Shown here in pieces: positions 1 to 64,000 of a stretch of DNA of 64,000 nt. This DNA comes from Desulfovibrio sp. (GTDB lineage Bacteria; Desulfobacterota; Desulfovibrionia; Desulfovibrionales; Desulfovibrionaceae). Positions within the stretch are counted from its first letter, which is position 1. Each line of letters starts with the position of its first letter. The notes under the pieces are model-generated. The model worked only from the letters and a program-made list of their open reading frames with translations. It made no database searches and was not told the origin of the DNA. The position numbers and the translations under genes were made by a program. The stretch lies in NCBI GenBank assembly GCA_030145055.1, contig JAQYWK010000002.1, forward strand, positions 496,001-560,000, given 5' to 3'.

Positions 1-908
1 CAGGCGACTTAATCCTTGAAATTGACGGGACTCCAACTCAGTCGATTACCCTGATGGAAGCTGTTAGCAAAATCAGAGGAAAACGTGGAACGGATGTCAT
101 CCTTACCATCCTTCATAAAGATGACAACAAACCGGTTAAAGTCACCATCACCCGCGACTCTATCAAGATCAAAAGTGTAAAAAATCAGGAACTTGAAAAA
201 GGCTACCTATACCTCAGACTTACCCGCTTCAGTGAAAACACTACAAGCGAAATGCTTAAGGCTCTTAATAATTACAAAAAATCTAATGAGCTAAAAGGAA
301 TCGTTCTGGATTTACGAAATAATCCTGGCGGACTTCTTACTCAGGCAGCCTCAGTAGCAGATGCCTTTATCGACAAAGGGATCCTCGTTTACATCGAAGG
401 TCGTGATAAAAATAGTAGAAAAGACTTCATGGCGGAAGGTAACGCAGGATTTGCTGACGTTCCTATCGTAACGCTCATCAATGCTGGTTCTGCTTCTGCT
501 TCAGAAATCGTAGCCGGAGCACTGAAAGATCATAATAGATCGCTTCTCGTAGGTGAGCGTACATTTGGTAAGGGTTCAGTACAGACCATAATCCCGATGA
601 CTGATGGGTCAGGAATTAAACTGACTACAGCTCTCTACTACACCCCGAGTGGTCGCTCCATTCAGGCTGAAGGAATTGACCCTGACATCATATATCCGTT
701 CATTCCGCCTTCCAAGGATGAGAAAGACGACCGCTTCATTGTCCGTGAACAGGACTTGTCCAGACATCTTGAAAATAACGGTGACAAGAAATCCGGTAAA
801 GATGCGGAACAGGACGATAAGGCACTAAAAATGCTTGAAAGAGACAACCAGATCAGACTGAGTCTCCAGTTGGTGAAGCAGCTCCCGCGTTTAAAAGAAA
901 TTAAATAG
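1..908 (+). CDS. Carboxyl-terminal processing protease (S41 family), 5' end missing
   Basis: This is the 3' part of a periplasmic S41 tail-specific protease; the reading frame is open from base 3, so the gene starts upstream of the window. The visible part begins inside the PDZ domain (GDLILEIDG), which recognises substrate C-termini, and runs through the protease domain. Counting from the first Met in the window, the motif GSASASE (about 145-151) holds the likely nucleophile Ser148, and the catalytic Lys173 lies in FGKGS. The Ser-Lys spacing of 25 matches the family. The C-terminus is charged and probably helical. The gene precedes a YibQ-like deacetylase by 17 bases, a pairing common in cell-envelope clusters, often with an EnvC-type peptidase upstream. 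The exact subfamily (CtpA or CtpB) cannot be set without the N-terminus. Confidence 0.93.
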   Translation, partial: GDLILEIDGTPTQSITLMEAVSKIRGKRGTDVILTILHKDDNKPVKVTITRDSIKIKSVKNQELEKGYLYLRLTRFSENTTSEMLKALNNYKKSNELKGIVLDLRNNPGGLLTQAASVADAFIDKGILVYIEGRDKNSRKDFMAEGNAGFADVPIVTLINAGSASASEIVAGALKDHNRSLLVGERTFGKGSVQTIIPMTDGSGIKLTTALYYTPSGRSIQAEGIDPDIIYPFIPPSKDEKDDRFIVREQDLSRHLENNGDKKSGKDAEQDDKALKMLERDNQIRLSLQLVKQLPRLKEIK

Positions 909-925
909 TATTAGGATAAACTGAA

Positions 926-2191
926 GTGGAAAATAATACTTCGGATCAAAATGATAAGCCCGAAATCCCGGAAGAAACTCCGGGAGCTCGGGCTTATCTT
1001 TCAAGCCCGTTAGCGGTAGTTGTAGCCACAGTAATAACTGCGGCATTCATTTGTCTTGTCATTGCCATGTTGTTCTATGGCGGAGCTGAAACAGTTGCAG
1101 ATAACCAGCAGGCCATCCCGCAGGATCAGCAAGGTTTTACTTCTCAAAACGCTACCAATAATTATGAAGAAATAATTGAAGACGATCTTGAAGATTTAGT
1201 AAAAATCGCAGATCTGTCTTTAATCAACGCTCTCAAAGATGCTCACGTCTCAATGTCTAAGCTAATGATTGAAGACGTTACGCTAAAAAAACATCAAGGC
1301 CACTCATTTCACTTTCAGCAGCTTCGTTTTCCACTTAGCGCAGACAGCTCCGTCTTTATTGAAAGTGTCAAAAAGAAACTAAACAACGCAGGTCTGAATG
1401 CTGATATAAGTAAGGTATCCGAAGGATGCTGGCTGCTTAGTATAAATGAAGTTCCGACCCACAAATTTTTTATAGATCAAATTGATCCCCCCAAAGAACC
1501 AGTCGCAATCGCAATAGATCCCAATGCTCCGAAAATGGCGATTGTCATCGACGATATGGGCGAAGACATTGGTCTTGCTCAAAAACTAGCCGACCTGGAT
1601 GTTCCCGTAACTTTTTCCATTTGGCCCAACAGCTCACACGCGGCGAAAGTAGCCTTGATTGCCAAGAAAAGTGGAAATGAAATAATGATCCACCTTCCCA
1701 TGCAGCCTAAAGGATATCCGAAGGTTAATCCGGGAGCAGACTCTCTGCTGATTGGCATGACAGCAAAAACTATTCATGACCGCATAATTTCAGCCATAAA
1801 AAAAGTACCTGACGCAACAGGACTTAACAACCACATGGGTTCTCGCTTTACAGAAAATCTAGCCGGAATGACTGAGGTAATGGTTCCCTTGCGCCAAAGC
1901 GGTTTGTTCTTTTTAGATAGTCGCACAACGGCTAAAAGTGCCGCTGGTACTGCCGCTAAAAAAGGGCAAGTAACTTTATATGAGCGAAACATCTTTCTCG
2001 ACAATGTTAAAGACGTAGCAGCCATTAAATTCCAGTTAAATAAAGCAGCCAAAATTGCCCGCAAAAAAGGTCAATCAATAGCAATAGGCCATCCCAATCG
2101 CGAAACAGTGACAGCGATCAAGCTATGGTACAAAGAGATAAAGGGTAAAATAAAAGTTGTTCCAGTTGAAAAACTGGCTCCACGTAGTTAA
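926..2191 (+). CDS. Divergent polysaccharide deacetylase family protein (YibQ/DUF610-like)
   Basis: This 421-residue protein starts at GTG, 17 bases after the protease stop. It has a cytoplasmic N-terminus, one membrane segment at about residues 28-52, an acidic linker, and a C-terminal divergent polysaccharide deacetylase domain from about residue 200. Metal-site-like residues are visible in VIDDMG (about 207-212), HLPMQ (about 256-260) and a following NNHMGS. These fit a NodB-like barrel facing the periplasm. The substrate of the family is unsettled; a role in peptidoglycan or glycan processing is inferred from the fold and from its position behind a Ctp protease. The two genes very likely share one mRNA. 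Confidence 0.85.
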   Translation: MENNTSDQNDKPEIPEETPGARAYLSSPLAVVVATVITAAFICLVIAMLFYGGAETVADNQQAIPQDQQGFTSQNATNNYEEIIEDDLEDLVKIADLSLINALKDAHVSMSKLMIEDVTLKKHQGHSFHFQQLRFPLSADSSVFIESVKKKLNNAGLNADISKVSEGCWLLSINEVPTHKFFIDQIDPPKEPVAIAIDPNAPKMAIVIDDMGEDIGLAQKLADLDVPVTFSIWPNSSHAAKVALIAKKSGNEIMIHLPMQPKGYPKVNPGADSLLIGMTAKTIHDRIISAIKKVPDATGLNNHMGSRFTENLAGMTEVMVPLRQSGLFFLDSRTTAKSAAGTAAKKGQVTLYERNIFLDNVKDVAAIKFQLNKAAKIARKKGQSIAIGHPNRETVTAIKLWYKEIKGKIKVVPVEKLAPRS

Positions 2192-2373
2192 TTATCAATA
2201 ATTATTTGTTTATCATAACTCACGAGTTTTTCTAGACTTTTACAATATCGGGGTAGCTTTCCAGCTATTAATATGTTTCTTACCCATTAAGATGTAGTAC
2301 ATAGACTTGACTTGAGTACTTATTTCAGGCCAACTTAAAAAATCAAAAATTTCTAAATCAAAGGTATATTCGG

Positions 2374-3324
2374 ATGAAAAAAATCCTACTTTTCATGGTG
2401 CTAATATTCATGGTCGCAGTACCAGTTATCCATTCAGCGCAGAGTTATACCGTATCCATCACCCAGATTGTTGAGCACCCTGCTCTCGATTCTATGCGGA
2501 AAGGATTTCAAAAGCGGATCAAAGAAGCCGATATTAACGTTCAGTACAACGTACATATTGCACAAGGTAATCAGGCAACAAATACCCAGATTGCAAATCA
2601 GATTAAAGGTGAGAATCCTGACCTGATTTTAGCCATTACCACTCCGTCCTCTCAAGCAGTTGCTCAGAAAATTAAAGATATACCCATCATTTTCACAGGA
2701 GTGACCGACCCTGTTGCCGCGGGACTGGTTAAAAGTTTAATGAATCCGGGTAAGAATATTACTGGTATGACCGACATGAGCCCTATCCGTCGTCAGGTTG
2801 AACTTATCAGAGAATTTATGCCTGAGATTAAATCCCTCGGGACCATCTACAACGCAGGCGAATCCAACTCTGTTGTACTTATAAAAATACTTAAAGAAGT
2901 ATGTGCGGAATTTGAAATCAAAGTAGAAGAAGCATCGATTGCTAACTCAAGCGGCGTATATCAGGCGGCGAAATCACTTGTCGGTAAATGTGAAGCTATC
3001 TACATACCTGTCGACAACACCGTTGTTTCCGGCCTTGAAGCTGCAATCAAAGTATGCAGACAGAACAAGCTACCCATATTTTCAGCTGACACCGATTCTG
3101 TAAAACGCGGAACTATCGCCGCCCTAGCTGTAGACTATTACCGAATGGGTCTTCAGTCCGCAGACATGGCAATTCGCATTCTTTCCGGCAATGCAAAGCC
3201 TGCCTCCATGCCAGTTGAATCTCTACAAAATTTACAACTGTTCATTAACCCATCCGCAGCGAAAAAAATGGGTATTGCAATTCCAAAACAAGTTATGAGC
3301 AGAGCTGACGAAATCGTCAAATAA
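2374..3324 (+). CDS. ABC transporter substrate-binding protein (TrpX/YtrP-like, PF04392 type)
   Basis: This is a 316-residue periplasmic binding protein. Its N-terminus is a Sec signal peptide (MKKILLF followed by a hydrophobic run, likely cleaved near IHSAQS). The mature part follows the ABC_sub_bind pattern, with ITQIVEHPALD near the start, TPSSQAVAQ and IFTGVTDP in the centre, and a hinge-like PVDNTVVSG stretch. In characterised relatives this family feeds tryptophan or similar small amino compounds to a two-component importer; the substrate here is unknown. The permease and ATPase genes follow on the same strand, but an intrinsic terminator separates the binding protein from them. That would make the binding protein the most abundant product. 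Confidence 0.87.
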   Translation: MKKILLFMVLIFMVAVPVIHSAQSYTVSITQIVEHPALDSMRKGFQKRIKEADINVQYNVHIAQGNQATNTQIANQIKGENPDLILAITTPSSQAVAQKIKDIPIIFTGVTDPVAAGLVKSLMNPGKNITGMTDMSPIRRQVELIREFMPEIKSLGTIYNAGESNSVVLIKILKEVCAEFEIKVEEASIANSSGVYQAAKSLVGKCEAIYIPVDNTVVSGLEAAIKVCRQNKLPIFSADTDSVKRGTIAALAVDYYRMGLQSADMAIRILSGNAKPASMPVESLQNLQLFINPSAAKKMGIAIPKQVMSRADEIVK

Positions 3325-3417
3325 AACAGCTGCTAAGGCATCAATTATACGAAGCTCTCAAGAAACCAAGTGAGTTTGCTTTGAATTCATAATTTGCCAA
3401 ATCTAGACAATCGAGTT

Positions 3418-3446
3418 AAAGGCGCGGATGAACCGCGCCTTTTCTT
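3418..3446 (+). terminator. Intrinsic terminator between binding-protein and permease genes
   Basis: A 10-bp perfect stem (AAAGGCGCGG / CCGCGCCTTT) with a 5-base loop is followed by a T-rich stretch. It lies inside the ABC transporter gene set and probably acts as a partial terminator. This would leave the binding protein in excess over the membrane components. Confidence 0.8.
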
Positions 3447-3491
3447 ATATGTAATACTCGGTTCGACTAAACATATTACCCCAAGTATTAA

Positions 3492-4403
3492 ATGATCAGC
3501 TTATACGCTTTTATGGGTGCGCTGGAACAAGGATTTGCCTTCGGGCTGATGGTTCTCGGTGTATACCTTACATTTAGAGTGCTGGACTTTCCAGACCTGA
3601 CAGTAGACGGAAGTCTGCCGCTTGGCGCTGCGGTGTCTGCTGTTGCCATTACCAATGGATATCATCCTGCTATTGCCATGAGCATGGCTGTTGGCGCGGG
3701 ATTCATTGCCGGAGCTGTCACAGGTATTCTCAATACCAAGTTCAAGATACTCCACTTGCTGGCATCCATCCTGACCATGATCTCATTATACTCAATTAAT
3801 ATACGCATCATGGGCCGCCCGAACATGACCCTGCTAGGTCAAGATACCATGATAGATCAATTCATTGAATTCACAGGACTTGCCCCTTATATTTCTACTC
3901 CCATACTTTTCGCTATAGTTTCCATTGTCGCACTTGGAGCTTTAATCTGGTTCCTGAAAACATCATTCGGGCTTGCTGTTCTGGCAACAGGTGACAATCC
4001 TAAAATGATCACCAGCCTCGGCGTTAACCGCGACATGATCATCATATTCGGAGTGGGTCTTTCAAATGCAATGGTCGCGCTGTCCGGTGCACTGGTAGCT
4101 CAAAACCAAGGTTCCGCAGATGTAAACATGGGCATTGGAACCATCATCGCAGGACTGGCATCAGTCATCATCGGCGAAACAATTTTCAGTACACGCAGCG
4201 TCACAGCCGCAATGATTTCTGCCGTGCTCGGTTCTGTCCTATACCGCGTTGCAATAGCACTTGCACTCGGCATGAGAATCGGCGACTTTGCGTTTACCCC
4301 AAGTGACCTAAATTTGGTTACGGCTGTTCTGGTAATTGTCGCACTTGTCTCTCCGCAGATCAAAGCAAACGTTCTAGGCTGGAGGCTTCGCTCCAATGCT
4401 TAA
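3492..4403 (+). CDS. ABC transporter permease (TrpY-like, BPD_transp_2 family)
   Basis: This 303-residue inner-membrane protein has roughly eight to nine hydrophobic segments and belongs to the LivH/TrpY-type permease family. Typical features are FRVLDFPDLTVDGS near the N-terminus and the coupling-loop region with TGDNPKMITSLGVN around residues 165-180. With the ATPase downstream it should form the membrane channel of an importer for the ligand bound by the upstream periplasmic protein. The end of the gene overlaps the ATPase start by 8 bases, which implies translational coupling. The substrate cannot be deduced from the permease. Confidence 0.9.
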   Translation: MISLYAFMGALEQGFAFGLMVLGVYLTFRVLDFPDLTVDGSLPLGAAVSAVAITNGYHPAIAMSMAVGAGFIAGAVTGILNTKFKILHLLASILTMISLYSINIRIMGRPNMTLLGQDTMIDQFIEFTGLAPYISTPILFAIVSIVALGALIWFLKTSFGLAVLATGDNPKMITSLGVNRDMIIIFGVGLSNAMVALSGALVAQNQGSADVNMGIGTIIAGLASVIIGETIFSTRSVTAAMISAVLGSVLYRVAIALALGMRIGDFAFTPSDLNLVTAVLVIVALVSPQIKANVLGWRLRSNA

Positions 4404-5190
4404 TATCAATAATGCAACCAAAACGTTCAACCCAAACAGCGTAAACGAAGTTCAAGCTCTGCGCGGAATTAATCTTGAAGTGGACAAAGGCGATTTCATA
4501 ACAATTATCGGTTCAAACGGAGCAGGAAAATCAACCTTCCTAAACTCCATTGCCGGAACTTTCATACTTTCCAGTGGCACTATTTCTATCAATGGCAAAG
4601 ACGTAACCACATGGCCTGAACACAAGCGAGCTAGAAATTTAGGTAGAGTTTTCCAAGATCCATTACTTGGCACTTGTACATCACTGACCATTGAACAGAA
4701 CATGGCGATAGCACTTAAACGCGGCAAAAAGCGCGGGCTAGGGCTTGGAGTACGAGCAAAAGACAAGCTGCTGTTTAAAGAACAACTGTCCACGTTAGGA
4801 CTGGGACTTGAGAATCGCCTGACCGACCAAGTAGGCCTTTTATCCGGCGGTCAACGTCAGGCTCTAACCATGATTATGGCGACAATGACAAGCCCTGACG
4901 TACTACTTCTTGATGAACATACAGCGGCACTTGACCCCAAGACAGGACAAAAAATTCTTGATATAACCGACACCGTCGTTCACAGAGACGAACTGACGAC
5001 ACTGATGGTTACTCATAATATGAATCAGGCCATTAACATGGGCAATAGACTAATCATGCTTCATCAGGGGCAGATTATTTTAGATATTTCGGGAAATGAA
5101 AAGAAGGGATTAAAAGTTGAAGACCTTCTAGAAAGGTTCTACACCTTTCGTGGCGAGAACGTGGCTTCTGACAGAATGCTTTTTTCTTAA
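4396..5190 (+). CDS. ABC transporter ATP-binding protein (TrpZ-like)
   Basis: This is a 264-residue nucleotide-binding subunit. The Walker A motif GSNGAGKST lies near residue 40, the signature LLSGGQRQAL near residue 150, and Walker B VLLLDEHTAALDP follows, with an H-loop histidine in VTHNMNQ. The DEH in Walker B, in place of the more common DEP, is characteristic of this TrpZ/YtrP-like group. The start overlaps the permease gene by 8 bases. The protein energises the importer encoded by the two preceding genes and should sit on the cytoplasmic side of the membrane. Confidence 0.93.
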   Translation: MLNINNATKTFNPNSVNEVQALRGINLEVDKGDFITIIGSNGAGKSTFLNSIAGTFILSSGTISINGKDVTTWPEHKRARNLGRVFQDPLLGTCTSLTIEQNMAIALKRGKKRGLGLGVRAKDKLLFKEQLSTLGLGLENRLTDQVGLLSGGQRQALTMIMATMTSPDVLLLDEHTAALDPKTGQKILDITDTVVHRDELTTLMVTHNMNQAINMGNRLIMLHQGQIILDISGNEKKGLKVEDLLERFYTFRGENVASDRMLFS

Positions 5191-5274
5191 AGCAGTCACG
5201 TTTTTATTTAGCAGGGTGCAACCCTGAATTATGCGAAAAACCGCAGAAAACAATACACTTTGGAGGATTTTAAA

Positions 5275-5694
5275 ATGGCAGAGCTTACTTTTTCTATCAT
5301 CAAACCAGATGCAGTTGCTAACAACAAAGTCGGCGACATCTTGAAAATGGTTTCCGACGCTGGCCTTACAATTAAAGCTACTAAAATGATCCACTTGACT
5401 AAAACTCAGGCTGAAGGTTTCTACGCTGTTCACAGCGAACGTCCTTTCTTCGGTGAGCTAGTTGAATACATGATGTCCGGCCCTTGTGTTGTTTCCGTAT
5501 TTGAAGGCGACAACGCTATCAAACTTTACCGCGATCTCATGGGCGCAACCAACCCTGCTGACGCTGTTGAAGGAACTATCCGTAAAGCATTCGGCGCAAG
5601 CATCGAAGCTAACGCATGTCACGGCTCTGACGGTCCTGACACTGCTGCAATTGAAGTACCTTACTTCTTCAGCTCCCTCGAGTTGGTAAACTAG
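5275..5694 (+). CDS. ndk: Nucleoside diphosphate kinase
   Basis: This 139-residue enzyme transfers the gamma phosphate of ATP to nucleoside diphosphates through a phosphohistidine. The active-site motif [12 protein letters not shown] near the C-terminus contains the phosphorylated His, and the N-terminal FSIIKPDAV segment is the usual signature. I place the start at ATG 5275 because a GGAGG site ends 8 bases before it; a longer reading from TTG 5260 would start inside that site. proC begins one base after the stop, so both are probably co-translated. A small hairpin (CAGGGT/ACCCTG, 5212-5226) lies in the leader without a U-run. Confidence 0.97.
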
Positions 5695-5695
5695 T

Positions 5696-6499
5696 ATGAC
5701 TAAAAACGTCGGATTCATAGGCACTGGCAACATGGGAGCCGCCATTATTAAAGGCATGGCGGGTGATGATAATCTCAACGTACTCGGCTTTGACTTAAAT
5801 ACAGCGGCACTTGGCCTTCTTGCCGAAGAAACCGGGCTGACCAAAATGGATACAGCTCGCGATCTTGCCAAGGAATCCGACTATATCGTGCTATGCGTCA
5901 AACCACAGCACGCCGCCGCAGTTCTCGAAGAAATTGCGCCCGAACTTGATGAGTCCAAATGCATTGTTTCAATCGCAGCCGGACTAACTGTAAGCTCGCT
6001 CAAAGATGCCAGCGAAAATAGGTGCCCCGTTGTAAGGGTTATGCCTAACACCCCAGCATTAGTTAATGCCGGAGTATTCGCTGTCTGCCTTGACGACTCA
6101 CACATCAGCAAAGAGCAAAATTCCTTCGCACGCGAAATGTTCAAACCTTTAGGTGATGTATACATACTAGCCGAAAGCCAGTTTGATACTTTCACAGGCG
6201 TCATAGGATCCGGACCCGCTTATGTCTTCTATTTCATGGAAGCTATGATCGAATCAGCCGTATCTCTAGGACTACCTCGCGAGCCTGCAACCAAAATGGT
6301 TGAAAAGCTCTTCGAAGGGTCTACAAAACTGGCACAGGAGAGCGATCTCCACGTCAGCGAATTGCGCGAAATGGTAACCTCTCCCGGAGGAACAACCGTA
6401 CAGGCATTGGTCCATCTGGATCGTACAGCCACCCGCGCAAATATCATAGACTCAGTCCGCGAAAGCTATGAACGCAGCGTTGAACTCGGCCAAAAATAG
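5696..6499 (+). CDS. proC: Pyrroline-5-carboxylate reductase
   Basis: This 267-residue enzyme performs the last step of proline synthesis, reducing 1-pyrroline-5-carboxylate with NAD(P)H. The N-terminal Rossmann motif is GFIGTGNMGAAI. The conserved RVMPNTPALV lies near residue 110, and the C-terminal dimerisation domain carries VIGSGPAYVF and the signature VTSPGGTT. Length and motifs are complete. It sits immediately after ndk and is followed by a strong bidirectional terminator, so ndk-proC form one short operon. Confidence 0.97.
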   Translation: MTKNVGFIGTGNMGAAIIKGMAGDDNLNVLGFDLNTAALGLLAEETGLTKMDTARDLAKESDYIVLCVKPQHAAAVLEEIAPELDESKCIVSIAAGLTVSSLKDASENRCPVVRVMPNTPALVNAGVFAVCLDDSHISKEQNSFAREMFKPLGDVYILAESQFDTFTGVIGSGPAYVFYFMEAMIESAVSLGLPREPATKMVEKLFEGSTKLAQESDLHVSELREMVTSPGGTTVQALVHLDRTATRANIIDSVRESYERSVELGQK

Positions 6500-6505
6500 T
6501 TATTA

Positions 6506-6551
6506 AGTCCAAAGAGGTAAGCTTTTATATAAAAGCTTACCCCTTTGGACT
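6506..6551. terminator. Strong bidirectional terminator between convergent genes
   Basis: Two 21-base arms pair with one mismatch around a 4-base loop, with an A/T-rich centre. The hairpin sits between proC (+) and the convergent membrane protein gene (-) and can end both transcripts, although no long U-run follows on either side. Confidence 0.75.
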
Positions 6552-6577
6552 ATCTCTTTCACCGAAACTTTTACACA

Positions 6578-8545
6578 CTATACAAAGTACGTAATATATA
6601 CAGTACTTGCCCATACTCCCAAAAATCCGCACGTTATCGCTTTCACCACTTTATTTTTCAAGAATGGCTCCACTCCTATAGTCGCCAATATGCCGAAGCA
6701 CGGCAATAGGCCTAGAGTATAACTCGCTTTGGCGGTACTGTAGATTGGCAGATTCAGGTAGAGATAAGTTACTGCTGTGAAGTATGTTACTACGCATCCT
6801 ACGAGGAACATTCTGCCATTCATGACAGCCTTTACCGGAACTAGAAAAGTCCTTCCGATCCCGATTAAAATCCAGATGGACGGAACAAGTGCCAGTAGTG
6901 CAGATGCTACTAAAAGATCATCATTCCACGGTGGACGGCTTGCAAATTTACTCACTCCGCTTAAATTTCCATCAAGCCACAATGTTGCGTAAATTCCATC
7001 CCACAGTCCGTTTGTTGTGGAGTAGATCGGACGCAGTAGCGAACTACCGAAAGTTACAAAATGTTCCCAAATGCGGTAGCCATGATCCTGCCACCAAACG
7101 ATCTCACGCATTGCATCCCAGCCGCCAATAAAAGGCTTGCCGTACTCATAGAAATTACGAAGATAATACCAACCGCCAACCAATGCCGTAATAAGCGCAG
7201 AACTGGCGATGCCTGCCATAGGATTGAATTGATCCGCTACAGTATTCTTTTTAGACGAAAGTACGGCTAGAGGCACGAAGAACAGACAAAGAGGGATAAG
7301 CAGACTTGCGGTTGCCTTGGTAAGGATTGCTAGTCCCATAAATAATCCAAGTAACGCGTAGGATTTTAGATTGCGCTTATCTTCCTGAAGGATCACCGTG
7401 AGTGCCATTAGTATCGTCATCCCTGAAAAAACAGCGGCAAGCGGTTCATTTCCCCAGAATTGCGACATCACGAAATTCATCGGCATGAATCCGCCAAGCA
7501 AGGTTGCGATGATCTGCAAAGTCTTGTTCTCGGCAAAGACCAATTTTGCGGTCCTGTAGCAGATCTCTATCATTATGGCACCACAGGCTAGTGGGATTAA
7601 GCGGAGCCAGTACAGAGAACTTTCTACCCCAATCATGGTGGTCAAAAATTTATATGCTAAGCCTGAAATGACATAGTACAGCGGAGGCTGGAACATCTGC
7701 CATCCTTCGATCGGACTTGGCAGGCTCAAATTATCCGCAACATATTGAATATAAGTGAAATGCCCCGTTGAATCCATGCCTAGCTTCAATGGCAAAATAT
7801 TAAAGTTATTCAAAGCCATCAATGACCATAAAAAGATCAGCACTATCTTAAAAGCTTTGGGTGTGATCCTAATTTTACTAACTGCTACGGGAAGTTTATT
7901 CTGATCGCGCATCCATATAAATCCTGCGACAAGAACAAATACGCACAGCATATATGGTAGCGAATGCAAAAAAGCCTGATCCGCCCTTTTATATTTATTG
8001 CTGATTAAAACTGATCCCGATTGACCGGCATTCAGAGCGGGATTCCATACATAATCATCCCTGCTCGCTTCCCATCCATTTCCGCTTGAAAGCCCAAGCT
8101 CGTCTGACCACGCAAGTAGCATAGGATGAGCATTGTTATTTACGACCGCAATTTTCAGCTCATGCTTTCCGGCCTTAAGAACGGGCAAATTGATAACTTT
8201 TTCCTCACGCCAATTGGTAAGGTCGCCGTCAGATTTAAGGAGTGGCTTGCCATCCAACCATACTCCCGCCCCTCGGAAAGCTTTGAAATTAAGCTTAGCC
8301 GTTTTACTCTCAGATAGATCAAAGGTGGTGCGGAACAAGGTCATTTCCGAACCATTATTACGGGCATTAAGCCTAAACGGGATATCCAGTCTGATCCAGT
8401 CAGCCTTTGGGTGCGCTTCAAGATAAGAGTTCTCCGGCTTTGCCAACGACTTATCAACAGCGATCCATGTTGCCGCTACGAAAAGGATAATTGCCAACGA
8501 AAGCAGAATAATTACTATTCTATTTTTGCTTGAATTTTCAGACAT
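6578..8545 (-). CDS. Multi-pass membrane protein, glycosyltransferase family 39 (PMT)-like
   Basis: This is a protein of about 655 residues. It has an N-terminal membrane anchor, a beta-rich periplasmic segment (about residues 40-180), then roughly ten or more hydrophobic segments. The region after the second membrane block (MDSTGHFTYIQYVADN and the following PPLYYVISG) resembles the first extracytoplasmic loop of PMT/ArnT-like GT-C glycosyltransferases, where an acidic residue is catalytic. A lipid-linked sugar donor is likely, but donor and acceptor are unknown. The start is placed at ATG 8545 because GGAG precedes it by about 9 bases; an alternative ATG at 8605 has no clear ribosome site. 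The gene stands alone between terminators. Confidence 0.7.
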   Translation of the reverse strand: MSENSSKNRIVIILLSLAIILFVAATWIAVDKSLAKPENSYLEAHPKADWIRLDIPFRLNARNNGSEMTLFRTTFDLSESKTAKLNFKAFRGAGVWLDGKPLLKSDGDLTNWREEKVINLPVLKAGKHELKIAVVNNNAHPMLLAWSDELGLSSGNGWEASRDDYVWNPALNAGQSGSVLISNKYKRADQAFLHSLPYMLCVFVLVAGFIWMRDQNKLPVAVSKIRITPKAFKIVLIFLWSLMALNNFNILPLKLGMDSTGHFTYIQYVADNLSLPSPIEGWQMFQPPLYYVISGLAYKFLTTMIGVESSLYWLRLIPLACGAIMIEICYRTAKLVFAENKTLQIIATLLGGFMPMNFVMSQFWGNEPLAAVFSGMTILMALTVILQEDKRNLKSYALLGLFMGLAILTKATASLLIPLCLFFVPLAVLSSKKNTVADQFNPMAGIASSALITALVGGWYYLRNFYEYGKPFIGGWDAMREIVWWQDHGYRIWEHFVTFGSSLLRPIYSTTNGLWDGIYATLWLDGNLSGVSKFASRPPWNDDLLVASALLALVPSIWILIGIGRTFLVPVKAVMNGRMFLVGCVVTYFTAVTYLYLNLPIYSTAKASYTLGLLPCFGILATIGVEPFLKNKVVKAITCGFLGVWASTVYITYFV

Positions 8546-8703
8546 AGAAAGAAGCTCCGTAAAAATTGAAGTAAGACAACTGGAAATATTATTAAGAGCC
8601 ATCACTTAGCTCGCACGAGTTCATAATTAAACTAATGAGCAATTACCGTTATTGCTTAATTTTGAACAGTTTTTTTTACGCCGCCCACTTGAGCCATTAT
8701 CCA

Positions 8704-8735
8704 TAAAAAAAGGGAGGCCGCATGCGACCTCCCTT
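8704..8735 (-). terminator. Intrinsic terminator after cobD
   Basis: Stem AAGGGAGG/CCTCCCTT with a partly self-complementary interior is followed, in the minus direction, by seven T residues. It ends the cobD transcript. Confidence 0.85.
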
Positions 8736-8762
8736 AATATCAAATCAATTTGAATTAACTTC

Positions 8763-9713
8763 TTACATTTCTGAGATCCAGACTAGCAAAAAGTAAATAT
8801 CTAAAAGGATAGCACTCATGATTGCGGTGTAAAGAGCGAGAGTTGCGAGTGTTTTCAGTTTCGAAGAAGTCCACTCACCGACAGGGCCGATGACAGGTTT
8901 TTCTTTTTCTTCACCAAAGTACGTTGCTTTGCCGCCCATCTGTGCACCTAGAAGCCATGCAGCCGCAGCCATAGGCCAACCAGCGTTAGGACTATCTGTT
9001 TTACCGGCATCTTCAAGAAGATTATCATAGGTACGTTCCCAATCTAATTTGAGAATACGTCCTGCAGCAAGCATCATGAATCCGGTTATACGAGCTGGTA
9101 TGAAAGCCAGAACGTCATCAGCTTTTGCCGCGAAGTATCCAAACTCTTTGTACTGCTCATTTTTGTAGCCCCACATGGAATCCATGGTGCTGATAGTTTT
9201 GTACACCCACATTCCAGCAGGTCCGGCAACTACTAGGTAGAAAAATGGAGCCACAAAGCCGTCATTCAAATTTTCACTTGTAGTTTCAGCTAGAGCCTTA
9301 CGAAGACCTGCTTCATCAAGATTCTCGACATCACGGCTGACAAGCTGTGCAATTGCTGTGCGCGCAGCCTCAATATCACCCCGATCTAGAAGCGAAGACG
9401 CATTACGGCACTCTGAGAGAAGCCCACCAAGAGCAAGACCTGCATACGCAAGGTAAAGTCCGATTAGCACTCCGATTAACGGAATTGCGAGAAATACTTT
9501 TAAAACACACCAAACAACCAAACAGATTCCTACAACTCCTACTCCGCCCATAATTTTGGGAGAAAGAGAAACTGATCTGACCCATTTTTCATACCACTCA
9601 AGTCCCATGCCCAAGAAGCGCACAGGGTGCGGGAACCAGCTTGGATCACCTAAGTAGAGATCAAGCAAAAGAGCTATAACAGGAACAAGAAATACTACTG
9701 TTGAATTATCCAT
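8763..9713 (-). CDS. cobD: Adenosylcobinamide-phosphate synthase (CobD/CbiB)
   Basis: This 316-residue inner-membrane enzyme joins the aminopropanol arm to adenosylcobyric acid during cobalamin synthesis. The N-terminal LLDLYLGDPSWFPHPVRFLG stretch is the family signature. The conserved LVSRDVENLDEAGL and ETTSENLNDGFVAP lie in the middle, and several hydrophobic segments are present. No other cobalamin gene lies in the window, and I found no B12-box-like riboswitch in the 100 bases upstream. It is monocistronic, between the rpoD terminator and its own terminator. Confidence 0.95.
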   Translation of the reverse strand: MDNSTVVFLVPVIALLLDLYLGDPSWFPHPVRFLGMGLEWYEKWVRSVSLSPKIMGGVGVVGICLVVWCVLKVFLAIPLIGVLIGLYLAYAGLALGGLLSECRNASSLLDRGDIEAARTAIAQLVSRDVENLDEAGLRKALAETTSENLNDGFVAPFFYLVVAGPAGMWVYKTISTMDSMWGYKNEQYKEFGYFAAKADDVLAFIPARITGFMMLAAGRILKLDWERTYDNLLEDAGKTDSPNAGWPMAAAAWLLGAQMGGKATYFGEEKEKPVIGPVGEWTSSKLKTLATLALYTAIMSAILLDIYFLLVWISEM

Positions 9714-9820
9714 AGGCTTTCATCCTCGATTTTTAAATCGTTAAGGGTGACGAATTTTAAATGTGAAAAAACACTACGCAAATCTCCGCAAGGGATTAAG
9801 CGACCATAAATGTATCACAG

Positions 9821-9856
9821 AAAAACGGGGCACGGAAGAAATTCCGTGCCCCGTTT
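9821..9856 (-). terminator. Intrinsic terminator after rpoD
   Basis: A 15-bp perfect stem capped by a GAAA loop is followed by T residues in the minus direction. It closes the mutS2-dnaG-rpoD transcription unit. Confidence 0.9.
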
Positions 9857-9861
9857 AAATA

Positions 9862-11619
9862 CTAATTTTCGTAGTAGGAGCGAAGAAGTGCACTGCGAAC
9901 AGGATGCCTTAGCTTCCTGAGAGCCTTGGCTTCAATCTGACGAATACGTTCACGAGTAACGTTGAAAAGCTTACCAACCTCTTCAAGAGTGTGGTCGGAC
10001 TTTTCACCGATACCGAACCTTTTGCGAAGAACTTGTTCTTCACGCGGAGTAAGATCGGAAAGGACGGTTGCGATCTGCTCACCGAGTTTGGTGCTGACGA
10101 CTTCTTCAGCGGGAGCAGTAGCTTTTTTATCTTCAATAAAATCACCGAGGCTGGAATCTTCTTCATCACCAATTGGTGTTTCAAGAGAGATCGGCTCCTT
10201 GGCAATCTTAAGGACTTTTTTAACTTTTTCGAGCGGATAATCCATGCGCTCTGCAATTTCTTCCGGCGCTGGGTCACGTCCAAGTTCCTGAACGAGGTAG
10301 CGGGAAGTTCTGATCAACTTATTAATAGTTTCGATCATATGCACAGGAATACGAATAGTACGGGCCTGATCCGCAATAGCGCGGGTAATAGCCTGTCTAA
10401 TCCACCATGTTGCGTATGTGGAGAACTTGTAACCGCGCTGGTATTCAAACTTATCAACAGCCTTCATAAGGCCGATGTTACCTTCCTGAATTAGATCAAG
10501 GAACTGTAATCCGCGGTTGGTGTATTTTTTCGCAATGGAAACAACAAGTCTAAGGTTAGCTCTAATAAGCTCCTGCTTGGCCTGCATAGCAGATCTGTTT
10601 CCGTGCTTGATACGCCAGACAACTTCTTCGAGGTCATAAACGTCATGACAACATTTTTCCTGAAGACGAACCAGAATTTCCATCTTACCTGAAATCATTT
10701 CCTTAAAGGAGAACAACTCATCTACGGTTAGATTTAATTCATCGGATGCTGCAACAGGGTTGATCTCTCTATCATCAATCTTTTTGAAAAGATCTTTAAT
10801 CTCCTGCTGGGTTTTACCCGTGGAGAGAATATAAGCAGAAAGGTCACGCTGACAGTTATGCATCTGTCTAACGTAGTCACCGACAGTTTCAATAATTGAA
10901 TCGACCAAAGTCTTTTCAATTTTGATATCACGTAACCGGTCAACAATTTCCTGCTTGTAAGTCATGATTTCCATCTGCACGCCGTAAACCCTGCGGTCGG
11001 TCTGTGCACAGTAATCAAGCTTTTCGTATATTTTTTTCTTCTTCTTATAGATCTTTTTAACTTCATCAAGCAGGAAGATTACGCGCTGACGCTGATTCAT
11101 CTCGTCTTCGCTCGGATCATCTTCTTCGATGGTCTTAACAACATCTTTCAGTTTAATGCGGGAATCATCAAGAAATTCACCGACACGGATAAGCTCTTCG
11201 ATAGCTACTGGAATTTCAACCAGAGCATAAAGAACATCCATTTCGCCGTTTTCGATCTTCTTAGCGATAACAACTTCGCCTTCACGATCAAGCAAGCCTA
11301 CAGCGCCCATCTCACGTAAATACATACGAACAGGGTCAGTACTGCGAGAAACGAAATCTATCGCGTCTTCGGTACTCTCAACAAGACTAATCTCATCATC
11401 AGAGCCGGCACCGTCATCCATCAGTTTTTTACCGTCTTCAACGGTATTAACAATGGCAATGTTCAACTGATCAAAAATCTTAATTACATCTTCAAGCTGC
11501 TTGGCCTCATTAAATTCAGCAGGCAGAGCCTTACCGAGTTGTTCAAAAGTAAGAAAACCTTGTTTCTTACCTTCTGAAATAAGAACCTTAATAGCTTGAA
11601 TATCTTTAATATTGCCCAT
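9862..11619 (-). CDS. rpoD: Primary RNA polymerase sigma factor RpoD (sigma-70)
   Basis: This is the housekeeping sigma factor, about 585 residues. Region 1.2 is visible as [11 protein letters not shown]. Region 2 contains [16 protein letters not shown] and the -10-recognition stretch [12 protein letters not shown], region 3 RIPVHM, and region 4 the helix-turn-helix [19 protein letters not shown]. The start is uncertain: MGNIKD at 11619 resembles relatives and has GGAGG four bases before it, while ATG at 11622 and ATG at 11640 are alternatives. The gene overlaps the end of dnaG by 14 bases at the chosen start. It is the last gene of an extended macromolecular-synthesis cluster. Confidence 0.97.
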
Positions 11620-13336
11620 CATCCCTCCATACAGAGTCATTCAGAACTTTGAGATACGCGTTAACGCGGTCTAAATCGCCTTCTGCCTGAGCACGGCGCA
11701 TAGCATCAGCAAGTTGTTTCCTGCCTGCTTCATACCGCCTCTTAGCAATCACCATACAAACATGTCGCCATTCTTCTTCCAGGTCTTCGCGGGAAAATGG
11801 AGCTTCCATTCTACAGCTTGCCCAGAATCGCTTCTCAGAATCGTCAAGGTACGGCATTATGTCCTGCCCGCTGTGTGCCATGAGTTTTGACCACAACAAT
11901 TTGCCCCAATGTGAGGTTAGGACTTGCGCGATTCCCCGTTCCGAGAGTTCGGTGACATGTTCAGGATGCTGAACAGCATACCTCAAGAAAATTTTATCAT
12001 CTTTCTCCTGTCCACCTACCGAAGCAACAGCACGAGGCCGTTCTTTTCGAACAACAGGAGTCGAAGATTTACCCAAAACACCGGAAAAAGCCGAATTCAG
12101 CCCTGCTTCAGCTACCCCGAGACCATTTGCGACCTTGGGGTGATAAAAGGCTTTAAGTGAAGCACTGGACATTTTCTTTAGAAAGTCCTGCGCCCAATCC
12201 ATTATCTCACGGGGAGAATACCCCGCTTTGAGAGTGGTCAGACAAAAATCCAGCCCCTCTGTAGCTTCATCCAGAAAAACCTGAAAACCTTCAGCGCCGC
12301 GGGCCTGAAGGATACTATCAACGTCTTCCCCGTCAGGAAGAACTATTACATCGCAGGAAACACCCTGCGTTAAAATCATTTCAGAACTGCGAAGAGCTGC
12401 TTTAAGCCCTGCACTGTCCCCATCAAAAACAAGAATTACTTTTGAACAAAATCCCGAAAGCCTTTTGACCTGCTCAGGAGTTAAAGCTGTTCCAAGCACA
12501 CCACAAGAATTGGGATAACCAAATTGATGCAAAGCAATAACATCCATATACCCTTCAGTAAGCAGAGCCTGCTTAGTTTGGGAGATAGATGTCCGTGCTT
12601 GCGATAGTCCATAGAGGTGCTCACCCTTCTTATAAATCGGGGTGTCACTACTATTTAAATACTTTGGTTCTCCTTCAATAATTATTCTTCCGCCAAAAGC
12701 AATGACTCGGCCCGATAAATTTTTTATTGGAAAAATTAATCTTCCACGAAATCTATCATATGTCCGGCCTTTTGCATTTTGAGAAAGTAGTCCAGCGCGG
12801 ACCCCTTGCTCGGCAGAATAACCTTTTGAAACCAAAAATTTCTCTAACCCCTGCCAATCATCAGAGCTGCACCCAACACCGAAAGCGTCCATGGTTGCAA
12901 CATCTACTCCCCTTTTTTCAAGGTAAGCACGGGCAGTTCGTCCTTCGGGAAGCTTAATCAGCCGGGAATAATATTCTGCGGCTTTCTCATGCATCTCGAG
13001 AAAAGTTTTGCGCTCAGAACTTCTTTTTGCCGCTCCCGGGTCAACTTTACCCGGCGTAAGCTCAACGCCTGCCTCTCCGGCAAGCTGTTCTAAAGCGTCT
13101 TTAAATTCAAGTCCGTTAATTTCAGAATAAAAAGTAAAAATATCGCCAGAGGCCTGACAGCCGAAACAATAATAAAACCCTTCATCACTATTAACGCTAA
13201 ATGATGCAGACTTCTCCTGATGAAACGGACAAAGCCCCATGAACCTGCCGGAAACAGGCTTAAGTTCAACATATCGCCTAACGATATCGACTATGTCGAG
13301 ACGCTCTTTGATAGCTTCTATAGCTGCTCTGTCCAA
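11606..13336 (-). CDS. dnaG: DNA primase DnaG
   Basis: This 576-residue primase lays RNA primers at the replication fork. The N-terminal CHC2 zinc finger is visible (CPFHQEKS ... YYCFGC). The Toprim catalytic core follows, with [10 protein letters not shown] and VFDGDSAG, and a C-terminal helicase-interaction domain closes the protein. I place the start at TTG 13336 ([12 protein letters not shown]): GGAGGG lies 6 bases before it and the homology begins there. An upstream ATG at 13384 would add 16 residues without support. The gene follows mutS2 by 64 bases and overlaps rpoD. Confidence 0.96.
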
Positions 13337-13400
13337 AGCAAACCCTCCATTGCCAGTATCCCGCCCTGCAAACCCGTAACACAACAGGAAAAAATTTGCA

Positions 13401-15713
13401 CTAAGCCAGTTCGACCTTAGTCATACCGTCTCCGCCCTGATCTTCAGGAGCAAATGCAAAACTTGCAATTGCGGGATTACCGTCTAGGAAAATATGCACT
13501 TCGCGCCTCAAAGCTCCAGTTCCGCGTCCATGAACAATCTCGAGAGAAGTTGCCCCGCGCAGTAAAGCCTGATCAAAGAACTTACCGAGCTCACTGATAG
13601 CTATATCAGCACGCTTTCCCCGTAAGTCAATCTTTAGACACAAATCTCCGCGAGATGTATCCTCAGAACCAACATCAGATCCGCGGCCCTTAAAGTTTGA
13701 TGGCTGACCCTCTTTTTCAACAGGACCAAGTTGATCGGCGGGCATCCACATAGCGACCCCTTCCATATCTACCTTCACACGTTTTTTTCGGTCATCTTTC
13801 TCAAGAACTATACCTTTACGTGCCCAATTTATATTTAAAATATTTGAACCGACTTTAATATCTTCAAATGAGAACGGCTTAATTTCCGCTTTAGGCTTGT
13901 CATCTCCGCCAATTAATCCGCGTGCATCAGCAAGCTTCTTAAGCGCCTGTTTACGGCCTATCTTGCCATCCTGCCATTCTTTTAAAACAGATTGAGCCTG
14001 CGCTTTAACGTCCTTCAAAACCGAGATACGTTCTTTCTCAAAACGCTCTTCAAGTTTAGCACGTTTTTTATTCAGCTTTTCGCGGTCCTTGCTAAGATCA
14101 TCAAGCTCGCGCTCTCTCGTGACAGCAAGGTCATTCAAACGGCTCATGACCGAACCAGTCTCCGAGCCGTCCATTAACAGGTACTGCTCAGCTTTAGAAA
14201 TAAGTGATTCAGGGAAACCGTGCTCACGCGCAACATCAAGCGCAATAGAAGCGCCGACCTGATCATATGCGATACTGAATAATGGTTTCTTAGTGCTTGG
14301 ATCAAAAAGAACACTGGCGGCCCTAACTCCCTCAGTAACAAGAGCATAAGTCTTGAGAGCAGGAAAATGAGTTGCAGCAAAGCAAGTCACTTTATTTTCA
14401 AGGAGTCCATCAACTACAGCCTGAGCCAGCGCCGCACCCTGAGCCGGGTCAGTACCGGAACCGAATTCATCTAGAATGAACAGGGTTGAGGAATCCATTG
14501 AATCCCAGATACGACTGATGGATTGGATTTGAGCTGAAAATGTACTTACATTTTCTTCAAGAGACTGCTCATCACCTATGATAACAAAAATTTCTTTGAA
14601 CAGCGGAAGAATTGATCCCTTCTCAACAGTAACCGGAATACCACTGAATGCCATCGCAGCGAGAATTCCCACCGTTTTAAGACACACAGTCTTACCTCCG
14701 GCATTACCACCACTAATAATCAGAACTCGCTGGTCAGGTGGAAGTTCAACATTTAATGGATGAACCCCGATATCAGATGCAACGAGCAAAGGATGCCGTG
14801 CACCGGTCAAATTAAATCCTGCTCCGGCTTCAACATCTACCGCAACGGCGTTTAAAGAGTCCGCGAAAAAGATCTTAGCTTGCAAAACATCATAATCTAC
14901 AAGGAAACCATACGCGGCTTCACACTGTTGGAGTTCTGCGCGCACAAGCCCTGTGAGGTAAGTCAAGATCTTAAGCTCTTCCTGCCTTTCCTTCTGCTTT
15001 AGTTCCTGCATGGTGTTATTAAGTTCCACCAGAAACAGAGGCTCAAAATAACAGGTTTCACCAGTATTTGAATAACTGTGAATGATTCCCTGCAAGCGGC
15101 CTTTGAAATTTGATTTGAGTGGCAGAACATAACGATCAGACGAAATAGTCATGAAATCGTCCTGCATGAAACGGCTGATATCTTCGCCGTGAATGTAGTC
15201 GCGAACTTTTTTAGAACAACGCTGATGAAGTCCTCTCAGAGACTGCCTCACATCATAAAGTTCAGGCGAGCTTTCATCTTTAATATGACCATCTTGGTCG
15301 ATACAACGCTTGAGCCCTGAAAAAGTTTTTTCGGGCCAGACAATAGCATCTATGAAACCGACAATAGTATCCCATTCACGTTTTTCAGCAATGGATAACG
15401 CTTCTTTAAGTATGCGAGCCTGACCAAGAGTCTGAATAAGAGCGAAAAGCGCATCATTATCGAGAATGCTGGCAGGTTTTTCCAGAAACTCAAAAAGCCC
15501 CTCAAGTGGAGGAAAGATACTGAGTTTAAAACCGGTTTCTTTTGAAAAATTCTGTCCCTGTCTAAAAAATCGGGACAATTCGTTGATGGCATCAGCTTCC
15601 CGCATAGGGGAAAGATCAAGACATGCCTGTGCTCCAGAAGAAGACACAGCAAAATTTGATAGTACTTTGAGAACCTTCGGAAACTCAAGTAATTGAAGAG
15701 ATCTCGGCTCCAT
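13401..15713 (-). CDS. mutS2: Endonuclease MutS2
   Basis: This 770-residue protein has the MutS2 layout: an N-terminal clamp-like region, an ATPase, a long coiled coil (about 520-600) and a C-terminal Smr nuclease domain. The Walker A region reads GGNAGGKT, a slight departure from the usual GPNTGGKT. Walker B is TLFILDEFGSGTDP. The Smr domain shows KIDLRGKR and IVHGRGTGALR. Characterised relatives suppress homologous recombination or act on collided ribosomes; which applies here is unknown. It lacks the mismatch-recognition domain of MutS. It leads the mutS2-dnaG-rpoD unit, downstream of the yqeY terminator. Confidence 0.95.
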   Translation of the reverse strand: MEPRSLQLLEFPKVLKVLSNFAVSSSGAQACLDLSPMREADAINELSRFFRQGQNFSKETGFKLSIFPPLEGLFEFLEKPASILDNDALFALIQTLGQARILKEALSIAEKREWDTIVGFIDAIVWPEKTFSGLKRCIDQDGHIKDESSPELYDVRQSLRGLHQRCSKKVRDYIHGEDISRFMQDDFMTISSDRYVLPLKSNFKGRLQGIIHSYSNTGETCYFEPLFLVELNNTMQELKQKERQEELKILTYLTGLVRAELQQCEAAYGFLVDYDVLQAKIFFADSLNAVAVDVEAGAGFNLTGARHPLLVASDIGVHPLNVELPPDQRVLIISGGNAGGKTVCLKTVGILAAMAFSGIPVTVEKGSILPLFKEIFVIIGDEQSLEENVSTFSAQIQSISRIWDSMDSSTLFILDEFGSGTDPAQGAALAQAVVDGLLENKVTCFAATHFPALKTYALVTEGVRAASVLFDPSTKKPLFSIAYDQVGASIALDVAREHGFPESLISKAEQYLLMDGSETGSVMSRLNDLAVTRERELDDLSKDREKLNKKRAKLEERFEKERISVLKDVKAQAQSVLKEWQDGKIGRKQALKKLADARGLIGGDDKPKAEIKPFSFEDIKVGSNILNINWARKGIVLEKDDRKKRVKVDMEGVAMWMPADQLGPVEKEGQPSNFKGRGSDVGSEDTSRGDLCLKIDLRGKRADIAISELGKFFDQALLRGATSLEIVHGRGTGALRREVHIFLDGNPAIASFAFAPEDQGGDGMTKVELA

Positions 15714-15775
15714 AGTAGTCCAGTGGGGGAAGAGGTTTGACCAACATTAGCCTGAAATATCAGGAACCAATACAG

Positions 15776-15820
15776 AAAAACGGCAAAACAGCCCCGGATT
15801 TACTCCGGGGCCTGCCGTTT
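15776..15820 (-). terminator. Intrinsic terminator after yqeY
   Basis: An outer stem AAACGGCA/TGCCGTTT encloses an inner GCCCCGGA/TCCGGGGC hairpin and is followed by T residues in the minus direction. It separates rpsU-yqeY from mutS2-dnaG-rpoD. Confidence 0.88.
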
Positions 15821-15844
15821 AATACTAGCTAAAGCTGATCGAAA

Positions 15845-16288
15845 TCAGGCAAGACGAGAACGTACAAGGCTACTTAAAGCTTTACCGTCTACTTGTCCCT
15901 TATGAACGGCCATGATGGCTTGCATCACTTTGCCCATATCCTGAATTGAAGATGCACCGATATCGGCAATGGCCTTGTCTACGGCTGCTTCGAGTTCTCC
16001 AGTGGAAAGCTCGGGCGGCATGTATCCAGAAAGAGCCTTAATTTCTATAGCCTCTTTCTCGGCTAGCTCAGGGCGTCCAGCACTTTCGTACTGTTCAATG
16101 GCGTCCTTGCGCTGTTTGATCTGTTTTGCAACAAGATCAAGCACGTCTTCATCGGTGATTTCACCACCGCCGTCGACCATACGATTTTTTATAGCCGTCT
16201 TGAGATGTCTCAAAACAGACTTTTTAACATCGTCTTTGGCCTTGTAGGCCGCGATGTAATCTATATCAACTTGCTCAATGAGACTCAT
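15845..16288 (-). CDS. GatB/YqeY domain-containing protein
   Basis: This 147-residue protein matches the YqeY family, an all-helical domain related to the tail of the GatB amidotransferase subunit. It covers the family's whole length: N-terminal SLIEQVDIDYIAAYKAKD, a central KQRKDAIEQYESAGRPELAEKE and a C-terminal MGKVMQAIMAVHKGQVDGK. Its molecular function is not established. It starts 3 bases after the rpsU stop, a linkage seen in many bacteria, and is followed by a strong terminator. Confidence 0.93.
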   Translation of the reverse strand: MSLIEQVDIDYIAAYKAKDDVKKSVLRHLKTAIKNRMVDGGGEITDEDVLDLVAKQIKQRKDAIEQYESAGRPELAEKEAIEIKALSGYMPPELSTGELEAAVDKAIADIGASSIQDMGKVMQAIMAVHKGQVDGKALSSLVRSRLA

Positions 16289-16291
16289 ATA

Positions 16292-16492
16292 TTAACCCAT
16301 TGACATTTTGCGCATTTTTTTGATCAACCTTTTGCGTGCTGCAGCTTTTTTCTTCTTGCGCTGTACGCTAGGTTTTTCGTAGTGCTGACGTTTTTTGAGT
16401 TCGGAAAGAACTCCAGCTTTTTCGACCTGTTTTTTAAAACGGCGAAGAGCTATTTCAAAATTATCGGAATCTTCGAGGTATACACCTGGCAT
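16292..16492 (-). CDS. rpsU: 30S ribosomal protein S21
   Basis: This 66-residue basic protein is ribosomal protein S21, which binds near the 3' end of 16S rRNA and aids initiation. It begins [22 protein letters not shown], typical of the family, and ends in a lysine/arginine-rich tail. Its place ahead of yqeY, mutS2, dnaG and rpoD recalls the enterobacterial rpsU-dnaG-rpoD operon. A GGGGGG-type purine run lies just upstream of the start. Confidence 0.96.
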
Positions 16493-16593
16493 GTAAAATC
16501 ACCCCCCTTTGCTAAAATCTCGCACCGTAAAAACCGCTGCGGAAGAGAGAATTTGTACATCCATTACAGCAATAAAGTCAAGCATTACTATAA

Positions 16594-16630
16594 TAAAAAA
16601 ATATTCAGCACCTGAATTCAGGTGCTGAAT
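16594..16630 (-). terminator. Intrinsic terminator after the 58-residue ORF
   Basis: A 28-base perfect palindrome (16603-16630) is flanked on both sides by A/T runs. In the minus direction a T run follows, so it ends the HU plus small-ORF transcript before rpsU. Confidence 0.82.
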
Positions 16631-16657
16631 ATAAAAAAATCGAAATCAATTTCAGGA

Positions 16658-16834
16658 CTAATGATTTGCGGCTTGATCTTTTGAATCCATCCAAGCTTTA
16701 AATGCGCAGTATACAAGACCTGCGCCAAGGACAGCAATAACGGCATAAAGAACGCCGAAGAAGATTACGTGATCAGGCTGCCACCAAGGAAGGTCCATAG
16801 GAAGAGGGCTTTGAACGGTTTCACCATGTAACAT
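16658..16834 (-). CDS. Small single-pass membrane protein, 58 residues, unknown function
   Basis: I do not recognise this gene. It starts at ATG 16834 with an AAGGAG site 6 bases upstream and ends in TAG at 16658. The peptide begins MLHGETVQSPLPMDLPWWQPDH. It then has one hydrophobic helix (about residues 23-44, IFFGVLYAVIAVLGAGLVYCA) and a short charged tail. The tryptophan pair before the helix suggests a membrane-interface position. It lies 15 bases after the HU stop and has its own terminator, so it is probably translated. Subunits of respiratory complexes often look like this, but nothing here proves such a role. Confidence 0.75.
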   Translation of the reverse strand: MLHGETVQSPLPMDLPWWQPDHVIFFGVLYAVIAVLGAGLVYCAFKAWMDSKDQAANH

Positions 16835-16849
16835 CGTTAATCTCCTTTA

Positions 16850-17122
16850 TTATTTTACAGCGTCTTTAAGAAGCTTGCCTGGGCGAAATTTAACAACTTT
16901 ACATGCTGGAATCTTGATCTCATCGCCAGTGCGAGGATTACGACCAACACGTTCTTTTCTTTCGTCAACCTGGAAAGTTCCGAAACCTGTAAGAGTCAGT
17001 TTACCTTCGCTTACAAGAGTTTCTTCAACTGTATCAAGAAAATAGTTGAGGCAACGCTCTGAGTCAGCTTTAGTCATACCTGCTTTCTCAGCAATTTTTA
17101 CTACTAGTTCAGCCTTTGTCAT
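16850..17122 (-). CDS. HU family DNA-binding protein
   Basis: This 90-residue histone-like protein bends and compacts DNA as a dimer. The N-terminal MTKAELVVKIAEKAG helix pair, the GFGTFQVDERKER strand and the DNA-contacting arm GRNPRTGDEIKIPA are all present, as is the KFRPGKLLKDAV terminus. A CCTCC-complement ribosome site (AAGGAGGAAGG) precedes the start. Two short inverted repeats lie in the leader. A second HU/IHF-type gene is found at 33352. Confidence 0.97.
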   Translation of the reverse strand: MTKAELVVKIAEKAGMTKADSERCLNYFLDTVEETLVSEGKLTLTGFGTFQVDERKERVGRNPRTGDEIKIPACKVVKFRPGKLLKDAVK

Positions 17123-17159
17123 CTGTCCTTCCTCCTTAAAACGGGAAATTAATTATTGC

Positions 17160-17177
17160 GGCACACAAATCTGTGCC
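17160..17177. repeat. Inverted repeat in the HU leader, first copy
   Basis: GGCACA and TGTGCC arms are separated by 6 bases, about 40 bases upstream of the HU start. It could be an mRNA hairpin or a protein-binding site; no regulator is identified. Confidence 0.4.
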
Positions 17178-17187
17178 TGCCATTGAC

Positions 17188-17203
17188 CTCACATAAATGT
17201 GAG
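17188..17203. repeat. Inverted repeat in the HU leader, second copy
   Basis: CTCACAT and ATGTGAG arms are separated by 2 bases, forming a 16-base near-perfect palindrome. The short spacing suggests a dimeric regulator site rather than an RNA hairpin. The remaining bases to rsmA (17204-17372) hold no gene that I can see. Confidence 0.4.
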
Positions 17204-17372
17204 AGTTTGGTTCTAATTATTTGCAGAGCAAAACTTACATAGCAAGAATAGCTTCTGCAGATCAAATTCATACAGCACAAATCCCCCCACCCCCAAAATC
17301 AGTTTAAACCTAGGGGAAAACTTGTCCTGTCGAACCTTGATGAAAATCTAAAACAAAATTTTCACCAACAAG

Positions 17373-18164
17373 TCAAGAGGGAAAATCATTTTTAATACAA
17401 TTATATAATCCTTGAAACTGTACAGGAGACAAGGCTTCTGGGCGATCTTTGAGTGAAATACCCTCCTTATCCATCCACTCCAGCAAAGTATCAGAAACGT
17501 ATGATTTCAGTATCTTACCTAACTGCTTGCGCCTATATTGAAAACAATATTTTATAAGTCCCGCAAGGCCCTCAGGATCACTAGGTTTTTCATTATTTGG
17601 CAATGAATAAAATTTTATAACTGCGGAGTCTACTTTCGGTTTTGGCTTAAAAACGGTCGGTGGAACTTTAAAAAGATATTGCGTTTCACAGTAACTTTTG
17701 ATCCATGCGCTGATGCCACCATACTTTTTTGAACCCTGATCAGCAGTAATTCTGAGACCAACTTCATGCTGAACCATGAAAACGCAATTTACAGCGGGAC
17801 TCTTTGAAGCAATGTCCCACATAAGCTTGGAAGCAACGTTATATGGCAGGTTGCCGATAATTTTCCAATTTTGCTCAGGATCAAGATCTTCCCAGACAAA
17901 TTTCAGAGCATCCTGCTGAATCACTTCTGCGGCCGGATATTCTTTCTCAAGAGCAGGAGCAAGATACCTATCCATCTCAATAAGCATTAGTTTTTTTGGG
18001 CCTGCTTCCAATATATGTTCAGTCAAAGCCCCCTGTCCGGGACCTATTTCAATAATAGAATCCTTTTCAGTAATCTTAAGACTATCAACAATTTTACGTG
18101 CTATATTATCATCTTGTAAAAAGTTCTGACCTAAACTCTTCTTCGCCTTATGTCTGACTTGCAC
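17373..18164 (-). CDS. rsmA: 16S rRNA (adenine1518/1519-N6)-dimethyltransferase RsmA/KsgA
   Basis: This 263-residue methyltransferase dimethylates two adjacent adenines in the 3' hairpin of 16S rRNA during 30S maturation. The start KKSLGQNFLQDD is the family signature. The SAM-binding motif IEIGPGQGALTEH lies near residue 40, the catalytic NLPYNVAS near residue 105, and a small helical C-terminal domain follows. It appears monocistronic. The divergent purine permease gene starts 174 bases away. Confidence 0.96.
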   Translation of the reverse strand: MQVRHKAKKSLGQNFLQDDNIARKIVDSLKITEKDSIIEIGPGQGALTEHILEAGPKKLMLIEMDRYLAPALEKEYPAAEVIQQDALKFVWEDLDPEQNWKIIGNLPYNVASKLMWDIASKSPAVNCVFMVQHEVGLRITADQGSKKYGGISAWIKSYCETQYLFKVPPTVFKPKPKVDSAVIKFYSLPNNEKPSDPEGLAGLIKYCFQYRRKQLGKILKSYVSDTLLEWMDKEGISLKDRPEALSPVQFQGLYNCIKNDFPS

Positions 18165-18302
18165 AAAAACTCCATTTAAAAATAATTACTTCTGATTTTT
18201 CTAAAAAAAACACTTTAGCTTTACCCAACCATATTTCGCAAGCTTAATGATTAACCAAAAACAGACAGCTTGTATTAAACAGGTTCAAACTGTTATAGGT
18301 AA

Positions 18303-18316
18303 GTGATTCGAATCAC
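18303..18316. promoter_or_regulatory. Palindromic site before the purine permease gene
   Basis: A perfect 14-base palindrome (GTGATTCGAATCAC) lies 21 bases before the permease ATG. A weak -35/-10 pair (TTGTAT, 17 bases, TTATAG) lies just upstream, so the palindrome would fall near the transcript start. An operator is plausible; the regulator is unknown. Confidence 0.4.
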
Positions 18317-18337
18317 ACTCGCTCTCGGAGAATTACA

Positions 18338-19648
18338 ATGAAAAACTCTATCGACAACTATTTTCAAATTAAACAACACGGCTCAACCATTAGCCGCGAA
18401 ATAGTTGCTGGGATGACCACTTTTACAACGATGGCTTACATAATCGTGGTTAATCCTAAAATTCTTGAGACCGCAGGAATCCCGTTTGGACCGAGTATGG
18501 TCGCCACAATCATAAGCGCATTCTTCGGGACAATGGCTATGGGTCTATATGCAAAGCGCCCCTTCGCTGTTGCCCCGTATATGGGCGAAAACGCCTTTAT
18601 TGCGTTCACGGTCGTAAAAGTAATGGGTTACAGTTGGCAGACTGCCATCGGAGCTATCTTTATCGGCGGTGTGCTTTTTGTTATTTTCACCACAACAGGC
18701 ATTCGAACATGGATGATCTCTGCAATTCCCAAAAATCTGAAAAACGCTTTCGTAGTTGGGATAGGTCTTTTTCTTACATTCATTGGGCTGAACACCACCG
18801 GAATCGTTGTATTAGGAGTTCCCGGTGCTCCCACTCATCTAGGGAATTTATCTAGCACATCCACCCTGCTAGCCATTGGATGCTTTTTTCTCATAACCCT
18901 ACTCATGGGACGAAAAATCAGCGGCGCTATAATCATAGGCATCTTCGCTACAACTATAGCCGCTTTCTTTTTGGGAATAGCCAGCACTCCGACGGAATTT
19001 GTCAGCATGCCCCCTTCGTTAGAACCTACATTTTTACAGCTTGATATTACCGGATCATTCACGTGGGGATTTATATCCGTGATCTTAACGGTATTTATCC
19101 TCGATTTTTTAGATACAATGGGAACTCTCTATGCAGTTTCATATCGCGCAGGATTGCTCGATGAGCACGGAGATTTGCCAGAAATCGAGAAGCCTTTGCT
19201 AGTAGACGCAGTCACAACCGTTTTGGCATCGCTCCTTGGAACCACAACAACCGGAGTATTTGTAGAATCCGCCACAGGGATAGAAGCGGGAGGCAGAACG
19301 GGACTTACTGCCGTAACAACGGCCATGCTTTTTCTTGCAGCACTTTTTCTAGAACCGCTCCTCACCACAATCCCGCCATGCGCCTATGGTCCGAGCCTAA
19401 TCATAGTCGGAATGCTAATGATCGCACCGTGTAAGGATCTCATCGTTGACGATATTAGTGAACTTGTTCCAGCATTTTTAGTTATTACTCTAATGAGCTT
19501 TACCTACAACCTTGGCACAGGAATGACAGCGGGATTCATCGCTTATCCATTCATGAAAATAGTTACCGGTAAAATTAAAGAAATATCACGGGGACTTTGG
19601 GTGCTATGCTTTTTATCTGCTTTATTTTTTATAACCTGCCCGCACTAA
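18338..19648 (+). CDS. NCS2/AzgA-type purine (guanine/hypoxanthine/adenine) permease
   Basis: This 436-residue inner-membrane transporter has about 12-14 hydrophobic segments and belongs to the AzgA/PbuG branch of the NCS2 carriers. Conserved pieces are TTFTTMAYIIVVNPKIL near the N-terminus, MGENAFIAFTVV, and the substrate-site segment ESATGIEAGGRTGLTA around residue 310. It should import purine bases by proton symport. Purine salvage genes (apt, mtnP) lie 2 kb downstream. A GGAG ribosome site precedes the ATG. I see no purine riboswitch core in the leader. Confidence 0.92.
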   Translation: MKNSIDNYFQIKQHGSTISREIVAGMTTFTTMAYIIVVNPKILETAGIPFGPSMVATIISAFFGTMAMGLYAKRPFAVAPYMGENAFIAFTVVKVMGYSWQTAIGAIFIGGVLFVIFTTTGIRTWMISAIPKNLKNAFVVGIGLFLTFIGLNTTGIVVLGVPGAPTHLGNLSSTSTLLAIGCFFLITLLMGRKISGAIIIGIFATTIAAFFLGIASTPTEFVSMPPSLEPTFLQLDITGSFTWGFISVILTVFILDFLDTMGTLYAVSYRAGLLDEHGDLPEIEKPLLVDAVTTVLASLLGTTTTGVFVESATGIEAGGRTGLTAVTTAMLFLAALFLEPLLTTIPPCAYGPSLIIVGMLMIAPCKDLIVDDISELVPAFLVITLMSFTYNLGTGMTAGFIAYPFMKIVTGKIKEISRGLWVLCFLSALFFITCPH

Positions 19649-19689
19649 TTATTTCTAAAAACACACTCATTAATTTTTATTAATTTAAC

Positions 19690-19716
19690 TAAAGAAAGCT
19701 TCTAAGCCGCCGATAG
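19690..19716 (+). promoter_or_regulatory. Near-consensus sigma-28 (FliA) promoter
   Basis: TAAA at 19690-19693 is followed by exactly 15 bases and GCCGATAG at 19709-19716. The sigma-28 consensus is TAAA-N15-GCCGATAA, so only the last base differs. It lies 38 bases before the FlxA-like gene, which suggests control by the flagellar late-gene sigma factor. Confidence 0.75.
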
Positions 19717-19753
19717 CGAGTATATTTTATTCATAATCTCGGAGGCAACCACA

Positions 19754-20206
19754 ATGGGTTTCGATTTTCATATTACAACTGATTTCAATCAGCAGTCCTC
19801 AGCCACAGCGCCTGTTGTTGAGCCAAAAACTGACGAGACTGTTTCAGATTCAGTTTCCAAAGATAAAGATGGCGATACTATCACTATCTCAAAAGAAGCT
19901 AAGTCAAAGCTTAACCAGTTGAATGCTGAAAAGAAGGAAGAAGATTTATCTCCTATGGAGAAAATGATTAAGAATCTTGAAGAACAAATTCAGAAATTAA
20001 AAGAAGAAATAGATGAACTTAAGGCTAGCTCCATGCCGGAAGAGCAGAAGAAAGAGCAAGTTAACGCGAAACAAAATCAACTTTTGCAGCTCCAATCTCA
20101 ATTAGTTGAAGCTAGAGATGCTAAAGCGAAAGCCGAAGGGACTTCATCTAGCGGAGGCACCAGCGCAAGCTCATTCGCGAACGCTTTAACTGGACCGACA
20201 GCTTAA
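19754..20206 (+). CDS. FlxA-like coiled-coil protein
   Basis: This 150-residue hydrophilic protein begins MGFDFHITTDFNQQ. It carries an acidic, Ser/Thr-rich N-terminal part, a long heptad-rich coiled coil (about residues 55-130, with KMIKNLEEQIQKLKEEIDEL) and a Ser/Gly-rich tail. This matches the FlxA-like family. In E. coli flxA depends on sigma-28, and a sigma-28-like promoter sits directly upstream here, so both lines agree on a motility-regulon gene. The molecular role of the family is unknown. No signal peptide is seen. A GGAGG site precedes the ATG. Confidence 0.8.
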   Translation: MGFDFHITTDFNQQSSATAPVVEPKTDETVSDSVSKDKDGDTITISKEAKSKLNQLNAEKKEEDLSPMEKMIKNLEEQIQKLKEEIDELKASSMPEEQKKEQVNAKQNQLLQLQSQLVEARDAKAKAEGTSSSGGTSASSFANALTGPTA

Positions 20207-20324
20207 ACCAAGCATTCTTGCGTAAGCATAGTGTACATTGATTTATCACGATCTTTGACAACAGCGATGAAAGCAACTAGTCAAATTCTACTAAATATCA
20301 ATTTCCATAGGATGGAGGAATTTC

Positions 20325-20837
20325 ATGAATTTAAGGGAATACATTCGCGATGTACCTAATTTTCCTAAAGAAGGTATCGTATATTTTGACATCACACCGC
20401 TTTTAGCAGATCCAAAAGCATTTCAATATACTATTGACATGATGGCTGAAAAGTTCAGTGACTATAAAGCTGATAAAATTGCTGCAGCAGAAGCTAGAGG
20501 ATTCATCTTCGGCGCACCGCTGGCATATAAGCTCGGAATCGGCTTTGTGCCAATCCGTAAGCCAGGCAAACTGCCATACGATACTGTTTCCGTAAGCTAC
20601 GACCTTGAGTACGGCTCCGACAGCCTAAGCATGCACGTGGATGCTGTAAGTGCTGGCGAAGATGTTCTACTCATCGACGATGTTCTAGCCACTGGCGGAA
20701 CAGCGGAAGGCATGATCAAGCTGGTTGAAAAAGCTGGTGGCATCGTCTCCGGAATCGGATTCCTAACCGAGCTTGGATTCCTAGACGGACAAAGCAAACT
20801 GAATGGTACTCCGAACGGTCACCTTCTCAAGCTTTAA
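20325..20837 (+). CDS. apt: Adenine phosphoribosyltransferase
   Basis: This 170-residue enzyme converts adenine and PRPP to AMP. The N-terminal IRDVPNFPKEGIVYFDITPLL is characteristic, AAAEARGFIFGAPLA contributes to the active site, and the PRPP-binding loop is VLLIDDVLATGGTAEG. A GGAGG site precedes the ATG. The next gene makes adenine by phosphorolysis of methylthioadenosine, so Apt closes that salvage route. A strong terminator directly follows, so the downstream genes need their own promoter or readthrough. Confidence 0.97.
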   Translation: MNLREYIRDVPNFPKEGIVYFDITPLLADPKAFQYTIDMMAEKFSDYKADKIAAAEARGFIFGAPLAYKLGIGFVPIRKPGKLPYDTVSVSYDLEYGSDSLSMHVDAVSAGEDVLLIDDVLATGGTAEGMIKLVEKAGGIVSGIGFLTELGFLDGQSKLNGTPNGHLLKL

Positions 20838-20850
20838 AATTAGTTCCAAC

Positions 20851-20899
20851 AAAATCTCCTTTTTGCTTCTAACGCGGCAAAAAGGAGATTTTCTTTTTT
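20851..20899 (+). terminator. Intrinsic terminator after apt
   Basis: A 16-bp perfect stem (20851-20866 with 20877-20892) and a 10-base loop are followed by a T-rich run. Confidence 0.9.
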
Positions 20900-20938
20900 A
20901 ATCATAATTTCAGTTTTGCGAAACAGGATACGAATAAA

Positions 20939-21688
20939 ATGGCAGTAATAGGCATCATCGGCGGCAGTGGACTGGACAATCCTGACATTATAAAAAATGC
21001 GAAAGATACCAAAGTTACCAATAAATGGGGCGAACCAAGCTCTCCCATCAAATCTGGAACAATCGCTGAAACAGAAGTTCACATCATAGGCCGCCACGGT
21101 AGAGAACACACTATTCCGCCCACATTCGTAAATAACAGAGCAAATATTCAAGCCCTCAAAGATTTAGGTTGTGACTACATTCTTGCCACAACAGCAGTAG
21201 GATCACTCAGAGAAGATATTGCCCGCGGACACCTCGTTATAATAGATCAATTCATTGATTTTACTCGTAACCGCGCCCTTACATTCCATGAGACCTTTGA
21301 GCCACATGCTCCAGCACACACTCCAATGGCTGATCCATTCGATAATTTTTTACGCGAAAAAATGATGACATCATGTGCTGAGCTTGGCATCAGAACACAT
21401 GACAAAGGGACCGTTGTCACCATCGAAGGACCACGTTTTTCCACTCGCGCAGAATCCCACATGTTTCGTGCATGGGGTGCAGATATCATCAACATGAGCA
21501 CAGCTCCTGAAGCAGCTTTGGCTAACGAAGCCGGAATTCCATACGCGGCCGTAGCAATGTCCACAGACTACGATTGCTGGAAAACTGATGAAGAGCCAGT
21601 AACATGGGACGACATCCTCAAAATTTTTCAAGAAAATGCCGAGAAAGTCACATCAATGCTGATCAAAACCATTGAACAATTAAGCTAA
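20939..21688 (+). CDS. mtnP: S-methyl-5'-thioadenosine phosphorylase
   Basis: This 249-residue enzyme splits methylthioadenosine (MTA), a by-product of polyamine synthesis and other SAM reactions, into adenine and methylthioribose-1-phosphate. The N-terminal IIGGSGLDNPD, the phosphate-site GRHGREHTIPP, VVTIEGPRFSTRAES and the base-site region NMSTAPEAALANEAG ... STDYDCW are all present. The retained aspartate in TDYD favours an adenine-type ligand, but a methylthioinosine specificity cannot be excluded by eye. It lies between apt and an MTA/SAH-deaminase-like gene, 18 bases before the latter. Confidence 0.94.
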   Translation: MAVIGIIGGSGLDNPDIIKNAKDTKVTNKWGEPSSPIKSGTIAETEVHIIGRHGREHTIPPTFVNNRANIQALKDLGCDYILATTAVGSLREDIARGHLVIIDQFIDFTRNRALTFHETFEPHAPAHTPMADPFDNFLREKMMTSCAELGIRTHDKGTVVTIEGPRFSTRAESHMFRAWGADIINMSTAPEAALANEAGIPYAAVAMSTDYDCWKTDEEPVTWDDILKIFQENAEKVTSMLIKTIEQLS

Positions 21689-21706
21689 CTGAGCAGGTAA
21701 ACTTAC

Positions 21707-23038
21707 ATGTCTGCACAGAAATGTGACCTTATCATATTCGGTTCCAGCGTTATTACGCAGGATGAGAATCGGCGTATTATTGATGACGGCGCAATTGCCG
21801 TAACAGGTAATATCATCTCTGCTGTCGGGACGAAGGCAGAGATGAGTAGAGATTGGACGGCGGCTGAAACGCTAGACGCCGGAAAATCGGTTCTAATGCC
21901 CGGGATGATCAATTCTCACACCCATATTCCAATGACGCTTATGCGCGGCGTAGCAGACGACCTGCCGCTCCTGACATGGCTACATGACTACATCTTCCCT
22001 ATCGAGGGAGGGCTTAGTAAAGAATTGGTCGAACTCGGGGCGCAATTAGGTTGTGCGGAAATGATTGCAGGCGGCACTACAGCTTTCTTTGACGGGTACA
22101 TGCATGAGGATTTTGTGGGCAAGGCTGTGGATGAATGTGGCCTTAAAGCTGTTTTAGGAGAAGGATTTTTCGAATTCCCCTCTCCATTCTTTAAAACAGC
22201 GGAGGAAGCGTGGGAAGTAATAGAAGATTTGCACAACAAATATTCTTCTCACAATCGTATAAATACATCCGTGACTCCCCATGCGGTTTTCACCACAACC
22301 CCTGATCAACTTGCTGAAAGTATGGAACTTGCTGAGAAGCTTGATGTGCTCTGGCAGATTCATTGCGCTGAATCTGCGGCAGAAACAAAGCTCACTTTAG
22401 AAAAATTCGGTAAAAGACCACTTGAACTTCTGCGTGATACAGGTCTATTAAAAGCACGCACGAGGATACATCATTGTGTGGACGTTACTGATGCTGAGAT
22501 CGACCAGCTACGGACTGCGGGGGTAATGACTTCGCATAACCCGCAAAGCAATCTCAAGCTCGGTTCTGGCATCTGCCCTTTGACCAAACTGCTCAATGCT
22601 GGCATATGTGTCGGCCTTGGTACGGACGGAGCTGCTAGTAATAATGATTTGAACATGTTTGAAGAGATGCGGACAGGGGCCCTCTTGCAAAAGGGAATTC
22701 AGCAGGACCCGACAGTAATTCCAGCGCAGCAAGCTCTGGATCTGGCAACGGTTAACAGTGCTAAATTCTTAGGTTTCAATGACACAGGATCTATCAGTTC
22801 AGGGATGCGAGCGGACATCATCGCCATTGATATGAACAAGGTGCACTTAAAACCTGTATACAATCCCCTTTCTCACGTTGTATACTGCGTCGGCGCACAG
22901 GATGTGAAGCTTACAATTTGCGATGGAAAGGTTCTTTATCAAGATGGTAAACATTTTACTGCAGATATTGAAACAATCTCACGTGAAGCTGAAAAGGCCG
23001 TTAAATGGGCGTTAAACAGACTTCATGAGCAAAATTAA
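21707..23038 (+). CDS. mtaD: 5-methylthioadenosine/S-adenosylhomocysteine deaminase (amidohydrolase)
   Basis: This 443-residue TIM-barrel amidohydrolase carries the complete metal site. HTHIPM follows LMPGMINS near residue 66, QIHCAES supplies a His near 220, and GLGTDGAASNN supplies the Asp near 305. The first beta strand ligands and the TSHNPQSN stretch are typical of the MtaD/TRZ-ATZ group. It probably deaminates MTA or SAH to the inosine form. Having it beside MTA phosphorylase gives two parallel fates for the same nucleoside. Relatives with other aminated aromatic substrates exist, so specificity is inferred. Confidence 0.88.
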   Translation: MSAQKCDLIIFGSSVITQDENRRIIDDGAIAVTGNIISAVGTKAEMSRDWTAAETLDAGKSVLMPGMINSHTHIPMTLMRGVADDLPLLTWLHDYIFPIEGGLSKELVELGAQLGCAEMIAGGTTAFFDGYMHEDFVGKAVDECGLKAVLGEGFFEFPSPFFKTAEEAWEVIEDLHNKYSSHNRINTSVTPHAVFTTTPDQLAESMELAEKLDVLWQIHCAESAAETKLTLEKFGKRPLELLRDTGLLKARTRIHHCVDVTDAEIDQLRTAGVMTSHNPQSNLKLGSGICPLTKLLNAGICVGLGTDGAASNNDLNMFEEMRTGALLQKGIQQDPTVIPAQQALDLATVNSAKFLGFNDTGSISSGMRADIIAIDMNKVHLKPVYNPLSHVVYCVGAQDVKLTICDGKVLYQDGKHFTADIETISREAEKAVKWALNRLHEQN

Positions 23039-23135
23039 TGCTGAATTTAAAATTTTTCGGGCAGTTTTTCTCTTGACAATACAGGGAAAGATTGCATAGG
23101 GAATTGTGCTTTTCAAGATAAATATTAGATAAATA

Positions 23136-23151
23136 CGCTTGTACGCAAGCG
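23136..23151 (+). other. Leader hairpin before the PxxKW gene
   Basis: CGCTTG and CAAGCG arms form a 6-bp stem with a TACG loop, 24 bases before the ATG. A TTGACA hexamer lies about 65 bases further upstream, so the hairpin would fall in the 5' leader, where it may stabilise the mRNA. Confidence 0.45.
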
Positions 23152-23174
23152 ACTTGCCAAACAGGAGGCGCTAC

Positions 23175-23465
23175 ATGGCTAAAAAGAATGCAAAAATACA
23201 CGCACTTGACGGTGCTGAAATGACTGCTGAAGGATTGTCTTTCAAGGGAACTATCATGGAACCCATCATTGACAAATGTGAAGGTTGTGAACGTGCAATC
23301 GAAGTCGAAAGCAAAAATTACTGTCCTAGCTACGCACAGCCAGCAGTAAAATGGGCTAAAGGCGTATGTAACTTCGCTACTCACGCTCGCGCTGGAGTAG
23401 ATAAAGAAGGTAAAGTCAAGGTTAACCCGCTGAAAGCTTCTAAGCGTGCAGCACGCGGCCGTTAA
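23175..23465 (+). CDS. PxxKW family cysteine-rich protein
   Basis: This 96-residue, lysine-rich cytoplasmic protein has four cysteines: the CEGC pair near residue 36, YCPSY near 50 and GVCNF near 66. The motif PAVKW between the last two names the family. From memory the family occurs mainly in sulfate-reducing deltaproteobacteria and has no known function. The CxxC arrangement could bind a metal. The start is ATG 23175 because AGGAGG lies 6 bases upstream. A strong terminator follows. Leader hairpin and strong signals suggest a well-expressed gene. Confidence 0.85.
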   Translation: MAKKNAKIHALDGAEMTAEGLSFKGTIMEPIIDKCEGCERAIEVESKNYCPSYAQPAVKWAKGVCNFATHARAGVDKEGKVKVNPLKASKRAARGR

Positions 23466-23561
23466 TAAACAGCTCGCACTGCCTTTCTAGGCAAGTCGTT
23501 AATCTTACTTACCTGAGAAATGGTTTATACTATTTTTTAAAGGTATCTTTGTGCATTAAGG

Positions 23562-23588
23562 GAGCCGGACTAGTTCCGGCTCTTTTTA
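23562..23588 (+). terminator. Intrinsic terminator after the PxxKW gene
   Basis: Stem GAGCCGGA/TCCGGCTC with a 5-base loop is followed by TTTTTATT. Confidence 0.88.
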
Positions 23589-23669
23589 TTAGTATGTCCG
23601 TATAATTTCTATCCGGACTTTTTCGCTTTTTAGGAAAACCGACTTTTTACGTCCAGAACGGAGAGAACA

Positions 23670-24890
23670 ATGCCAGGTCAGATTCTATCTAAAATCGATG
23701 ATTTGAAAGATGCCGCCCTTGAACTTCACTCTAAATTGGTAGCAATCCCTGCGATTGGCCCAACCAATAACGGGACCGGAGAAAAGGATAAAGCGGACTT
23801 CCTTACCGAATACCTGAAAGAGCATGGTTTCGGGGAAGTTAAGTCTTACAACGCACCGGATGATAGAGTTGAATGTGGCTACAGACCAAATCTGGTTACG
23901 ATTCTGCCAGGACAAGATACTGCTCAGACTCTCTGGATAATATCTCACATGGATGTAGTTCCTATTGGTGACCTAAGCCTATGGTCAAACGATCCCTTTA
24001 CTTTAGTTCAGGACGGGGACGCTATCTACGGACGCGGTGTCGAAGATAACCATCAGGGACTTGTCAGCTCAGTGATTGCTGCAAGAGCTTTAAAAGAAAC
24101 AGGCGTGACTCCCGGATGTAATATCGGTCTCATATTCGTTTCTGATGAAGAAACAGGTAGTGAATACGGACTGGAATACATGCTGAAAGAACACGAAGAT
24201 ATTTTCAAAAAGAAAGACCTTTTCCTCGTTCCAGATTTTGGTGAAGCAGATTCAAGCATGGTCGAAATTGCCGAAAAAAGCACAATCTGGTTTAAAGTAA
24301 CCGTTGAAGGAAAGCAGTGTCATGCTTCAACTCCTGACGAAGGTGTTAACTCACTGGTTGCCGCTTCCGCTATGATTGTAGAAATTTCAGAGCTTCAATT
24401 TCAATTTGACGAAGAGGACGAACTGTTCTCGCCACCCTACTCAACTTTTGTTCCAACCAAAAAAGAAGCCAACGTAGAGAATATTAATACTCTGCCGGGC
24501 AAAGATGTTTTTTACATCGACTGCCGTGTGCTCCCTAACTACAAGTTGAAAGATGTAGTTGATCAGGTCAAAGGGATGGCTCTCTATGTAGCCGAAGAAT
24601 ACGGTGTTACGATAAAAGTTGAAATAGATACCCAGAATCAGGCAGCCCCGGCGACTCCTGTTAAATCAGAAATTGTTGAAAAAACACTTTTCGCCATCAA
24701 AGAAATTTACGGTATTGACGCAACCCCCGGCGGAATCGGCGGCGGAACAGTTGCAGCACATTTGCGCGAACGCGGTTATCAGGCCGTTGTATGGGCCACT
24801 CTTCTCGGTCAGGCACACCAGACTAACGAGAAAGGATCCATTGCAAACACCCTCGGCGACGCGAAAGTTATGGCGCTTCTCCCCTTTTAA
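23670..24890 (+). CDS. M20 family metallopeptidase/metallo-hydrolase
   Basis: This 406-residue enzyme has the di-zinc M20 fold. Metal and catalytic residues appear in order: SHMDVVP (His and catalytic Asp), RGVEDNHQG (bridging Asp), SDEETGSE (catalytic Glu and metal Glu), DFGEADSS, and a late His in GQAHQTNE. A lid/dimerisation domain lies between about residues 200 and 310. Relatives include succinyl-diaminopimelate desuccinylase, peptidases and carboxypeptidases. The present sequence keeps the generic motifs only, so a peptide or acyl-amino-acid substrate is likely but not determined. Neighbours give no pathway hint. Confidence 0.88.
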   Translation: MPGQILSKIDDLKDAALELHSKLVAIPAIGPTNNGTGEKDKADFLTEYLKEHGFGEVKSYNAPDDRVECGYRPNLVTILPGQDTAQTLWIISHMDVVPIGDLSLWSNDPFTLVQDGDAIYGRGVEDNHQGLVSSVIAARALKETGVTPGCNIGLIFVSDEETGSEYGLEYMLKEHEDIFKKKDLFLVPDFGEADSSMVEIAEKSTIWFKVTVEGKQCHASTPDEGVNSLVAASAMIVEISELQFQFDEEDELFSPPYSTFVPTKKEANVENINTLPGKDVFYIDCRVLPNYKLKDVVDQVKGMALYVAEEYGVTIKVEIDTQNQAAPATPVKSEIVEKTLFAIKEIYGIDATPGGIGGGTVAAHLRERGYQAVVWATLLGQAHQTNEKGSIANTLGDAKVMALLPF

Positions 24891-24923
24891 TTGCTCTAAG
24901 CAACACGAACCACGACTATAAAA

Positions 24924-26807
24924 ATGATTAGAAAACAGCCCCCACCACCAGTCTACGACCTCATAGTAGCAGGAGCAGGACACGCAGGATGTGAAGCCGC
25001 CATGGCAGCTGCCACACTCGGCTTGAAAACTCTGCTACTTACTATAAACGTCGATAGAATCGGACATCTGTCCTGCAACCCTGCGATAGGCGGACTTGCA
25101 AAAGGACACATGGTCAAAGAAATTGATGCGCTCGGTGGATACATGGGGCTATGGTCCGATAAGGCCGGAATTCAGTTCCGTACCCTTAACACTCGCAAAG
25201 GACCGGCAGTACGAGCCAGCCGAGCCCAGATGGACCGCAATGAATACATGCGCGTGGTCCAGAAAGATATTTTCGCGCAGGAAAATCTTTGGGTAAAGCA
25301 AGACACAGCTGAGACTTTGATAGTTGAGGACGGTAGAGCCGCCGGTGTAAAAACTTCAATCGGTGAAGAATTTAAATCAAAAACAGTGCTCCTTACCACT
25401 GGAACTTTCTTGCAGGGACTTATTCACATCGGGCTGGAAAATTTCAGCGGCGGAAGAATGGGTGATCCGGCATCAGTTGGAATGTCTGCTTCTCTTGAAA
25501 AAATAGGGCTGACTCTCGGTAGACTTAAAACCGGCACAACTCCGCGCCTGCTAAAAGATTCCATCGACTACGATCAGCTTGAAGCGCAGTTCGGCGACAA
25601 TCCGCCCAAGCCTTTCAGCTTTCGCACTGACAAAATCATGCTACCGCAGGTTCCCTGCCACATTACCTACACCAACGAAAAAACTCACGACGCTATCCGT
25701 ACTGGATTCGAAAGATCTCCGATGTTCACGGGTGTAATTAAGGGAACAGGAGCACGCTACTGTCCGTCTATTGAAGACAAAGTTGCCAGATTCCCTGAAA
25801 AAGGCAGGCATCAAATATTTCTAGAGCCGGAAGGACTCGAAAGTCCCGAGGTTTACCCAAGCGGAATCCCCACAAGTCTACCGCTGGATGTTCAGAAGCT
25901 AATGATCAACTCGATTGTCGGCCTTGAAGACGCTCAGATTGTCAGACCGGGCTACGCTATCGAATATGATTTTGTTCCACCTACGCAGTTACTGCCGACC
26001 TTGGAAACAAAGGCTCTGCCCGGACTTTTTCTGGCAGGACAGATCAATGGTACTTCCGGCTATGAAGAAGCCGCAGCGCAAGGACTATGGGCCGCCATCA
26101 ATACGTTCTGCTCCATAACAGGCCGTCCACCATTCGTGCTGTCTCGCGATCAAGCATACATTGCCGTACTCGTTGATGACCTCGTAACAAAGGGAACTCA
26201 AGAGCCATACCGCATGTTCACTTCACGCGCAGAATACAGACTTCTGCTCAGGGAAGGGAACGCAGACCAACGTCTCACCGCTATAGGTAGAGAACTTGGC
26301 CTTGTGGGCGATGACCAGTGGAAAATTTACAGCGAAAAAAAGATCGGCCTCGACTCTGTAATCAAAGGACTCAATTCCACCCGAATCAAACCTGATGCCG
26401 CTACTTGCAAAATAATTAGCGAGATAGGTGGAACCGCGCCGGGTAAATCAGTTCCGCTCGCAACACTACTGCGCCAGCCTGAACTGACCATTAACGACAT
26501 GAAAGGCCTTTGGTCTGATATTGATACATTTACCGATGAAATACTTCTTGAAGCAGAAACACAAGTAAAATACGAAGGGTACCTTGTGCGCCAGCAAGAG
26601 CTTGTAGATAAGTTCCGTAAAAAAGAATCAGTTAAAATTCCAAGTGATGTAAACTATGCCGAAGTTTCAGGCCTCACAAGAGAAGGTGTCGAAAAACTTA
26701 CAGAAGTACGACCTTTGACGCTTGGGCAGGCAAGTCGAATTTCCGGAATAACTCCCGCGGCTATTTCATCAATTGAAATCCATTTGAAAAAAATTGGCGC
26801 AATCTAA
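24924..26807 (+). CDS. mnmG: tRNA uridine-5-carboxymethylaminomethyl modification enzyme MnmG (GidA)
   Basis: This 627-residue FAD enzyme works with MnmE to modify the wobble uridine of several tRNAs. The N-terminal dinucleotide motif is VAGAGHAGCEAA. The family signature NPAIGGLAKGHMVKEIDALGG follows near residue 55. GTTPRLLKDSIDYD and the C-terminal helical domain with TREGVEKLTEVRP are all present. The length is full. The start ATG has only a weak ribosome site, but homology begins there. mnmE is not in the window. Confidence 0.97.
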   Translation: MIRKQPPPPVYDLIVAGAGHAGCEAAMAAATLGLKTLLLTINVDRIGHLSCNPAIGGLAKGHMVKEIDALGGYMGLWSDKAGIQFRTLNTRKGPAVRASRAQMDRNEYMRVVQKDIFAQENLWVKQDTAETLIVEDGRAAGVKTSIGEEFKSKTVLLTTGTFLQGLIHIGLENFSGGRMGDPASVGMSASLEKIGLTLGRLKTGTTPRLLKDSIDYDQLEAQFGDNPPKPFSFRTDKIMLPQVPCHITYTNEKTHDAIRTGFERSPMFTGVIKGTGARYCPSIEDKVARFPEKGRHQIFLEPEGLESPEVYPSGIPTSLPLDVQKLMINSIVGLEDAQIVRPGYAIEYDFVPPTQLLPTLETKALPGLFLAGQINGTSGYEEAAAQGLWAAINTFCSITGRPPFVLSRDQAYIAVLVDDLVTKGTQEPYRMFTSRAEYRLLLREGNADQRLTAIGRELGLVGDDQWKIYSEKKIGLDSVIKGLNSTRIKPDAATCKIISEIGGTAPGKSVPLATLLRQPELTINDMKGLWSDIDTFTDEILLEAETQVKYEGYLVRQQELVDKFRKKESVKIPSDVNYAEVSGLTREGVEKLTEVRPLTLGQASRISGITPAAISSIEIHLKKIGAI

Positions 26808-26925
26808 AATAGAGCTATTCCCGCTTTTAAACATTTTAATAACTATTCTTTTCAATAAGTAAAAAAAAAGTTAACATGTAATTCCTATTCAAAGATTCTA
26901 AATACTTTTAATAAGAAGGCTCCAT

Positions 26926-27966
26926 ATGCAAGCCGCAGTAGATCAAGCTTATTTATATAAAGTTCTTAGGGGATTCGGTGAAACGGGACTCCCACAGCAA
27001 ACTATTAATATGCTTTTGGTCATGGGATTTTGTATGGCTCTTTTAGCTGGAGCTGTCCTCTGGTATAACAATCAAGAACTCAAAAAAAAACTTAATCCCA
27101 TCCCTCCAAACTGGCTGACTGGGGATTCTAAAATATTAAAAGTTTTCGAAACGGCCTTAGTTTACCGCTCGAAAGTTGAAATCAGCTTTCATTCAAAATC
27201 TGAAAAAAGAAAGACAATCCCCTGCTCCATTTCCGACCTTAGCAATGAAGTTATTTTAGAATTGCCCTCAAGGGACGGCATTGGAAAATCTTGGATAGGC
27301 CGTGAAATTGATGGATATTTCCATGTCCCTACCAAGCAGTCCGGAGTGGTAATTTTTTATCACTTTGTAGGCACTATAAATGACATCTCATCCAAAGGTT
27401 CTTCTTACACATACCTCCATCTTGATTTCCCTAACTACCTTGAGCAAACTCAAAAACGCGAGTTTTTACGGGTTGCCCCTCCATCCAGATTTTATGATTA
27501 CGTCAACATAATCCCTGATTCGACTCAAGGCATGAAGGCCGCTCTTAAATTCATGACCACAAATGGAGAGTACTCTCCCGGATTCATGGGTGGATCAGAC
27601 TCCAGAGTTCACCTTCAAGATGTCTCTGGGGGCGGAGTTTCCCTCGAAATGACACATATGAGTTCGAAACGGGCGGCAAATCTCAAGCTAACCAAAGGAC
27701 AAGCTTTTATTTTACTAATGAGCCTAGTAGACACCGGAAATAAAGGGATTGTCCGCTATATTTTCACCACCCGCATACGCCGTATTTTCATTGATCCGGG
27801 ACAGGGTAAAGCACAAATTGGACTTTCATTTGAAAATCAATTTCTTGGATTTGACGAAAACTCCAATAAGCCTAAATGGACCACGCTTAAAAACAAAGGC
27901 AGTGCCGAAATGGACGACTGGGCATACAATCTCCATTTAGAGTTATACCGAGAAGGGACAGAATAA
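26926..27966 (+). CDS. Membrane-anchored PilZ domain protein (YcgR-like)
   Basis: This 346-residue protein has one membrane segment at about residues 27-47. A beta-rich N-terminal module follows (about 65-170, similar in position to the PilZN/YcgR domain), and then a C-terminal PilZ domain. The c-di-GMP-binding signature is recognisable as KREFLRV (about 177-183) and DVSGGG (232-237), the D/NxSxxG motif. It probably senses c-di-GMP at the membrane and may act on flagella or the cell surface. A diguanylate cyclase gene lies 3.6 kb downstream. The first Arg of the usual RxxxR pair is present. The target is unknown. Confidence 0.8.
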   Translation: MQAAVDQAYLYKVLRGFGETGLPQQTINMLLVMGFCMALLAGAVLWYNNQELKKKLNPIPPNWLTGDSKILKVFETALVYRSKVEISFHSKSEKRKTIPCSISDLSNEVILELPSRDGIGKSWIGREIDGYFHVPTKQSGVVIFYHFVGTINDISSKGSSYTYLHLDFPNYLEQTQKREFLRVAPPSRFYDYVNIIPDSTQGMKAALKFMTTNGEYSPGFMGGSDSRVHLQDVSGGGVSLEMTHMSSKRAANLKLTKGQAFILLMSLVDTGNKGIVRYIFTTRIRRIFIDPGQGKAQIGLSFENQFLGFDENSNKPKWTTLKNKGSAEMDDWAYNLHLELYREGTE

Positions 27967-28086
27967 TTGCAACAATTGCAGATGATTGTTGACAGAAACC
28001 TCACATAATAATTACGTATAGTTTGAAATAGATTTCTAATTCTTACAAACATAGTTTTTTTTACAACCGCAAACAGGAGAATTCAC

Positions 28087-28905
28087 TTGGACGATGGCTC
28101 TGAGGGCCGATTGTGGGCCAAATTAATTAATATCTTTCGAAAAGCAGAATCACCTCTCGAAGAACATATACTTGAAGCACGCGAAGACGGCGAAATAAAA
28201 AGTGAAGTCGTCTCAATGCTACTGAATGTTCTCGAACTCAAAGATACTACCGCAAGTGAAATAATGATCCCCAGAACCGATATTATCGGTGCAGAATTTG
28301 ATGGGGGATTAGCAGAAGTTGCCGAGCAAATAATCGAACACGGGCATTCACGTATACCAGTATACAAAGATTCCAAAGATAATATTATCGGAGTTGTTCA
28401 CGCTAAAGATCTCATAGCCCCACTTTTACAAGGCAACCCTTCCGGATCTCTCGAATCCATTATGAGAGACCCTTTTGTGGTTTCTGAAAACATCCAGATT
28501 AAAAGTCTGCTGAAAGAATTTCAGTCAGGTAGAATTCACATGGCTATTTTACTGGACGAATATGGCGGAACCTCCGGTATGATCACCATGGAAGATATTC
28601 TTGAAGAAATCGTCGGTGAAATCTCAGATGAGCATGATGCAGACCGTCCATCTGATTTCAAAGAGCTCGAAAACGGTAGTTTTCTAATTTCCAGCAGAAT
28701 TCCTTTGAGCGAAGTTGCTGAAAAATTCAATATCCCCCTCGACTCCGAGCACGTGGACTCAATAGGTGGATATATATCAGAATTGACAGGAAGAATACCG
28801 CACATAGGCGAGTTCATCAATGTTTCAGGATACAAATTCACAGTACATGACAGTGACGCGAAGCAAATTACATCTATCCTTGTTGAACCCCCGAAAGGCA
28901 GCTAA
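28087..28905 (+). CDS. corC: CorC/HlyC-type CBS domain protein
   Basis: This 272-residue cytoplasmic protein has two CBS domains, visible as ASEIMIPRTDIIGAE (about 54-68) and MRDPFVVSENIQIKSLL (about 125-141), then a C-terminal transporter-associated CorC_HlyC domain. It lacks the membrane DUF21 domain of larger relatives. E. coli YbeX/CorC is the closest model and is linked to Mg/Co homeostasis and ribosome quality. The start is TTG 28087 with AGGAGA 7 bases upstream. The lnt gene begins at the base after its stop, as in the ybeX-lnt operon. Confidence 0.88.
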   Translation: MDDGSEGRLWAKLINIFRKAESPLEEHILEAREDGEIKSEVVSMLLNVLELKDTTASEIMIPRTDIIGAEFDGGLAEVAEQIIEHGHSRIPVYKDSKDNIIGVVHAKDLIAPLLQGNPSGSLESIMRDPFVVSENIQIKSLLKEFQSGRIHMAILLDEYGGTSGMITMEDILEEIVGEISDEHDADRPSDFKELENGSFLISSRIPLSEVAEKFNIPLDSEHVDSIGGYISELTGRIPHIGEFINVSGYKFTVHDSDAKQITSILVEPPKGS

Positions 28906-30435
28906 ATGCACTTAGCCATTTTGATTGCAATCGGTACAGTCTGTGCTGGAATTGGCTATGCAAATCCGCTATTGCACTTCCCTTTAGCCGCGCTTGGATT
29001 CCCGCTAGTTCTGGGGCTCATCGCATTTTCCGCAAGATCACCGCGCCAATCTTTCAAACGCGGTTGGATAGTAGGAACATTTTCCAGCCTTGCATGCTTA
29101 TACTGGCTTGCATATCCCATCGGAGTATACGGTGGCATTTCATGGCTAATAGCTGTTCCATGCCCAGTCTTAATGGCTATGGCTGTGGGGGCTTACTACG
29201 GAGTATACACATACATTTTAAGTATTGCCGCCCGCAGGTTGCATCCTTTTATGCTCTGCATTTTCAGTGGTGCGCTATGGGCAACCATGGAACTGGCGCA
29301 AGGACATTTCTTCACAGGATTCCCGTGGATGACTTTTTCATCCGCATTTGCATACTGGCCCGAATCAATTCAGGGAGCTGCATTCTTAGGTGCATACGGA
29401 CTTTCCGGCCTGTTGGTTTCCATCACCACAGGCATGCTTGTGTGGAAAACATCCAACTCTGCTAAAGCTTGGACCGTATCCGTGATTATAGTGCTTGTGT
29501 GTCTCGGCACACTAAGAACAGAGCCCGAAAAATTCTCAACGCTTACAGTTACAGGCAATGCAACCATCGGGATTGTTCAGGGAAATATTGATCAAGCTCA
29601 AAAATGGAATTCTAAATTTCAAGTTTCTACGCTTAAAAAGTATATCAAGCTCAGCAAAAGTTTACCAAGCAAGGCTGATTTAATTGTCTGGCCTGAAACA
29701 GCTGTACCATTTCAAATTCAGAACCCCAGCGGGCTTAGGGTTGCTCTATTTAACTCTTGCAAAAGTTCCGGAATACCGCTTTTGACAGGAGCACCGGGTT
29801 ATGTATTTCATCCCAAGACAAAAACATACTCATCGTATAATAGAGCCATCCTCATAGACCCCGGCAAAACAACTCTCGAATGGTACGACAAATCGCACTT
29901 GGTACCCTTTGGAGAATATGTTCCGTTTGGAGAATACTTGCCGATTGGTAAGCTTGTACAAGGGGTTGGAAACTTTATTCCCGGCACAGACGCCAGCCCA
30001 ATTCAAAGTGGAAACCTTGCTATGGGGATACTCATCTGCTATGAAGGAATCTTCCCGGAACTAGCTCAGGAGCGTGTTGCCAATGGTGCAAACATCTTGA
30101 TTAATATAAGCAACGATGCATGGTACGGAAAAACTTCTGCGCCATACCAGCACCTTGGACTGGTAGCTCTTAGGGCGGTGGAACAAGGGCGTTACTTAAT
30201 AAGAGGCACCAATACCGGAATTTCCGCCTGTGTTGACCCTCTCGGAAAAATAACAGGCTCAACAGAACTATTTGTCGACGCGGCAATTTTGGTTAATCCG
30301 AAACTCCTCACCGGCAAAACGTTCTTCAGTTCCAACTATAAACTGATTACATATGGTCCACTTATTCTAACTTTGTTGTTCTCCATTTGGATCGCGATCA
30401 GCACTGTTGTATCCCGCGGTAAAAGAAACCAGTAA
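28906..30435 (+). CDS. lnt: Apolipoprotein N-acyltransferase
   Basis: This 509-residue inner-membrane enzyme adds the third acyl chain to lipoproteins. About six N-terminal membrane segments are followed by a periplasmic nitrilase-like domain and a final C-terminal segment. The catalytic triad is visible: Glu in VWPETAVPF, Lys in YDKSHLVPFGE, and Cys in LICYEGIFPE. Its presence implies an outer membrane with lipoproteins. It is co-transcribed with corC, with no gap between them. Confidence 0.96.
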   Translation: MHLAILIAIGTVCAGIGYANPLLHFPLAALGFPLVLGLIAFSARSPRQSFKRGWIVGTFSSLACLYWLAYPIGVYGGISWLIAVPCPVLMAMAVGAYYGVYTYILSIAARRLHPFMLCIFSGALWATMELAQGHFFTGFPWMTFSSAFAYWPESIQGAAFLGAYGLSGLLVSITTGMLVWKTSNSAKAWTVSVIIVLVCLGTLRTEPEKFSTLTVTGNATIGIVQGNIDQAQKWNSKFQVSTLKKYIKLSKSLPSKADLIVWPETAVPFQIQNPSGLRVALFNSCKSSGIPLLTGAPGYVFHPKTKTYSSYNRAILIDPGKTTLEWYDKSHLVPFGEYVPFGEYLPIGKLVQGVGNFIPGTDASPIQSGNLAMGILICYEGIFPELAQERVANGANILINISNDAWYGKTSAPYQHLGLVALRAVEQGRYLIRGTNTGISACVDPLGKITGSTELFVDAAILVNPKLLTGKTFFSSNYKLITYGPLILTLLFSIWIAISTVVSRGKRNQ

Positions 30436-30455
30436 AAGGACGATGTTTAAATAAA

Positions 30456-31575
30456 ATGCTTCAATTCTCCGATTTAAAATCCAAAGCAGTCACCTGCTCT
30501 AAAAAATATGTATCCCTTTGGGGGCGTCTTTGACCACGCTCAAAGTAAAGAACGTCTTGAAGAGTTAGAACACGAGCTAAGCAAGCCCGGCGCTTGGGAT
30601 AAGCCAGATGAACTCACTCCCCTTCTTAGGGAAAAAAGTAACCTCGAAGAAAAAGTAACCTCATACGAAGAACTTTCCTCCACTAAAGACGATGTTGAAG
30701 AATGGATGTCTCTTGCATCCGAAGATCAAGATCAAGAAATTCTGGAAGCTCTTTCCGAAAACTTAGAAAAGTTAGCCAAATTAATAGAACAGACAGAGCT
30801 TGCAACCCTTCTTTCAGAACCCGAAGATAAAAGTATTGCCATCCTCGAAATTCATCCGGGGGCAGGAGGCACTGAAGCCCAAGACTGGGCTGAAATGCTA
30901 CTCAGAATGTACATGCGCTGGTGTGAAAAAAGGAATTGGCAGACAAGCTACATTGACTTGCAACCCGGTGACGAAGCGGGAATTAAGAGCGTAACCATTC
31001 AAGTTAAAGGGTCTTACGCTTATGGCTTTTTAAAAGGTGAAGCCGGTATTCACAGGCTTATCCGCATATCTCCATATGATACATCTGGCAGAAGGCACAC
31101 ATCTTTCGCCTCTGTAGATGTCTATCCTGAAATTTCTCAAGATATTGAGATTGAAGTTAGTGACGATGAAATTAGGCTTGATGTTTTCCGGGCAAGCGGC
31201 CCCGGTGGGCAGCACGTAAACAAAACCAACTCGGCAGTGCGTATCACTCATTTACCGACCAATATTGTTGTACAGTGCCAGAATGAAAAGTCACAGCTGA
31301 AAAACAAAGAAACTGCTATGAAAGTTTTGAAATCACGGCTGTATGAAAAAGAATTGAAAAGACTGGAAGAAAGCAAAAAGGCTGACTACTCCACCAAGGA
31401 TTCTATTGCGTGGGGCAGCCAGATTAAAACATACACGTTGCAACCTTACAGATTGGTTAAGGACCATCGCTGCGGAGCTGAGGACGGAAACGTTGATGCA
31501 GTTCTCGACGGTGAACTCGATGAATTGATCCGGAACTACCTACTTCATGCACACGGCGGAGAAAATGAACGCTGA
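30456..31575 (+). CDS. prfB: Peptide chain release factor 2, expressed through a +1 programmed frameshift
   Basis: RF2 terminates translation at UGA and UAA. Translation begins at ATG 30456, runs 25 codons to CTT-TGA at 30528-30533, shifts +1 and continues from GAC 30532, giving 372 residues (join 30456..30530, 30532..31575). A start at 30508 would be an artefact of ignoring the shift. The peptidyl-transferase motif GGQ is present in SGPGGQHVNKT. The codon-recognition tripeptide, usually SPF, reads SPY here (RISPYDTSGRRH). The end overlaps the diguanylate cyclase gene by 11 bases. Confidence 0.96.
30520..30533 (+). promoter_or_regulatory. RF2 +1 programmed frameshift site
   Basis: A GGGGG Shine-Dalgarno-like run is followed by CGT, then the slippery CTT and in-frame TGA with C next. 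Spacing equals that of the classical site (GGGGG-UAU-CUU-UGA-C). Low RF2 slows termination and permits the shift, so RF2 controls its own level. Confidence 0.93.
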
Positions 31576-32416
31576 ATATATTGCTGAGAATGAAGCCAAT
31601 CTTCTGAATGAATTACTTTCAGTAAGGGAACGCTTCTGTAAAGAAAATAATATTTGCTTCGGCAAAGACTGTCTGGATGGACTTGCCGTATTAAGATTAT
31701 GCCCAGGAATGACTCTGGAGGCATGGGAAATTCTAGCTGAAACACATGGTCTTAATGACTGGATGACCATTCCGCTTGAAGACAACATTACGCCTCACTT
31801 GAAACATGTCCAAAGCGTACTTCAAACCTTGTCCTACAAAACCGAGCACGATCCTTTAACCGGAGCTGCGAATCGCCGAGCTTTTGAAAGAACTTTGGAT
31901 CAGGAGATCGAAAGATCCAGGCGGAATAAAACTCCTGTCAGTCTCGCCATACTAGATATTGACGATTTCAAAGCTGTTAACGATACCTACGGACACCTTA
32001 AAGGTGATGAGGTCCTGATCGACCTTGCCGATATGATTTCTAGCAGCTCTAGACGATATGACCTTGTATCAAGAATTGGCGGAGAAGAATTTGCTATCAT
32101 TCTTTCAGGAGCAGGCCTGTATAAATCTGAACAGTTATTAGAAAGAATTGTTGAAAAAACACGAGAACTTTCCTTTGCAACTCCAGATAAAAAAGACAAA
32201 TTTTCCATAACCTGCTCAGTGGGTTTAGCCACTTACAAAGGTATGATCGATTTGAAAATGCATGATTTCATCGAAAAAGCAGACAAAGCTCTCTATGAAG
32301 CCAAAGGGTCCGGTAAAGATAAAGTTTGCACCGCAGATATTTTAGACCTTGAATCAGTGACAAGAGAAACCCTTGTTCACGCCAATGAAAAGAAATTCTT
32401 ATTCACGGGTAAATAG
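31565..32416 (+). CDS. Diguanylate cyclase (GGDEF domain protein)
   Basis: This is a 283-residue cytoplasmic protein. Its N-terminal ~95 residues form an unrecognised helical module with two cysteines, followed by a complete GGDEF domain beginning HDPLTGAANRRAF. The active site is GGEEF, preceded by an intact inhibitory I-site (RRYD, eight residues before the first G of GGEEF). It should make c-di-GMP and be product-inhibited. The start is ATG 31565, inside the end of prfB, with GGAG just upstream; an ATG at 31547 has no site. Neighbouring FlhG-like and PilZ genes point to motility or surface control. Confidence 0.9.
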   Translation: MNAEYIAENEANLLNELLSVRERFCKENNICFGKDCLDGLAVLRLCPGMTLEAWEILAETHGLNDWMTIPLEDNITPHLKHVQSVLQTLSYKTEHDPLTGAANRRAFERTLDQEIERSRRNKTPVSLAILDIDDFKAVNDTYGHLKGDEVLIDLADMISSSSRRYDLVSRIGGEEFAIILSGAGLYKSEQLLERIVEKTRELSFATPDKKDKFSITCSVGLATYKGMIDLKMHDFIEKADKALYEAKGSGKDKVCTADILDLESVTRETLVHANEKKFLFTGK

Positions 32417-32433
32417 AGGAACGGAAATAACAA

Positions 32434-33258
32434 ATGATCAACATTAATAAGACATTAAGCCTTGCTATAATGAGCGGAAAAGGCGGCGTCGGCAAAACGA
32501 ACCTAGCTCTAAATTTATCATACGCACTTAATGCTGGCGGAAACAGCCTGCTACTTATGGACTGTGACCTCGGCCTTGCAAACCTTGATGTTCTGCTCGG
32601 AATTTCTCCAGAAAGTAATATGCAGGACATTTTGATTAGCGGAGCTAAGCCTTCTGACATCGTAATCCCTATTGAAAAAGGTAAAAATTTCGACATCCTT
32701 CCCGCTGCGTCAGGCGTTCCCGAACTGGTAGAGATGGATGAAGACATGCAGGAAATGCTTTTTAGCAAAGTGAGCAGTATAGTCGGTCGCTACCAATATT
32801 TGGTAATGGATTTGGGAGCAGGTATTAACAGCACGGTTCTATCTTTTGCGTCCATGACTCAAATGAGATTTGTTGTAATAACTCCTGAACCAACTTCATT
32901 AACTGACAGCTATGCATTGATTAAAGTTTTGCACACGCAACATAATGTCAGTGATTTCAACGTAATAGTGAACCAAGCTACAAACCCAAAAGAAGCCAAA
33001 GAAACTTTTAACCGCTTAAACATGGCGTGTGAAAAATTTCTTAATATTAAGTTGAAGAATATAGGGTTTGTGCGCTATGATCCTGCCGTAACTGAAGCAG
33101 TTAGAAGACAGGTTCCGTTTATTAAATACGCTCCAAAATCCGATGCGAGCCGCGACATTCTAAATATTGCGGTTAAAATTCAAAAAATTCGCATGGAGAA
33201 TATGGGCCAATTAGGTGACAGACCAGTAATCAAAAAATTTCCGTCATTAAACACCTAA
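32434..33258 (+). CDS. MinD/ParA family ATPase, FlhG-like
   Basis: This 274-residue P-loop ATPase has the deviant Walker A SGKGGVGKTN near the N-terminus, MDCDLGLANLDVLLG as the next conserved block, and a Walker B-like MDLGAGI. Length and the DCDLGLANLD block fit FlhG/YlxH, which sets flagellar number and position by acting on FlhF. FlhF is not in the window. A chromosome-partitioning ParA role is less likely without a ParB gene nearby. It follows the diguanylate cyclase by 17 bases. Confidence 0.85.
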   Translation: MININKTLSLAIMSGKGGVGKTNLALNLSYALNAGGNSLLLMDCDLGLANLDVLLGISPESNMQDILISGAKPSDIVIPIEKGKNFDILPAASGVPELVEMDEDMQEMLFSKVSSIVGRYQYLVMDLGAGINSTVLSFASMTQMRFVVITPEPTSLTDSYALIKVLHTQHNVSDFNVIVNQATNPKEAKETFNRLNMACEKFLNIKLKNIGFVRYDPAVTEAVRRQVPFIKYAPKSDASRDILNIAVKIQKIRMENMGQLGDRPVIKKFPSLNT

Positions 33259-33351
33259 TAAATGCTTGACGAAAAGAATAACTTTTCGGCATAGTTGTAT
33301 TAATAATAGGTAAAACTGTTTGTCACACTCAACATGACTTGGGAGAGGACA

Positions 33352-33627
33352 ATGAACAAAAGTGAATTGATCAAAAATCTTGCTGAAGAAAAAGGACTCC
33401 ATGTAGATGAGTCCTCCGAAATCGTTGACGCATTTGTCGATGCTATCAAAGAAGCTCTAGTCCGCGGTGACAGAGTTGAAATCAGGGGCTTCGGCAGTTT
33501 CAAAATGAAAGAATACCAAGGCTACACAGGCAGAAATCCGAAAACGGGTTCTGTAGTAAGTGTTACACCTAAAAAATTACCGTTCTTCCGTCCAGGTAAG
33601 GAACTTAAAGAGTTTTTAAACGGTTAA
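33352..33627 (+). CDS. HU/IHF family DNA-binding protein
   Basis: This 91-residue protein has the HU/IHF fold: helices in MNKSELIKNLAEEKGL, the RGFGSFKMKEYQGY strand, and the DNA arm GRNPKTGSVVSVTPKKLPFFRPGKELKEFL. The FFRPGKEL ending and R-rich saddle resemble IHF-alpha more than the HU at 16850. The start is ATG 33352, preceded by GGGAGAGG. Its stop TAA overlaps the ATG of the selenoprotein gene by one base (TAATG), indicating translational coupling. Confidence 0.93.
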   Translation: MNKSELIKNLAEEKGLHVDESSEIVDAFVDAIKEALVRGDRVEIRGFGSFKMKEYQGYTGRNPKTGSVVSVTPKKLPFFRPGKELKEFLNG

Positions 33628-34517
33628 TGCGCTTATACATATATGTTTTTCTTTTCCTTGCCAGCTTTGGACTTACGTTCCAAGCACACGCTGGCAAGGA
33701 CACGGTATTGTCTATAGCATATACGTCTAACACCTTCGGGACAGTTAATCCCTGTCCTTCGTGAGGCGGGAAAACACTTGGTGGGCTGGCCCGGCGGGCT
33801 GGTTATCTTCAAGATCTTCGAGACTCTAAGGGTCCCGAGATTTTTCTCGTTGGTGGAGCGTTTGAATTTTTATCAACTTCCGGCGAACCTATCTCTGAGA
33901 AAAAGAGAGAGGCTCTCACTGATGCTTTCCAAATCATGAATTATGATTTAGGAGTTCTAAGCCCTGCTGAAGCAGTTTTTTTAAAAGAATCTCCGAACGG
34001 CACTCCTAAAAACTGGATAGACTGTAAGGATGCATCTTTTAAAATTATACCCTTAGAGAATGGCAAAAAGGCAGGGTTCATCATTTTACCTTTTCTAGAA
34101 AAGGGCTCGAATGATGTACCTGAAGAACTAATCAGTGAAGTTGCTGCACTTATAAAAAAGTATAGAGATAAAACAGATATCCTGATTGGCATCAGCTCTT
34201 TAGGCTATTTCAGAGAAAAGAAACTGCTCGCATCTCCACAGCTTACTGAGGTTCCTATGGACATCCTGCTTGGTGGCGGAGATGGACCGGGTATGACCGG
34301 AACTCTTGTAAATAGCAGAAAAACTTTATGGATACGCAGTTACCCTACAGGTAAAGCAGTTAACAGAATTGATATTTTCCAGTGGCCGTCTCATGATGCT
34401 GATTTCAAGTGGACTTCAGGACAAAATGTTAAGTGGTTTCTTCAAAGCCTGCTTGAAAATGTTCGTGAGGAACCAGCTGTATTGAAGCTCATTAAAGGCA
34501 TTTCAGACGAAAAGTAA
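33627..34517 (+). CDS. UshA-like selenoprotein (UGA-encoded Sec at codon 46)
   Basis: Read from ATG 33627 with UGA 33762-33764 as selenocysteine, the frame is open for 296 residues. Residues 1-22 are a Sec signal peptide (hydrophobic core, AHA-like cleavage site), so the product is periplasmic. Next come AYTSNTFG, the redox motif CPSU (Cys43, Sec46) and GGKTLGGLARRAGY. This resembles the 5'-nucleotidase UshA start, but the usual HTND metal motif is degenerate, which favours a thiol/selenol role. A SECIS-like hairpin follows the UGA. A conventional call would start at ATG 33936 and lose the export signal and active site. I recall a family named UshA-like (seleno)protein in sulfate reducers. 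It is coupled to HU/IHF upstream; dapA follows 24 bases later. Confidence 0.85.
33786..33802 (+). promoter_or_regulatory. Bacterial SECIS-like hairpin
   Basis: Arms CUGGCCC and GGGCUGG pair over 7 bp (two G-U) around the loop GGC, and two further G-U pairs can extend it. The loop starts 28 bases after the UGA and begins with GG. Bacterial SECIS elements need an apical G and a loop about 16-37 bases downstream, so this fits. The local sequence is strikingly GC-rich for this genome. Confidence 0.7.
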
Positions 34518-34541
34518 TAGGTTGACCTTCAGGAGGCAAAA

Positions 34542-35420
34542 ATGACTTTCCAAGGAGCATTCACTGCTCTGGTAACTCCGTTCAAGGACGGGGGAATTGA
34601 TCAGGACGCTTATCGCGAACTGATTGAGTGGCAGATTGAGCAAGGAATCGACGGACTTGTTCCATGCGGAACAACCGGCGAAGCGGCAACTATGACTCAC
34701 GACGAACAGGGTGAGGTTATAAGAATCTGTGTCGAGCAGGCCAAGGGACGCGTCCCGGTAATTGCTGGCGCGGGTTCTAACAATACTAAAGAAGCCGTAT
34801 ATCTTACAAAACTTGCTAAAAAAGCAGGTGCAGAAGCCACACTCCAGATCACTCCTTACTACAATAAACCGACCCCTGAAGGATTGGTAGCGCATTTTAA
34901 GGCTCTTTCAGATGAAGCTTCTATGCCTTTCATTCTCTACAATGTTCCGGGAAGAACAGGCCTTAACGCCCTGCCTGAAACAATTGCAAGAATTGCGACC
35001 GAAGTTCCTGATGTTTTCGGAGTGAAAGAAGCTACGGGCAACATGGCGCAATGTTCAGATCTTATTGAACAGTGCCCTGAAGGATTCGTTGTTTTCTCTG
35101 GAGATGATTTCACAGTGCTACCGCTCCTTTCTTTGGGCGGACATGGTGCAATCTCTGTAGTATCAAATATCGCACCTAAAATGATGTCTGACATGTGTGC
35201 AGCGTTCCGCGCTGGCGATGCGGTAAAAGCGAAAGAGCTTCACTACAAGCTCCAGCCGCTTAGCAGAGCAATGTTCATTGAAACAAACCCAATTCCAGTG
35301 AAAACATCACTAGGTATGATGGGTAAGCTTGATGCATCATTCAGACTTCCAATTGTTCCGCTACTTTCTGAAAATGAGATTAAGCTAAAAGCTATCTTAA
35401 AAGAAAACGGAATAATCTAA
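34542..35420 (+). CDS. dapA: 4-hydroxy-tetrahydrodipicolinate synthase
   Basis: This 292-residue aldolase condenses pyruvate and aspartate semialdehyde at the entry to lysine and diaminopimelate synthesis. The substrate loop PCGTTGEAATM, the catalytic Tyr in LYNVPGRTGLN and the Schiff-base Lys in GVKEATGNM are present in order and at usual positions. An AGGAGG site precedes the ATG. The gene ends an operon-like run from prfB through the selenoprotein, closed by a strong terminator. Confidence 0.97.
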   Translation: MTFQGAFTALVTPFKDGGIDQDAYRELIEWQIEQGIDGLVPCGTTGEAATMTHDEQGEVIRICVEQAKGRVPVIAGAGSNNTKEAVYLTKLAKKAGAEATLQITPYYNKPTPEGLVAHFKALSDEASMPFILYNVPGRTGLNALPETIARIATEVPDVFGVKEATGNMAQCSDLIEQCPEGFVVFSGDDFTVLPLLSLGGHGAISVVSNIAPKMMSDMCAAFRAGDAVKAKELHYKLQPLSRAMFIETNPIPVKTSLGMMGKLDASFRLPIVPLLSENEIKLKAILKENGII

Positions 35421-35445
35421 AAAACATCTCGTAAGTTTAATTATT

Positions 35446-35487
35446 AAAAAGCCCCAAACTAAGTTTTCTTAGTTTGGGGCTTTTTTT
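35446..35487. terminator. Bidirectional terminator between dapA and trmFO
   Basis: A 13-bp perfect stem (35451-35463 with 35468-35480), TTTT loop, is flanked by an A-run and a long T-run, so it works for both convergent genes. The trmFO stop lies at its edge. Confidence 0.93.
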
Positions 35488-36809
35488 TAATCTCCAAAAT
35501 ACTCAACACGCCATCTTTCGAACAATTCCATGGCTCGCTGTCCGTATAGCTCTTTACGTCTCTTCTTATTGGCGCGCATTTTCAAAGCGGGCATTAAGCC
35601 GAACTGTATGTTTGAGGGCTGAAAGTTTTTCTTAGCTTCGCGCAAATGGCCCAGTAACGCCCCCATTGACGACTCCAGAGGAGGATTCGGAATAGAGCGT
35701 CCTTTGGCTTCTTCGGCTAATAACAAGCCAACCCAAAGCCCACATGCTGCAGACTCAAGATACCCTTCTACTCCTGTGATCTGTCCGGCTAGATGAATGC
35801 GTGAATCAGCTTTAAGTGCAAGCTTCTCATCTAGTACTTCGGGCGCATTTACGTAGGTATTGCGATGAATACTTCCTAACCTTAGAAATTCTACGTTTTC
35901 GAGACCGGGAATCATTTTGAAAATTCGTTTCTGTTCAGGATATTTTAACTTGGTCTGAAAACCTACGAGATTGAATGAAGTCTTCTCTTTGTTTTCGGCT
36001 CTGAGCTGAACAACCGCATAAGCCTGTTCTTCATTGCGAGGGTCAAGAAGACCGACTGGTTTGAGTGGCCCGAAAGTTAATGTTTCATCACCGCGATCTG
36101 CCATTTCTTCGATAGGCAAACATCCTTCAAAATGAATTTCTTTTTCAAACTCGCGTGGCACAACTCTTTCGCCGGCTTTTAGTTCGGCGAGAAATTCTCT
36201 GTACTGCTCTTCGGTCATGGGGCAGTTGAGGTAATCATCGTCTTCTGGTTTGTAGCGTGAACCGAAGAATGCGATATCCATGTTAACTGAATCTCTGCTA
36301 ACTATGGGTGCAATTGCATCGTAAAAATAAAGGCGGCCTCCGCCTATCTTTTCGATTAAGCTTTCGGTCAAAGCTTCGGATGCAAGCGGCCCTGCGGATA
36401 CTACTATTTTTGAAAATTCTGCAAGTTCAGGATCGTCCAAAGATTTTATTTCTTTGCGGACGATGGTTATATTTTCTTCGGCTTCAAGAGCTTCTGTCAC
36501 CAGATTTGAAAATATTTCACGGTCAACGGCAACAGCTGAACCAGCTGGTACGCGTGATTCCATGGCGCATTTCATTATTATGGAGCCGAAAGCTTCCATC
36601 TCTTTTTTGAGCACGCCGACAGCGGTAGTAACATCTCCCGAACGCAAAGAATTTGAGCAGACAAGCTCAGCTAACCCGGGTATATGATGTGCTTCGGAGT
36701 AATTATCCGGCTTCATTTCGTACAAAACAACGGGAACATCCGCCTTTGCGAGTTGCATTGCGCACTCACACCCAGCCAAGCCACCACCGATTACAGCTAT
36801 TTTTTCCAC
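35487..36809 (-). CDS. trmFO: Methylenetetrahydrofolate-tRNA-(uracil-54-C5)-methyltransferase TrmFO
   Basis: This 440-residue flavoprotein makes ribothymidine at position 54 of tRNA, using folate rather than SAM. The N-terminal FAD motif is AVIGGGLAGCECAMQL. VCSNSLRSGDVTTAVG contains a conserved Cys, the middle has FEGCLPIEEMADRG, and the C-terminal part has GQITGVEGYLESAACGL. Length and motifs are complete. It is divergent from the OppD-type gene and does not share a transcript with neighbours. Confidence 0.96.
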   Translation of the reverse strand: MEKIAVIGGGLAGCECAMQLAKADVPVVLYEMKPDNYSEAHHIPGLAELVCSNSLRSGDVTTAVGVLKKEMEAFGSIIMKCAMESRVPAGSAVAVDREIFSNLVTEALEAEENITIVRKEIKSLDDPELAEFSKIVVSAGPLASEALTESLIEKIGGGRLYFYDAIAPIVSRDSVNMDIAFFGSRYKPEDDDYLNCPMTEEQYREFLAELKAGERVVPREFEKEIHFEGCLPIEEMADRGDETLTFGPLKPVGLLDPRNEEQAYAVVQLRAENKEKTSFNLVGFQTKLKYPEQKRIFKMIPGLENVEFLRLGSIHRNTYVNAPEVLDEKLALKADSRIHLAGQITGVEGYLESAACGLWVGLLLAEEAKGRSIPNPPLESSMGALLGHLREAKKNFQPSNIQFGLMPALKMRANKKRRKELYGQRAMELFERWRVEYFGD

Positions 36810-36952
36810 GATCCCTACTCCAAAGTCGATTGAATTTTTTAGTTATCTCAATTAGAACTATGCTTAAGAAACATAGCTATCTAATGATACCTAGTCTTTA
36901 TATATAGAACTGACAAACAAATTTACGTAAGCAAACAGGCACATTCAGACTT

Positions 36953-37915
36953 ATGACTGCACCAATTTTGAAAATCAAGAATCTGACTACATCTTTTGCA
37001 ACTCCTGGCGGAATCATCAGGGCTGTGGATAATGCCAGTATCGAGTTAGGGCAAGGAGAAACTTTAGCCATTGTCGGTGAATCCGGCTGCGGCAAAACCG
37101 TTTTGTCACTCTCAATTATGGGCCTTATCCCCGACCCGCCGGGCAGAATCACCGATGGGCATGTGTTTTATAGAGATCAAGACTTGGTTGAGATGTCTGA
37201 TAAAGAGTTACAGAAAATTCGAGGGAATCACCTTTCCATGATTTTTCAAGAGCCGATGACCTCGCTTAATCCAGTTTTTAAAATTGGGGACCAGATTGGC
37301 GAAACGCTCAGGCTTCATAAGGGATTAGATCGCAAAGAAGCAGACCTGGCGGCCATAGAGGCACTAGCATTGGTTGGACTTCCTAATCCACAAAAGCAGA
37401 TTAAAAGCTTTCCTCACGAACTTAGCGGAGGCATGAGACAGCGCGTAATGATTGCAATGGCGCTTGCGTGTAATCCCGAAATACTTATTGCTGATGAACC
37501 GACGACAGCACTCGATGTGACAATACAAGCACAAATTCTACGGCTACTTGATGACATGAAAAAGAAAATGAACGGCTCAATCATGCTGATTACGCATGAC
37601 CTCGGAGTCGTTGCTCGCGTGGCATCCCGTGTTGCGGTTATGTATGCGGGCCAGCTTGTTGAATGCTCAAATGTTTTCGATCTATTTAAGGAACCACTGC
37701 ACCCTTATACTCAGGGACTACTTTCCTCTGTTCCTAAATTGGGATCAAGAGAACCACTTACCCCAATTCCCGGTAATGTTCCGGCTTTAAATAATCTTCC
37801 GACAGGTTGTAGATTCCACCCGAGATGTAAATTCGCCTTTGATAAATGCAAGAAGCAGGAACCTAAATTAATTAGCAAAAACAGCAGAGAAATCCGCTGT
37901 TGGTTACATTCATAA
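36953..37915 (+). CDS. Oligopeptide/dipeptide ABC transporter ATP-binding protein (OppD/DppD-like)
   Basis: This is a 320-residue nucleotide-binding subunit. Walker A is [11 protein letters not shown] near residue 45, the signature is [13 protein letters not shown], and Walker B is [13 protein letters not shown]. The C-terminal oligo_HPY extension contains [15 protein letters not shown], whose cysteines bind an iron-sulfur cluster or metal in relatives. It pairs with the OppF-like gene 28 bases downstream. No permease or binding protein is encoded nearby, so the membrane partners are elsewhere. The substrate may be peptides or nickel. Confidence 0.92.
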
Positions 37916-37943
37916 TATACAACTACCCTGCCATGGATATTAA

Positions 37944-38918
37944 ATGACTAAAAATGCGCTTGAAATTACAAATATTCTTGAAATTAAAAATATTAAACGA
38001 CACTACCCTGTCAGCAGTGGAATTTTATCACTTTCCAAAGCTACAGTTAAAGCCGTTAACGATATTTCTCTTGAAGTTAGAAACGGTGAAACTCTCGGGC
38101 TTGTGGGGGAATCAGGTTGCGGTAAATCAACACTTGCGCGCCTTCTGACAGGACTTGAATCACCTGACGCAGGCTCAATTTTTTTCAAGGATAAGGAGTT
38201 CAAAAACTGGGATTCGGCAAAAATAGGAACCATGATGCAGATGGTTTTCCAAGATCCCTACTCTTCGTTAAATCCACGGCAAAAGGTTGGAAATATCATA
38301 TCAGAAGGTATGAGAATTCATAAATTTGGATCACGAAAGGAAATATCCGCAAGGGTTGAAGAGTTGCTGGTACAGGTTGGATTACGCCCTGAACACGCAA
38401 AGAGATACCCACATGAATTTTCAGGAGGACAAAGACAGCGCATTGCAATAGCTAGAGCCATCGCCATGAATCCTGACCTGATTGTATGCGACGAACCTGT
38501 TTCTGCGCTAGATGTTTCCGTTCAGGCGCAGGTTTTAAATCTACTGAAAAAAATCCAGAAAGAATTCAAGCTGAGCTATGTTTTTATTTCGCACGATCTG
38601 TCGGTTGTAAGTCATATCAGCGACCGGGTTGCGGTCATGTATTTGGGCAAATTAATGGAGATTGCACCCACCGAAACACTTTATCACAATCCTTTGCATC
38701 CTTATACACAAGTACTGTTAGAAGCTGTGCCGATTGCTGACCCGACAATTAAAACTGTAGAAGCCTCAATTTCAGGAGATATGCCCAGCCCTATTTCACC
38801 ACCTTCTGGTTGCCCTTTCCATCCGCGCTGTCTAAAGGCTATGGATATCTGCAAAGAAACTCCTCCGGTGCGCAAAGAAGTAGAACCGGATCATTACGTA
38901 TTTTGCCATTTATATTAA
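37944..38918 (+). CDS. Oligopeptide/dipeptide ABC transporter ATP-binding protein (OppF/DppF-like)
   Basis: This is the 324-residue second ATPase of the pair. Walker A GESGCGKSTLARL lies near residue 60, the signature is EFSGGQRQRIAIARAI, and Walker B is IVCDEPVSALDV. The C-terminal oligo_HPY region contains GCPFHPRCLKAMDIC. An N-terminal extension with two ILEIKN-like repeats (LEITNILEIKNIK) makes the exact start a little uncertain; an internal start near residue 11 is possible but has no better ribosome site. It forms a heterodimer with the preceding gene product. Confidence 0.92.
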   Translation: MTKNALEITNILEIKNIKRHYPVSSGILSLSKATVKAVNDISLEVRNGETLGLVGESGCGKSTLARLLTGLESPDAGSIFFKDKEFKNWDSAKIGTMMQMVFQDPYSSLNPRQKVGNIISEGMRIHKFGSRKEISARVEELLVQVGLRPEHAKRYPHEFSGGQRQRIAIARAIAMNPDLIVCDEPVSALDVSVQAQVLNLLKKIQKEFKLSYVFISHDLSVVSHISDRVAVMYLGKLMEIAPTETLYHNPLHPYTQVLLEAVPIADPTIKTVEASISGDMPSPISPPSGCPFHPRCLKAMDICKETPPVRKEVEPDHYVFCHLY

Positions 38919-38955
38919 TTTGTTACGCTGAAAATTACGAATACAGGAGCTTAAA

Positions 38956-39513
38956 ATGATATCAAGAGACGACGGTTTTGAATTATTGAAAATGAATACC
39001 CCCGAAGAAAATTTGATCCATCACGCGCTAGAGTCCGAGGCTGTACTTGGGGCGCTTGCGGCCAAACTTGGGAAAGATGAAGTACTGTGGTCAATGACGG
39101 GACTTCTACACGACCTTGATTACAGCAAAACATGCAATACCCCGCAAGACCATGGGCTAATTTCCGCACAAATGCTCGAAGGACACATGCCGGAAGACGC
39201 GATTAAAGCGATAAAAGCACATAATGCAGAAATGACCACCGTAGCGCCAGAAACAGACCTTGATTTTGCGCTTAGATGCGGTGAAACTGTGACAGGATTA
39301 ATTCATGCGAACGCATTAATCAGGCCGGAAGGTATGAAAGGCATGACGCCAAAGAGCTTGAAAAAGAAAATGAAAGCAAAAGCTTTTGCTGCAAGTGTAA
39401 ATCGCGACATAATAAAAGAATGCGAACATATCGAACTAGACCTTGTCGACTTTCTCACTATTGCAATCGAAGCAATCGAGAAAATCGCACCTGAAGTAGG
39501 ACTCGCAAAATAA
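38956..39513 (+). CDS. HD domain-containing protein
   Basis: This 185-residue cytoplasmic protein has a metal-dependent phosphohydrolase HD domain. The HD pair is in GLLHDLDYSKT near residue 52, after HHALESE, which supplies the first His. AIKAHNAE near residue 82 probably provides the further metal-ligating His. The substrate could be a nucleotide or cyclic nucleotide, but the sequence does not say. An AGGAG site precedes the ATG. It lies 37 bases after the OppF-like gene and ends at a terminator, so it is probably in that transcript. Confidence 0.82.
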   Translation: MISRDDGFELLKMNTPEENLIHHALESEAVLGALAAKLGKDEVLWSMTGLLHDLDYSKTCNTPQDHGLISAQMLEGHMPEDAIKAIKAHNAEMTTVAPETDLDFALRCGETVTGLIHANALIRPEGMKGMTPKSLKKKMKAKAFAASVNRDIIKECEHIELDLVDFLTIAIEAIEKIAPEVGLAK

Positions 39514-39526
39514 TTCAATAAAAAAA

Positions 39527-39552
39527 AGGCTGTGAGGTTAACCTCACAGCCT
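39527..39552. terminator. Bidirectional terminator between HD protein and ModE-like genes
   Basis: A 26-base perfect palindrome (AGGCTGTGAGGTT and its complement) has an A-run to its left and AATAAAAA to its right, so the minus-strand side is better supplied with a T-run. Confidence 0.8.
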
Positions 39553-39601
39553 AATAAAAATCTAGAACATTCAACCTAAGGTATTAAACCCAATACCAAA
39601 A

Positions 39602-40054
39602 TTATTTATCCATAGAACTATCTTCTTTGTCCTTTGCTACTTTGTCCTTTGCTACTTTAGATAAGCCTTTTTTCCTACGAGCCTCATCTTCGTCGTAAGA
39701 AGATATCTGCCACGGAAAAGATTTTCGGGCAGTCATCACAGCAAAATTTTCTACTTCTTTTGCCCATTGACGGTATTCTTCGAGTACTCGTTCGCCCAGA
39801 GGGGTAAGGCTAGCGCCCTTTCTCCCTCTAGTCCTGAGCACAAGAGCGTCTCCAAGAACTTCTTCAGTATTTTTTAAACGTCCCCACGCAGCCCTGTAAG
39901 ACATGCCCAGCTCTTTTGCCGCCTTATTCAACGACCCAAGCTTTTCAATCTGCTCAAGGAGCTGCGCTCTACCAAGGCCGAAAAGCATTCCGTCATCTGT
40001 TTCCAGCCAAAGGTTAAGCCGCACTCTGGGGCAAAATTCGTCATTACCTGACAT
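39602..40054 (-). CDS. ModE-like LysR-type winged-helix regulator
   Basis: This 150-residue protein has the ModE N-terminal winged helix: LRVLNLWLET-like start (VRLNLWLETDDG), GLGRAQLLEQIEKLGSLNKAAKELGMSYRAAWGRLKN with the helix-turn-helix, and RTRGRKGASLTPLGERVLEEY. It has no molybdate-binding TOBE domains, so it is a stand-alone DNA-binding version. Such single-domain ModE proteins control molybdate or tungstate uptake in sulfate reducers. No molybdate transporter lies nearby. The tail contains a doubled VAKDK repeat. A palindromic operator candidate overlaps its promoter. Confidence 0.87.
   Translation of the reverse strand: MSGNDEFCPRVRLNLWLETDDGMLFGLGRAQLLEQIEKLGSLNKAAKELGMSYRAAWGRLKNTEEVLGDALVLRTRGRKGASLTPLGERVLEEYRQWAKEVENFAVMTARKSFPWQISSYDEDEARRKKGLSKVAKDKVAKDKEDSSMDK
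39626..39655. repeat. 15-bp tandem duplication in the ModE-like gene
   Basis: Two identical 15-base units lie side by side and encode a repeated KVAKD-type pentapeptide in the C-terminal tail. Being a multiple of three, copy number can vary without loss of frame. Confidence 0.85.
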
Positions 40055-40078
40055 GTGTGATCCTCCTAAAAAATTACA

Positions 40079-40099
40079 ATTATATCACCGCGTGATATA
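40079..40099 (-). promoter_or_regulatory. Palindromic operator overlapping the modE-like promoter
   Basis: TATATCAC and GTGATATA arms flank CGC (40081-40099), a 19-base inverted repeat. On the minus strand TATAAT (40079-40084) looks like a -10 box, so the palindrome would sit across it and the spacer. Self-repression by the ModE-like protein is the simplest reading. The rest of 40100-40266, before the MATE gene, shows only a short CTTTTCCGAAAAG palindrome (40141-40153). Confidence 0.55.
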
Positions 40100-40266
40100 T
40101 TTTTTTAACATAAAGAGGCGCAACTGCAAACAACCCCTTGCTTTTCCGAAAAGTATAATTAATTCTAATATCTTAGCGACCACAAAACATTGCTCACGCA
40201 TAAAATAAACACCGTTATTATAAAGACTTAAACCCATTCCACATCACAACGGAGCCTTGAACCTCA

Positions 40267-41652
40267 ATGAATCTGAGCACTTCCGATATGACCAACTCGC
40301 CATATAAAACCATATGGCATCTCTCATGGCCGCAAATTCTAATGATGATTTTTCATCTGATGATCGGTCTTGTAGACGTATGGGTTGCAGGTAAACTCGG
40401 GAGAGAAATTCAAGCTTCTATGGGTATGGTCAGCCAATCTTTATTCTTTTTCCTTGTCATAGGCATGGCCGTTGCCAATGGCTCAGTCGCGGCAATAAGC
40501 CAGTCCATAGGCGCGGGGCTAATGATCAGAGCCAAGCGATATGTAGGGCTATGTTTTCAACTCGGAGCAATGCTCGGCTCGATAATTTTACTCATCGGCT
40601 TTCCGTTCAGAAACGGGATACTAACAGTCCTGCGTGTTCCGGAAGAAATGCGCTATGTGATGGAATATTTCATCGAAGTATTCCTCTACCTTCTCCCGCT
40701 CTATTACCTGCTGATCATAACCAACGCTATTTTCAGAGCTCAAAAGCAAGTCATGCTACCACTTTACAGTATGATTATTGTGACAGTCATGAACACTATT
40801 TTAGACTTAGGACTAGGTCTAGGAATGTGGGGATTTCCAAATCTAGGATACAAAGGCGTAGCCCTCGCAACCTTCTATTCTGTTTCCGCAGGGGCCGCAT
40901 TTAATGTGTTCCTGCTATATAAATCAGGATCACTTCGCAGAAAATCATTCCCTCCATTCAAGTGGGTGCGTAGCGCTTTCCCATATCTGCTTAAGGTCGC
41001 ATGGCCTAGCGGACTGATGCAACTTGTCTGGCACTCGGGATATCTAGTTCTCTACTCCATCACCGCCAGCCTTCCGCTTGAAAACGTGATTGCCCTAGCG
41101 GGTATGACTGCTGGAATAAAAATTGAGTCAATTCTATTTCTTCCGGCATTTGCCTTCAACATGACGGCATCAATTATCATTGGCCATTACCTTGGTGACG
41201 GCAAACCGGAAGAGGCCAAAAAGTTCGGTTACCGCATACTTTTCCTTGCCATAGCATTTTTGAGCGTAACGGCTTTAATTCTCTGGCAATACATCAGGCC
41301 GATAACAGCCATTATCGCGCCCGAAGTTGTTGTTCTCGATGAAGCGGTCAACTACTTATTCTTCAATATGCTGGCCATTCCGTTCACGCTTACCTCCATG
41401 ATTATGGCCGGAGCATTAAACGGAGCAGGCGCGACCCTGTACAATCTTGCAATTTTCACCTTTACCGTGTGGGGATTCAGGCTTCCTCTTGCCTACTATC
41501 TTGGGCATCAGGTCTACGAATCCGCAACCGGCGTCTGGATAGCAATGTTGCTGTCGCAGATAGTTCAAGCATCAATAATGTTCTACGCTTTCTCATGCCT
41601 CAATTGGCAGAAGTTCAGTATGATTAAAAAGAAGAGGAACTCCGATGGATAA
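40267..41652 (+). CDS. MATE family transporter (MOP superfamily)
   Basis: This 461-residue protein has about 12 membrane segments and the two-bundle MATE layout. Sequence landmarks are HLSWPQILMMIFHLMIGLVDVWVAGKLG at the start, GMAVANGSVAAISQSIGAG, and, in the second half, MTASIIIGHYLGDGKPEEAKKFG. MATE proteins export cationic compounds with Na+ or H+, but MOP relatives flip lipid-linked intermediates. Here the gene overlaps a DUF2156 transferase gene by 8 bases, and a phosphodiesterase-like gene follows, so an envelope-related substrate is conceivable. The drug-efflux label is not proven. Confidence 0.88.
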   Translation: MNLSTSDMTNSPYKTIWHLSWPQILMMIFHLMIGLVDVWVAGKLGREIQASMGMVSQSLFFFLVIGMAVANGSVAAISQSIGAGLMIRAKRYVGLCFQLGAMLGSIILLIGFPFRNGILTVLRVPEEMRYVMEYFIEVFLYLLPLYYLLIITNAIFRAQKQVMLPLYSMIIVTVMNTILDLGLGLGMWGFPNLGYKGVALATFYSVSAGAAFNVFLLYKSGSLRRKSFPPFKWVRSAFPYLLKVAWPSGLMQLVWHSGYLVLYSITASLPLENVIALAGMTAGIKIESILFLPAFAFNMTASIIIGHYLGDGKPEEAKKFGYRILFLAIAFLSVTALILWQYIRPITAIIAPEVVVLDEAVNYLFFNMLAIPFTLTSMIMAGALNGAGATLYNLAIFTFTVWGFRLPLAYYLGHQVYESATGVWIAMLLSQIVQASIMFYAFSCLNWQKFSMIKKKRNSDG

Positions 41653-42526
41653 GCATTTCAGCCCGATAACCCTTTGTTGTCAGGATAAATTTGATAAGGT
41701 TTTAAGGACATGCAGCCAGCGAACATCTGACTACACTTTTGCAAATATTTGGGGATGGACCGACTATTACGGACTTGAGCTGAATTGCTCAGACAATATG
41801 GTCTGGGTCAGGCAAACCAAACCGGAGCTAGTACACTGGGCCCCTATTGGCGATTGGGATAGTGTTGACTGGGAAAAGTGCGATTTAATGAACACACCCG
41901 GCGCAAAATTCACACGCATTCCAGAAACTCTCGCGCTTCAATGGCAAGAAATATTCGGTGATAAAATCATTCTCGAAGAAAATCGCGATCATTTTGATTA
42001 CGTATATTCTGTAGAAGAATTGATTGAATTGCGCGGCAAAAGATTTCACAAAAAGAAGAATCTGTTTCGCCAATTTTTAAAAAATTACGATTTTGAATAC
42101 AAAGAAATCACTCCTGATTGCGTAGAAGAAGTGCTCGAAATGCAGCTGGACTGGTATCGTTGGCAAGAAGAAAAAAATAGTTCTCCGGCATTGGTTGCGG
42201 AAAATGAAGCGATTTCAAAAGTACTTAAAGAAATAGACTCCATTACCAACCTCACAGGCGGAACTCTGCGTGTGAATGGAAAGATAATAGCCTACACAAT
42301 AGCTGAACCTCTTGGAGATGACACCATCGTCATTCACTTTGAAAAAGGAAACACCCACTTCAAGGGAGTGTACCAAGCCATAAACCAGATGTTCCTTGAA
42401 AACACCGCCCCCGACAAAAAATTCGTTAACCGTGAACAAGATCTCGGCGAACCTGGATTACGCAAAGCAAAGCTTTCTTATCAGCCAGTAGATTTCATGA
42501 AAAAATACGAGATCACGGTACGCTAG
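41645..42526 (+). CDS. DUF2156 (phosphatidylglycerol lysyltransferase C-terminal-like) protein
   Basis: This 293-residue soluble protein matches the DUF2156/LPG_synthase_C domain. This is a tandem GNAT-like fold that in MprF transfers an aminoacyl group from tRNA to a lipid. Recognisable pieces are TSDYTFANIWGWTDYYG near residue 28, RGKRFHKKKNLFRQFLKNY near 130, HFEKGNTHFKGVYQAINQMF near 240 and NREQDLGEPGLRKAKLSYQP near the end. It lacks the membrane domain of MprF. The acceptor is unknown. It overlaps the MATE gene and is 4 bases from the next gene, so the three are one unit. Confidence 0.82.
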   Translation: MDKHFSPITLCCQDKFDKVLRTCSQRTSDYTFANIWGWTDYYGLELNCSDNMVWVRQTKPELVHWAPIGDWDSVDWEKCDLMNTPGAKFTRIPETLALQWQEIFGDKIILEENRDHFDYVYSVEELIELRGKRFHKKKNLFRQFLKNYDFEYKEITPDCVEEVLEMQLDWYRWQEEKNSSPALVAENEAISKVLKEIDSITNLTGGTLRVNGKIIAYTIAEPLGDDTIVIHFEKGNTHFKGVYQAINQMFLENTAPDKKFVNREQDLGEPGLRKAKLSYQPVDFMKKYEITVR

Positions 42527-42530
42527 CCGC

Positions 42531-43814
42531 ATGATTCTTACCAATTCCAAGCGCAAAAGGTTCGTAGTTCTCGGCCTTGACGGACTTCCTGCGTCACTTG
42601 CCATAAAACTTGCCAAACAATTACCGAACCTAAGTAGAATTGCCGGTAAAAATGAACCACTAACAGCAGAAATACCAGAGCTATCACCTGTAAACTGGAC
42701 CTCATTTTACACAGCACAAGGTCCAGAAAAGCACGGTATATATGGATTCACTAAGCTAGATAGAAGTTCATACGCCCTATCAATCAACAACTTCGACAAT
42801 GTTAGTGGACCGACTATTTTCGACAAACTCGGCGAAAAAGGATTAGTAAGCAAAGTAATTAATCTTCCAAATACCTACCCAACTCGGCCCCTAAGAGGAA
42901 TGATGATATCCGGCTTCGTAGCAGATTCCCTAGAAAAAGCGGTCTACCCGCCTTTTCTAAAAGGGCCGTTAACTGAATCTAATTTCCTGCTGGAAGCGGA
43001 TACATCAAAAGGATTAATGGAACCCGAATATTTAATCAGCCAAGTTGAAAAAACTCTAGAATGCAGGCTCAAAGCATTCGACATGTTCTGGAACGATCTG
43101 GCATGGGATTTCTTCACAATAGTCTTCACCGAAACAGACAGGCTATTTCACTTTCTATATCCTGCTTTTGAAGATACAAACCATCCATTGCACCTCATCT
43201 GTATAAATTTCATGCACAAATGGGACAAGGCAATCGGTCATGTATTAGACAAATTCGACTCACTTGCTGGCGAAAAAAAACTAATATCCTTCGCAGATCA
43301 CGGATTCACATCTCTAGAAACAGAAGTCGATATTAATGCTTTCTTAATCCAAAAAGGATTACTAAGCTTGCGCCATGCGCCGCAAGATCAATGGGACTCA
43401 ACTGCCATTAGCGACACAACTAAAGCATTTGCACTTGATCCCGGCAGAATATATATCCACACTGCAAGTGACTTCGACAGAGGACAAGTAACCAAGTCCG
43501 AGGCAAAGTTAATCTCAAAAGAAATTGCAGCAGATCTAATGAAGCTAAAATTTAACGGACAGCAAGTAATGCATTCTGTACAAACAGGCCAAGAGCTATA
43601 CGGCAAAGAAGCCACAGGCAACCCGCCAGACTTAATATGTACCGCGATGCCAGGTTTCGATCTCAAAGCAAAATTTGATCGCAAAGAAATATTCGGCTTT
43701 TTCGGAAGAACAGGAACACACACACGAGAAGACGCTTTTTTCTATAGTACCGATGGAGAGCAGGCCAATCTGACCCGTGACACAGGGAAAATGGCGCTGA
43801 AGTGGTTTGAATAA
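42531..43814 (+). CDS. Alkaline phosphatase superfamily protein (type I phosphodiesterase/nucleotide pyrophosphatase-like)
   Basis: This 427-residue protein begins with the family's first metal block, VVLGLDGLPASLAIKL. SPVNWTSFYTAQGPEKHGIYGF follows, where the Thr/Ser near residue 60 is the likely nucleophile. FTETDRLFHFLYP and ISFADHGFTS supply the later metal ligands. No signal peptide is seen, so it seems cytoplasmic. Substrates in the family range from nucleotides to phospho-lipids and sulfate esters. Its position after the MATE and DUF2156 genes suggests a shared pathway. Confidence 0.85.
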   Translation: MILTNSKRKRFVVLGLDGLPASLAIKLAKQLPNLSRIAGKNEPLTAEIPELSPVNWTSFYTAQGPEKHGIYGFTKLDRSSYALSINNFDNVSGPTIFDKLGEKGLVSKVINLPNTYPTRPLRGMMISGFVADSLEKAVYPPFLKGPLTESNFLLEADTSKGLMEPEYLISQVEKTLECRLKAFDMFWNDLAWDFFTIVFTETDRLFHFLYPAFEDTNHPLHLICINFMHKWDKAIGHVLDKFDSLAGEKKLISFADHGFTSLETEVDINAFLIQKGLLSLRHAPQDQWDSTAISDTTKAFALDPGRIYIHTASDFDRGQVTKSEAKLISKEIAADLMKLKFNGQQVMHSVQTGQELYGKEATGNPPDLICTAMPGFDLKAKFDRKEIFGFFGRTGTHTREDAFFYSTDGEQANLTRDTGKMALKWFE

Positions 43815-43847
43815 TATAAAGAGATTCCGCCGGAGACACATATATCA

Positions 43848-45995
43848 ATGATAGATTTTAAAAGTGAATTGAATCCTGCTCAGTATGAGGCTGCTACAAA
43901 TCCACATGGCCCTGTGCTTGTTATCGCCGGTGCTGGTAGTGGTAAGACTAGGACTATTGTTTATCGGCTGGCTTGGCTTGTGGAGCAGGGAATTCCTCCT
44001 GAATCTATTTTGCTGATGACCTTTACTCGTAAAGCTGCGCAGGAAATGCTTACACGTACAGAGCAGATTTTGGGCCGCCCGCTACATGGCACTAATGGCG
44101 GAACTTTTCATTCATTTGCTTTTCAAATTCTAAGGCAAAATGCGGCTGAGATTGGCTTTCCAAATGGCTTCACCTTAATGGATCGTAGCGACTGTGAAGA
44201 TGTTATGCGTGAAGTTAAGTCCAATTTGGGCTTCGGCGTAAAGGATCGCTCCTATCCTAAAAAAGCTACGTTGTTAGACTTAGTCACTAAATCAAGAAAT
44301 AAAGAAGTCACGATTGATTATTTGCTGAACTCTGAGGCGTTTCATTTGGCCTGTTATGGCAATGAGATGGAGCAAATTGCGGAAGGCTATGCTGAATATA
44401 AAAAACAGCACGGCTTGATTGATTATGATGATCTTTTGTTTTTCCTCGATGAACTACTCACTAAAGATGAGTTTTTAAGAAATTCACTACGCAGCCGTTT
44501 TCAATATATTATGGTGGATGAATATCAGGATACCAACCTTGTTCAGGCTCGCATAGTTCAGCATTTGGCGGGTAAAAATGGAAATGTCATGGCTGTTGGC
44601 GATGATGCACAATCTATTTACTCCTTCCGTGGCGCAGATATTACGAATATTTTGAAATTTCCAGACATTTTCAGCAACGTAAAAATTATCAGACTAGAGC
44701 AGAACTACCGCTCAACTCAGCCTATACTTGATATTACCAATGCAATTCTTGATGGTGCATTAACCAAATTCGATAAGAAGCTTTTCACAGAAAAAACATG
44801 GGGCAAGAAGCCTCAGCTTATGATTCCGCTTAGCGATTTCAGTCAGTCAACACGGGTTTTGGATCGTATTATCGAGCTGAAGAAAAAGCACGGCCCTGAA
44901 GAAGTCGCAGTGCTTTTTAGAGCTGGATACCAAAGTTACGGACTTGAGGTTGCGCTCAAAAGATTGGGCGTGGGTTATAAAAAATATGGCGGTTTGAAAT
45001 TTAATGAAGCCGCTCATATTAAAGATGTTCTTTCATTTTTGCGTCTAGTGTCAAATCCTTCTGATATCATCGCATGGCAGAGATCGCTCGGTCATATTAA
45101 AGGCGTGGGACCTAAAACGGCGCAGAAAATTGCAAACTCTGTAATTGCCGGAGACATCGAGCAAATCAATAAGTTTTGCAAAAAGTACTCATTACTTAAA
45201 GATATCCTGCAAGATATTGATGGACTGCGGGGTAAAAAATCATCTCCTGCAACTTGCCTTGAAGTAGTTATTCCACTTTATACTCCAATACTTGTGGCGA
45301 CGTATCCTGACGATTATCCAAGGCGTGAGGCTGGCCTTGATCAGCTTTTGCAGATTGCGAACAACTACCGAGAGCTGGATAATTTCCTAACGGATATGTG
45401 CCTCGATCCCGATCAGCATCGTGAAGAAGAAGCGCAGGAAAACACGATTACACTTTCAACTATCCATTCCGCAAAAGGTTTGGAATGGAACGCTGTAATC
45501 ATTATTGATCTTGTTGAGGACAGATTCCCATCCCGTAAATCCATGAACAAGCCTTTGGAATATGAAGAGGAACGTAGGCTTCTTTATGTTGCTTGCACGC
45601 GCGCACGTGAAGAGCTTATTCTTTCCGCTCCTGCATCCATTTACCGTAAAGGCACTGATTTTACTGAAGCGGCTGTCCCTAGTCCATTTGTCAGAGAGCT
45701 TGATAATTATTTGTTCGATGAAATTCACGAATCATATTCCGGCGGCATGGCTGAAAAGCGAGTTGCGGCTGTTCCATCTTTCTCCAAGCCATCTTCAAGT
45801 AGAGGAAGCTCATCGGCAACCGAGTCGTCTTCCAGCGGCAAAAAGCCAACTCCTCCTAGTAAAATGGGATTCTGTAAACATAAAATTTTCGGGCGCGGTA
45901 AAATTATCGAAAAAGTTGAACCTAATAAATTGAGAGTCAATTTTCCGGGATTCGGGCCGAAAGTAATTGTAGAAGACTACCTCGAGATCTTGTAG
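43848..45995 (+). CDS. ATP-dependent DNA helicase, UvrD/PcrA/Rep family
   Basis: This 715-residue superfamily 1A helicase carries the full motif set: Walker A VIAGAGSGKTRTIVYRL near residue 30, the TFTRKAAQEM motif Ia, VDEYQDTN (motif II), AVGDDAQSIYSFRGA (III), EQNYRSTQPIL (IV), LSTIHSAKGLEWNAVII (V) and LLYVACTRAREELIL (VI). The C-terminus, after a Ser-rich linker, has a small Tudor-like segment (HKIFGRGKII) as in PcrA. It unwinds DNA 3'-5' in repair or replication restart. Which member it represents cannot be settled by eye. Confidence 0.95.
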   Translation: MIDFKSELNPAQYEAATNPHGPVLVIAGAGSGKTRTIVYRLAWLVEQGIPPESILLMTFTRKAAQEMLTRTEQILGRPLHGTNGGTFHSFAFQILRQNAAEIGFPNGFTLMDRSDCEDVMREVKSNLGFGVKDRSYPKKATLLDLVTKSRNKEVTIDYLLNSEAFHLACYGNEMEQIAEGYAEYKKQHGLIDYDDLLFFLDELLTKDEFLRNSLRSRFQYIMVDEYQDTNLVQARIVQHLAGKNGNVMAVGDDAQSIYSFRGADITNILKFPDIFSNVKIIRLEQNYRSTQPILDITNAILDGALTKFDKKLFTEKTWGKKPQLMIPLSDFSQSTRVLDRIIELKKKHGPEEVAVLFRAGYQSYGLEVALKRLGVGYKKYGGLKFNEAAHIKDVLSFLRLVSNPSDIIAWQRSLGHIKGVGPKTAQKIANSVIAGDIEQINKFCKKYSLLKDILQDIDGLRGKKSSPATCLEVVIPLYTPILVATYPDDYPRREAGLDQLLQIANNYRELDNFLTDMCLDPDQHREEEAQENTITLSTIHSAKGLEWNAVIIIDLVEDRFPSRKSMNKPLEYEEERRLLYVACTRAREELILSAPASIYRKGTDFTEAAVPSPFVRELDNYLFDEIHESYSGGMAEKRVAAVPSFSKPSSSRGSSSATESSSSGKKPTPPSKMGFCKHKIFGRGKIIEKVEPNKLRVNFPGFGPKVIVEDYLEIL

Positions 45996-46004
45996 GTTTA
46001 TTTA

Positions 46005-47003
46005 ATGAAAAATCTCACTTCCGAGCAGGATTTTCTTGCGCTCATAGACAAGTATTTTCCATCTAACAATGGACACGTCACACTCGGCAGAGGCGACGAC
46101 TGCTCTATTTTGCGCATAAATGGTCAGCTCTGCATCAGCAAAGACCTGTTCATAGAAGATGTGCATTTTCGCCGTTCGTACTTCTCACCTGCCGACATCG
46201 GATACAAATCTCTTGCCGTCAATATCAGCGATATTTCTGCAATGGGGGGCGTTCCTAAAGCATTCGCACTAGGGCTGATTGTTCCTGATGGACTAGATAA
46301 AGAATATTGGGATTCACTACTAAAGGAAATGGCGAAGCTCGCAAACAAGACAGGACTTATCCTCGCTGGCGGCGACTTATGTAAAGGACCAACGCTCGGA
46401 ATCTCGGTCACCGTATGGGGTGAACCATATCGCGCGGAAGGATTAGATTCAGTGGACAAAGGACGATTTTTAACCAGAGGCAACGCTAAACCTGACGACA
46501 TACTCTTCATACACGGATCAATAGGCCTTGCGCGCACAGGATTACTACTTCTCGAAGAAACTGGAACATTCGCCAGTAAAGAATACCCTGCGAGTGTACA
46601 AGCCCATTTAAGACCCGAAATCAGAACCGAGACAGGTAAAGCATTGTCAGCCTCCGCAGCCGTAACAGGGTTGATGGATCTATCTGATGGTTTAGCAAGA
46701 GATCTGCCCCGCTTTATTAATCAATGCGAAACCGCGTTCGGGGCCGAGATATCATTACCAACTGAAATACTTCATGACGAAATTTTAAAATACGCCAAAG
46801 CTAAAAATATTTCAGCGGAAGAGCACGCTTTTAGAGGCGGCGAAGATTACGCACTTTTCGGAGCGGCCACCGCAGATAAATTTGAAGAACTTATGGATAC
46901 TGTTGACGGCATCATCCAAATCGGAACTCTCACTGATAAGCCAGAAATAATTTTGAACGGGAAAAAATTCTTGGAAAAAGGATTCGATCACTTTTCGGGT
47001 TAA
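46005..47003 (+). CDS. thiL: Thiamine-monophosphate kinase
   Basis: This 332-residue enzyme phosphorylates thiamine phosphate to the active diphosphate. The ATP-grasp-like metal motif GRGDDCSIL lies near residue 28. SKDLFIEDVHFRRSY holds substrate contacts, NISDISAMGGVPKAF is the family signature, and GGDLCKGP and GLMDLSDGLARDL supply further metal ligands. It lies 9 bases after the helicase gene. The convergent MATE-type gene ends only 3 bases away, with no terminator between. Confidence 0.95.
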   Translation: MKNLTSEQDFLALIDKYFPSNNGHVTLGRGDDCSILRINGQLCISKDLFIEDVHFRRSYFSPADIGYKSLAVNISDISAMGGVPKAFALGLIVPDGLDKEYWDSLLKEMAKLANKTGLILAGGDLCKGPTLGISVTVWGEPYRAEGLDSVDKGRFLTRGNAKPDDILFIHGSIGLARTGLLLLEETGTFASKEYPASVQAHLRPEIRTETGKALSASAAVTGLMDLSDGLARDLPRFINQCETAFGAEISLPTEILHDEILKYAKAKNISAEEHAFRGGEDYALFGAATADKFEELMDTVDGIIQIGTLTDKPEIILNGKKFLEKGFDHFSG

Positions 47004-47006
47004 TTG

Positions 47007-48353
47007 CTATTTCAGCGCCAACGGCCCCTGCCCAATTCCAGGCCAGATTCTGATCATGCCCAGTAACGCTCTAAGAGAAGTCCACACACCTGCGATAACC
47101 CATATCCAGAGTAGCATATGTTCCGGCTGGAAATAATCTACAGCGACAAGCATTGCAGAGCTGACGCCCACAGCAATCAACATTGCGTTGCGCAGATAAT
47201 GAAAATCTCCCGTACCAAGATGAATACCGTCTGTCGCAAATGAAAGCGCGTTAATCGGCTGTAAAAATGTAACTGCCAGCCACGCTGGAGCAAAAACAGC
47301 GGCGGCTTCCGGCGGTACCAACAGCCAGCCTACTGGTTCCTGACCAAAATACATCGCGATGCTGAGCAACACCCCAGTTCCGAAACTCCACTGACAAACA
47401 AGCACCGCGACCTTCCGAGCCATCATCTTATTGGCGCTACCGATGAAATATCCCACCAACGATTGTCCACTAATAGCGAAGGCATCAAGGAAAAGTGCTA
47501 AAAATACGAAAAATTGTCTAATAGCTTGATGAGCCGCGCCAGAATCTGCTCCCGCCTTCGTAGCAAAACGAGTGCACAAAAGTAAAAAGAAACAAACACC
47601 GCCTGTGCGAACGAACATATCTCCGCCAATGGAAAAAAGCCTTTTCGCATCACTTAAGCTGAAACCAGTATCAAATCCATACTTTTGCCGAACAACTATA
47701 ACTACCCAGAATGCGCCAATCCACTGGCTGATTGAACTAGCAAGGGCCGCGCCGCCAACACCAAGCGCAGGAAACGGACCATGACCAAATACAAAGCTCC
47801 AATCCAACACAACATTAATCAGGTTCATGCCCACAGCAACATATAACGGCGTGCGCATATCCTGATAGCCGCGAAGAGATCCGAAGCACGAAAGAGTAAC
47901 CAAAATAGCGGGAGCACCAATCAAACGATACGTCATATATTCAACAGCGAGAGAATGAACCTCCCCCTCACCGCCCATAATCCCGGCAATATAGCCAAGC
48001 AAAGGCAGCACACACAAGGCCAGCACAATCCCCAGAACAATAGAAATTGCAACAGCCAACCAACAAAGCGAAGATGCCCGTTTCAAGTCGCCCTTACCAA
48101 GAGCATGTGAGACTTCAGTCTGAGTACCAATTCCCAAAAAGCCGAAAACCCAAAATATCGACGAAAAAATCATAGTCCCAATACCAAGTGAGGCCAAAGG
48201 CTCCTGCCCAAGAGACGCAACAAAGCCAGTATCAACCAGCCCCGTAAGAGGCTCAGCGATCAAAGAAAAAAGCACAGGAATAGCCAAAGTAAACAAAGTC
48301 TTATTAGGCTCTTCCTCAAAAGAATGGAGTTTGGGATTTGTATCTACAGTCAC
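47007..48353 (-). CDS. MATE family transporter (second copy, different subgroup)
   Basis: This 448-residue membrane protein with about 12 segments is distantly related to the MATE protein at 40267. Landmarks are IPVLFSLIAEPLTGLVDTGFVASLG near the start, GTQTEVSHALGKGDLKRA, and FVRTGGVCFFLLLCTRFATKAG in the second half. The DinF/NorM-like first part suggests the DinF branch. The start is GTG 48353, with CGGAGG 10 bases upstream and homology beginning there. A longer reading would run back through the leuB terminator and into leuB, which argues against it. The substrate is unknown. Confidence 0.88.
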   Translation of the reverse strand: MTVDTNPKLHSFEEEPNKTLFTLAIPVLFSLIAEPLTGLVDTGFVASLGQEPLASLGIGTMIFSSIFWVFGFLGIGTQTEVSHALGKGDLKRASSLCWLAVAISIVLGIVLALCVLPLLGYIAGIMGGEGEVHSLAVEYMTYRLIGAPAILVTLSCFGSLRGYQDMRTPLYVAVGMNLINVVLDWSFVFGHGPFPALGVGGAALASSISQWIGAFWVVIVVRQKYGFDTGFSLSDAKRLFSIGGDMFVRTGGVCFFLLLCTRFATKAGADSGAAHQAIRQFFVFLALFLDAFAISGQSLVGYFIGSANKMMARKVAVLVCQWSFGTGVLLSIAMYFGQEPVGWLLVPPEAAAVFAPAWLAVTFLQPINALSFATDGIHLGTGDFHYLRNAMLIAVGVSSAMLVAVDYFQPEHMLLWIWVIAGVWTSLRALLGMIRIWPGIGQGPLALK

Positions 48354-48376
48354 GGTGTGTATGCCTCCGGCGGCCC

Positions 48377-48416
48377 AAAAAAGGAACCGCATACCTATTA
48401 AATAAGCATGCGGTTC
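48377..48416 (-). terminator. Intrinsic terminator after leuB
   Basis: Stem GAACCGCAT/ATGCGGTTC with a long loop is followed in the minus direction by TTTTTT. It ends the leucine operon just upstream of the second MATE gene. Confidence 0.88.
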
Positions 48417-48442
48417 TGATAAACTTATTTGGTAACTATCTA

Positions 48443-49510
48443 CTAGATGTTCGCGAGAACTGCTTCGCCCATTTCGATACAACCGACGAGCTTTCCGCCT
48501 TCGTCCATAATATCTCCTGTGCGTAGACCTTGGCTGAGAGTTTTTTCTACAGCGGCTTCGATGCATTCTGCTTCAACAGTAAGATCGAAGGAATAGCGTA
48601 GCATCATAGCAATGGAGAGAATTGTTGCTAATGGATTTGCTTTATCGTGTCCTGCGATATCTGGCGCTGAACCGTGAATTGGTTCAAACAAACCAGGATT
48701 ATTTTCGCCAAGGGACGCGGATGGAAGCATACCGATTGAACCTGTGATAACTGCGGCTTCATCAGAGAGGATGTCACCGAACAGGTTACCTGTTACGATT
48801 ACATCAAACTGTGAAGGATCACGTACTAGCTGCATTGCTGCGTTGTCTACGTACATGTGTGTGAGTTCTACGTCTGGGTAATCAGCGGCCACTTCGATAA
48901 CGATTTCACGCCATACGCGGGAAACATCGAGTACATTTGCTTTATCGACTGAACAAACGCGTTTGTCACGTTTACGAGCAGCTTCGAAGGCAACTATTGC
49001 GATGCGTTTAATTTCGTGTTCGCGGTAAATCATGGTGTTGAAACCGACGCGTTCGCCGTTTTCCACGGTTGTTCCGCGCGGCTCACCGAAATAAATTCCG
49101 CCTGTGAGTTCACGTACAACCATTACGTCGATACCTTTATCGACGATATCTGGGCGAAGGAAGCATGCATCCTTAAGCTGTGGAAAGAGTGATGCGGGAC
49201 GAAGATTTGCGAAAAGAGCAAGCTCTTTACGAATTCCGAGCAATCCGCGTTCAGGCCTAATGGAAGGATCTATGGTATCCCATTTAGGCCCACCGACTGC
49301 GCCAAGCAGAACGGCATCTGAATCTTTACAGATCGCAACAGTCGTATCAGGGAGAGGAACGCCCGTTTCGTCAATGGCTACGCCGCCGATAAGAGCTTCA
49401 GTCACATCAAAAGAGTGATTAAATTTTTCACCGATAACTTCAAGAACCTTAAGCCCTTGCTTCATTATTTCTGGCCCGATTCCATCACCGGGCATAACGC
49501 ATATTTTCAT
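48443..49510 (-). CDS. leuB: 3-isopropylmalate dehydrogenase
   Basis: This 355-residue NAD-dependent enzyme oxidises and decarboxylates 3-isopropylmalate. The start [22 protein letters not shown] near residue 70, [13 protein letters not shown] with substrate-binding Arg and Tyr near 135, and the metal site [13 protein letters not shown] with [15 protein letters not shown] are all present. It is the last gene of the leuA-C-D-x-B operon, separated from leuD by a small secreted protein gene. Confidence 0.97.
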
Positions 49511-49520
49511 TCTCTTATCC

Positions 49521-49829
49521 TTATTCTTCTATTTTAACTATCCAGTGAATGTTTTGATCACCAACAAGAACAGTGTCATTTTCCCATGAGACATTAAATG
49601 ACTCATTAAATTTTCCACCCTTAGCCTTGGCTACATAACGCCCTTCAGGTAACTTTTTACACCAAACATAGTCCCCTAGGACTGTGAAGGTTTCTTTATG
49701 AAGACCAGAAGAGACCGTTCCCTCAACAAGGGCCGGAGTTTCATTAATTATGCATCCGTAAACACCTTCAGCAAGGGATGGTGTTGCAAAACATAATATG
49801 AATGCCGCCAATAGGATAAAGTGTTTCAT
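49521..49829 (-). CDS. Small secreted protein in the leucine operon, unknown function
   Basis: I do not recognise this 102-residue protein. It has a clear Sec signal peptide ([22 protein letters not shown], cleavage near SLA-EG), so the mature ~81 residues should be periplasmic. The mature part has two cysteines (YGCI and [17 protein letters not shown]) that could form a disulfide, and looks beta-rich. It lies 19 bases after leuD and 10 bases before leuB on the same transcript. A role in leucine synthesis is unlikely for a secreted protein, so it seems a passenger gene. Confidence 0.75.
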
Positions 49830-49848
49830 GACCGAGTCCTTACGGAAT

Positions 49849-50349
49849 TTAGTTACCTAAACGGTTCTTAACGTAATCAACGAGTCCGCCAGCATTAAGA
49901 ATTTCTTTCATGAATGGCGGTACTGCTGAACAGGTAATTAGCTCACCTGTGGTCAAGTTTTTGATTGTTCCGTTATCAGCATCAACTTCAAGCTGATCGC
50001 CGTCGCCGAGTTTCTCGAAATCGTCTCCGACTTCAAGAAGGATAAGGCCCATATTAAACCCGTTGCGATAAAAAATGCGAGCAAAACTTTTAGCAACGAC
50101 TACAGGAATTCCTGCGCCTAAAAGTGATATTGGCGCATGTTCACGAGATGATCCGCAACCGAAGTTTTCGTCTGCTACCATAATATCGTTCTGTTTAACG
50201 CGCTTAATCCAGCCTGCTTCAAGTCCTTCCATACAATTCGCGCCAAGCTCGGCAGAATCGGTGGTAACAAGAAAACGTGCAGGAATGATGGCATCAGTAT
50301 CTATATGTGCACCAACTCTGTGAGCTGTACCTTGAATGGTCATATTCAA
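49849..50349 (-). CDS. leuD: 3-isopropylmalate dehydratase small subunit
   Basis: This 166-residue subunit forms the swivelling domain of isopropylmalate isomerase with LeuC. Family motifs are [13 protein letters not shown] near the start, [18 protein letters not shown] near residue 60 and [12 protein letters not shown]. The short form (about 165 residues) belongs to the archaeal/bacterial HacB-like group rather than the ~200-residue enterobacterial LeuD, which matches the 419-residue LeuC upstream. Confidence 0.96.
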
Positions 50350-50393
50350 TTCTCCTTAGGATTAGGATTTATTATTATCTGCGATATTTAAAT

Positions 50394-51653
50394 TTATAGA
50401 GCTGAAGGATCAATAATTTCACCAGCAATCGCACTTGCAGCTGCAACAGCGGGATTGGAGAGAAATACTTCACTCTGGAGACTTCCCATCCGACCCTTAA
50501 AGTTACGGTTGGTTGTAGCGATAGCTCTTTCTCCGCCAGCCAGAATTCCCATGTGACCACCAAGACAAGGTCCACAGGTAGCAGGTCCGACAATTGCGCC
50601 GGCATCCATGAATATTTCGAGAAGTCCTTCTTTAAGAGCCTGCTTCCAAATAGTCGGAGTAGCAGGAAGAATGATCAATCTGACATTCTTATTCGCTTTG
50701 CGTCCTTTAAGGATCGCAGCGGCTTCTCTGAGGTCTGAAATACGGCCATTAGTACAAGAGCCGATCACAGACTGATGAATCTTCATGTTTTTAACTTCAT
50801 CAACAGGTTTCACGTTATCAGGAAGATGAGGACAGGCAATCTGTGGTTTCATGCCAGTTACATCCATTTTTACGACTCTTTCGTATACTGCGCCAACATC
50901 AGCGGAAAGAGGAACATCGCCTGTTCTTCCAGCGGCTACGCAATATTCGAGAGTTTTTGCATCAACAGGGAATAGACCGACTTTACCGCCAGCTTCAATC
51001 GCCATGTTTGCAATGGTCATGCGACCTTCAATAGAAAGATCATCAACGACAGATCCGCTGAATTCGAGGGCTTTGTAAAGAGCACCGGATACGCCGAGTT
51101 CGCCGATAAGACGCAGGATGTAATCCTTTGCGCCAACGTGCTGCCCGGGAGTTCCTTCAATTTCAACCTTAACGGTAGAAGGAACTTTAAACCAAGTTTC
51201 GCCAAGAGCCATAGCGCCCGCGATATCAGTTGATCCCATACCTGTCGCGAAAGCTCCGAGTCCACCGTATGTACAGGTGTGGCTGTCAGCACCGATTACG
51301 ATGTCTGATGGTCCCACGAGACCTAGTTCAGGAAGAAGCGCGTGTTCAACACCACAATCTCCGCCTTCGTAGTAATGAGTGACATTTTTTTCATGTGCGA
51401 ACTCACGAACAAGTTTGACCTGCTCGGCAGAATCAATGTCTTTATTTGGTGTGAAATGGTCACAAACGAGAGCAACTTTGTCTTTATCAAAAAGCTGATC
51501 CGCACCCATCGCATTGAATGATTTAATTGCAAGAGGAGCAGTAATGTCATTTGCAAGGACTAGAGAGACCTTGCAACGAACAATCTGTCCGGCTTCTTTA
51601 ACTACTTCGTCAGTATGAGCTTGTAAAATTTTTTCCGCTAAAGTCTTAGGCAT
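50394..51653 (-). CDS. leuC: 3-isopropylmalate dehydratase large subunit
   Basis: This 419-residue aconitase-like subunit carries a [4Fe-4S] cluster. The cluster cysteines are visible in IGSCTNGRISDL and in GPATCGPCLGGHMG. DKVALVCDHFTPNKD and GADSHTCTYGGLGAFATGMGS provide active-site residues. The length fits the short LeuC form that pairs with the short LeuD. The start overlaps the leuA stop by 8 bases, implying coupling. Confidence 0.97.
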   Translation of the reverse strand: MPKTLAEKILQAHTDEVVKEAGQIVRCKVSLVLANDITAPLAIKSFNAMGADQLFDKDKVALVCDHFTPNKDIDSAEQVKLVREFAHEKNVTHYYEGGDCGVEHALLPELGLVGPSDIVIGADSHTCTYGGLGAFATGMGSTDIAGAMALGETWFKVPSTVKVEIEGTPGQHVGAKDYILRLIGELGVSGALYKALEFSGSVVDDLSIEGRMTIANMAIEAGGKVGLFPVDAKTLEYCVAAGRTGDVPLSADVGAVYERVVKMDVTGMKPQIACPHLPDNVKPVDEVKNMKIHQSVIGSCTNGRISDLREAAAILKGRKANKNVRLIILPATPTIWKQALKEGLLEIFMDAGAIVGPATCGPCLGGHMGILAGGERAIATTNRNFKGRMGSLQSEVFLSNPAVAAASAIAGEIIDPSAL

Positions 51654-53193
51654 CCTGCTTCTCCTGTTTCATACGTTCAACTCTATTTATGGCATTAATG
51701 TAGGCTTTGGCACTGGCGACCACAATGTCTTCGTCAGATCCACGCCCAATGGATTTCACACCGTCATCTATAATATGAACCATAACCGCGCCCTGTGCGT
51801 CTGCGCCACCAGTTACTGCGTTTACGGAATAAAGTTCGAGTTTAGGATCTCTGCCAACCATTTTATTGATGGTAGCAAAAACCGCGTTGATAGGTCCTTC
51901 ACCAAATCCAACTTCTCTGATCTCAACAGGATTTTCTTTATCCTTGCTGTAATCTTCAAGCACTATAGCTGCGTGAGGTGAAACTCCGGATGTTCCAGAG
52001 AAGACAGACAAATCCTTAACCCTGTAGAGGTCATGGATACGGTAAGCTTCTTCCAAAACGAGAGCTTCAACATCCTCGTCAAAAATGTGTTCTTTCTTAT
52101 CAGCCAAAGTTTTAATCGCCGAGAAAACATCCGCAATCTGCTGCTCGTTCAGTTCATATCCCATTTCGCGGAGTTTAGAACCAAGAGCATTTCTACCGGA
52201 ATGCTTTCCGAGCACAATGGATGTACCCTTCTTACCGATAGACTCAGGGGTCATGATCTCATAAGTCTGGCGATTTTTCAGCATGCCATCCTGATGAATT
52301 CCTGATTCATGAGCAAATGCATTTGCACCAACAATCGCTTTGTAAGGCGGAATCGGCTGACCGATTGTACCGGCAAGTCTGCGACATGAAGGAAACAACT
52401 GCTCAGTAATAATTGAAGTTTCAATGTCGTAATAATCTTTGCGAGTATGCAAAGCCATAACAACTTCTTCAAGTGAGGCATTACCTGCGCGCTCGCCGAT
52501 CCCGGACAATGTAACTTCTGCTTGTCTAGCTCCAGCTTTGATTGCCGCCAAAGTATTAGCAGTCGCCAAGCCGAGATCATTATGACAATGCACGCTGAAA
52601 ATAGCTTTATGACTGTTCGGTACAGTTTTGAGCAAAAACTCAATCAATTTACCGAATTCATCTGGCTGTGCATATCCGACCGTATCAGGGATATTAATAG
52701 TTGTTGCGCCTTCATCAATAACAGCTTCAACGATCTCTGCCAAGAAATCCCAGCGTGAACGAGAAGCGTCTTCGGCTGAAAACTCAACATTAGGCGTAAG
52801 TGATACAGCGTGGCGCACGGCCTTTTTAGCCATTTCCAAAATCTGAGCAGGTTCTTTGTTAAACTTATGCTTCATATGAATATCAGATGTAGCTATAAAG
52901 GTATGAATACGAGGATTTTTAGCGTGCTTTACAGCTTCGAAAGCGCGGTCAATATCTGGGATAAGAGCGCGGCAGAGGCCAGCAACCTGAATGTCACCGA
53001 CAGCTTTTGCTATTTGTGTAACAGCTTCAAAGTCGCCCTGACTAGCGGCGGGAAAACCAGCTTCGATGATATTAACACCGAGTTTTTCAAGCTGACGTGC
53101 CATTGCTATTTTTTCACGGGTATTCATGGTTGCGCCGGGGGACTGTTCACCATCACGCAAAGTGGTATCGAAAATATATACTTGATCAGACAT
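51646..53193 (-). CDS. leuA: 2-isopropylmalate synthase
   Basis: This 515-residue enzyme condenses acetyl-CoA with 2-oxoisovalerate, the first committed step of leucine synthesis. The N-terminal barrel has FDTTLRDGEQSPGATM, the metal-site HCHNDLGLATANTLAA near residue 205 and GIGERAGNASLEEV. The C-terminal LeuA dimer domain (about 370-510) is the leucine feedback-binding module, so allosteric control is expected. It heads the leuACD-x-B set. The 144 bases upstream carry no complete leader peptide; a short CTTAGC/GCTAAG hairpin lies at 53317-53342 without a U-run. Confidence 0.97.
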   Translation of the reverse strand: MSDQVYIFDTTLRDGEQSPGATMNTREKIAMARQLEKLGVNIIEAGFPAASQGDFEAVTQIAKAVGDIQVAGLCRALIPDIDRAFEAVKHAKNPRIHTFIATSDIHMKHKFNKEPAQILEMAKKAVRHAVSLTPNVEFSAEDASRSRWDFLAEIVEAVIDEGATTINIPDTVGYAQPDEFGKLIEFLLKTVPNSHKAIFSVHCHNDLGLATANTLAAIKAGARQAEVTLSGIGERAGNASLEEVVMALHTRKDYYDIETSIITEQLFPSCRRLAGTIGQPIPPYKAIVGANAFAHESGIHQDGMLKNRQTYEIMTPESIGKKGTSIVLGKHSGRNALGSKLREMGYELNEQQIADVFSAIKTLADKKEHIFDEDVEALVLEEAYRIHDLYRVKDLSVFSGTSGVSPHAAIVLEDYSKDKENPVEIREVGFGEGPINAVFATINKMVGRDPKLELYSVNAVTGGADAQGAVMVHIIDDGVKSIGRGSDEDIVVASAKAYINAINRVERMKQEKQDA

Positions 53194-53337
53194 TTTTTTT
53201 CTCCAACCTGTTCTAAAGACAAGAATAGCCTTAGACAGATAATATCAAACGTTAACAGAATGTAACTATAGAGTGCCGGGTGACTAGAATTTTACCGTCC
53301 CCCAGAAGAATTTGTTTCGCTTAGCTGTTTGAACCGG

Positions 53338-54108
53338 CTAAGAGGATTCTTTGGAGGACTTTCCTAGTAGTAGCTTAGAGCTTCTGCGTGATAGGAAGAA
53401 AATGGTATAGATGGGGCCTGAAATAATATAGCCAGCAAAAATAATAAACCCAAGAAACTTAGGCTGTGAAGCAACCATCACGAAAAGAGCGATAACAGTT
53501 ACCATAGAGCTGAAAGGATGAGCCTTGAACATTCCAACATCTTTAAAAGAATTGTAACGAACAGAACTAACCATCAATAATGAAAGTATGTAGACCAGAG
53601 CCAATGTTCCGATAGGAAGCACTGTCTGAGCGATATCAGCAGGTAAGAAAGGAGCAAACAATATCAAAGTTGACAATGTACAACCAGCGGCAGGAATTGG
53701 AAGCCCTATGAAGTGAGCTTTCGAAGTTGTTGCTGACTGAACGTTGAAACGAGCGAGCCTGAGAGCTCCGCAAGCTATCATCATGAAAGCTGCTAAGAGT
53801 CCCAGTCTGCCGAAATGCTGAAGTTGCCACTGATAAACCATAAAGGCAGGAGTAACACCAAAAGCGACCAAATCAGCAAGCGAATCCAGCTGAACGCCGA
53901 ACTCACTGCTAGTTCCAGTCAACCTAGCAACTTTCCCGTCAAGTCCGTCAAAGAGACAGCTCACCAGAATAGCTATTGCACACAGCTCAAATTTACCTTC
54001 AACCGCCCATGTCATACCAATGAAGCCACAAAAGAGGCTCGCAATGGTCAGCATGTTCGGCAGAATGTAAACAGCCTTGTGCTTTGGTATTTTTATTTCC
54101 TTAGCCAT
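53338..54108 (-). CDS. pssA: CDP-diacylglycerol-serine O-phosphatidyltransferase
   Basis: This 256-residue membrane enzyme makes phosphatidylserine. The CDP-alcohol phosphotransferase motif DG-x2-AR-x8-G-x3-D-x3-D is complete, running from FDGLDGKVARLTG to VQLDSLADLVAFG near residues 50-75. Several hydrophobic segments follow. It belongs to the integral-membrane (type II) PssA group. The decarboxylase gene psd lies immediately upstream, 92 bases away, so the two make phosphatidylethanolamine together. Confidence 0.95.
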   Translation of the reverse strand: MAKEIKIPKHKAVYILPNMLTIASLFCGFIGMTWAVEGKFELCAIAILVSCLFDGLDGKVARLTGTSSEFGVQLDSLADLVAFGVTPAFMVYQWQLQHFGRLGLLAAFMMIACGALRLARFNVQSATTSKAHFIGLPIPAAGCTLSTLILFAPFLPADIAQTVLPIGTLALVYILSLLMVSSVRYNSFKDVGMFKAHPFSSMVTVIALFVMVASQPKFLGFIIFAGYIISGPIYTIFFLSRRSSKLLLGKSSKESS

Positions 54109-54200
54109 AATAATTATTAATTTATCTCAATTTTCTAAATATATTTTATTTAATTTCTAATCTATTTACAACTTCAACAAATCTCTTCAACCCTTATTAA

Positions 54201-54842
54201 TTAGGCTTTCCGAGCTAAAGAAGTTTCGCCTGCAACAACCTTGTCGCCGACTTGGACTAGAGTCTCATACCCTTCAGGAAGGTAAAGGTCAACCCGAGAG
54301 CCGAACTTGATCAGACCATAGCGTTCGCCTCTTTTGAGCTTATCTGCCTTTTCTGCCCAGCACACGATTCTGCGAGCAACAAGCCCTGCAATCTGTACCA
54401 TGGTGAATCTTTGATTACCTTTACCAATGATCTCAATGACATTGCGCTCATTGTCGGTGCTGGCTTTATCAAAGGAAGCATTGAAATATTTTCCTGGAAT
54501 GTAACGAATACGTTCGATTTTACCTGAAACAGGCATACGGTTAACGTGAACATTGAAAACATTCATGAATATACAAATAGACTGACGGCTTTCTCCAGTA
54601 ATTGGATCGTCAGAGTATTCGACTTTAATAACCTTTCCGTCAGCAGGAGACACAACGGCGTCAACATCTTCAGGCGCTACTCTTTCAGGATCACGGAAAA
54701 AATGACCTATGAAAGCGGTTAATCCAAGTAAGACCAGAGTCATGAACCAGCAATCTAAAATTGCAAAACAAACTGTGGCAAAAGCACTTAAGAATATATA
54801 TGGCAATCCCTCAAGACTGACCCCTACGGACGGTTGGCGCAT
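54201..54842 (-). CDS. psd: Phosphatidylserine decarboxylase, short (archaeal-type) form
   Basis: This 213-residue proenzyme converts phosphatidylserine to phosphatidylethanolamine. It has two N-terminal hydrophobic segments (about 10-45), then VVSPADGKVIKVE, FMNVFNVHVNRMPVSG, and the autocleavage site LIKFGSRVDLY near the C-terminus, where the Ser becomes the pyruvoyl group. The GS-type cleavage site and the short length mark the PSD-A form found outside enterobacteria. It is the first gene ahead of pssA. Confidence 0.95.
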   Translation of the reverse strand: MRQPSVGVSLEGLPYIFLSAFATVCFAILDCWFMTLVLLGLTAFIGHFFRDPERVAPEDVDAVVSPADGKVIKVEYSDDPITGESRQSICIFMNVFNVHVNRMPVSGKIERIRYIPGKYFNASFDKASTDNERNVIEIIGKGNQRFTMVQIAGLVARRIVCWAEKADKLKRGERYGLIKFGSRVDLYLPEGYETLVQVGDKVVAGETSLARKA

Positions 54843-55000
54843 GTTTTCTACCTATCTTTATTTAAGTTAGTCCAAACCCCCGAATACGAGGATTATTATT
54901 TCCAAACAGATCTATACATATCGAGCATATTAAAAGAGGTCAACTGTCTCGGCAGAATTTTAACTAAGCTCATTTTATTCGAAGCTATTGTTTCTCGAAA

Positions 55001-55579
55001 CTATTCAGCACCATGCATTCTTTTTACATCAGAATATCTAAAACATGAAATCAAGTGGTCATTTACCATCCCGACTGCTTCCATAAATGCGTAGCAAGTT
55101 GTCGGCCCAATAAATTTAAATCCTTTTTTCTTCAAACTCTTGCTCATCTCAGTTGATTCAACAGTGCTGACGGGCACTTCATCTTGAGCCGCCCACTTAT
55201 TATTTACGGTTTTGCCGCCCACAAAAGACCAAATATACTTATCAAAACTTCCGTATTCTTTTTGAATTTCAAGAACGCACTTCGCATTTACTACTGCGGC
55301 ATTGATCTTGAGTTTATGTCTCACAATCTCGGTATTTTTGACCAGCTCTTCAATTTTTGTTTCTGAATATTTTGAAACTATCTCAGCATCAAAATTGTCA
55401 AATGCGTCCCGATAGCCTTCGCGCTTTTTGAGTATTGTAGACCAGCTCAAACCGGATTGTACCCCTTCAAGAATCAACATTTCAAAGAGCAAACGATCAT
55501 CATGAACAGGAACGCCCCACTCTTCATCATGATATTTTACTTCTAAAGGACCACAGTTTGCCCATTCACAGCGATTCAT
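55001..55579 (-). CDS. tag: DNA-3-methyladenine glycosylase I
   Basis: This 192-residue repair enzyme excises 3-methyladenine from alkylated DNA. The N-terminal RCEWANCGPLEVKYHDEEWGVP contains the zinc-binding Cys and His residues, with further ligands near the C-terminus (MVNDHLISCFRY). LLFEMLILEGVQSGLSWSTIL and GFKFIGPTTCYAFMEAVG are family blocks. An AGGAG site precedes the ATG. It lies 17 bases after mnmA and is likely in the same transcript. The 158 bases downstream, before psd, show nothing I can support. Confidence 0.95.
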   Translation of the reverse strand: MNRCEWANCGPLEVKYHDEEWGVPVHDDRLLFEMLILEGVQSGLSWSTILKKREGYRDAFDNFDAEIVSKYSETKIEELVKNTEIVRHKLKINAAVVNAKCVLEIQKEYGSFDKYIWSFVGGKTVNNKWAAQDEVPVSTVESTEMSKSLKKKGFKFIGPTTCYAFMEAVGMVNDHLISCFRYSDVKRMHGAE

Positions 55580-55596
55580 AAAAAATACTCCTAAGC

Positions 55597-56685
55597 TTAA
55601 AGGGCTTCGCGAATTATACCGCCACCAAGCACAGCCCCATCTTCAGTATATACAGCTAATATCTGCCCGGGGGTCGGCTTTGAATTCAGCTCGGCAAATT
55701 CAAACACAATGCTCTCGCCTTCAAGCTTAGCTTTCGAAGGCATGGACCTCTGCCTGTAGCGAGTTTGGATATGGACTATTTCAGGCCATTTATCAAAATC
55801 AACTAGAAAATTTATTCCATCTGCGATGCAACCCTTTGCACCGAGTTCCGTTTTAGTGCCCAGAACTAGCAAGTTTTTCTTCAAATCCTTTTCTATTACA
55901 TAGAGCGGCTCTTTCCACGCAATGCCCAATCCCTTGCGCTGACCTTGCGTGTATCTCCATAACCCTTGATGAGTACCTATTTTTTCACCATTTGAAAGTA
56001 CAACATTGCCGGGTCCGGGCAATTTTACATCCCGATCCATAAGAAATTTGCGGTAATCATCATCAGGAACAAAACATATTTCCTGACTTTCAGACGGGAG
56101 CGGTATTTTCAGTCCGCGCTTATCAAGCTCGGCATAAGTCTCATCCTTGCTATGCCCTCCAAGCGGGAACAGTGCATTCAAAACACTTTCGCGTGGGACA
56201 AGTGACAAGAAATAACTTTGATCCTTACCAACATCCGCCCCGCGCGCTATAATCCTGCCATATTCTGGATGATCTGCGATACGCACGTAATGTCCTGTTC
56301 CGATAAGTTCAGCACCAAAGCTTTGGGCCGCAGCGTATAAAACGCCGAATTTAATTTTAGGATTACAAAGGGCGCATGGATTTGGAGTGTTGCCGTCCAA
56401 ATATGACTGAATGAAAGGATCTATAACAAACTTATCGAATTCAGCTTTAAAATCCAAAACATGAAGATCAATTCCAAGTTCAGCGCATCGAAGCTCAAGA
56501 CCAGACACAGCATCTGCGGATTTTTCACTGCCCAGAAAACAGCCGTGCACTGCGAGAACTTCCGCCCCGCTCTCTTTAAGCAGAACCATAGAAAGCAAAC
56601 TGTCCGCCCCGCCGCTGACTGCAACGGCAACCTTACGGCCCGCAACTAGCTCTTTAAGCTCTGGATAGCTGAAAATTGATTCCAT
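55597..56685 (-). CDS. mnmA: tRNA-specific 2-thiouridylase MnmA
   Basis: This 362-residue enzyme activates the wobble uridine with ATP and inserts sulfur to give 2-thiouridine in tRNAs for Lys, Glu and Gln. The PP-loop AVSGGADSLLSM lies near residue 23. The catalytic cysteine motif NPCALCNPKIKFG lies near residue 100 and the second Cys is in SQEICFVPDDDY near 200. The start is ATG 56685, with GGAG 6 bases upstream. With MnmG in the same window, both wobble-uridine modifications are represented. Confidence 0.95.
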   Translation of the reverse strand: MESIFSYPELKELVAGRKVAVAVSGGADSLLSMVLLKESGAEVLAVHGCFLGSEKSADAVSGLELRCAELGIDLHVLDFKAEFDKFVIDPFIQSYLDGNTPNPCALCNPKIKFGVLYAAAQSFGAELIGTGHYVRIADHPEYGRIIARGADVGKDQSYFLSLVPRESVLNALFPLGGHSKDETYAELDKRGLKIPLPSESQEICFVPDDDYRKFLMDRDVKLPGPGNVVLSNGEKIGTHQGLWRYTQGQRKGLGIAWKEPLYVIEKDLKKNLLVLGTKTELGAKGCIADGINFLVDFDKWPEIVHIQTRYRQRSMPSKAKLEGESIVFEFAELNSKPTPGQILAVYTEDGAVLGGGIIREAL

Positions 56686-56718
56686 TTTTATCTCCAAAAA
56701 AATTAATCTGAAATATAT

Positions 56719-56762
56719 AAAAAAACGCCCGAACGACTCCTGCTTCAGAAGATGTCCGGGCG
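56719..56762 (-). terminator. Intrinsic terminator after uraA
   Basis: Stem CGCCCGAAC/GTCCGGGCG (one G-U pair) is followed in the minus direction by a run of seven T. It separates uraA from mnmA. Confidence 0.88.
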
Positions 56763-56814
56763 CTTAATATAATCTTAGTTAAGCATAAAATTTACCGTAT
56801 TATCCGGAAACTAT

Positions 56815-58068
56815 TTACTCTTCTTTTTTCTTATGCGGCAGAACAAGGTTCAGGACAACACCGAGAATTCCGGCCAGTCCAATTCCGCCAAGTCTGAACT
56901 CATCACTGAATGGAGTAGGCACGGACATACCACCCACACCAAAGATAACAATAAGAGCGACAATTGCAAGGTTACGAGCTTCCATGAGATCTTCACCGGA
57001 ACGAACAAGAGTATTCATCCCGACAACCATGATTGCTCCGAAAAGAAGAACCATGATTCCGCCCATTACTGGAACAGGAATAGTCTGCAAAAGAGCGCCA
57101 ACTTTGCCGATGAAAGCAAGAGCTATAGCAACAATAGCAGCCCATGTCATAATCGCTGGGTTAAACACTTTAATCAGTGCAACAGCACCTGTTACTTCTG
57201 AATATGTTGTGTTTGGAGGCCCACCAAGACATGCGGCAAATGATGTTGCCAGACCATCGCCAAGCATTGTTTTATGGATACCAGGATCTTTAACATAATC
57301 TTTACCAGATACAGACCCGATGGCAAGAACGTCTCCGAAATGCTCAATTGCAGGTGCAATGGCAACAGGTACAATAAACAAGATCGCTTCGAGATTCCAT
57401 TCTGGGTAGGTAAATGCAGGCATTGCAACCCAAGGAGCCGCCGCAACACTAGTAAAATCAACAAGTCCCATAAACAGACAAGTAACGTAACCAGCGATAA
57501 TTCCGCTAAGGATTGGAATCAGCTTGAACCAGCCTTTTCCAAAAAGAGAAACAGCTACAGTCACGCCAAGCGAAATCATGGAAACGATGAGCGCCGATTT
57601 TTCTGGAACCAAAACAAATGCGCCATCTCCAGATTTACCCATTGCCATGAAAACGGCAACAGGAGCTAGAATCAGACCGATAACCATAATTACCGGACCA
57701 GTAACAACTGGAGGTAAAATTTTTCTCACAACCTCAACTCCGCGCCAGCTAATCAACAAACTTAGGAACATGTAGAAAACACCCGCAGCAGCAAGCCCGC
57801 AAAGTGTTGACGGAATTCCCCAAGTTTGAACACCGTAAATAATAGGTGCAATGAAAGCGAAAGAAGACGCAAGAAAAACGGGGACCTTACCTTTGGTTAC
57901 AACCTGAAAAATAAGTGTACCTACGCCGGCTGTAAACAAAGCAACATTAGGATTCAGACCTGTAAGAAGCGGGACCAAAACCAGTGCCCCAAAGGCGACA
58001 AACAACATCTGTGCGCCAAGAAAGATGTCCTTGGCCCTGAAGTTGTACTCAGTGCTTGAAATACTCAT
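56815..58068 (-). CDS. uraA: Uracil permease (NCS2/UraA-like)
   Basis: This 417-residue membrane transporter has the 14-segment NCS2 fold. AKDIFLGAQMLFVAFGALVLVPLLTGLNP is the usual start. The substrate-site segments are PAIEHFGDVLAIG, where the Glu is essential in UraA, and GGPPNTTYSEVTGAV near residue 280. It imports uracil by proton symport. upp, which converts uracil to UMP, lies directly upstream, with a terminator between them that probably lowers permease expression. Confidence 0.93.
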   Translation of the reverse strand: MSISSTEYNFRAKDIFLGAQMLFVAFGALVLVPLLTGLNPNVALFTAGVGTLIFQVVTKGKVPVFLASSFAFIAPIIYGVQTWGIPSTLCGLAAAGVFYMFLSLLISWRGVEVVRKILPPVVTGPVIMVIGLILAPVAVFMAMGKSGDGAFVLVPEKSALIVSMISLGVTVAVSLFGKGWFKLIPILSGIIAGYVTCLFMGLVDFTSVAAAPWVAMPAFTYPEWNLEAILFIVPVAIAPAIEHFGDVLAIGSVSGKDYVKDPGIHKTMLGDGLATSFAACLGGPPNTTYSEVTGAVALIKVFNPAIMTWAAIVAIALAFIGKVGALLQTIPVPVMGGIMVLLFGAIMVVGMNTLVRSGEDLMEARNLAIVALIVIFGVGGMSVPTPFSDEFRLGGIGLAGILGVVLNLVLPHKKKEE

Positions 58069-58093
58069 CGTTAATTCCCCCTAAAAATGTGAC

Positions 58094-58119
58094 AAAAAAA
58101 AGGCACCTTATTTGGTGCC
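58094..58119 (-). terminator. Intrinsic terminator overlapping the upp stop codon
   Basis: GGCACC/GGTGCC arms flank a 6-base loop that contains the upp TAA, followed in the minus direction by seven T. The terminator therefore starts inside the coding sequence. Confidence 0.85.
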
Positions 58120-58734
58120 GAAAATTTTATCTCCCGCATCGCCAAGGCCGGGGAGGATGTATCCTGCATCATTCAATTTTTCATCAATTGATGCGGTATA
58201 AATGTCAACGTCAGGATGAGCAGCTACTATTTTTTCAATCCCTTCAGGAGCGGCTACAAGGAACAAGCCTTTAATGTCCGTACAACCTGCTTTTTTTAGC
58301 AATTCGATGGTTGCAAGCAAAGTTCCGCCAGTAGCAAGCATAGGGTCAAGAATCAACGCGCTACGCTCGTCAATATTCTTAGCAAGCTTGACGTAATACT
58401 CTACAGGCTGCAAAGTTTCTTCATCGCGGTAAAAACCGACAACGCTAACTCTAGCACCCGGGACCATGTCAAGAACAGCGTCCATCATACCAAGCCCTGC
58501 ACGAAGAATAGGTACTACGGTGATTTTTTTACCTTTAATTGCCTCAACTTCGACTTCACCAGCCCAGCCAGTGATAGTTTTTGGTTCAGTAACTAGGTCT
58601 TTTGTTGCTTCATAAGTTAGAAGCATTGAAATTTCTGTCGCTAAATCACGAAATCTACTTGTACTGATATCGCTTTCACGAAGAAGTCCAAGCTTGTGTC
58701 TTACCAGAGGATGGTCTACCACATGTACCGCCAC
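58108..58734 (-). CDS. upp: Uracil phosphoribosyltransferase
   Basis: This 208-residue salvage enzyme makes UMP from uracil and PRPP. Landmarks are [15 protein letters not shown] at the start, [19 protein letters not shown] in the middle, the PRPP loop [14 protein letters not shown] near residue 130, and the uracil-site [13 protein letters not shown] at the C-terminus. I chose GTG 58734 because AAGGAGG lies 5 bases upstream and the length then equals the family norm. A longer reading to 58785 has no ribosome site. uraA follows after a terminator. Confidence 0.96.
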
Positions 58735-58937
58735 GGTGGCCTCCTTGATCATTATGTTATTTGTTATTAAGCTTCTCAAAGACAAAACTTCGTGTTTTTA
58801 TAGCCCATGGGCTTGTCGGTCAAGATTTTTCTAAATTATTTTTCCCATAAAGTCATCAAAGCTTGGCATCTTGAAGAATAAACCATACTCAGTTTTAACC
58901 GTTTCTAGCAAACTACAACTCACAATCGGATAATTGC

Positions 58938-60590
58938 ATGTACAATAATGAAAGTAATGAAGATACAGATATAAACCAGGCTTGGTCCAGAGTAGCCGGA
59001 TATGGCGACCGCAATACTAGATTGGACAAGTATTGGGGAACCCAGCTTGAGCAAGAAGGCATATCCAGAGGTAAAGCAAAAGACTGGATAAAAGCCGGAC
59101 TGGCCGCAGTTAACGGTGTCACATGCACAAAAGCGAATTACAAAATAATCGGGGATGAAGAACTCACGCTCAGAGGCGAAATTGAAGCAAGCTCCCTTAT
59201 ACCTGAAGATAAACCGCTGGATATAATATATAATGATGGCAAAATTGCTATCGTTAACAAACCGGCAGGACTTACAACTCACCCCGCACCAAGCTGTCCC
59301 ACTGACACCTTTGTTCACAGACTCATTCACCATTTCCCAGAAATAATCGGCATGGATGAATGGCGACCGGGCATTGTACACAGACTTGATAAATTCACAT
59401 CCGGCCTGATTGCGGTGGCTCTGAATGAACATGACAGACTTGCGCTGTCCGCATCTTTTGCTGATCGTGAAGTGGACAAAACTTACTTAGCGATAGTTCA
59501 CGGCGTGCCTGAAAAAGATTTCGATGAAATCAATATGCCCATAGGTAGACATCCTACTCATAAGATTAAAATGGCAGTTGTTCTTAAAGGTGGACGCGAC
59601 GCTAGATCCAGCTACGAAGTAATCTGGACTGATCCAGCTGAGCGCGCTTCTCTTGTCAGAGTTAAAATTTACACTGGCAGAACTCATCAGATTAGAGTTC
59701 ATATGGCTCACATCGGTCACCCTCTTGTGGGGGATCTAGTTTATGGTTCACAGCAGCACGCCCAGTGGATAACTCAGGGTAAGCCGCTTTCCAAGATGGC
59801 TCAGAGACAAATGCTACATGCATACAGTCTTTCATTTAATCATCCTGATACAGATGAGAAAATGGACTTCACACTGACTCCTCCAGATGATTTTATTGAT
59901 CTTCTAAAAACCCTGAACAGATCAGTTCAGCGCGTCGGACTGATTGGTATGCCATGTAGTGGCAAATCAACTGTTCTCGATATTCTTTCCGAAAAAAAGA
60001 TTCCTGTTTTCAGCGCAGATGAATCTGTTGCCAAGACTTACAGCAAAGATGGAACTGGTTGGGAAATGATTCGTCAGAGATTCGGCAACAAGTTTACCGA
60101 AAGCGAAACTGGTAATATTGATAAAAAGAAGATTTTCGAAGCAATATGCGCGGACAGTGATGTTCGCCGTGAAGTAATGAACATTGTGCATCCTATTGTT
60201 AAGCATGACGCATTTAACTTTTTCAAAGATAACGCCAGCAGCCCTATTGCCGTGGCTGAGATTCCATTACTGCTGGAAGCCGGATGGCATTCAGATAAAT
60301 CAGTAGATGCTGTTCTCGGCATTAAATGCCCTGCTTCCAAGCGCAACAATGAACTTAGGGAAAAAAGAAATCTCACCCCTGACACCTTAGCCACATTCGA
60401 CTCATGGCAGTGGGATGAAAAAGCCAAGCTTGATTGCTGTACAGCCGTTATCAACAATGATTCCGGTATTGAAGAATTAAAAGAGAACACAGATAAGGCT
60501 TTAAAGATCCTAGCTGACATACGTAAAGCAAAAGAGATTAAATTTGATAAATTCCTAGCAGAGCTTTTTAAAGTAGATTCTAAACAATAA
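58938..60590 (+). CDS. Fusion of RluA-family pseudouridine synthase and dephospho-CoA kinase
   Basis: This 550-residue protein joins two enzymes. Residues 1-~325 form an S4-like start and an RluA-type synthase. VNKPAGLTTHP, the catalytic Asp in GIVHRLDKFTSG (about 150), and IYTGRTHQIRVHMAHIGHP are present. Residues ~330-520 form a CoaE-like kinase with P-loop GLIGMPCSGKST, FSADESVAKTY (substrate Asp) and EIPLLLEAGWH. CoaE makes the last step of coenzyme A synthesis. The CoaE half is divergent, and the usual lid arginines are only partly recognisable. The combination is known, I believe, in Desulfovibrio relatives. Which RNA site is modified is unknown. Confidence 0.9.
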   Translation: MYNNESNEDTDINQAWSRVAGYGDRNTRLDKYWGTQLEQEGISRGKAKDWIKAGLAAVNGVTCTKANYKIIGDEELTLRGEIEASSLIPEDKPLDIIYNDGKIAIVNKPAGLTTHPAPSCPTDTFVHRLIHHFPEIIGMDEWRPGIVHRLDKFTSGLIAVALNEHDRLALSASFADREVDKTYLAIVHGVPEKDFDEINMPIGRHPTHKIKMAVVLKGGRDARSSYEVIWTDPAERASLVRVKIYTGRTHQIRVHMAHIGHPLVGDLVYGSQQHAQWITQGKPLSKMAQRQMLHAYSLSFNHPDTDEKMDFTLTPPDDFIDLLKTLNRSVQRVGLIGMPCSGKSTVLDILSEKKIPVFSADESVAKTYSKDGTGWEMIRQRFGNKFTESETGNIDKKKIFEAICADSDVRREVMNIVHPIVKHDAFNFFKDNASSPIAVAEIPLLLEAGWHSDKSVDAVLGIKCPASKRNNELREKRNLTPDTLATFDSWQWDEKAKLDCCTAVINNDSGIEELKENTDKALKILADIRKAKEIKFDKFLAELFKVDSKQ

Positions 60591-60635
60591 TTCGACCAAT
60601 ATATCTTGACTTCGACCCTATAGAGGTTACTATTT

Positions 60636-60815
60636 AAGTAAGTCCTGAAGCGATTGGGCAAGAACCATAGCGAGAGAATGAACATATACTATAAGTTAGG
60701 GCTCAATGCCCATTTTACATACGAGAATTCTCACCTAGGTTCTAACCGCGCTTTCGGCAAAAGGTTATATGTCTTACTATTTTCCCGCCACATTCTGTGT
60801 GGCGGGAATTTTCTT
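60636..60815 (+). ncRNA. Candidate structured non-coding RNA (6S-like rod?)
   Basis: The 242-base gap before the rhomboid gene can fold into nested helices. They are 60644-60652 with 60749-60757 (9 positions, one mismatch, one G-U), 60661-60666 with 60738-60743 (6 bp), 60668-60670 with 60735-60737, 60674-60679 with 60727-60732 (6 bp), and a GGGC/GCCC hairpin at 60699-60711. A terminator at 60782-60815 follows. A TTGACT hexamer at 60606 could be a -35 box, though the -10 is weak. The size (about 175 bases) and rod shape recall 6S RNA, but I found no clear 6S sequence match. Confidence 0.42.
60782..60815 (+). terminator. Intrinsic terminator before the rhomboid gene
   Basis: An 11-bp stem TTCCCGCCACA/TGTGGCGGGAA with a 5-base loop is followed by TTTTCTTTT. 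It ends only 18 bases before the rhomboid start and no protein gene precedes it closely, so it must end some transcript such as the candidate RNA. Confidence 0.9.
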
Positions 60816-60832
60816 TTCCAACCGAGCTACGC

Positions 60833-61564
60833 ATGATTCCCATTCGCGACAACGTCCCTTGCCTTATTCGCCCCTATGTTCTCTGGGCAATATTAGTCGC
60901 AAATATTTTCACATTCTTGGTGGAGCAATTGTTTTCACCAACGGGAAAGCTTGCACTCTTTCACATTCTGGGAGTTGTCCCAGCACGTTACTTTAATCCG
61001 GAATGGGCCATTACGGCTGGATATCCGAATTTCGGTGCTATCCCTTTTTTCACTTACATGTTTCTTCATAGCGGGTGGATTCACATTATCCTCAACATGT
61101 GGATGCTTTGGATTTTTGCAAACAACATCGAAGATGCAATGGGACATGCTAGATTTATAATGTTCTACACCATTTGCGGAGTGGTTGCCATCGGGGTTCA
61201 GATCATGCTTGCACCGACAGTACAAACTCCCATAATAGGAGCTTCCGGCGCAGTGGCGGGAATAATGGGTGCATACTTTGTGCTCTATCCACATGGACGG
61301 GTGTTAACACTGATCCCCATAATTATTATTCCGTTATTTTTCAAAATACCTGCAGGGCTATTCCTCGGGCTGTGGTTCTTCTTACAGATCTTCTCTAGCC
61401 TTACGAATCATATTTCAGGAAGTGCTCAAGAAATAGCTTGGGGAGCACATATTGGCGGATTCATTGCGGGGATGATTCTCGTCCGCTTCTTTGTAAAAAA
61501 AGGACGCTGTAAATACTGCTATGACCCGGCCAAAAAAGATTACGAACTTGATGAAGATTTCTAA
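60833..61564 (+). CDS. Rhomboid family intramembrane serine protease
   Basis: This 243-residue protein has about six to seven membrane segments. The catalytic Ser lies in IGASGAVAGIMGAYF (GxSG motif) and the catalytic His in AWGAHIGGFIAG. The conserved LHSGWIHIILNMWMLW loop and helix precede them, so the protease is complete. A short C-terminal tail has a CKYC pair and an acidic end, which may bind metal. The start is ATG 60833; a longer reading would cross the terminator stem upstream. Substrates are unknown. Confidence 0.9.
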   Translation: MIPIRDNVPCLIRPYVLWAILVANIFTFLVEQLFSPTGKLALFHILGVVPARYFNPEWAITAGYPNFGAIPFFTYMFLHSGWIHIILNMWMLWIFANNIEDAMGHARFIMFYTICGVVAIGVQIMLAPTVQTPIIGASGAVAGIMGAYFVLYPHGRVLTLIPIIIIPLFFKIPAGLFLGLWFFLQIFSSLTNHISGSAQEIAWGAHIGGFIAGMILVRFFVKKGRCKYCYDPAKKDYELDEDF

Positions 61565-61737
61565 TCACATTTTTTTGATCTTTTTATAAAGTCGAATTCT
61601 TCCCTTCAGTATAGGGATATTAACTTTTTCCGACCTAAATCCAATCATTCCGCTTGACTTGAGCGTATGGCGATATACTTTGATATGGTGACGCCGTTCT
61701 GCTAGAATTGGCGAATTATCTAAGGAGTAATGACGAG

Positions 61738-62694
61738 ATGAGTGTAAAATATAAAGATTATTATAAACTTTTAGGAGTTGCCCGCTCCGCCTCGAAAGAG
61801 GAAATATCCAAAGCGTTCAAAAAGCTGGCGCGCAAGCACCACCCCGACCTGAACCCGGATAACGCTGAGTCTGAAAAGAAGTTCAAAGAAGCTAACGAAG
61901 CCTACGAAGTTCTTAAAGATCCTAAAAAGCGCAAAATGTATGACCAGTACGGCGCTGACTGGGAACACGGCCAGAATTTCAGGCCACCTCCGGGACAAGA
62001 GCACATGAACTTCGGTGGCGGTGGATTCGGTGGCGGCGGCGGAGATTTCAGTGATTTCTTCGAAACCATTTTTGGTGGTGGCGGAGGCGGTCAGCAATTT
62101 GGTGGCGGCGGAGGAAGATTTCAGCAGCGCCCTCAAAAAGGTGCGGACTCTGAAACAGTGCTGACTCTGACCCTCGAAGAAGCGTACAAAGGCGGAACAA
62201 AGTCTATTTCTGTACAGGAAAGAGCAACTGGCCCTGGTGGACATCCTATGGTTCAGTCAAAGAATCTGGACGTAAATATTCCAGCCGGCATTAAAGAAGG
62301 ACAGAAGATTCGTCTTGCGAATCAGGGTTCACCCGGTCCTAGTGACGGTCCAAAAGGCGATCTTTACCTAAAGATCAGACTTGCGCCGCATGCTGTCTAC
62401 AAGGTGAAAGAAAACAATCTCATCGTAGATCTCGCGCTTGCTCCGTGGGAAGCTGCCCTTGGTGCTAAAGTAAAAGTACCTACCCTTGACGGTATGATCG
62501 AAATGAACATTCCGGCAGGCATGGGAAGCGGCAAAAAAATGAGAGTAAAGGGACGCGGTCTTGGTGCTGGCGCTAAAAAAGGCGATCAGTTTGTCCGTGT
62601 GATGATCCAAGTTCCTGCTTCCGACTCAGATGAAGTTAAAAAACTTTGGGAAAAACTGTCCGAAAAGATAGATTTCACCCCGAGATCATTCTAA
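61738..62694 (+). CDS. cbpA: DnaJ-like co-chaperone CbpA
   Basis: This 318-residue protein has an N-terminal J domain (YKDYYKLLGVARSAS; HPD in KHHPDLNP near residue 35) and a Gly/Phe-rich linker (about 80-125). The C-terminal substrate-binding and dimerisation domains follow, with PKGDLYLKIRLAPH and LPTLDG-like VPTLDGMIEMNIPAG. It has no cysteine-rich zinc finger, so it is of the CbpA type rather than DnaJ. It would stimulate DnaK ATPase. The start is ATG 61738 with AAGGAG 10 bases upstream. A CbpM-like modulator gene follows 14 bases downstream. Confidence 0.93.
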   Translation: MSVKYKDYYKLLGVARSASKEEISKAFKKLARKHHPDLNPDNAESEKKFKEANEAYEVLKDPKKRKMYDQYGADWEHGQNFRPPPGQEHMNFGGGGFGGGGGDFSDFFETIFGGGGGGQQFGGGGGRFQQRPQKGADSETVLTLTLEEAYKGGTKSISVQERATGPGGHPMVQSKNLDVNIPAGIKEGQKIRLANQGSPGPSDGPKGDLYLKIRLAPHAVYKVKENNLIVDLALAPWEAALGAKVKVPTLDGMIEMNIPAGMGSGKKMRVKGRGLGAGAKKGDQFVRVMIQVPASDSDEVKKLWEKLSEKIDFTPRSF

Positions 62695-62708
62695 GGGAGA
62701 TTTTGCAA

Positions 62709-63023
62709 ATGGATATCAAAAAAAGAGAAGACGCAACCCCTCCCAGCACTTCGCGCAAAATGTTGTTTGCGCAGATAATTGAAATGACAGGGATGGAAGA
62801 AGAAGTTGTTCTCGAGCTGATCAGCCTTGAATGGGTTTCACCTGCATCAACCGCAGACGGACATTACCTATTTGAAGCGCGCGACCTATACCGCCTGCGT
62901 AAACTTTCAAGGCTCTGCAACGATCTTGAAATTACCGCAGCCGGAGGTTCCATTATCGTAGATTTAATGGAACGTGTGGAACAGCTCGAAGCCCGTATCG
63001 AAGAAATGCGCAAACTGATTTAG
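62709..63023 (+). CDS. cbpM: Chaperone modulator CbpM-like protein
   Basis: This 104-residue protein is similar in shape to CbpM, a MerR-like helical protein that binds and inhibits the J domain of CbpA. It has EMTGMEEEVVLELISLEWVSP (wing-helix part), FEARDLYRLRKLSRLCNDLEI, and a C-terminal coiled coil (LMERVEQLEARIEEMRKLI). It follows cbpA directly, as in many genomes, which supports the assignment. The start is ATG 62709 with GGGAGA upstream; an earlier GTG would lie inside cbpA. Confidence 0.87.
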   Translation: MDIKKREDATPPSTSRKMLFAQIIEMTGMEEEVVLELISLEWVSPASTADGHYLFEARDLYRLRKLSRLCNDLEITAAGGSIIVDLMERVEQLEARIEEMRKLI

Positions 63024-63146
63024 TCAGTAAAATATTAAAGTAACCAATACGACTTGCAGTAAATAATCAGGATTCTAACTCCTGCCTCTAAAGCTGGATT
63101 TTTCGCTATTTGATGATGTCTAAGCGATGCGTCCGGCCCCGTAAAG

Positions 63147-63166
63147 TTGAGCGTTTTTTCGTTCAA
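63147..63166 (+). other. Hairpin in the clpB leader
   Basis: TTGAGCG and CGTTCAA pair over 7 bp (one G-U) around a TTTTTT loop, about 60 bases before the clpB ATG. I see no CIRCE or sigma-32 promoter in 63024-63224. Confidence 0.35.
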
Positions 63167-63224
63167 TATTAATGAGTTTTGAATCTTTCGGCGAGTCAGC
63201 AATACCTATAAAAGGAGACTCTAT

Positions 63225-64000
63225 ATGGATCCGAATAAATTCACAAAAAAAACCAACGACGCAATCGCAGAAGCTCAATCGCTAGCCATATCAAATGGTC
63301 AGCAGCAAATTGAAGTTGAACACCTGCTCCTAGCCTTAGTTGAGCAGGAAAAAGGCATTGTTTCCAAAATATTAGAAAAAAGCGGGATTGATCCTGCTTT
63401 ATATAAGTCAGCTGTACAGAAAGAAGTTAACAAGCTTCCAAGCGTCAGCGGTCCTGGAGCACAGCCCGGTCAGGTCTTTGTAACTCAGAGACTTAACCGC
63501 GTTATTGTTGAAGCCGAACAGGCAGCTAAGCGCATGCACGACGAGTTCATAAGTGTTGAACACCTATATCTTGCCATCATGGATGAGCATGGTTCCACTG
63601 GCGCAGGCAGGGTTAATAAATCCTTCAATCTAACCAAAGATAAAGTTCTGGGGGCAATGACCACCATTAGAGGTAATCAGCGAGTAACGACTGATAACCC
63701 TGAAGCCACTTATGATGCGCTAAAAAAATATGGTCGTGACCTCGTTGAAGAAGCACGCAAAGGCAAACTCGACCCAGTTATCGGACGTGACTCTGAAATC
63801 AGACGCGTTGTCCGTATTCTTTCCAGACGTACAAAGAACAACCCTATTTTGATCGGTGAAGCCGGAGTCGGTAAAACCGCTATTATTGAAGGGCTTGCTC
63901 AACGCATAGTTAAGCAGGATGTACCCGAAGGCCTTAAGGACAAAACGGTATTCATGCTCGATATGGGCGCACTTATAGCCGGCGCAAAATATCGCGGTGA
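63225..64000 (+). CDS. clpB: ATP-dependent disaggregase ClpB, 3' end missing
   Basis: This is the first 258 codons of a Hsp100 disaggregase that rescues aggregated proteins with the DnaK system. The N-terminal domain (about 1-145) has two repeats including [12 protein letters not shown] and [13 protein letters not shown]. Then [25 protein letters not shown] leads into the first AAA+ domain with Walker [20 protein letters not shown]. The window ends shortly after, before the coiled-coil middle domain. An AAGGAG site precedes ATG 63225. The placement after cbpA-cbpM makes a chaperone cluster. Confidence 0.96.

Follow-up and report, generated by a model that had tools for sequence, protein, structure and literature searches.

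An in-frame UGA almost certainly encodes selenocysteine in a UshA-like family 2 protein of Desulfovibrio sp. that may act in periplasmic redox chemistry

Within the window, a 64,000-nucleotide stretch of a Desulfovibrio sp. contig, one forward-strand reading frame is broken by a single TGA. This raises the question as to whether the codon terminates a defective gene or is read as selenocysteine (Sec, U) and, in the latter case, what the protein might do. A first-pass annotation had proposed one open frame from the ATG at 33627 to 34517, the TGA at 33762 excepted, and translation bears this out: the frame closes with a TAA, and its sole internal in-frame stop is codon 46, in the context NPCPS-U-GGKTLGGLARR. 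In a mechanical ORF list the gene is reduced to 33936-34517 (193 aa), so that, as anticipated, the export signal and the C-P-S-U motif are lost from the annotated product. The description of the protein as hidden is apt for that list but not for the present NCBI models, where it falls within NF049981. The features of the gene are as follows.

33627..34517, + strand: UshA-like selenoprotein family 2 gene, 296 aa with U46, TAA included (translation and NF049981 profile match)
33627..33692, + strand: probable signal peptide, residues 1-22, ending in AHA and followed by GKD (sequence, hydrophobicity 2.49; putative cleavage site)
33753..33755, + strand: codon of Cys43, the partner cysteine in C-P-S-U (Cys in 83/84 non-redundant homologues)
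33762..33764, + strand: UGA interpreted as selenocysteine, U46 (homologue codons TGA 90/103, TGC 13/103)
33864..33866, + strand: codon of Glu80, near-invariant and near the place of the second 5'-nucleotidase metal motif (82/84 homologues and alignment)
34215..34217, + strand: codon of Glu197, invariant in the non-redundant set (84/84)

The read-through protein scores 301.4 bits against NF049981 (cut-off 140) over profile positions 1-261 of 262, much more than chance could give; the short ORF scores 186.7 bits and covers positions 79-261 only. A 2026 review lists this family as "UshA-like selenoprotein family 2", annotated in GenBank and with a CxxU motif, and describes the function of most of its more than 110 prokaryotic selenoprotein families as not clear (PMC13188914), and the 2008 GOS survey reports a UshA-like CxU selenoprotein family (PMC2398784). 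C43-P-S-U46 agrees with CxxU, and on this profile and motif evidence the window gene is a new member of an already named family, as the first-pass annotation had suspected it might be; no feature sets the window protein apart from NF049981. A literature search with most subscription papers outside its scope found no described function for the family, PHROGs yielded no match at E up to 0.01, and a single-sequence scan of the genome contigs confirmed no relative.

Homologues are informative about codon 46. NF049981 matches at E <= 0.001 occur in 186 of 348 genomes of the same order, 180 of them above the cut-off. From a subset of the 186 genomes, 98 loci, a mixture of top-scoring matches and loci picked for diversity, supplied 103 distinct rows once identical or contained rows, rows of fewer than 150 query residues and two repeats of the window gene (L001 and L043) had been removed. 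The codon at the site is TGA in 90 of these rows and TGC in the other 13, so that the residue is always U or Cys, and suppression by another amino acid is rejected. The recurrence of the TGA at the same place excludes a sequencing error for practical purposes. Moreover, the alignable region of the homologues begins upstream of the UGA, and the concern that it might start only at residue 104 is unfounded. That the UGA is a real stop, in a truncated gene, a pseudogene or an erroneous read, has one point in its favour, the meaning of the codon in table 11; the TGA/TGC restriction in all 103 homologues, the intact frame on both sides and the Sec machinery of the genome (below) leave this reading with a negligible probability.

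Further identity-filtered subsets (84, 69 and 12 rows) were drawn from these homologues. Among the 84 rows below 80% identity, the surroundings of the Cys/Sec motif are strongly conserved (P42 84/84, P44 81/84, G52 and G53 both 84/84, R56 83/84, R57 84/84), as are G216 and G218 (both 84/84) and W235 and R237 (both 82/84) further along. At position 192 the window protein departs from the rest, with Leu in place of the Trp found in 80/84. Of these 84 rows, 64 make up alignment A1, the 20 omitted being rows with more than one U or Cys rows with U in the tail. One homologue, L086 (G018), has the motif RPIKAUQGK, in which Sec is kept and Ile replaces Cys43.

The genome, 3.9 Mb in 7 contigs with an estimated completeness of 99.99%, is equipped for Sec insertion. 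The first-pass annotation had suggested looking for selA, selB, selC and selD, and profile matches above the cut-off are found for selA (607.6 bits), selB (374.7 bits), selD (329.6 bits) and tRNA-Sec (80.1 bits), so the objection that the machinery might be missing fails. The selD gene itself has one in-frame TGA. In a SelB survey of 60 genomes, SelB was above the cut-off in all 25 genomes with the Sec form, in 4 of 10 with only stop-free forms, in 1 of 6 whose form was unseen and in 16 of 19 without the family. Of these six genomes, the five lacking SelB carry a stop-free gene (PCPTC in the one that was read), and the one with SelB has a gene with one TGA. With the window genome included, SelB is therefore present in 27/27 Sec-form genomes vs 4/15 stop-free (Cys-form) genomes (Fisher p 3e-7, kinship ignored), where a draft without SelB may reflect an assembly gap, several such genomes being only 67-86% complete. 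For nine of the 15 stop-free genomes the Cys itself was read, and G177, G341, G184, G185, G186 and G191 were assigned by the absent stop in the match; on the Sec side, a TGA in the match row placed G318 and G181, and the remainder of the 27 genomes were read. Given its presence in 16/19 genomes without the family, SelB alone does not predict the family.

Bacterial SECIS elements follow a G-in-loop rule, and a fitting structure lies shortly after the UGA.

33784..33804, + strand: candidate bacterial SECIS hairpin, 9 pairs, loop GGC, 3' of the UGA (homologue comparison)

If hairpins are required to have a G at loop position 1 or 2 and the best one is taken for each homologue, its loop starts 28 nt after the UGA in 57/69 Sec rows and in 2/12 Cys rows. 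With the loop at this distance, Sec rows form on average 7.55 of the 9 pairs, compared with 6.02 (sd 0.12, maximum 6.35 in 500) after codons are redrawn synonymously from the usage of the same gene; for Cys rows the corresponding means are 4.92 and 4.55 (sd 0.29). As the rows are related, these 500 redraws give no probability. The fit is poor in 7 of the 69 Sec rows, which pair at fewer than 6 of the 7 inner positions. Rfam at gathering scores finds nothing in the window, and 33759-33805 (47 nt), folded as a single sequence, does not exceed its shuffles in stability (z 0.47), so it is the comparison that carries the SECIS claim. By that comparison, a hairpin about 28 nt past the UGA is kept in Sec homologues beyond what the amino acids require, unlike in the Cys homologues. 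Because the Sec machinery is present, the site exchanges TGA for TGC only, the hairpin is retained in Sec rows and not in Cys rows, and SelB tracks the Sec form, the UGA at 33762 is almost certainly a selenocysteine codon and the gene one for a selenoprotein, as first proposed.

The protein is probably exported, judging by its hydrophobic N-terminus. A hydrophobic stretch (>=1.8) within the 35 frame residues upstream of the domain occurs in 97/103 homologue rows as well as in the window protein (2.49), in keeping with the signal peptide predicted from sequence before the UGA.

Classical UshA/5'-nucleotidases (COG0737) carry the di-metal motifs TNDxHG, GD, GNHE, GH and GGH in the catalytic domain and have a C-terminal substrate-binding domain. 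In the predicted model, the fold is that of the 5'-nucleotidase/SoxB catalytic metallo-domain, and this domain would span the whole 273-residue mature protein, leaving no C-terminal domain. Compared with UshA/CD73 5'-nucleotidases, the window protein thus shares the predicted catalytic fold but lacks both the metal motifs and the C-terminal domain, and has a C/U pair in addition. The first metal motif has N35 and F37, the second has no Asp, and the third reads LSPAE; S-S and G218 stand where 5'-nucleotidases have GH and GGH, in an alignment stretch that is weak (2.1 bits). Most of the 84 non-redundant members have other residues in place of the metal motifs, so the degeneracy first noticed in this one sequence belongs to the family, and an active di-metal phosphoesterase is rejected. 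A protein that is still a phosphoesterase or nucleotidase, with a purely structural C/U motif, would account for the retained fold and GG-ARR segment. It is highly improbable in view of the lost motifs and of Pfam, which leaves the window protein unmatched at E up to 1 and gives scattered weak matches for 64 homologues, with no family in more than 2 members. The idea of a nucleotidase fold turned into a thiol/selenol protein therefore stands as regards the kept fold and the lost metal motifs, while the thiol/selenol redox role is our interpretation. A second UshA-like protein of the same genome, G000:C3:460563-461441 (L132), by eye keeps GDD, GNHEFD and GGQTH and has a changed first metal motif.

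Taken as a whole, the explanation that we favour, and consider likely, is that this NF049981 protein is a genuine, probably exported selenoprotein that works as a periplasmic Cys/Sec redox protein in which the metal motifs have been lost. Cys43 and Sec46 would sit in the loop after what was once the first metal motif, forming a redox pair of the selenenylsulfide/dithiol type at or near the old two-metal site, in a pocket that the conserved Glu80, Glu197, Trp235 and Arg237 may shape. Redox use of the C/U pair, as suggested by these sequence features, is itself probable. Candidate substrates would be a disulfide, a persulfide or another sulfur or selenium species. With less certainty, electrons might be exchanged with periplasmic multiheme c-type cytochromes, a tentative proposal made because the sister family NF041198 joins a similar motif region to a tetraheme c554-like domain.

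NF041198 has an N-terminal domain related to the window protein, with Sec just past the first vestigial metal motif and a GG-x-x-R segment in both. Its motif is PCGU (CxU) and it has a C-terminal tetraheme c554-like part, whereas the 296-residue window protein has PCPSU (CxxU), no CxxCH and no such part; membership of NF041198 is rejected at 53.4 bits against a cut-off of 275. A motif search caught 11 of 20 NF041198 loci, and 10 of these 11 have four CxxCH, the count being confined to them; Pfam finds Cytochrome_C554 in the one NF041198 protein scanned. Of seven NF041198 neighbourhoods, two contain large multiheme cytochromes (9 CxxCH in L178; 9 and 16 in L180) and five contain none. Relatives in other phyla, for example on Armatimonadetes and Abditibacteriales contigs, have CGC and four CxxCH without Sec, so the thiol version may predate the Sec version.

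The window genome encodes a separate four-CxxCH c554-like protein (G000:C1:910197-910673) that resembles the fused part of NF041198. Over the 348 genomes, with kinship ignored, a cytochrome threshold of E at most 1e-15 and a family threshold of E at most 0.001 that admits weak fragments, 146 have both this cytochrome and the family, 40 only the family, 39 only the cytochrome and 123 neither, which places the cytochrome in 146/186 genomes with the family vs 39/162 without it. The two are thus associated, and a partnership based on this co-occurrence is not firm, as whole clades have one but not the other and shared ancestry may explain the pattern. A broader and still more speculative scenario is that one branch of the metallophosphoesterase (5'-nucleotidase/SoxB) fold dropped its two metals and reused the pocket for selenol/thiol redox chemistry, exchanging electrons with multiheme c-type cytochromes that are joined to it in one family and are separate proteins in Desulfovibrio-type bacteria.

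Several further observations concern the wider group. A phylum-wide search with NF041198 matched 250/297 genomes, only 57 of them above the cut-off; many of the matches listed carry one TGA, and several sit in one genome. The UshA-like selenoprotein superfamily may thus extend beyond the two named families. Outside Desulfobacterota, UshA-like Sec candidates include L150 (a Chloroflexi contig, PCSTU) and L156 (a Rokubacteria contig, PCGU with four CxxCH). NF041198 genes in L175, L176 and L184 lie near a DHH/DHHA2 protein that by eye resembles Mn-dependent pyrophosphatases, Pfam having been run on L176 only.

The immediate neighbours of the window gene are housekeeping genes and say nothing on redox.

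33334..33627, + strand: HU-type DNA-binding protein gene, upstream, its stop overlapping the selenoprotein start
34542..35420, + strand: dapA, downstream neighbour (ORF list and neighbourhood comparison)

The HU stop and the selenoprotein ATG overlap by one base (TAATG, 33625-33629), and dapA lies at most 2 kb downstream in at least 22 of 43 homologue neighbourhood rows, a lower bound because ORF picking often took antisense ORFs. Three extra family 2 Sec copies (L106, L107 and L108; also L181-L183) lie in a different setting, in the order ccmF-like gene, TPR gene, selenoprotein, P-type ATPase and M23 peptidase. The ATPase after L106, L107 and L108 has, by eye, a CxCCGG Cys cluster and the look of a heavy-metal pump. 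Pfam scans covering part of two of these loci identify ccmF and TPR at the L108 locus (L181), and E1-E2 ATPase and M23 at the L106 locus (L182). These clusters are a possible functional lead.

They bear on two other readings of the C/U pair. The heavy-metal-like pump in these three loci would suit a thiophilic-metal or chalcogen-binding periplasmic protein that takes up a soft metal ion or a Se/S species and passes it along with no redox turnover; we regard this as unlikely, since the window copy has no such neighbours, the three-locus neighbourhood may be incidental, and Sec is usually retained for redox rather than for binding. Slightly less probable is a SoxB-like or sulfur-transfer enzyme whose substrate, a persulfide or thiosulfonate, would be carried on C43 or U46. 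SoxB, a thiosulfohydrolase, has a dinuclear Mn site; it has the predicted catalytic fold in common with the window protein, a likeness seen at the level of structural ranges, and the family lacks the corresponding 5'-nucleotidase motifs. Lower still we place a thiol reductant in cytochrome c maturation that would keep heme-binding cysteines reduced: the three extra copies adjoin ccmF-like genes and the sister proteins contain c-type heme motifs, but the window copy is unlinked to ccm genes. Periplasmic redox use of the Cys/Sec pair is the reading that we prefer.

As the family occurs in 186/348 genomes of the order, an assay would reveal the role of a selenoprotein that is widespread among Desulfovibrio-type bacteria and probably periplasmic, and would also show whether redox chemistry can arise from a phosphatase fold. 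Proteins for comparison already exist in the natural Cys versions, of which 11 of 15 come from genomes with SelB below the cut-off. Tandem pairs in genomes of genus g39 (L072, L073, L104, L105 and L044) have a Cys copy directly adjoining a Sec copy, and SelB is present in all three g39 genomes tested (G318, G321 and G328). Elsewhere in the window, 46062-46529 gives a weak match to the SelD model (E 2.5e-8, below the cut-off) and is perhaps another member of the AIR-synthase-related superfamily.
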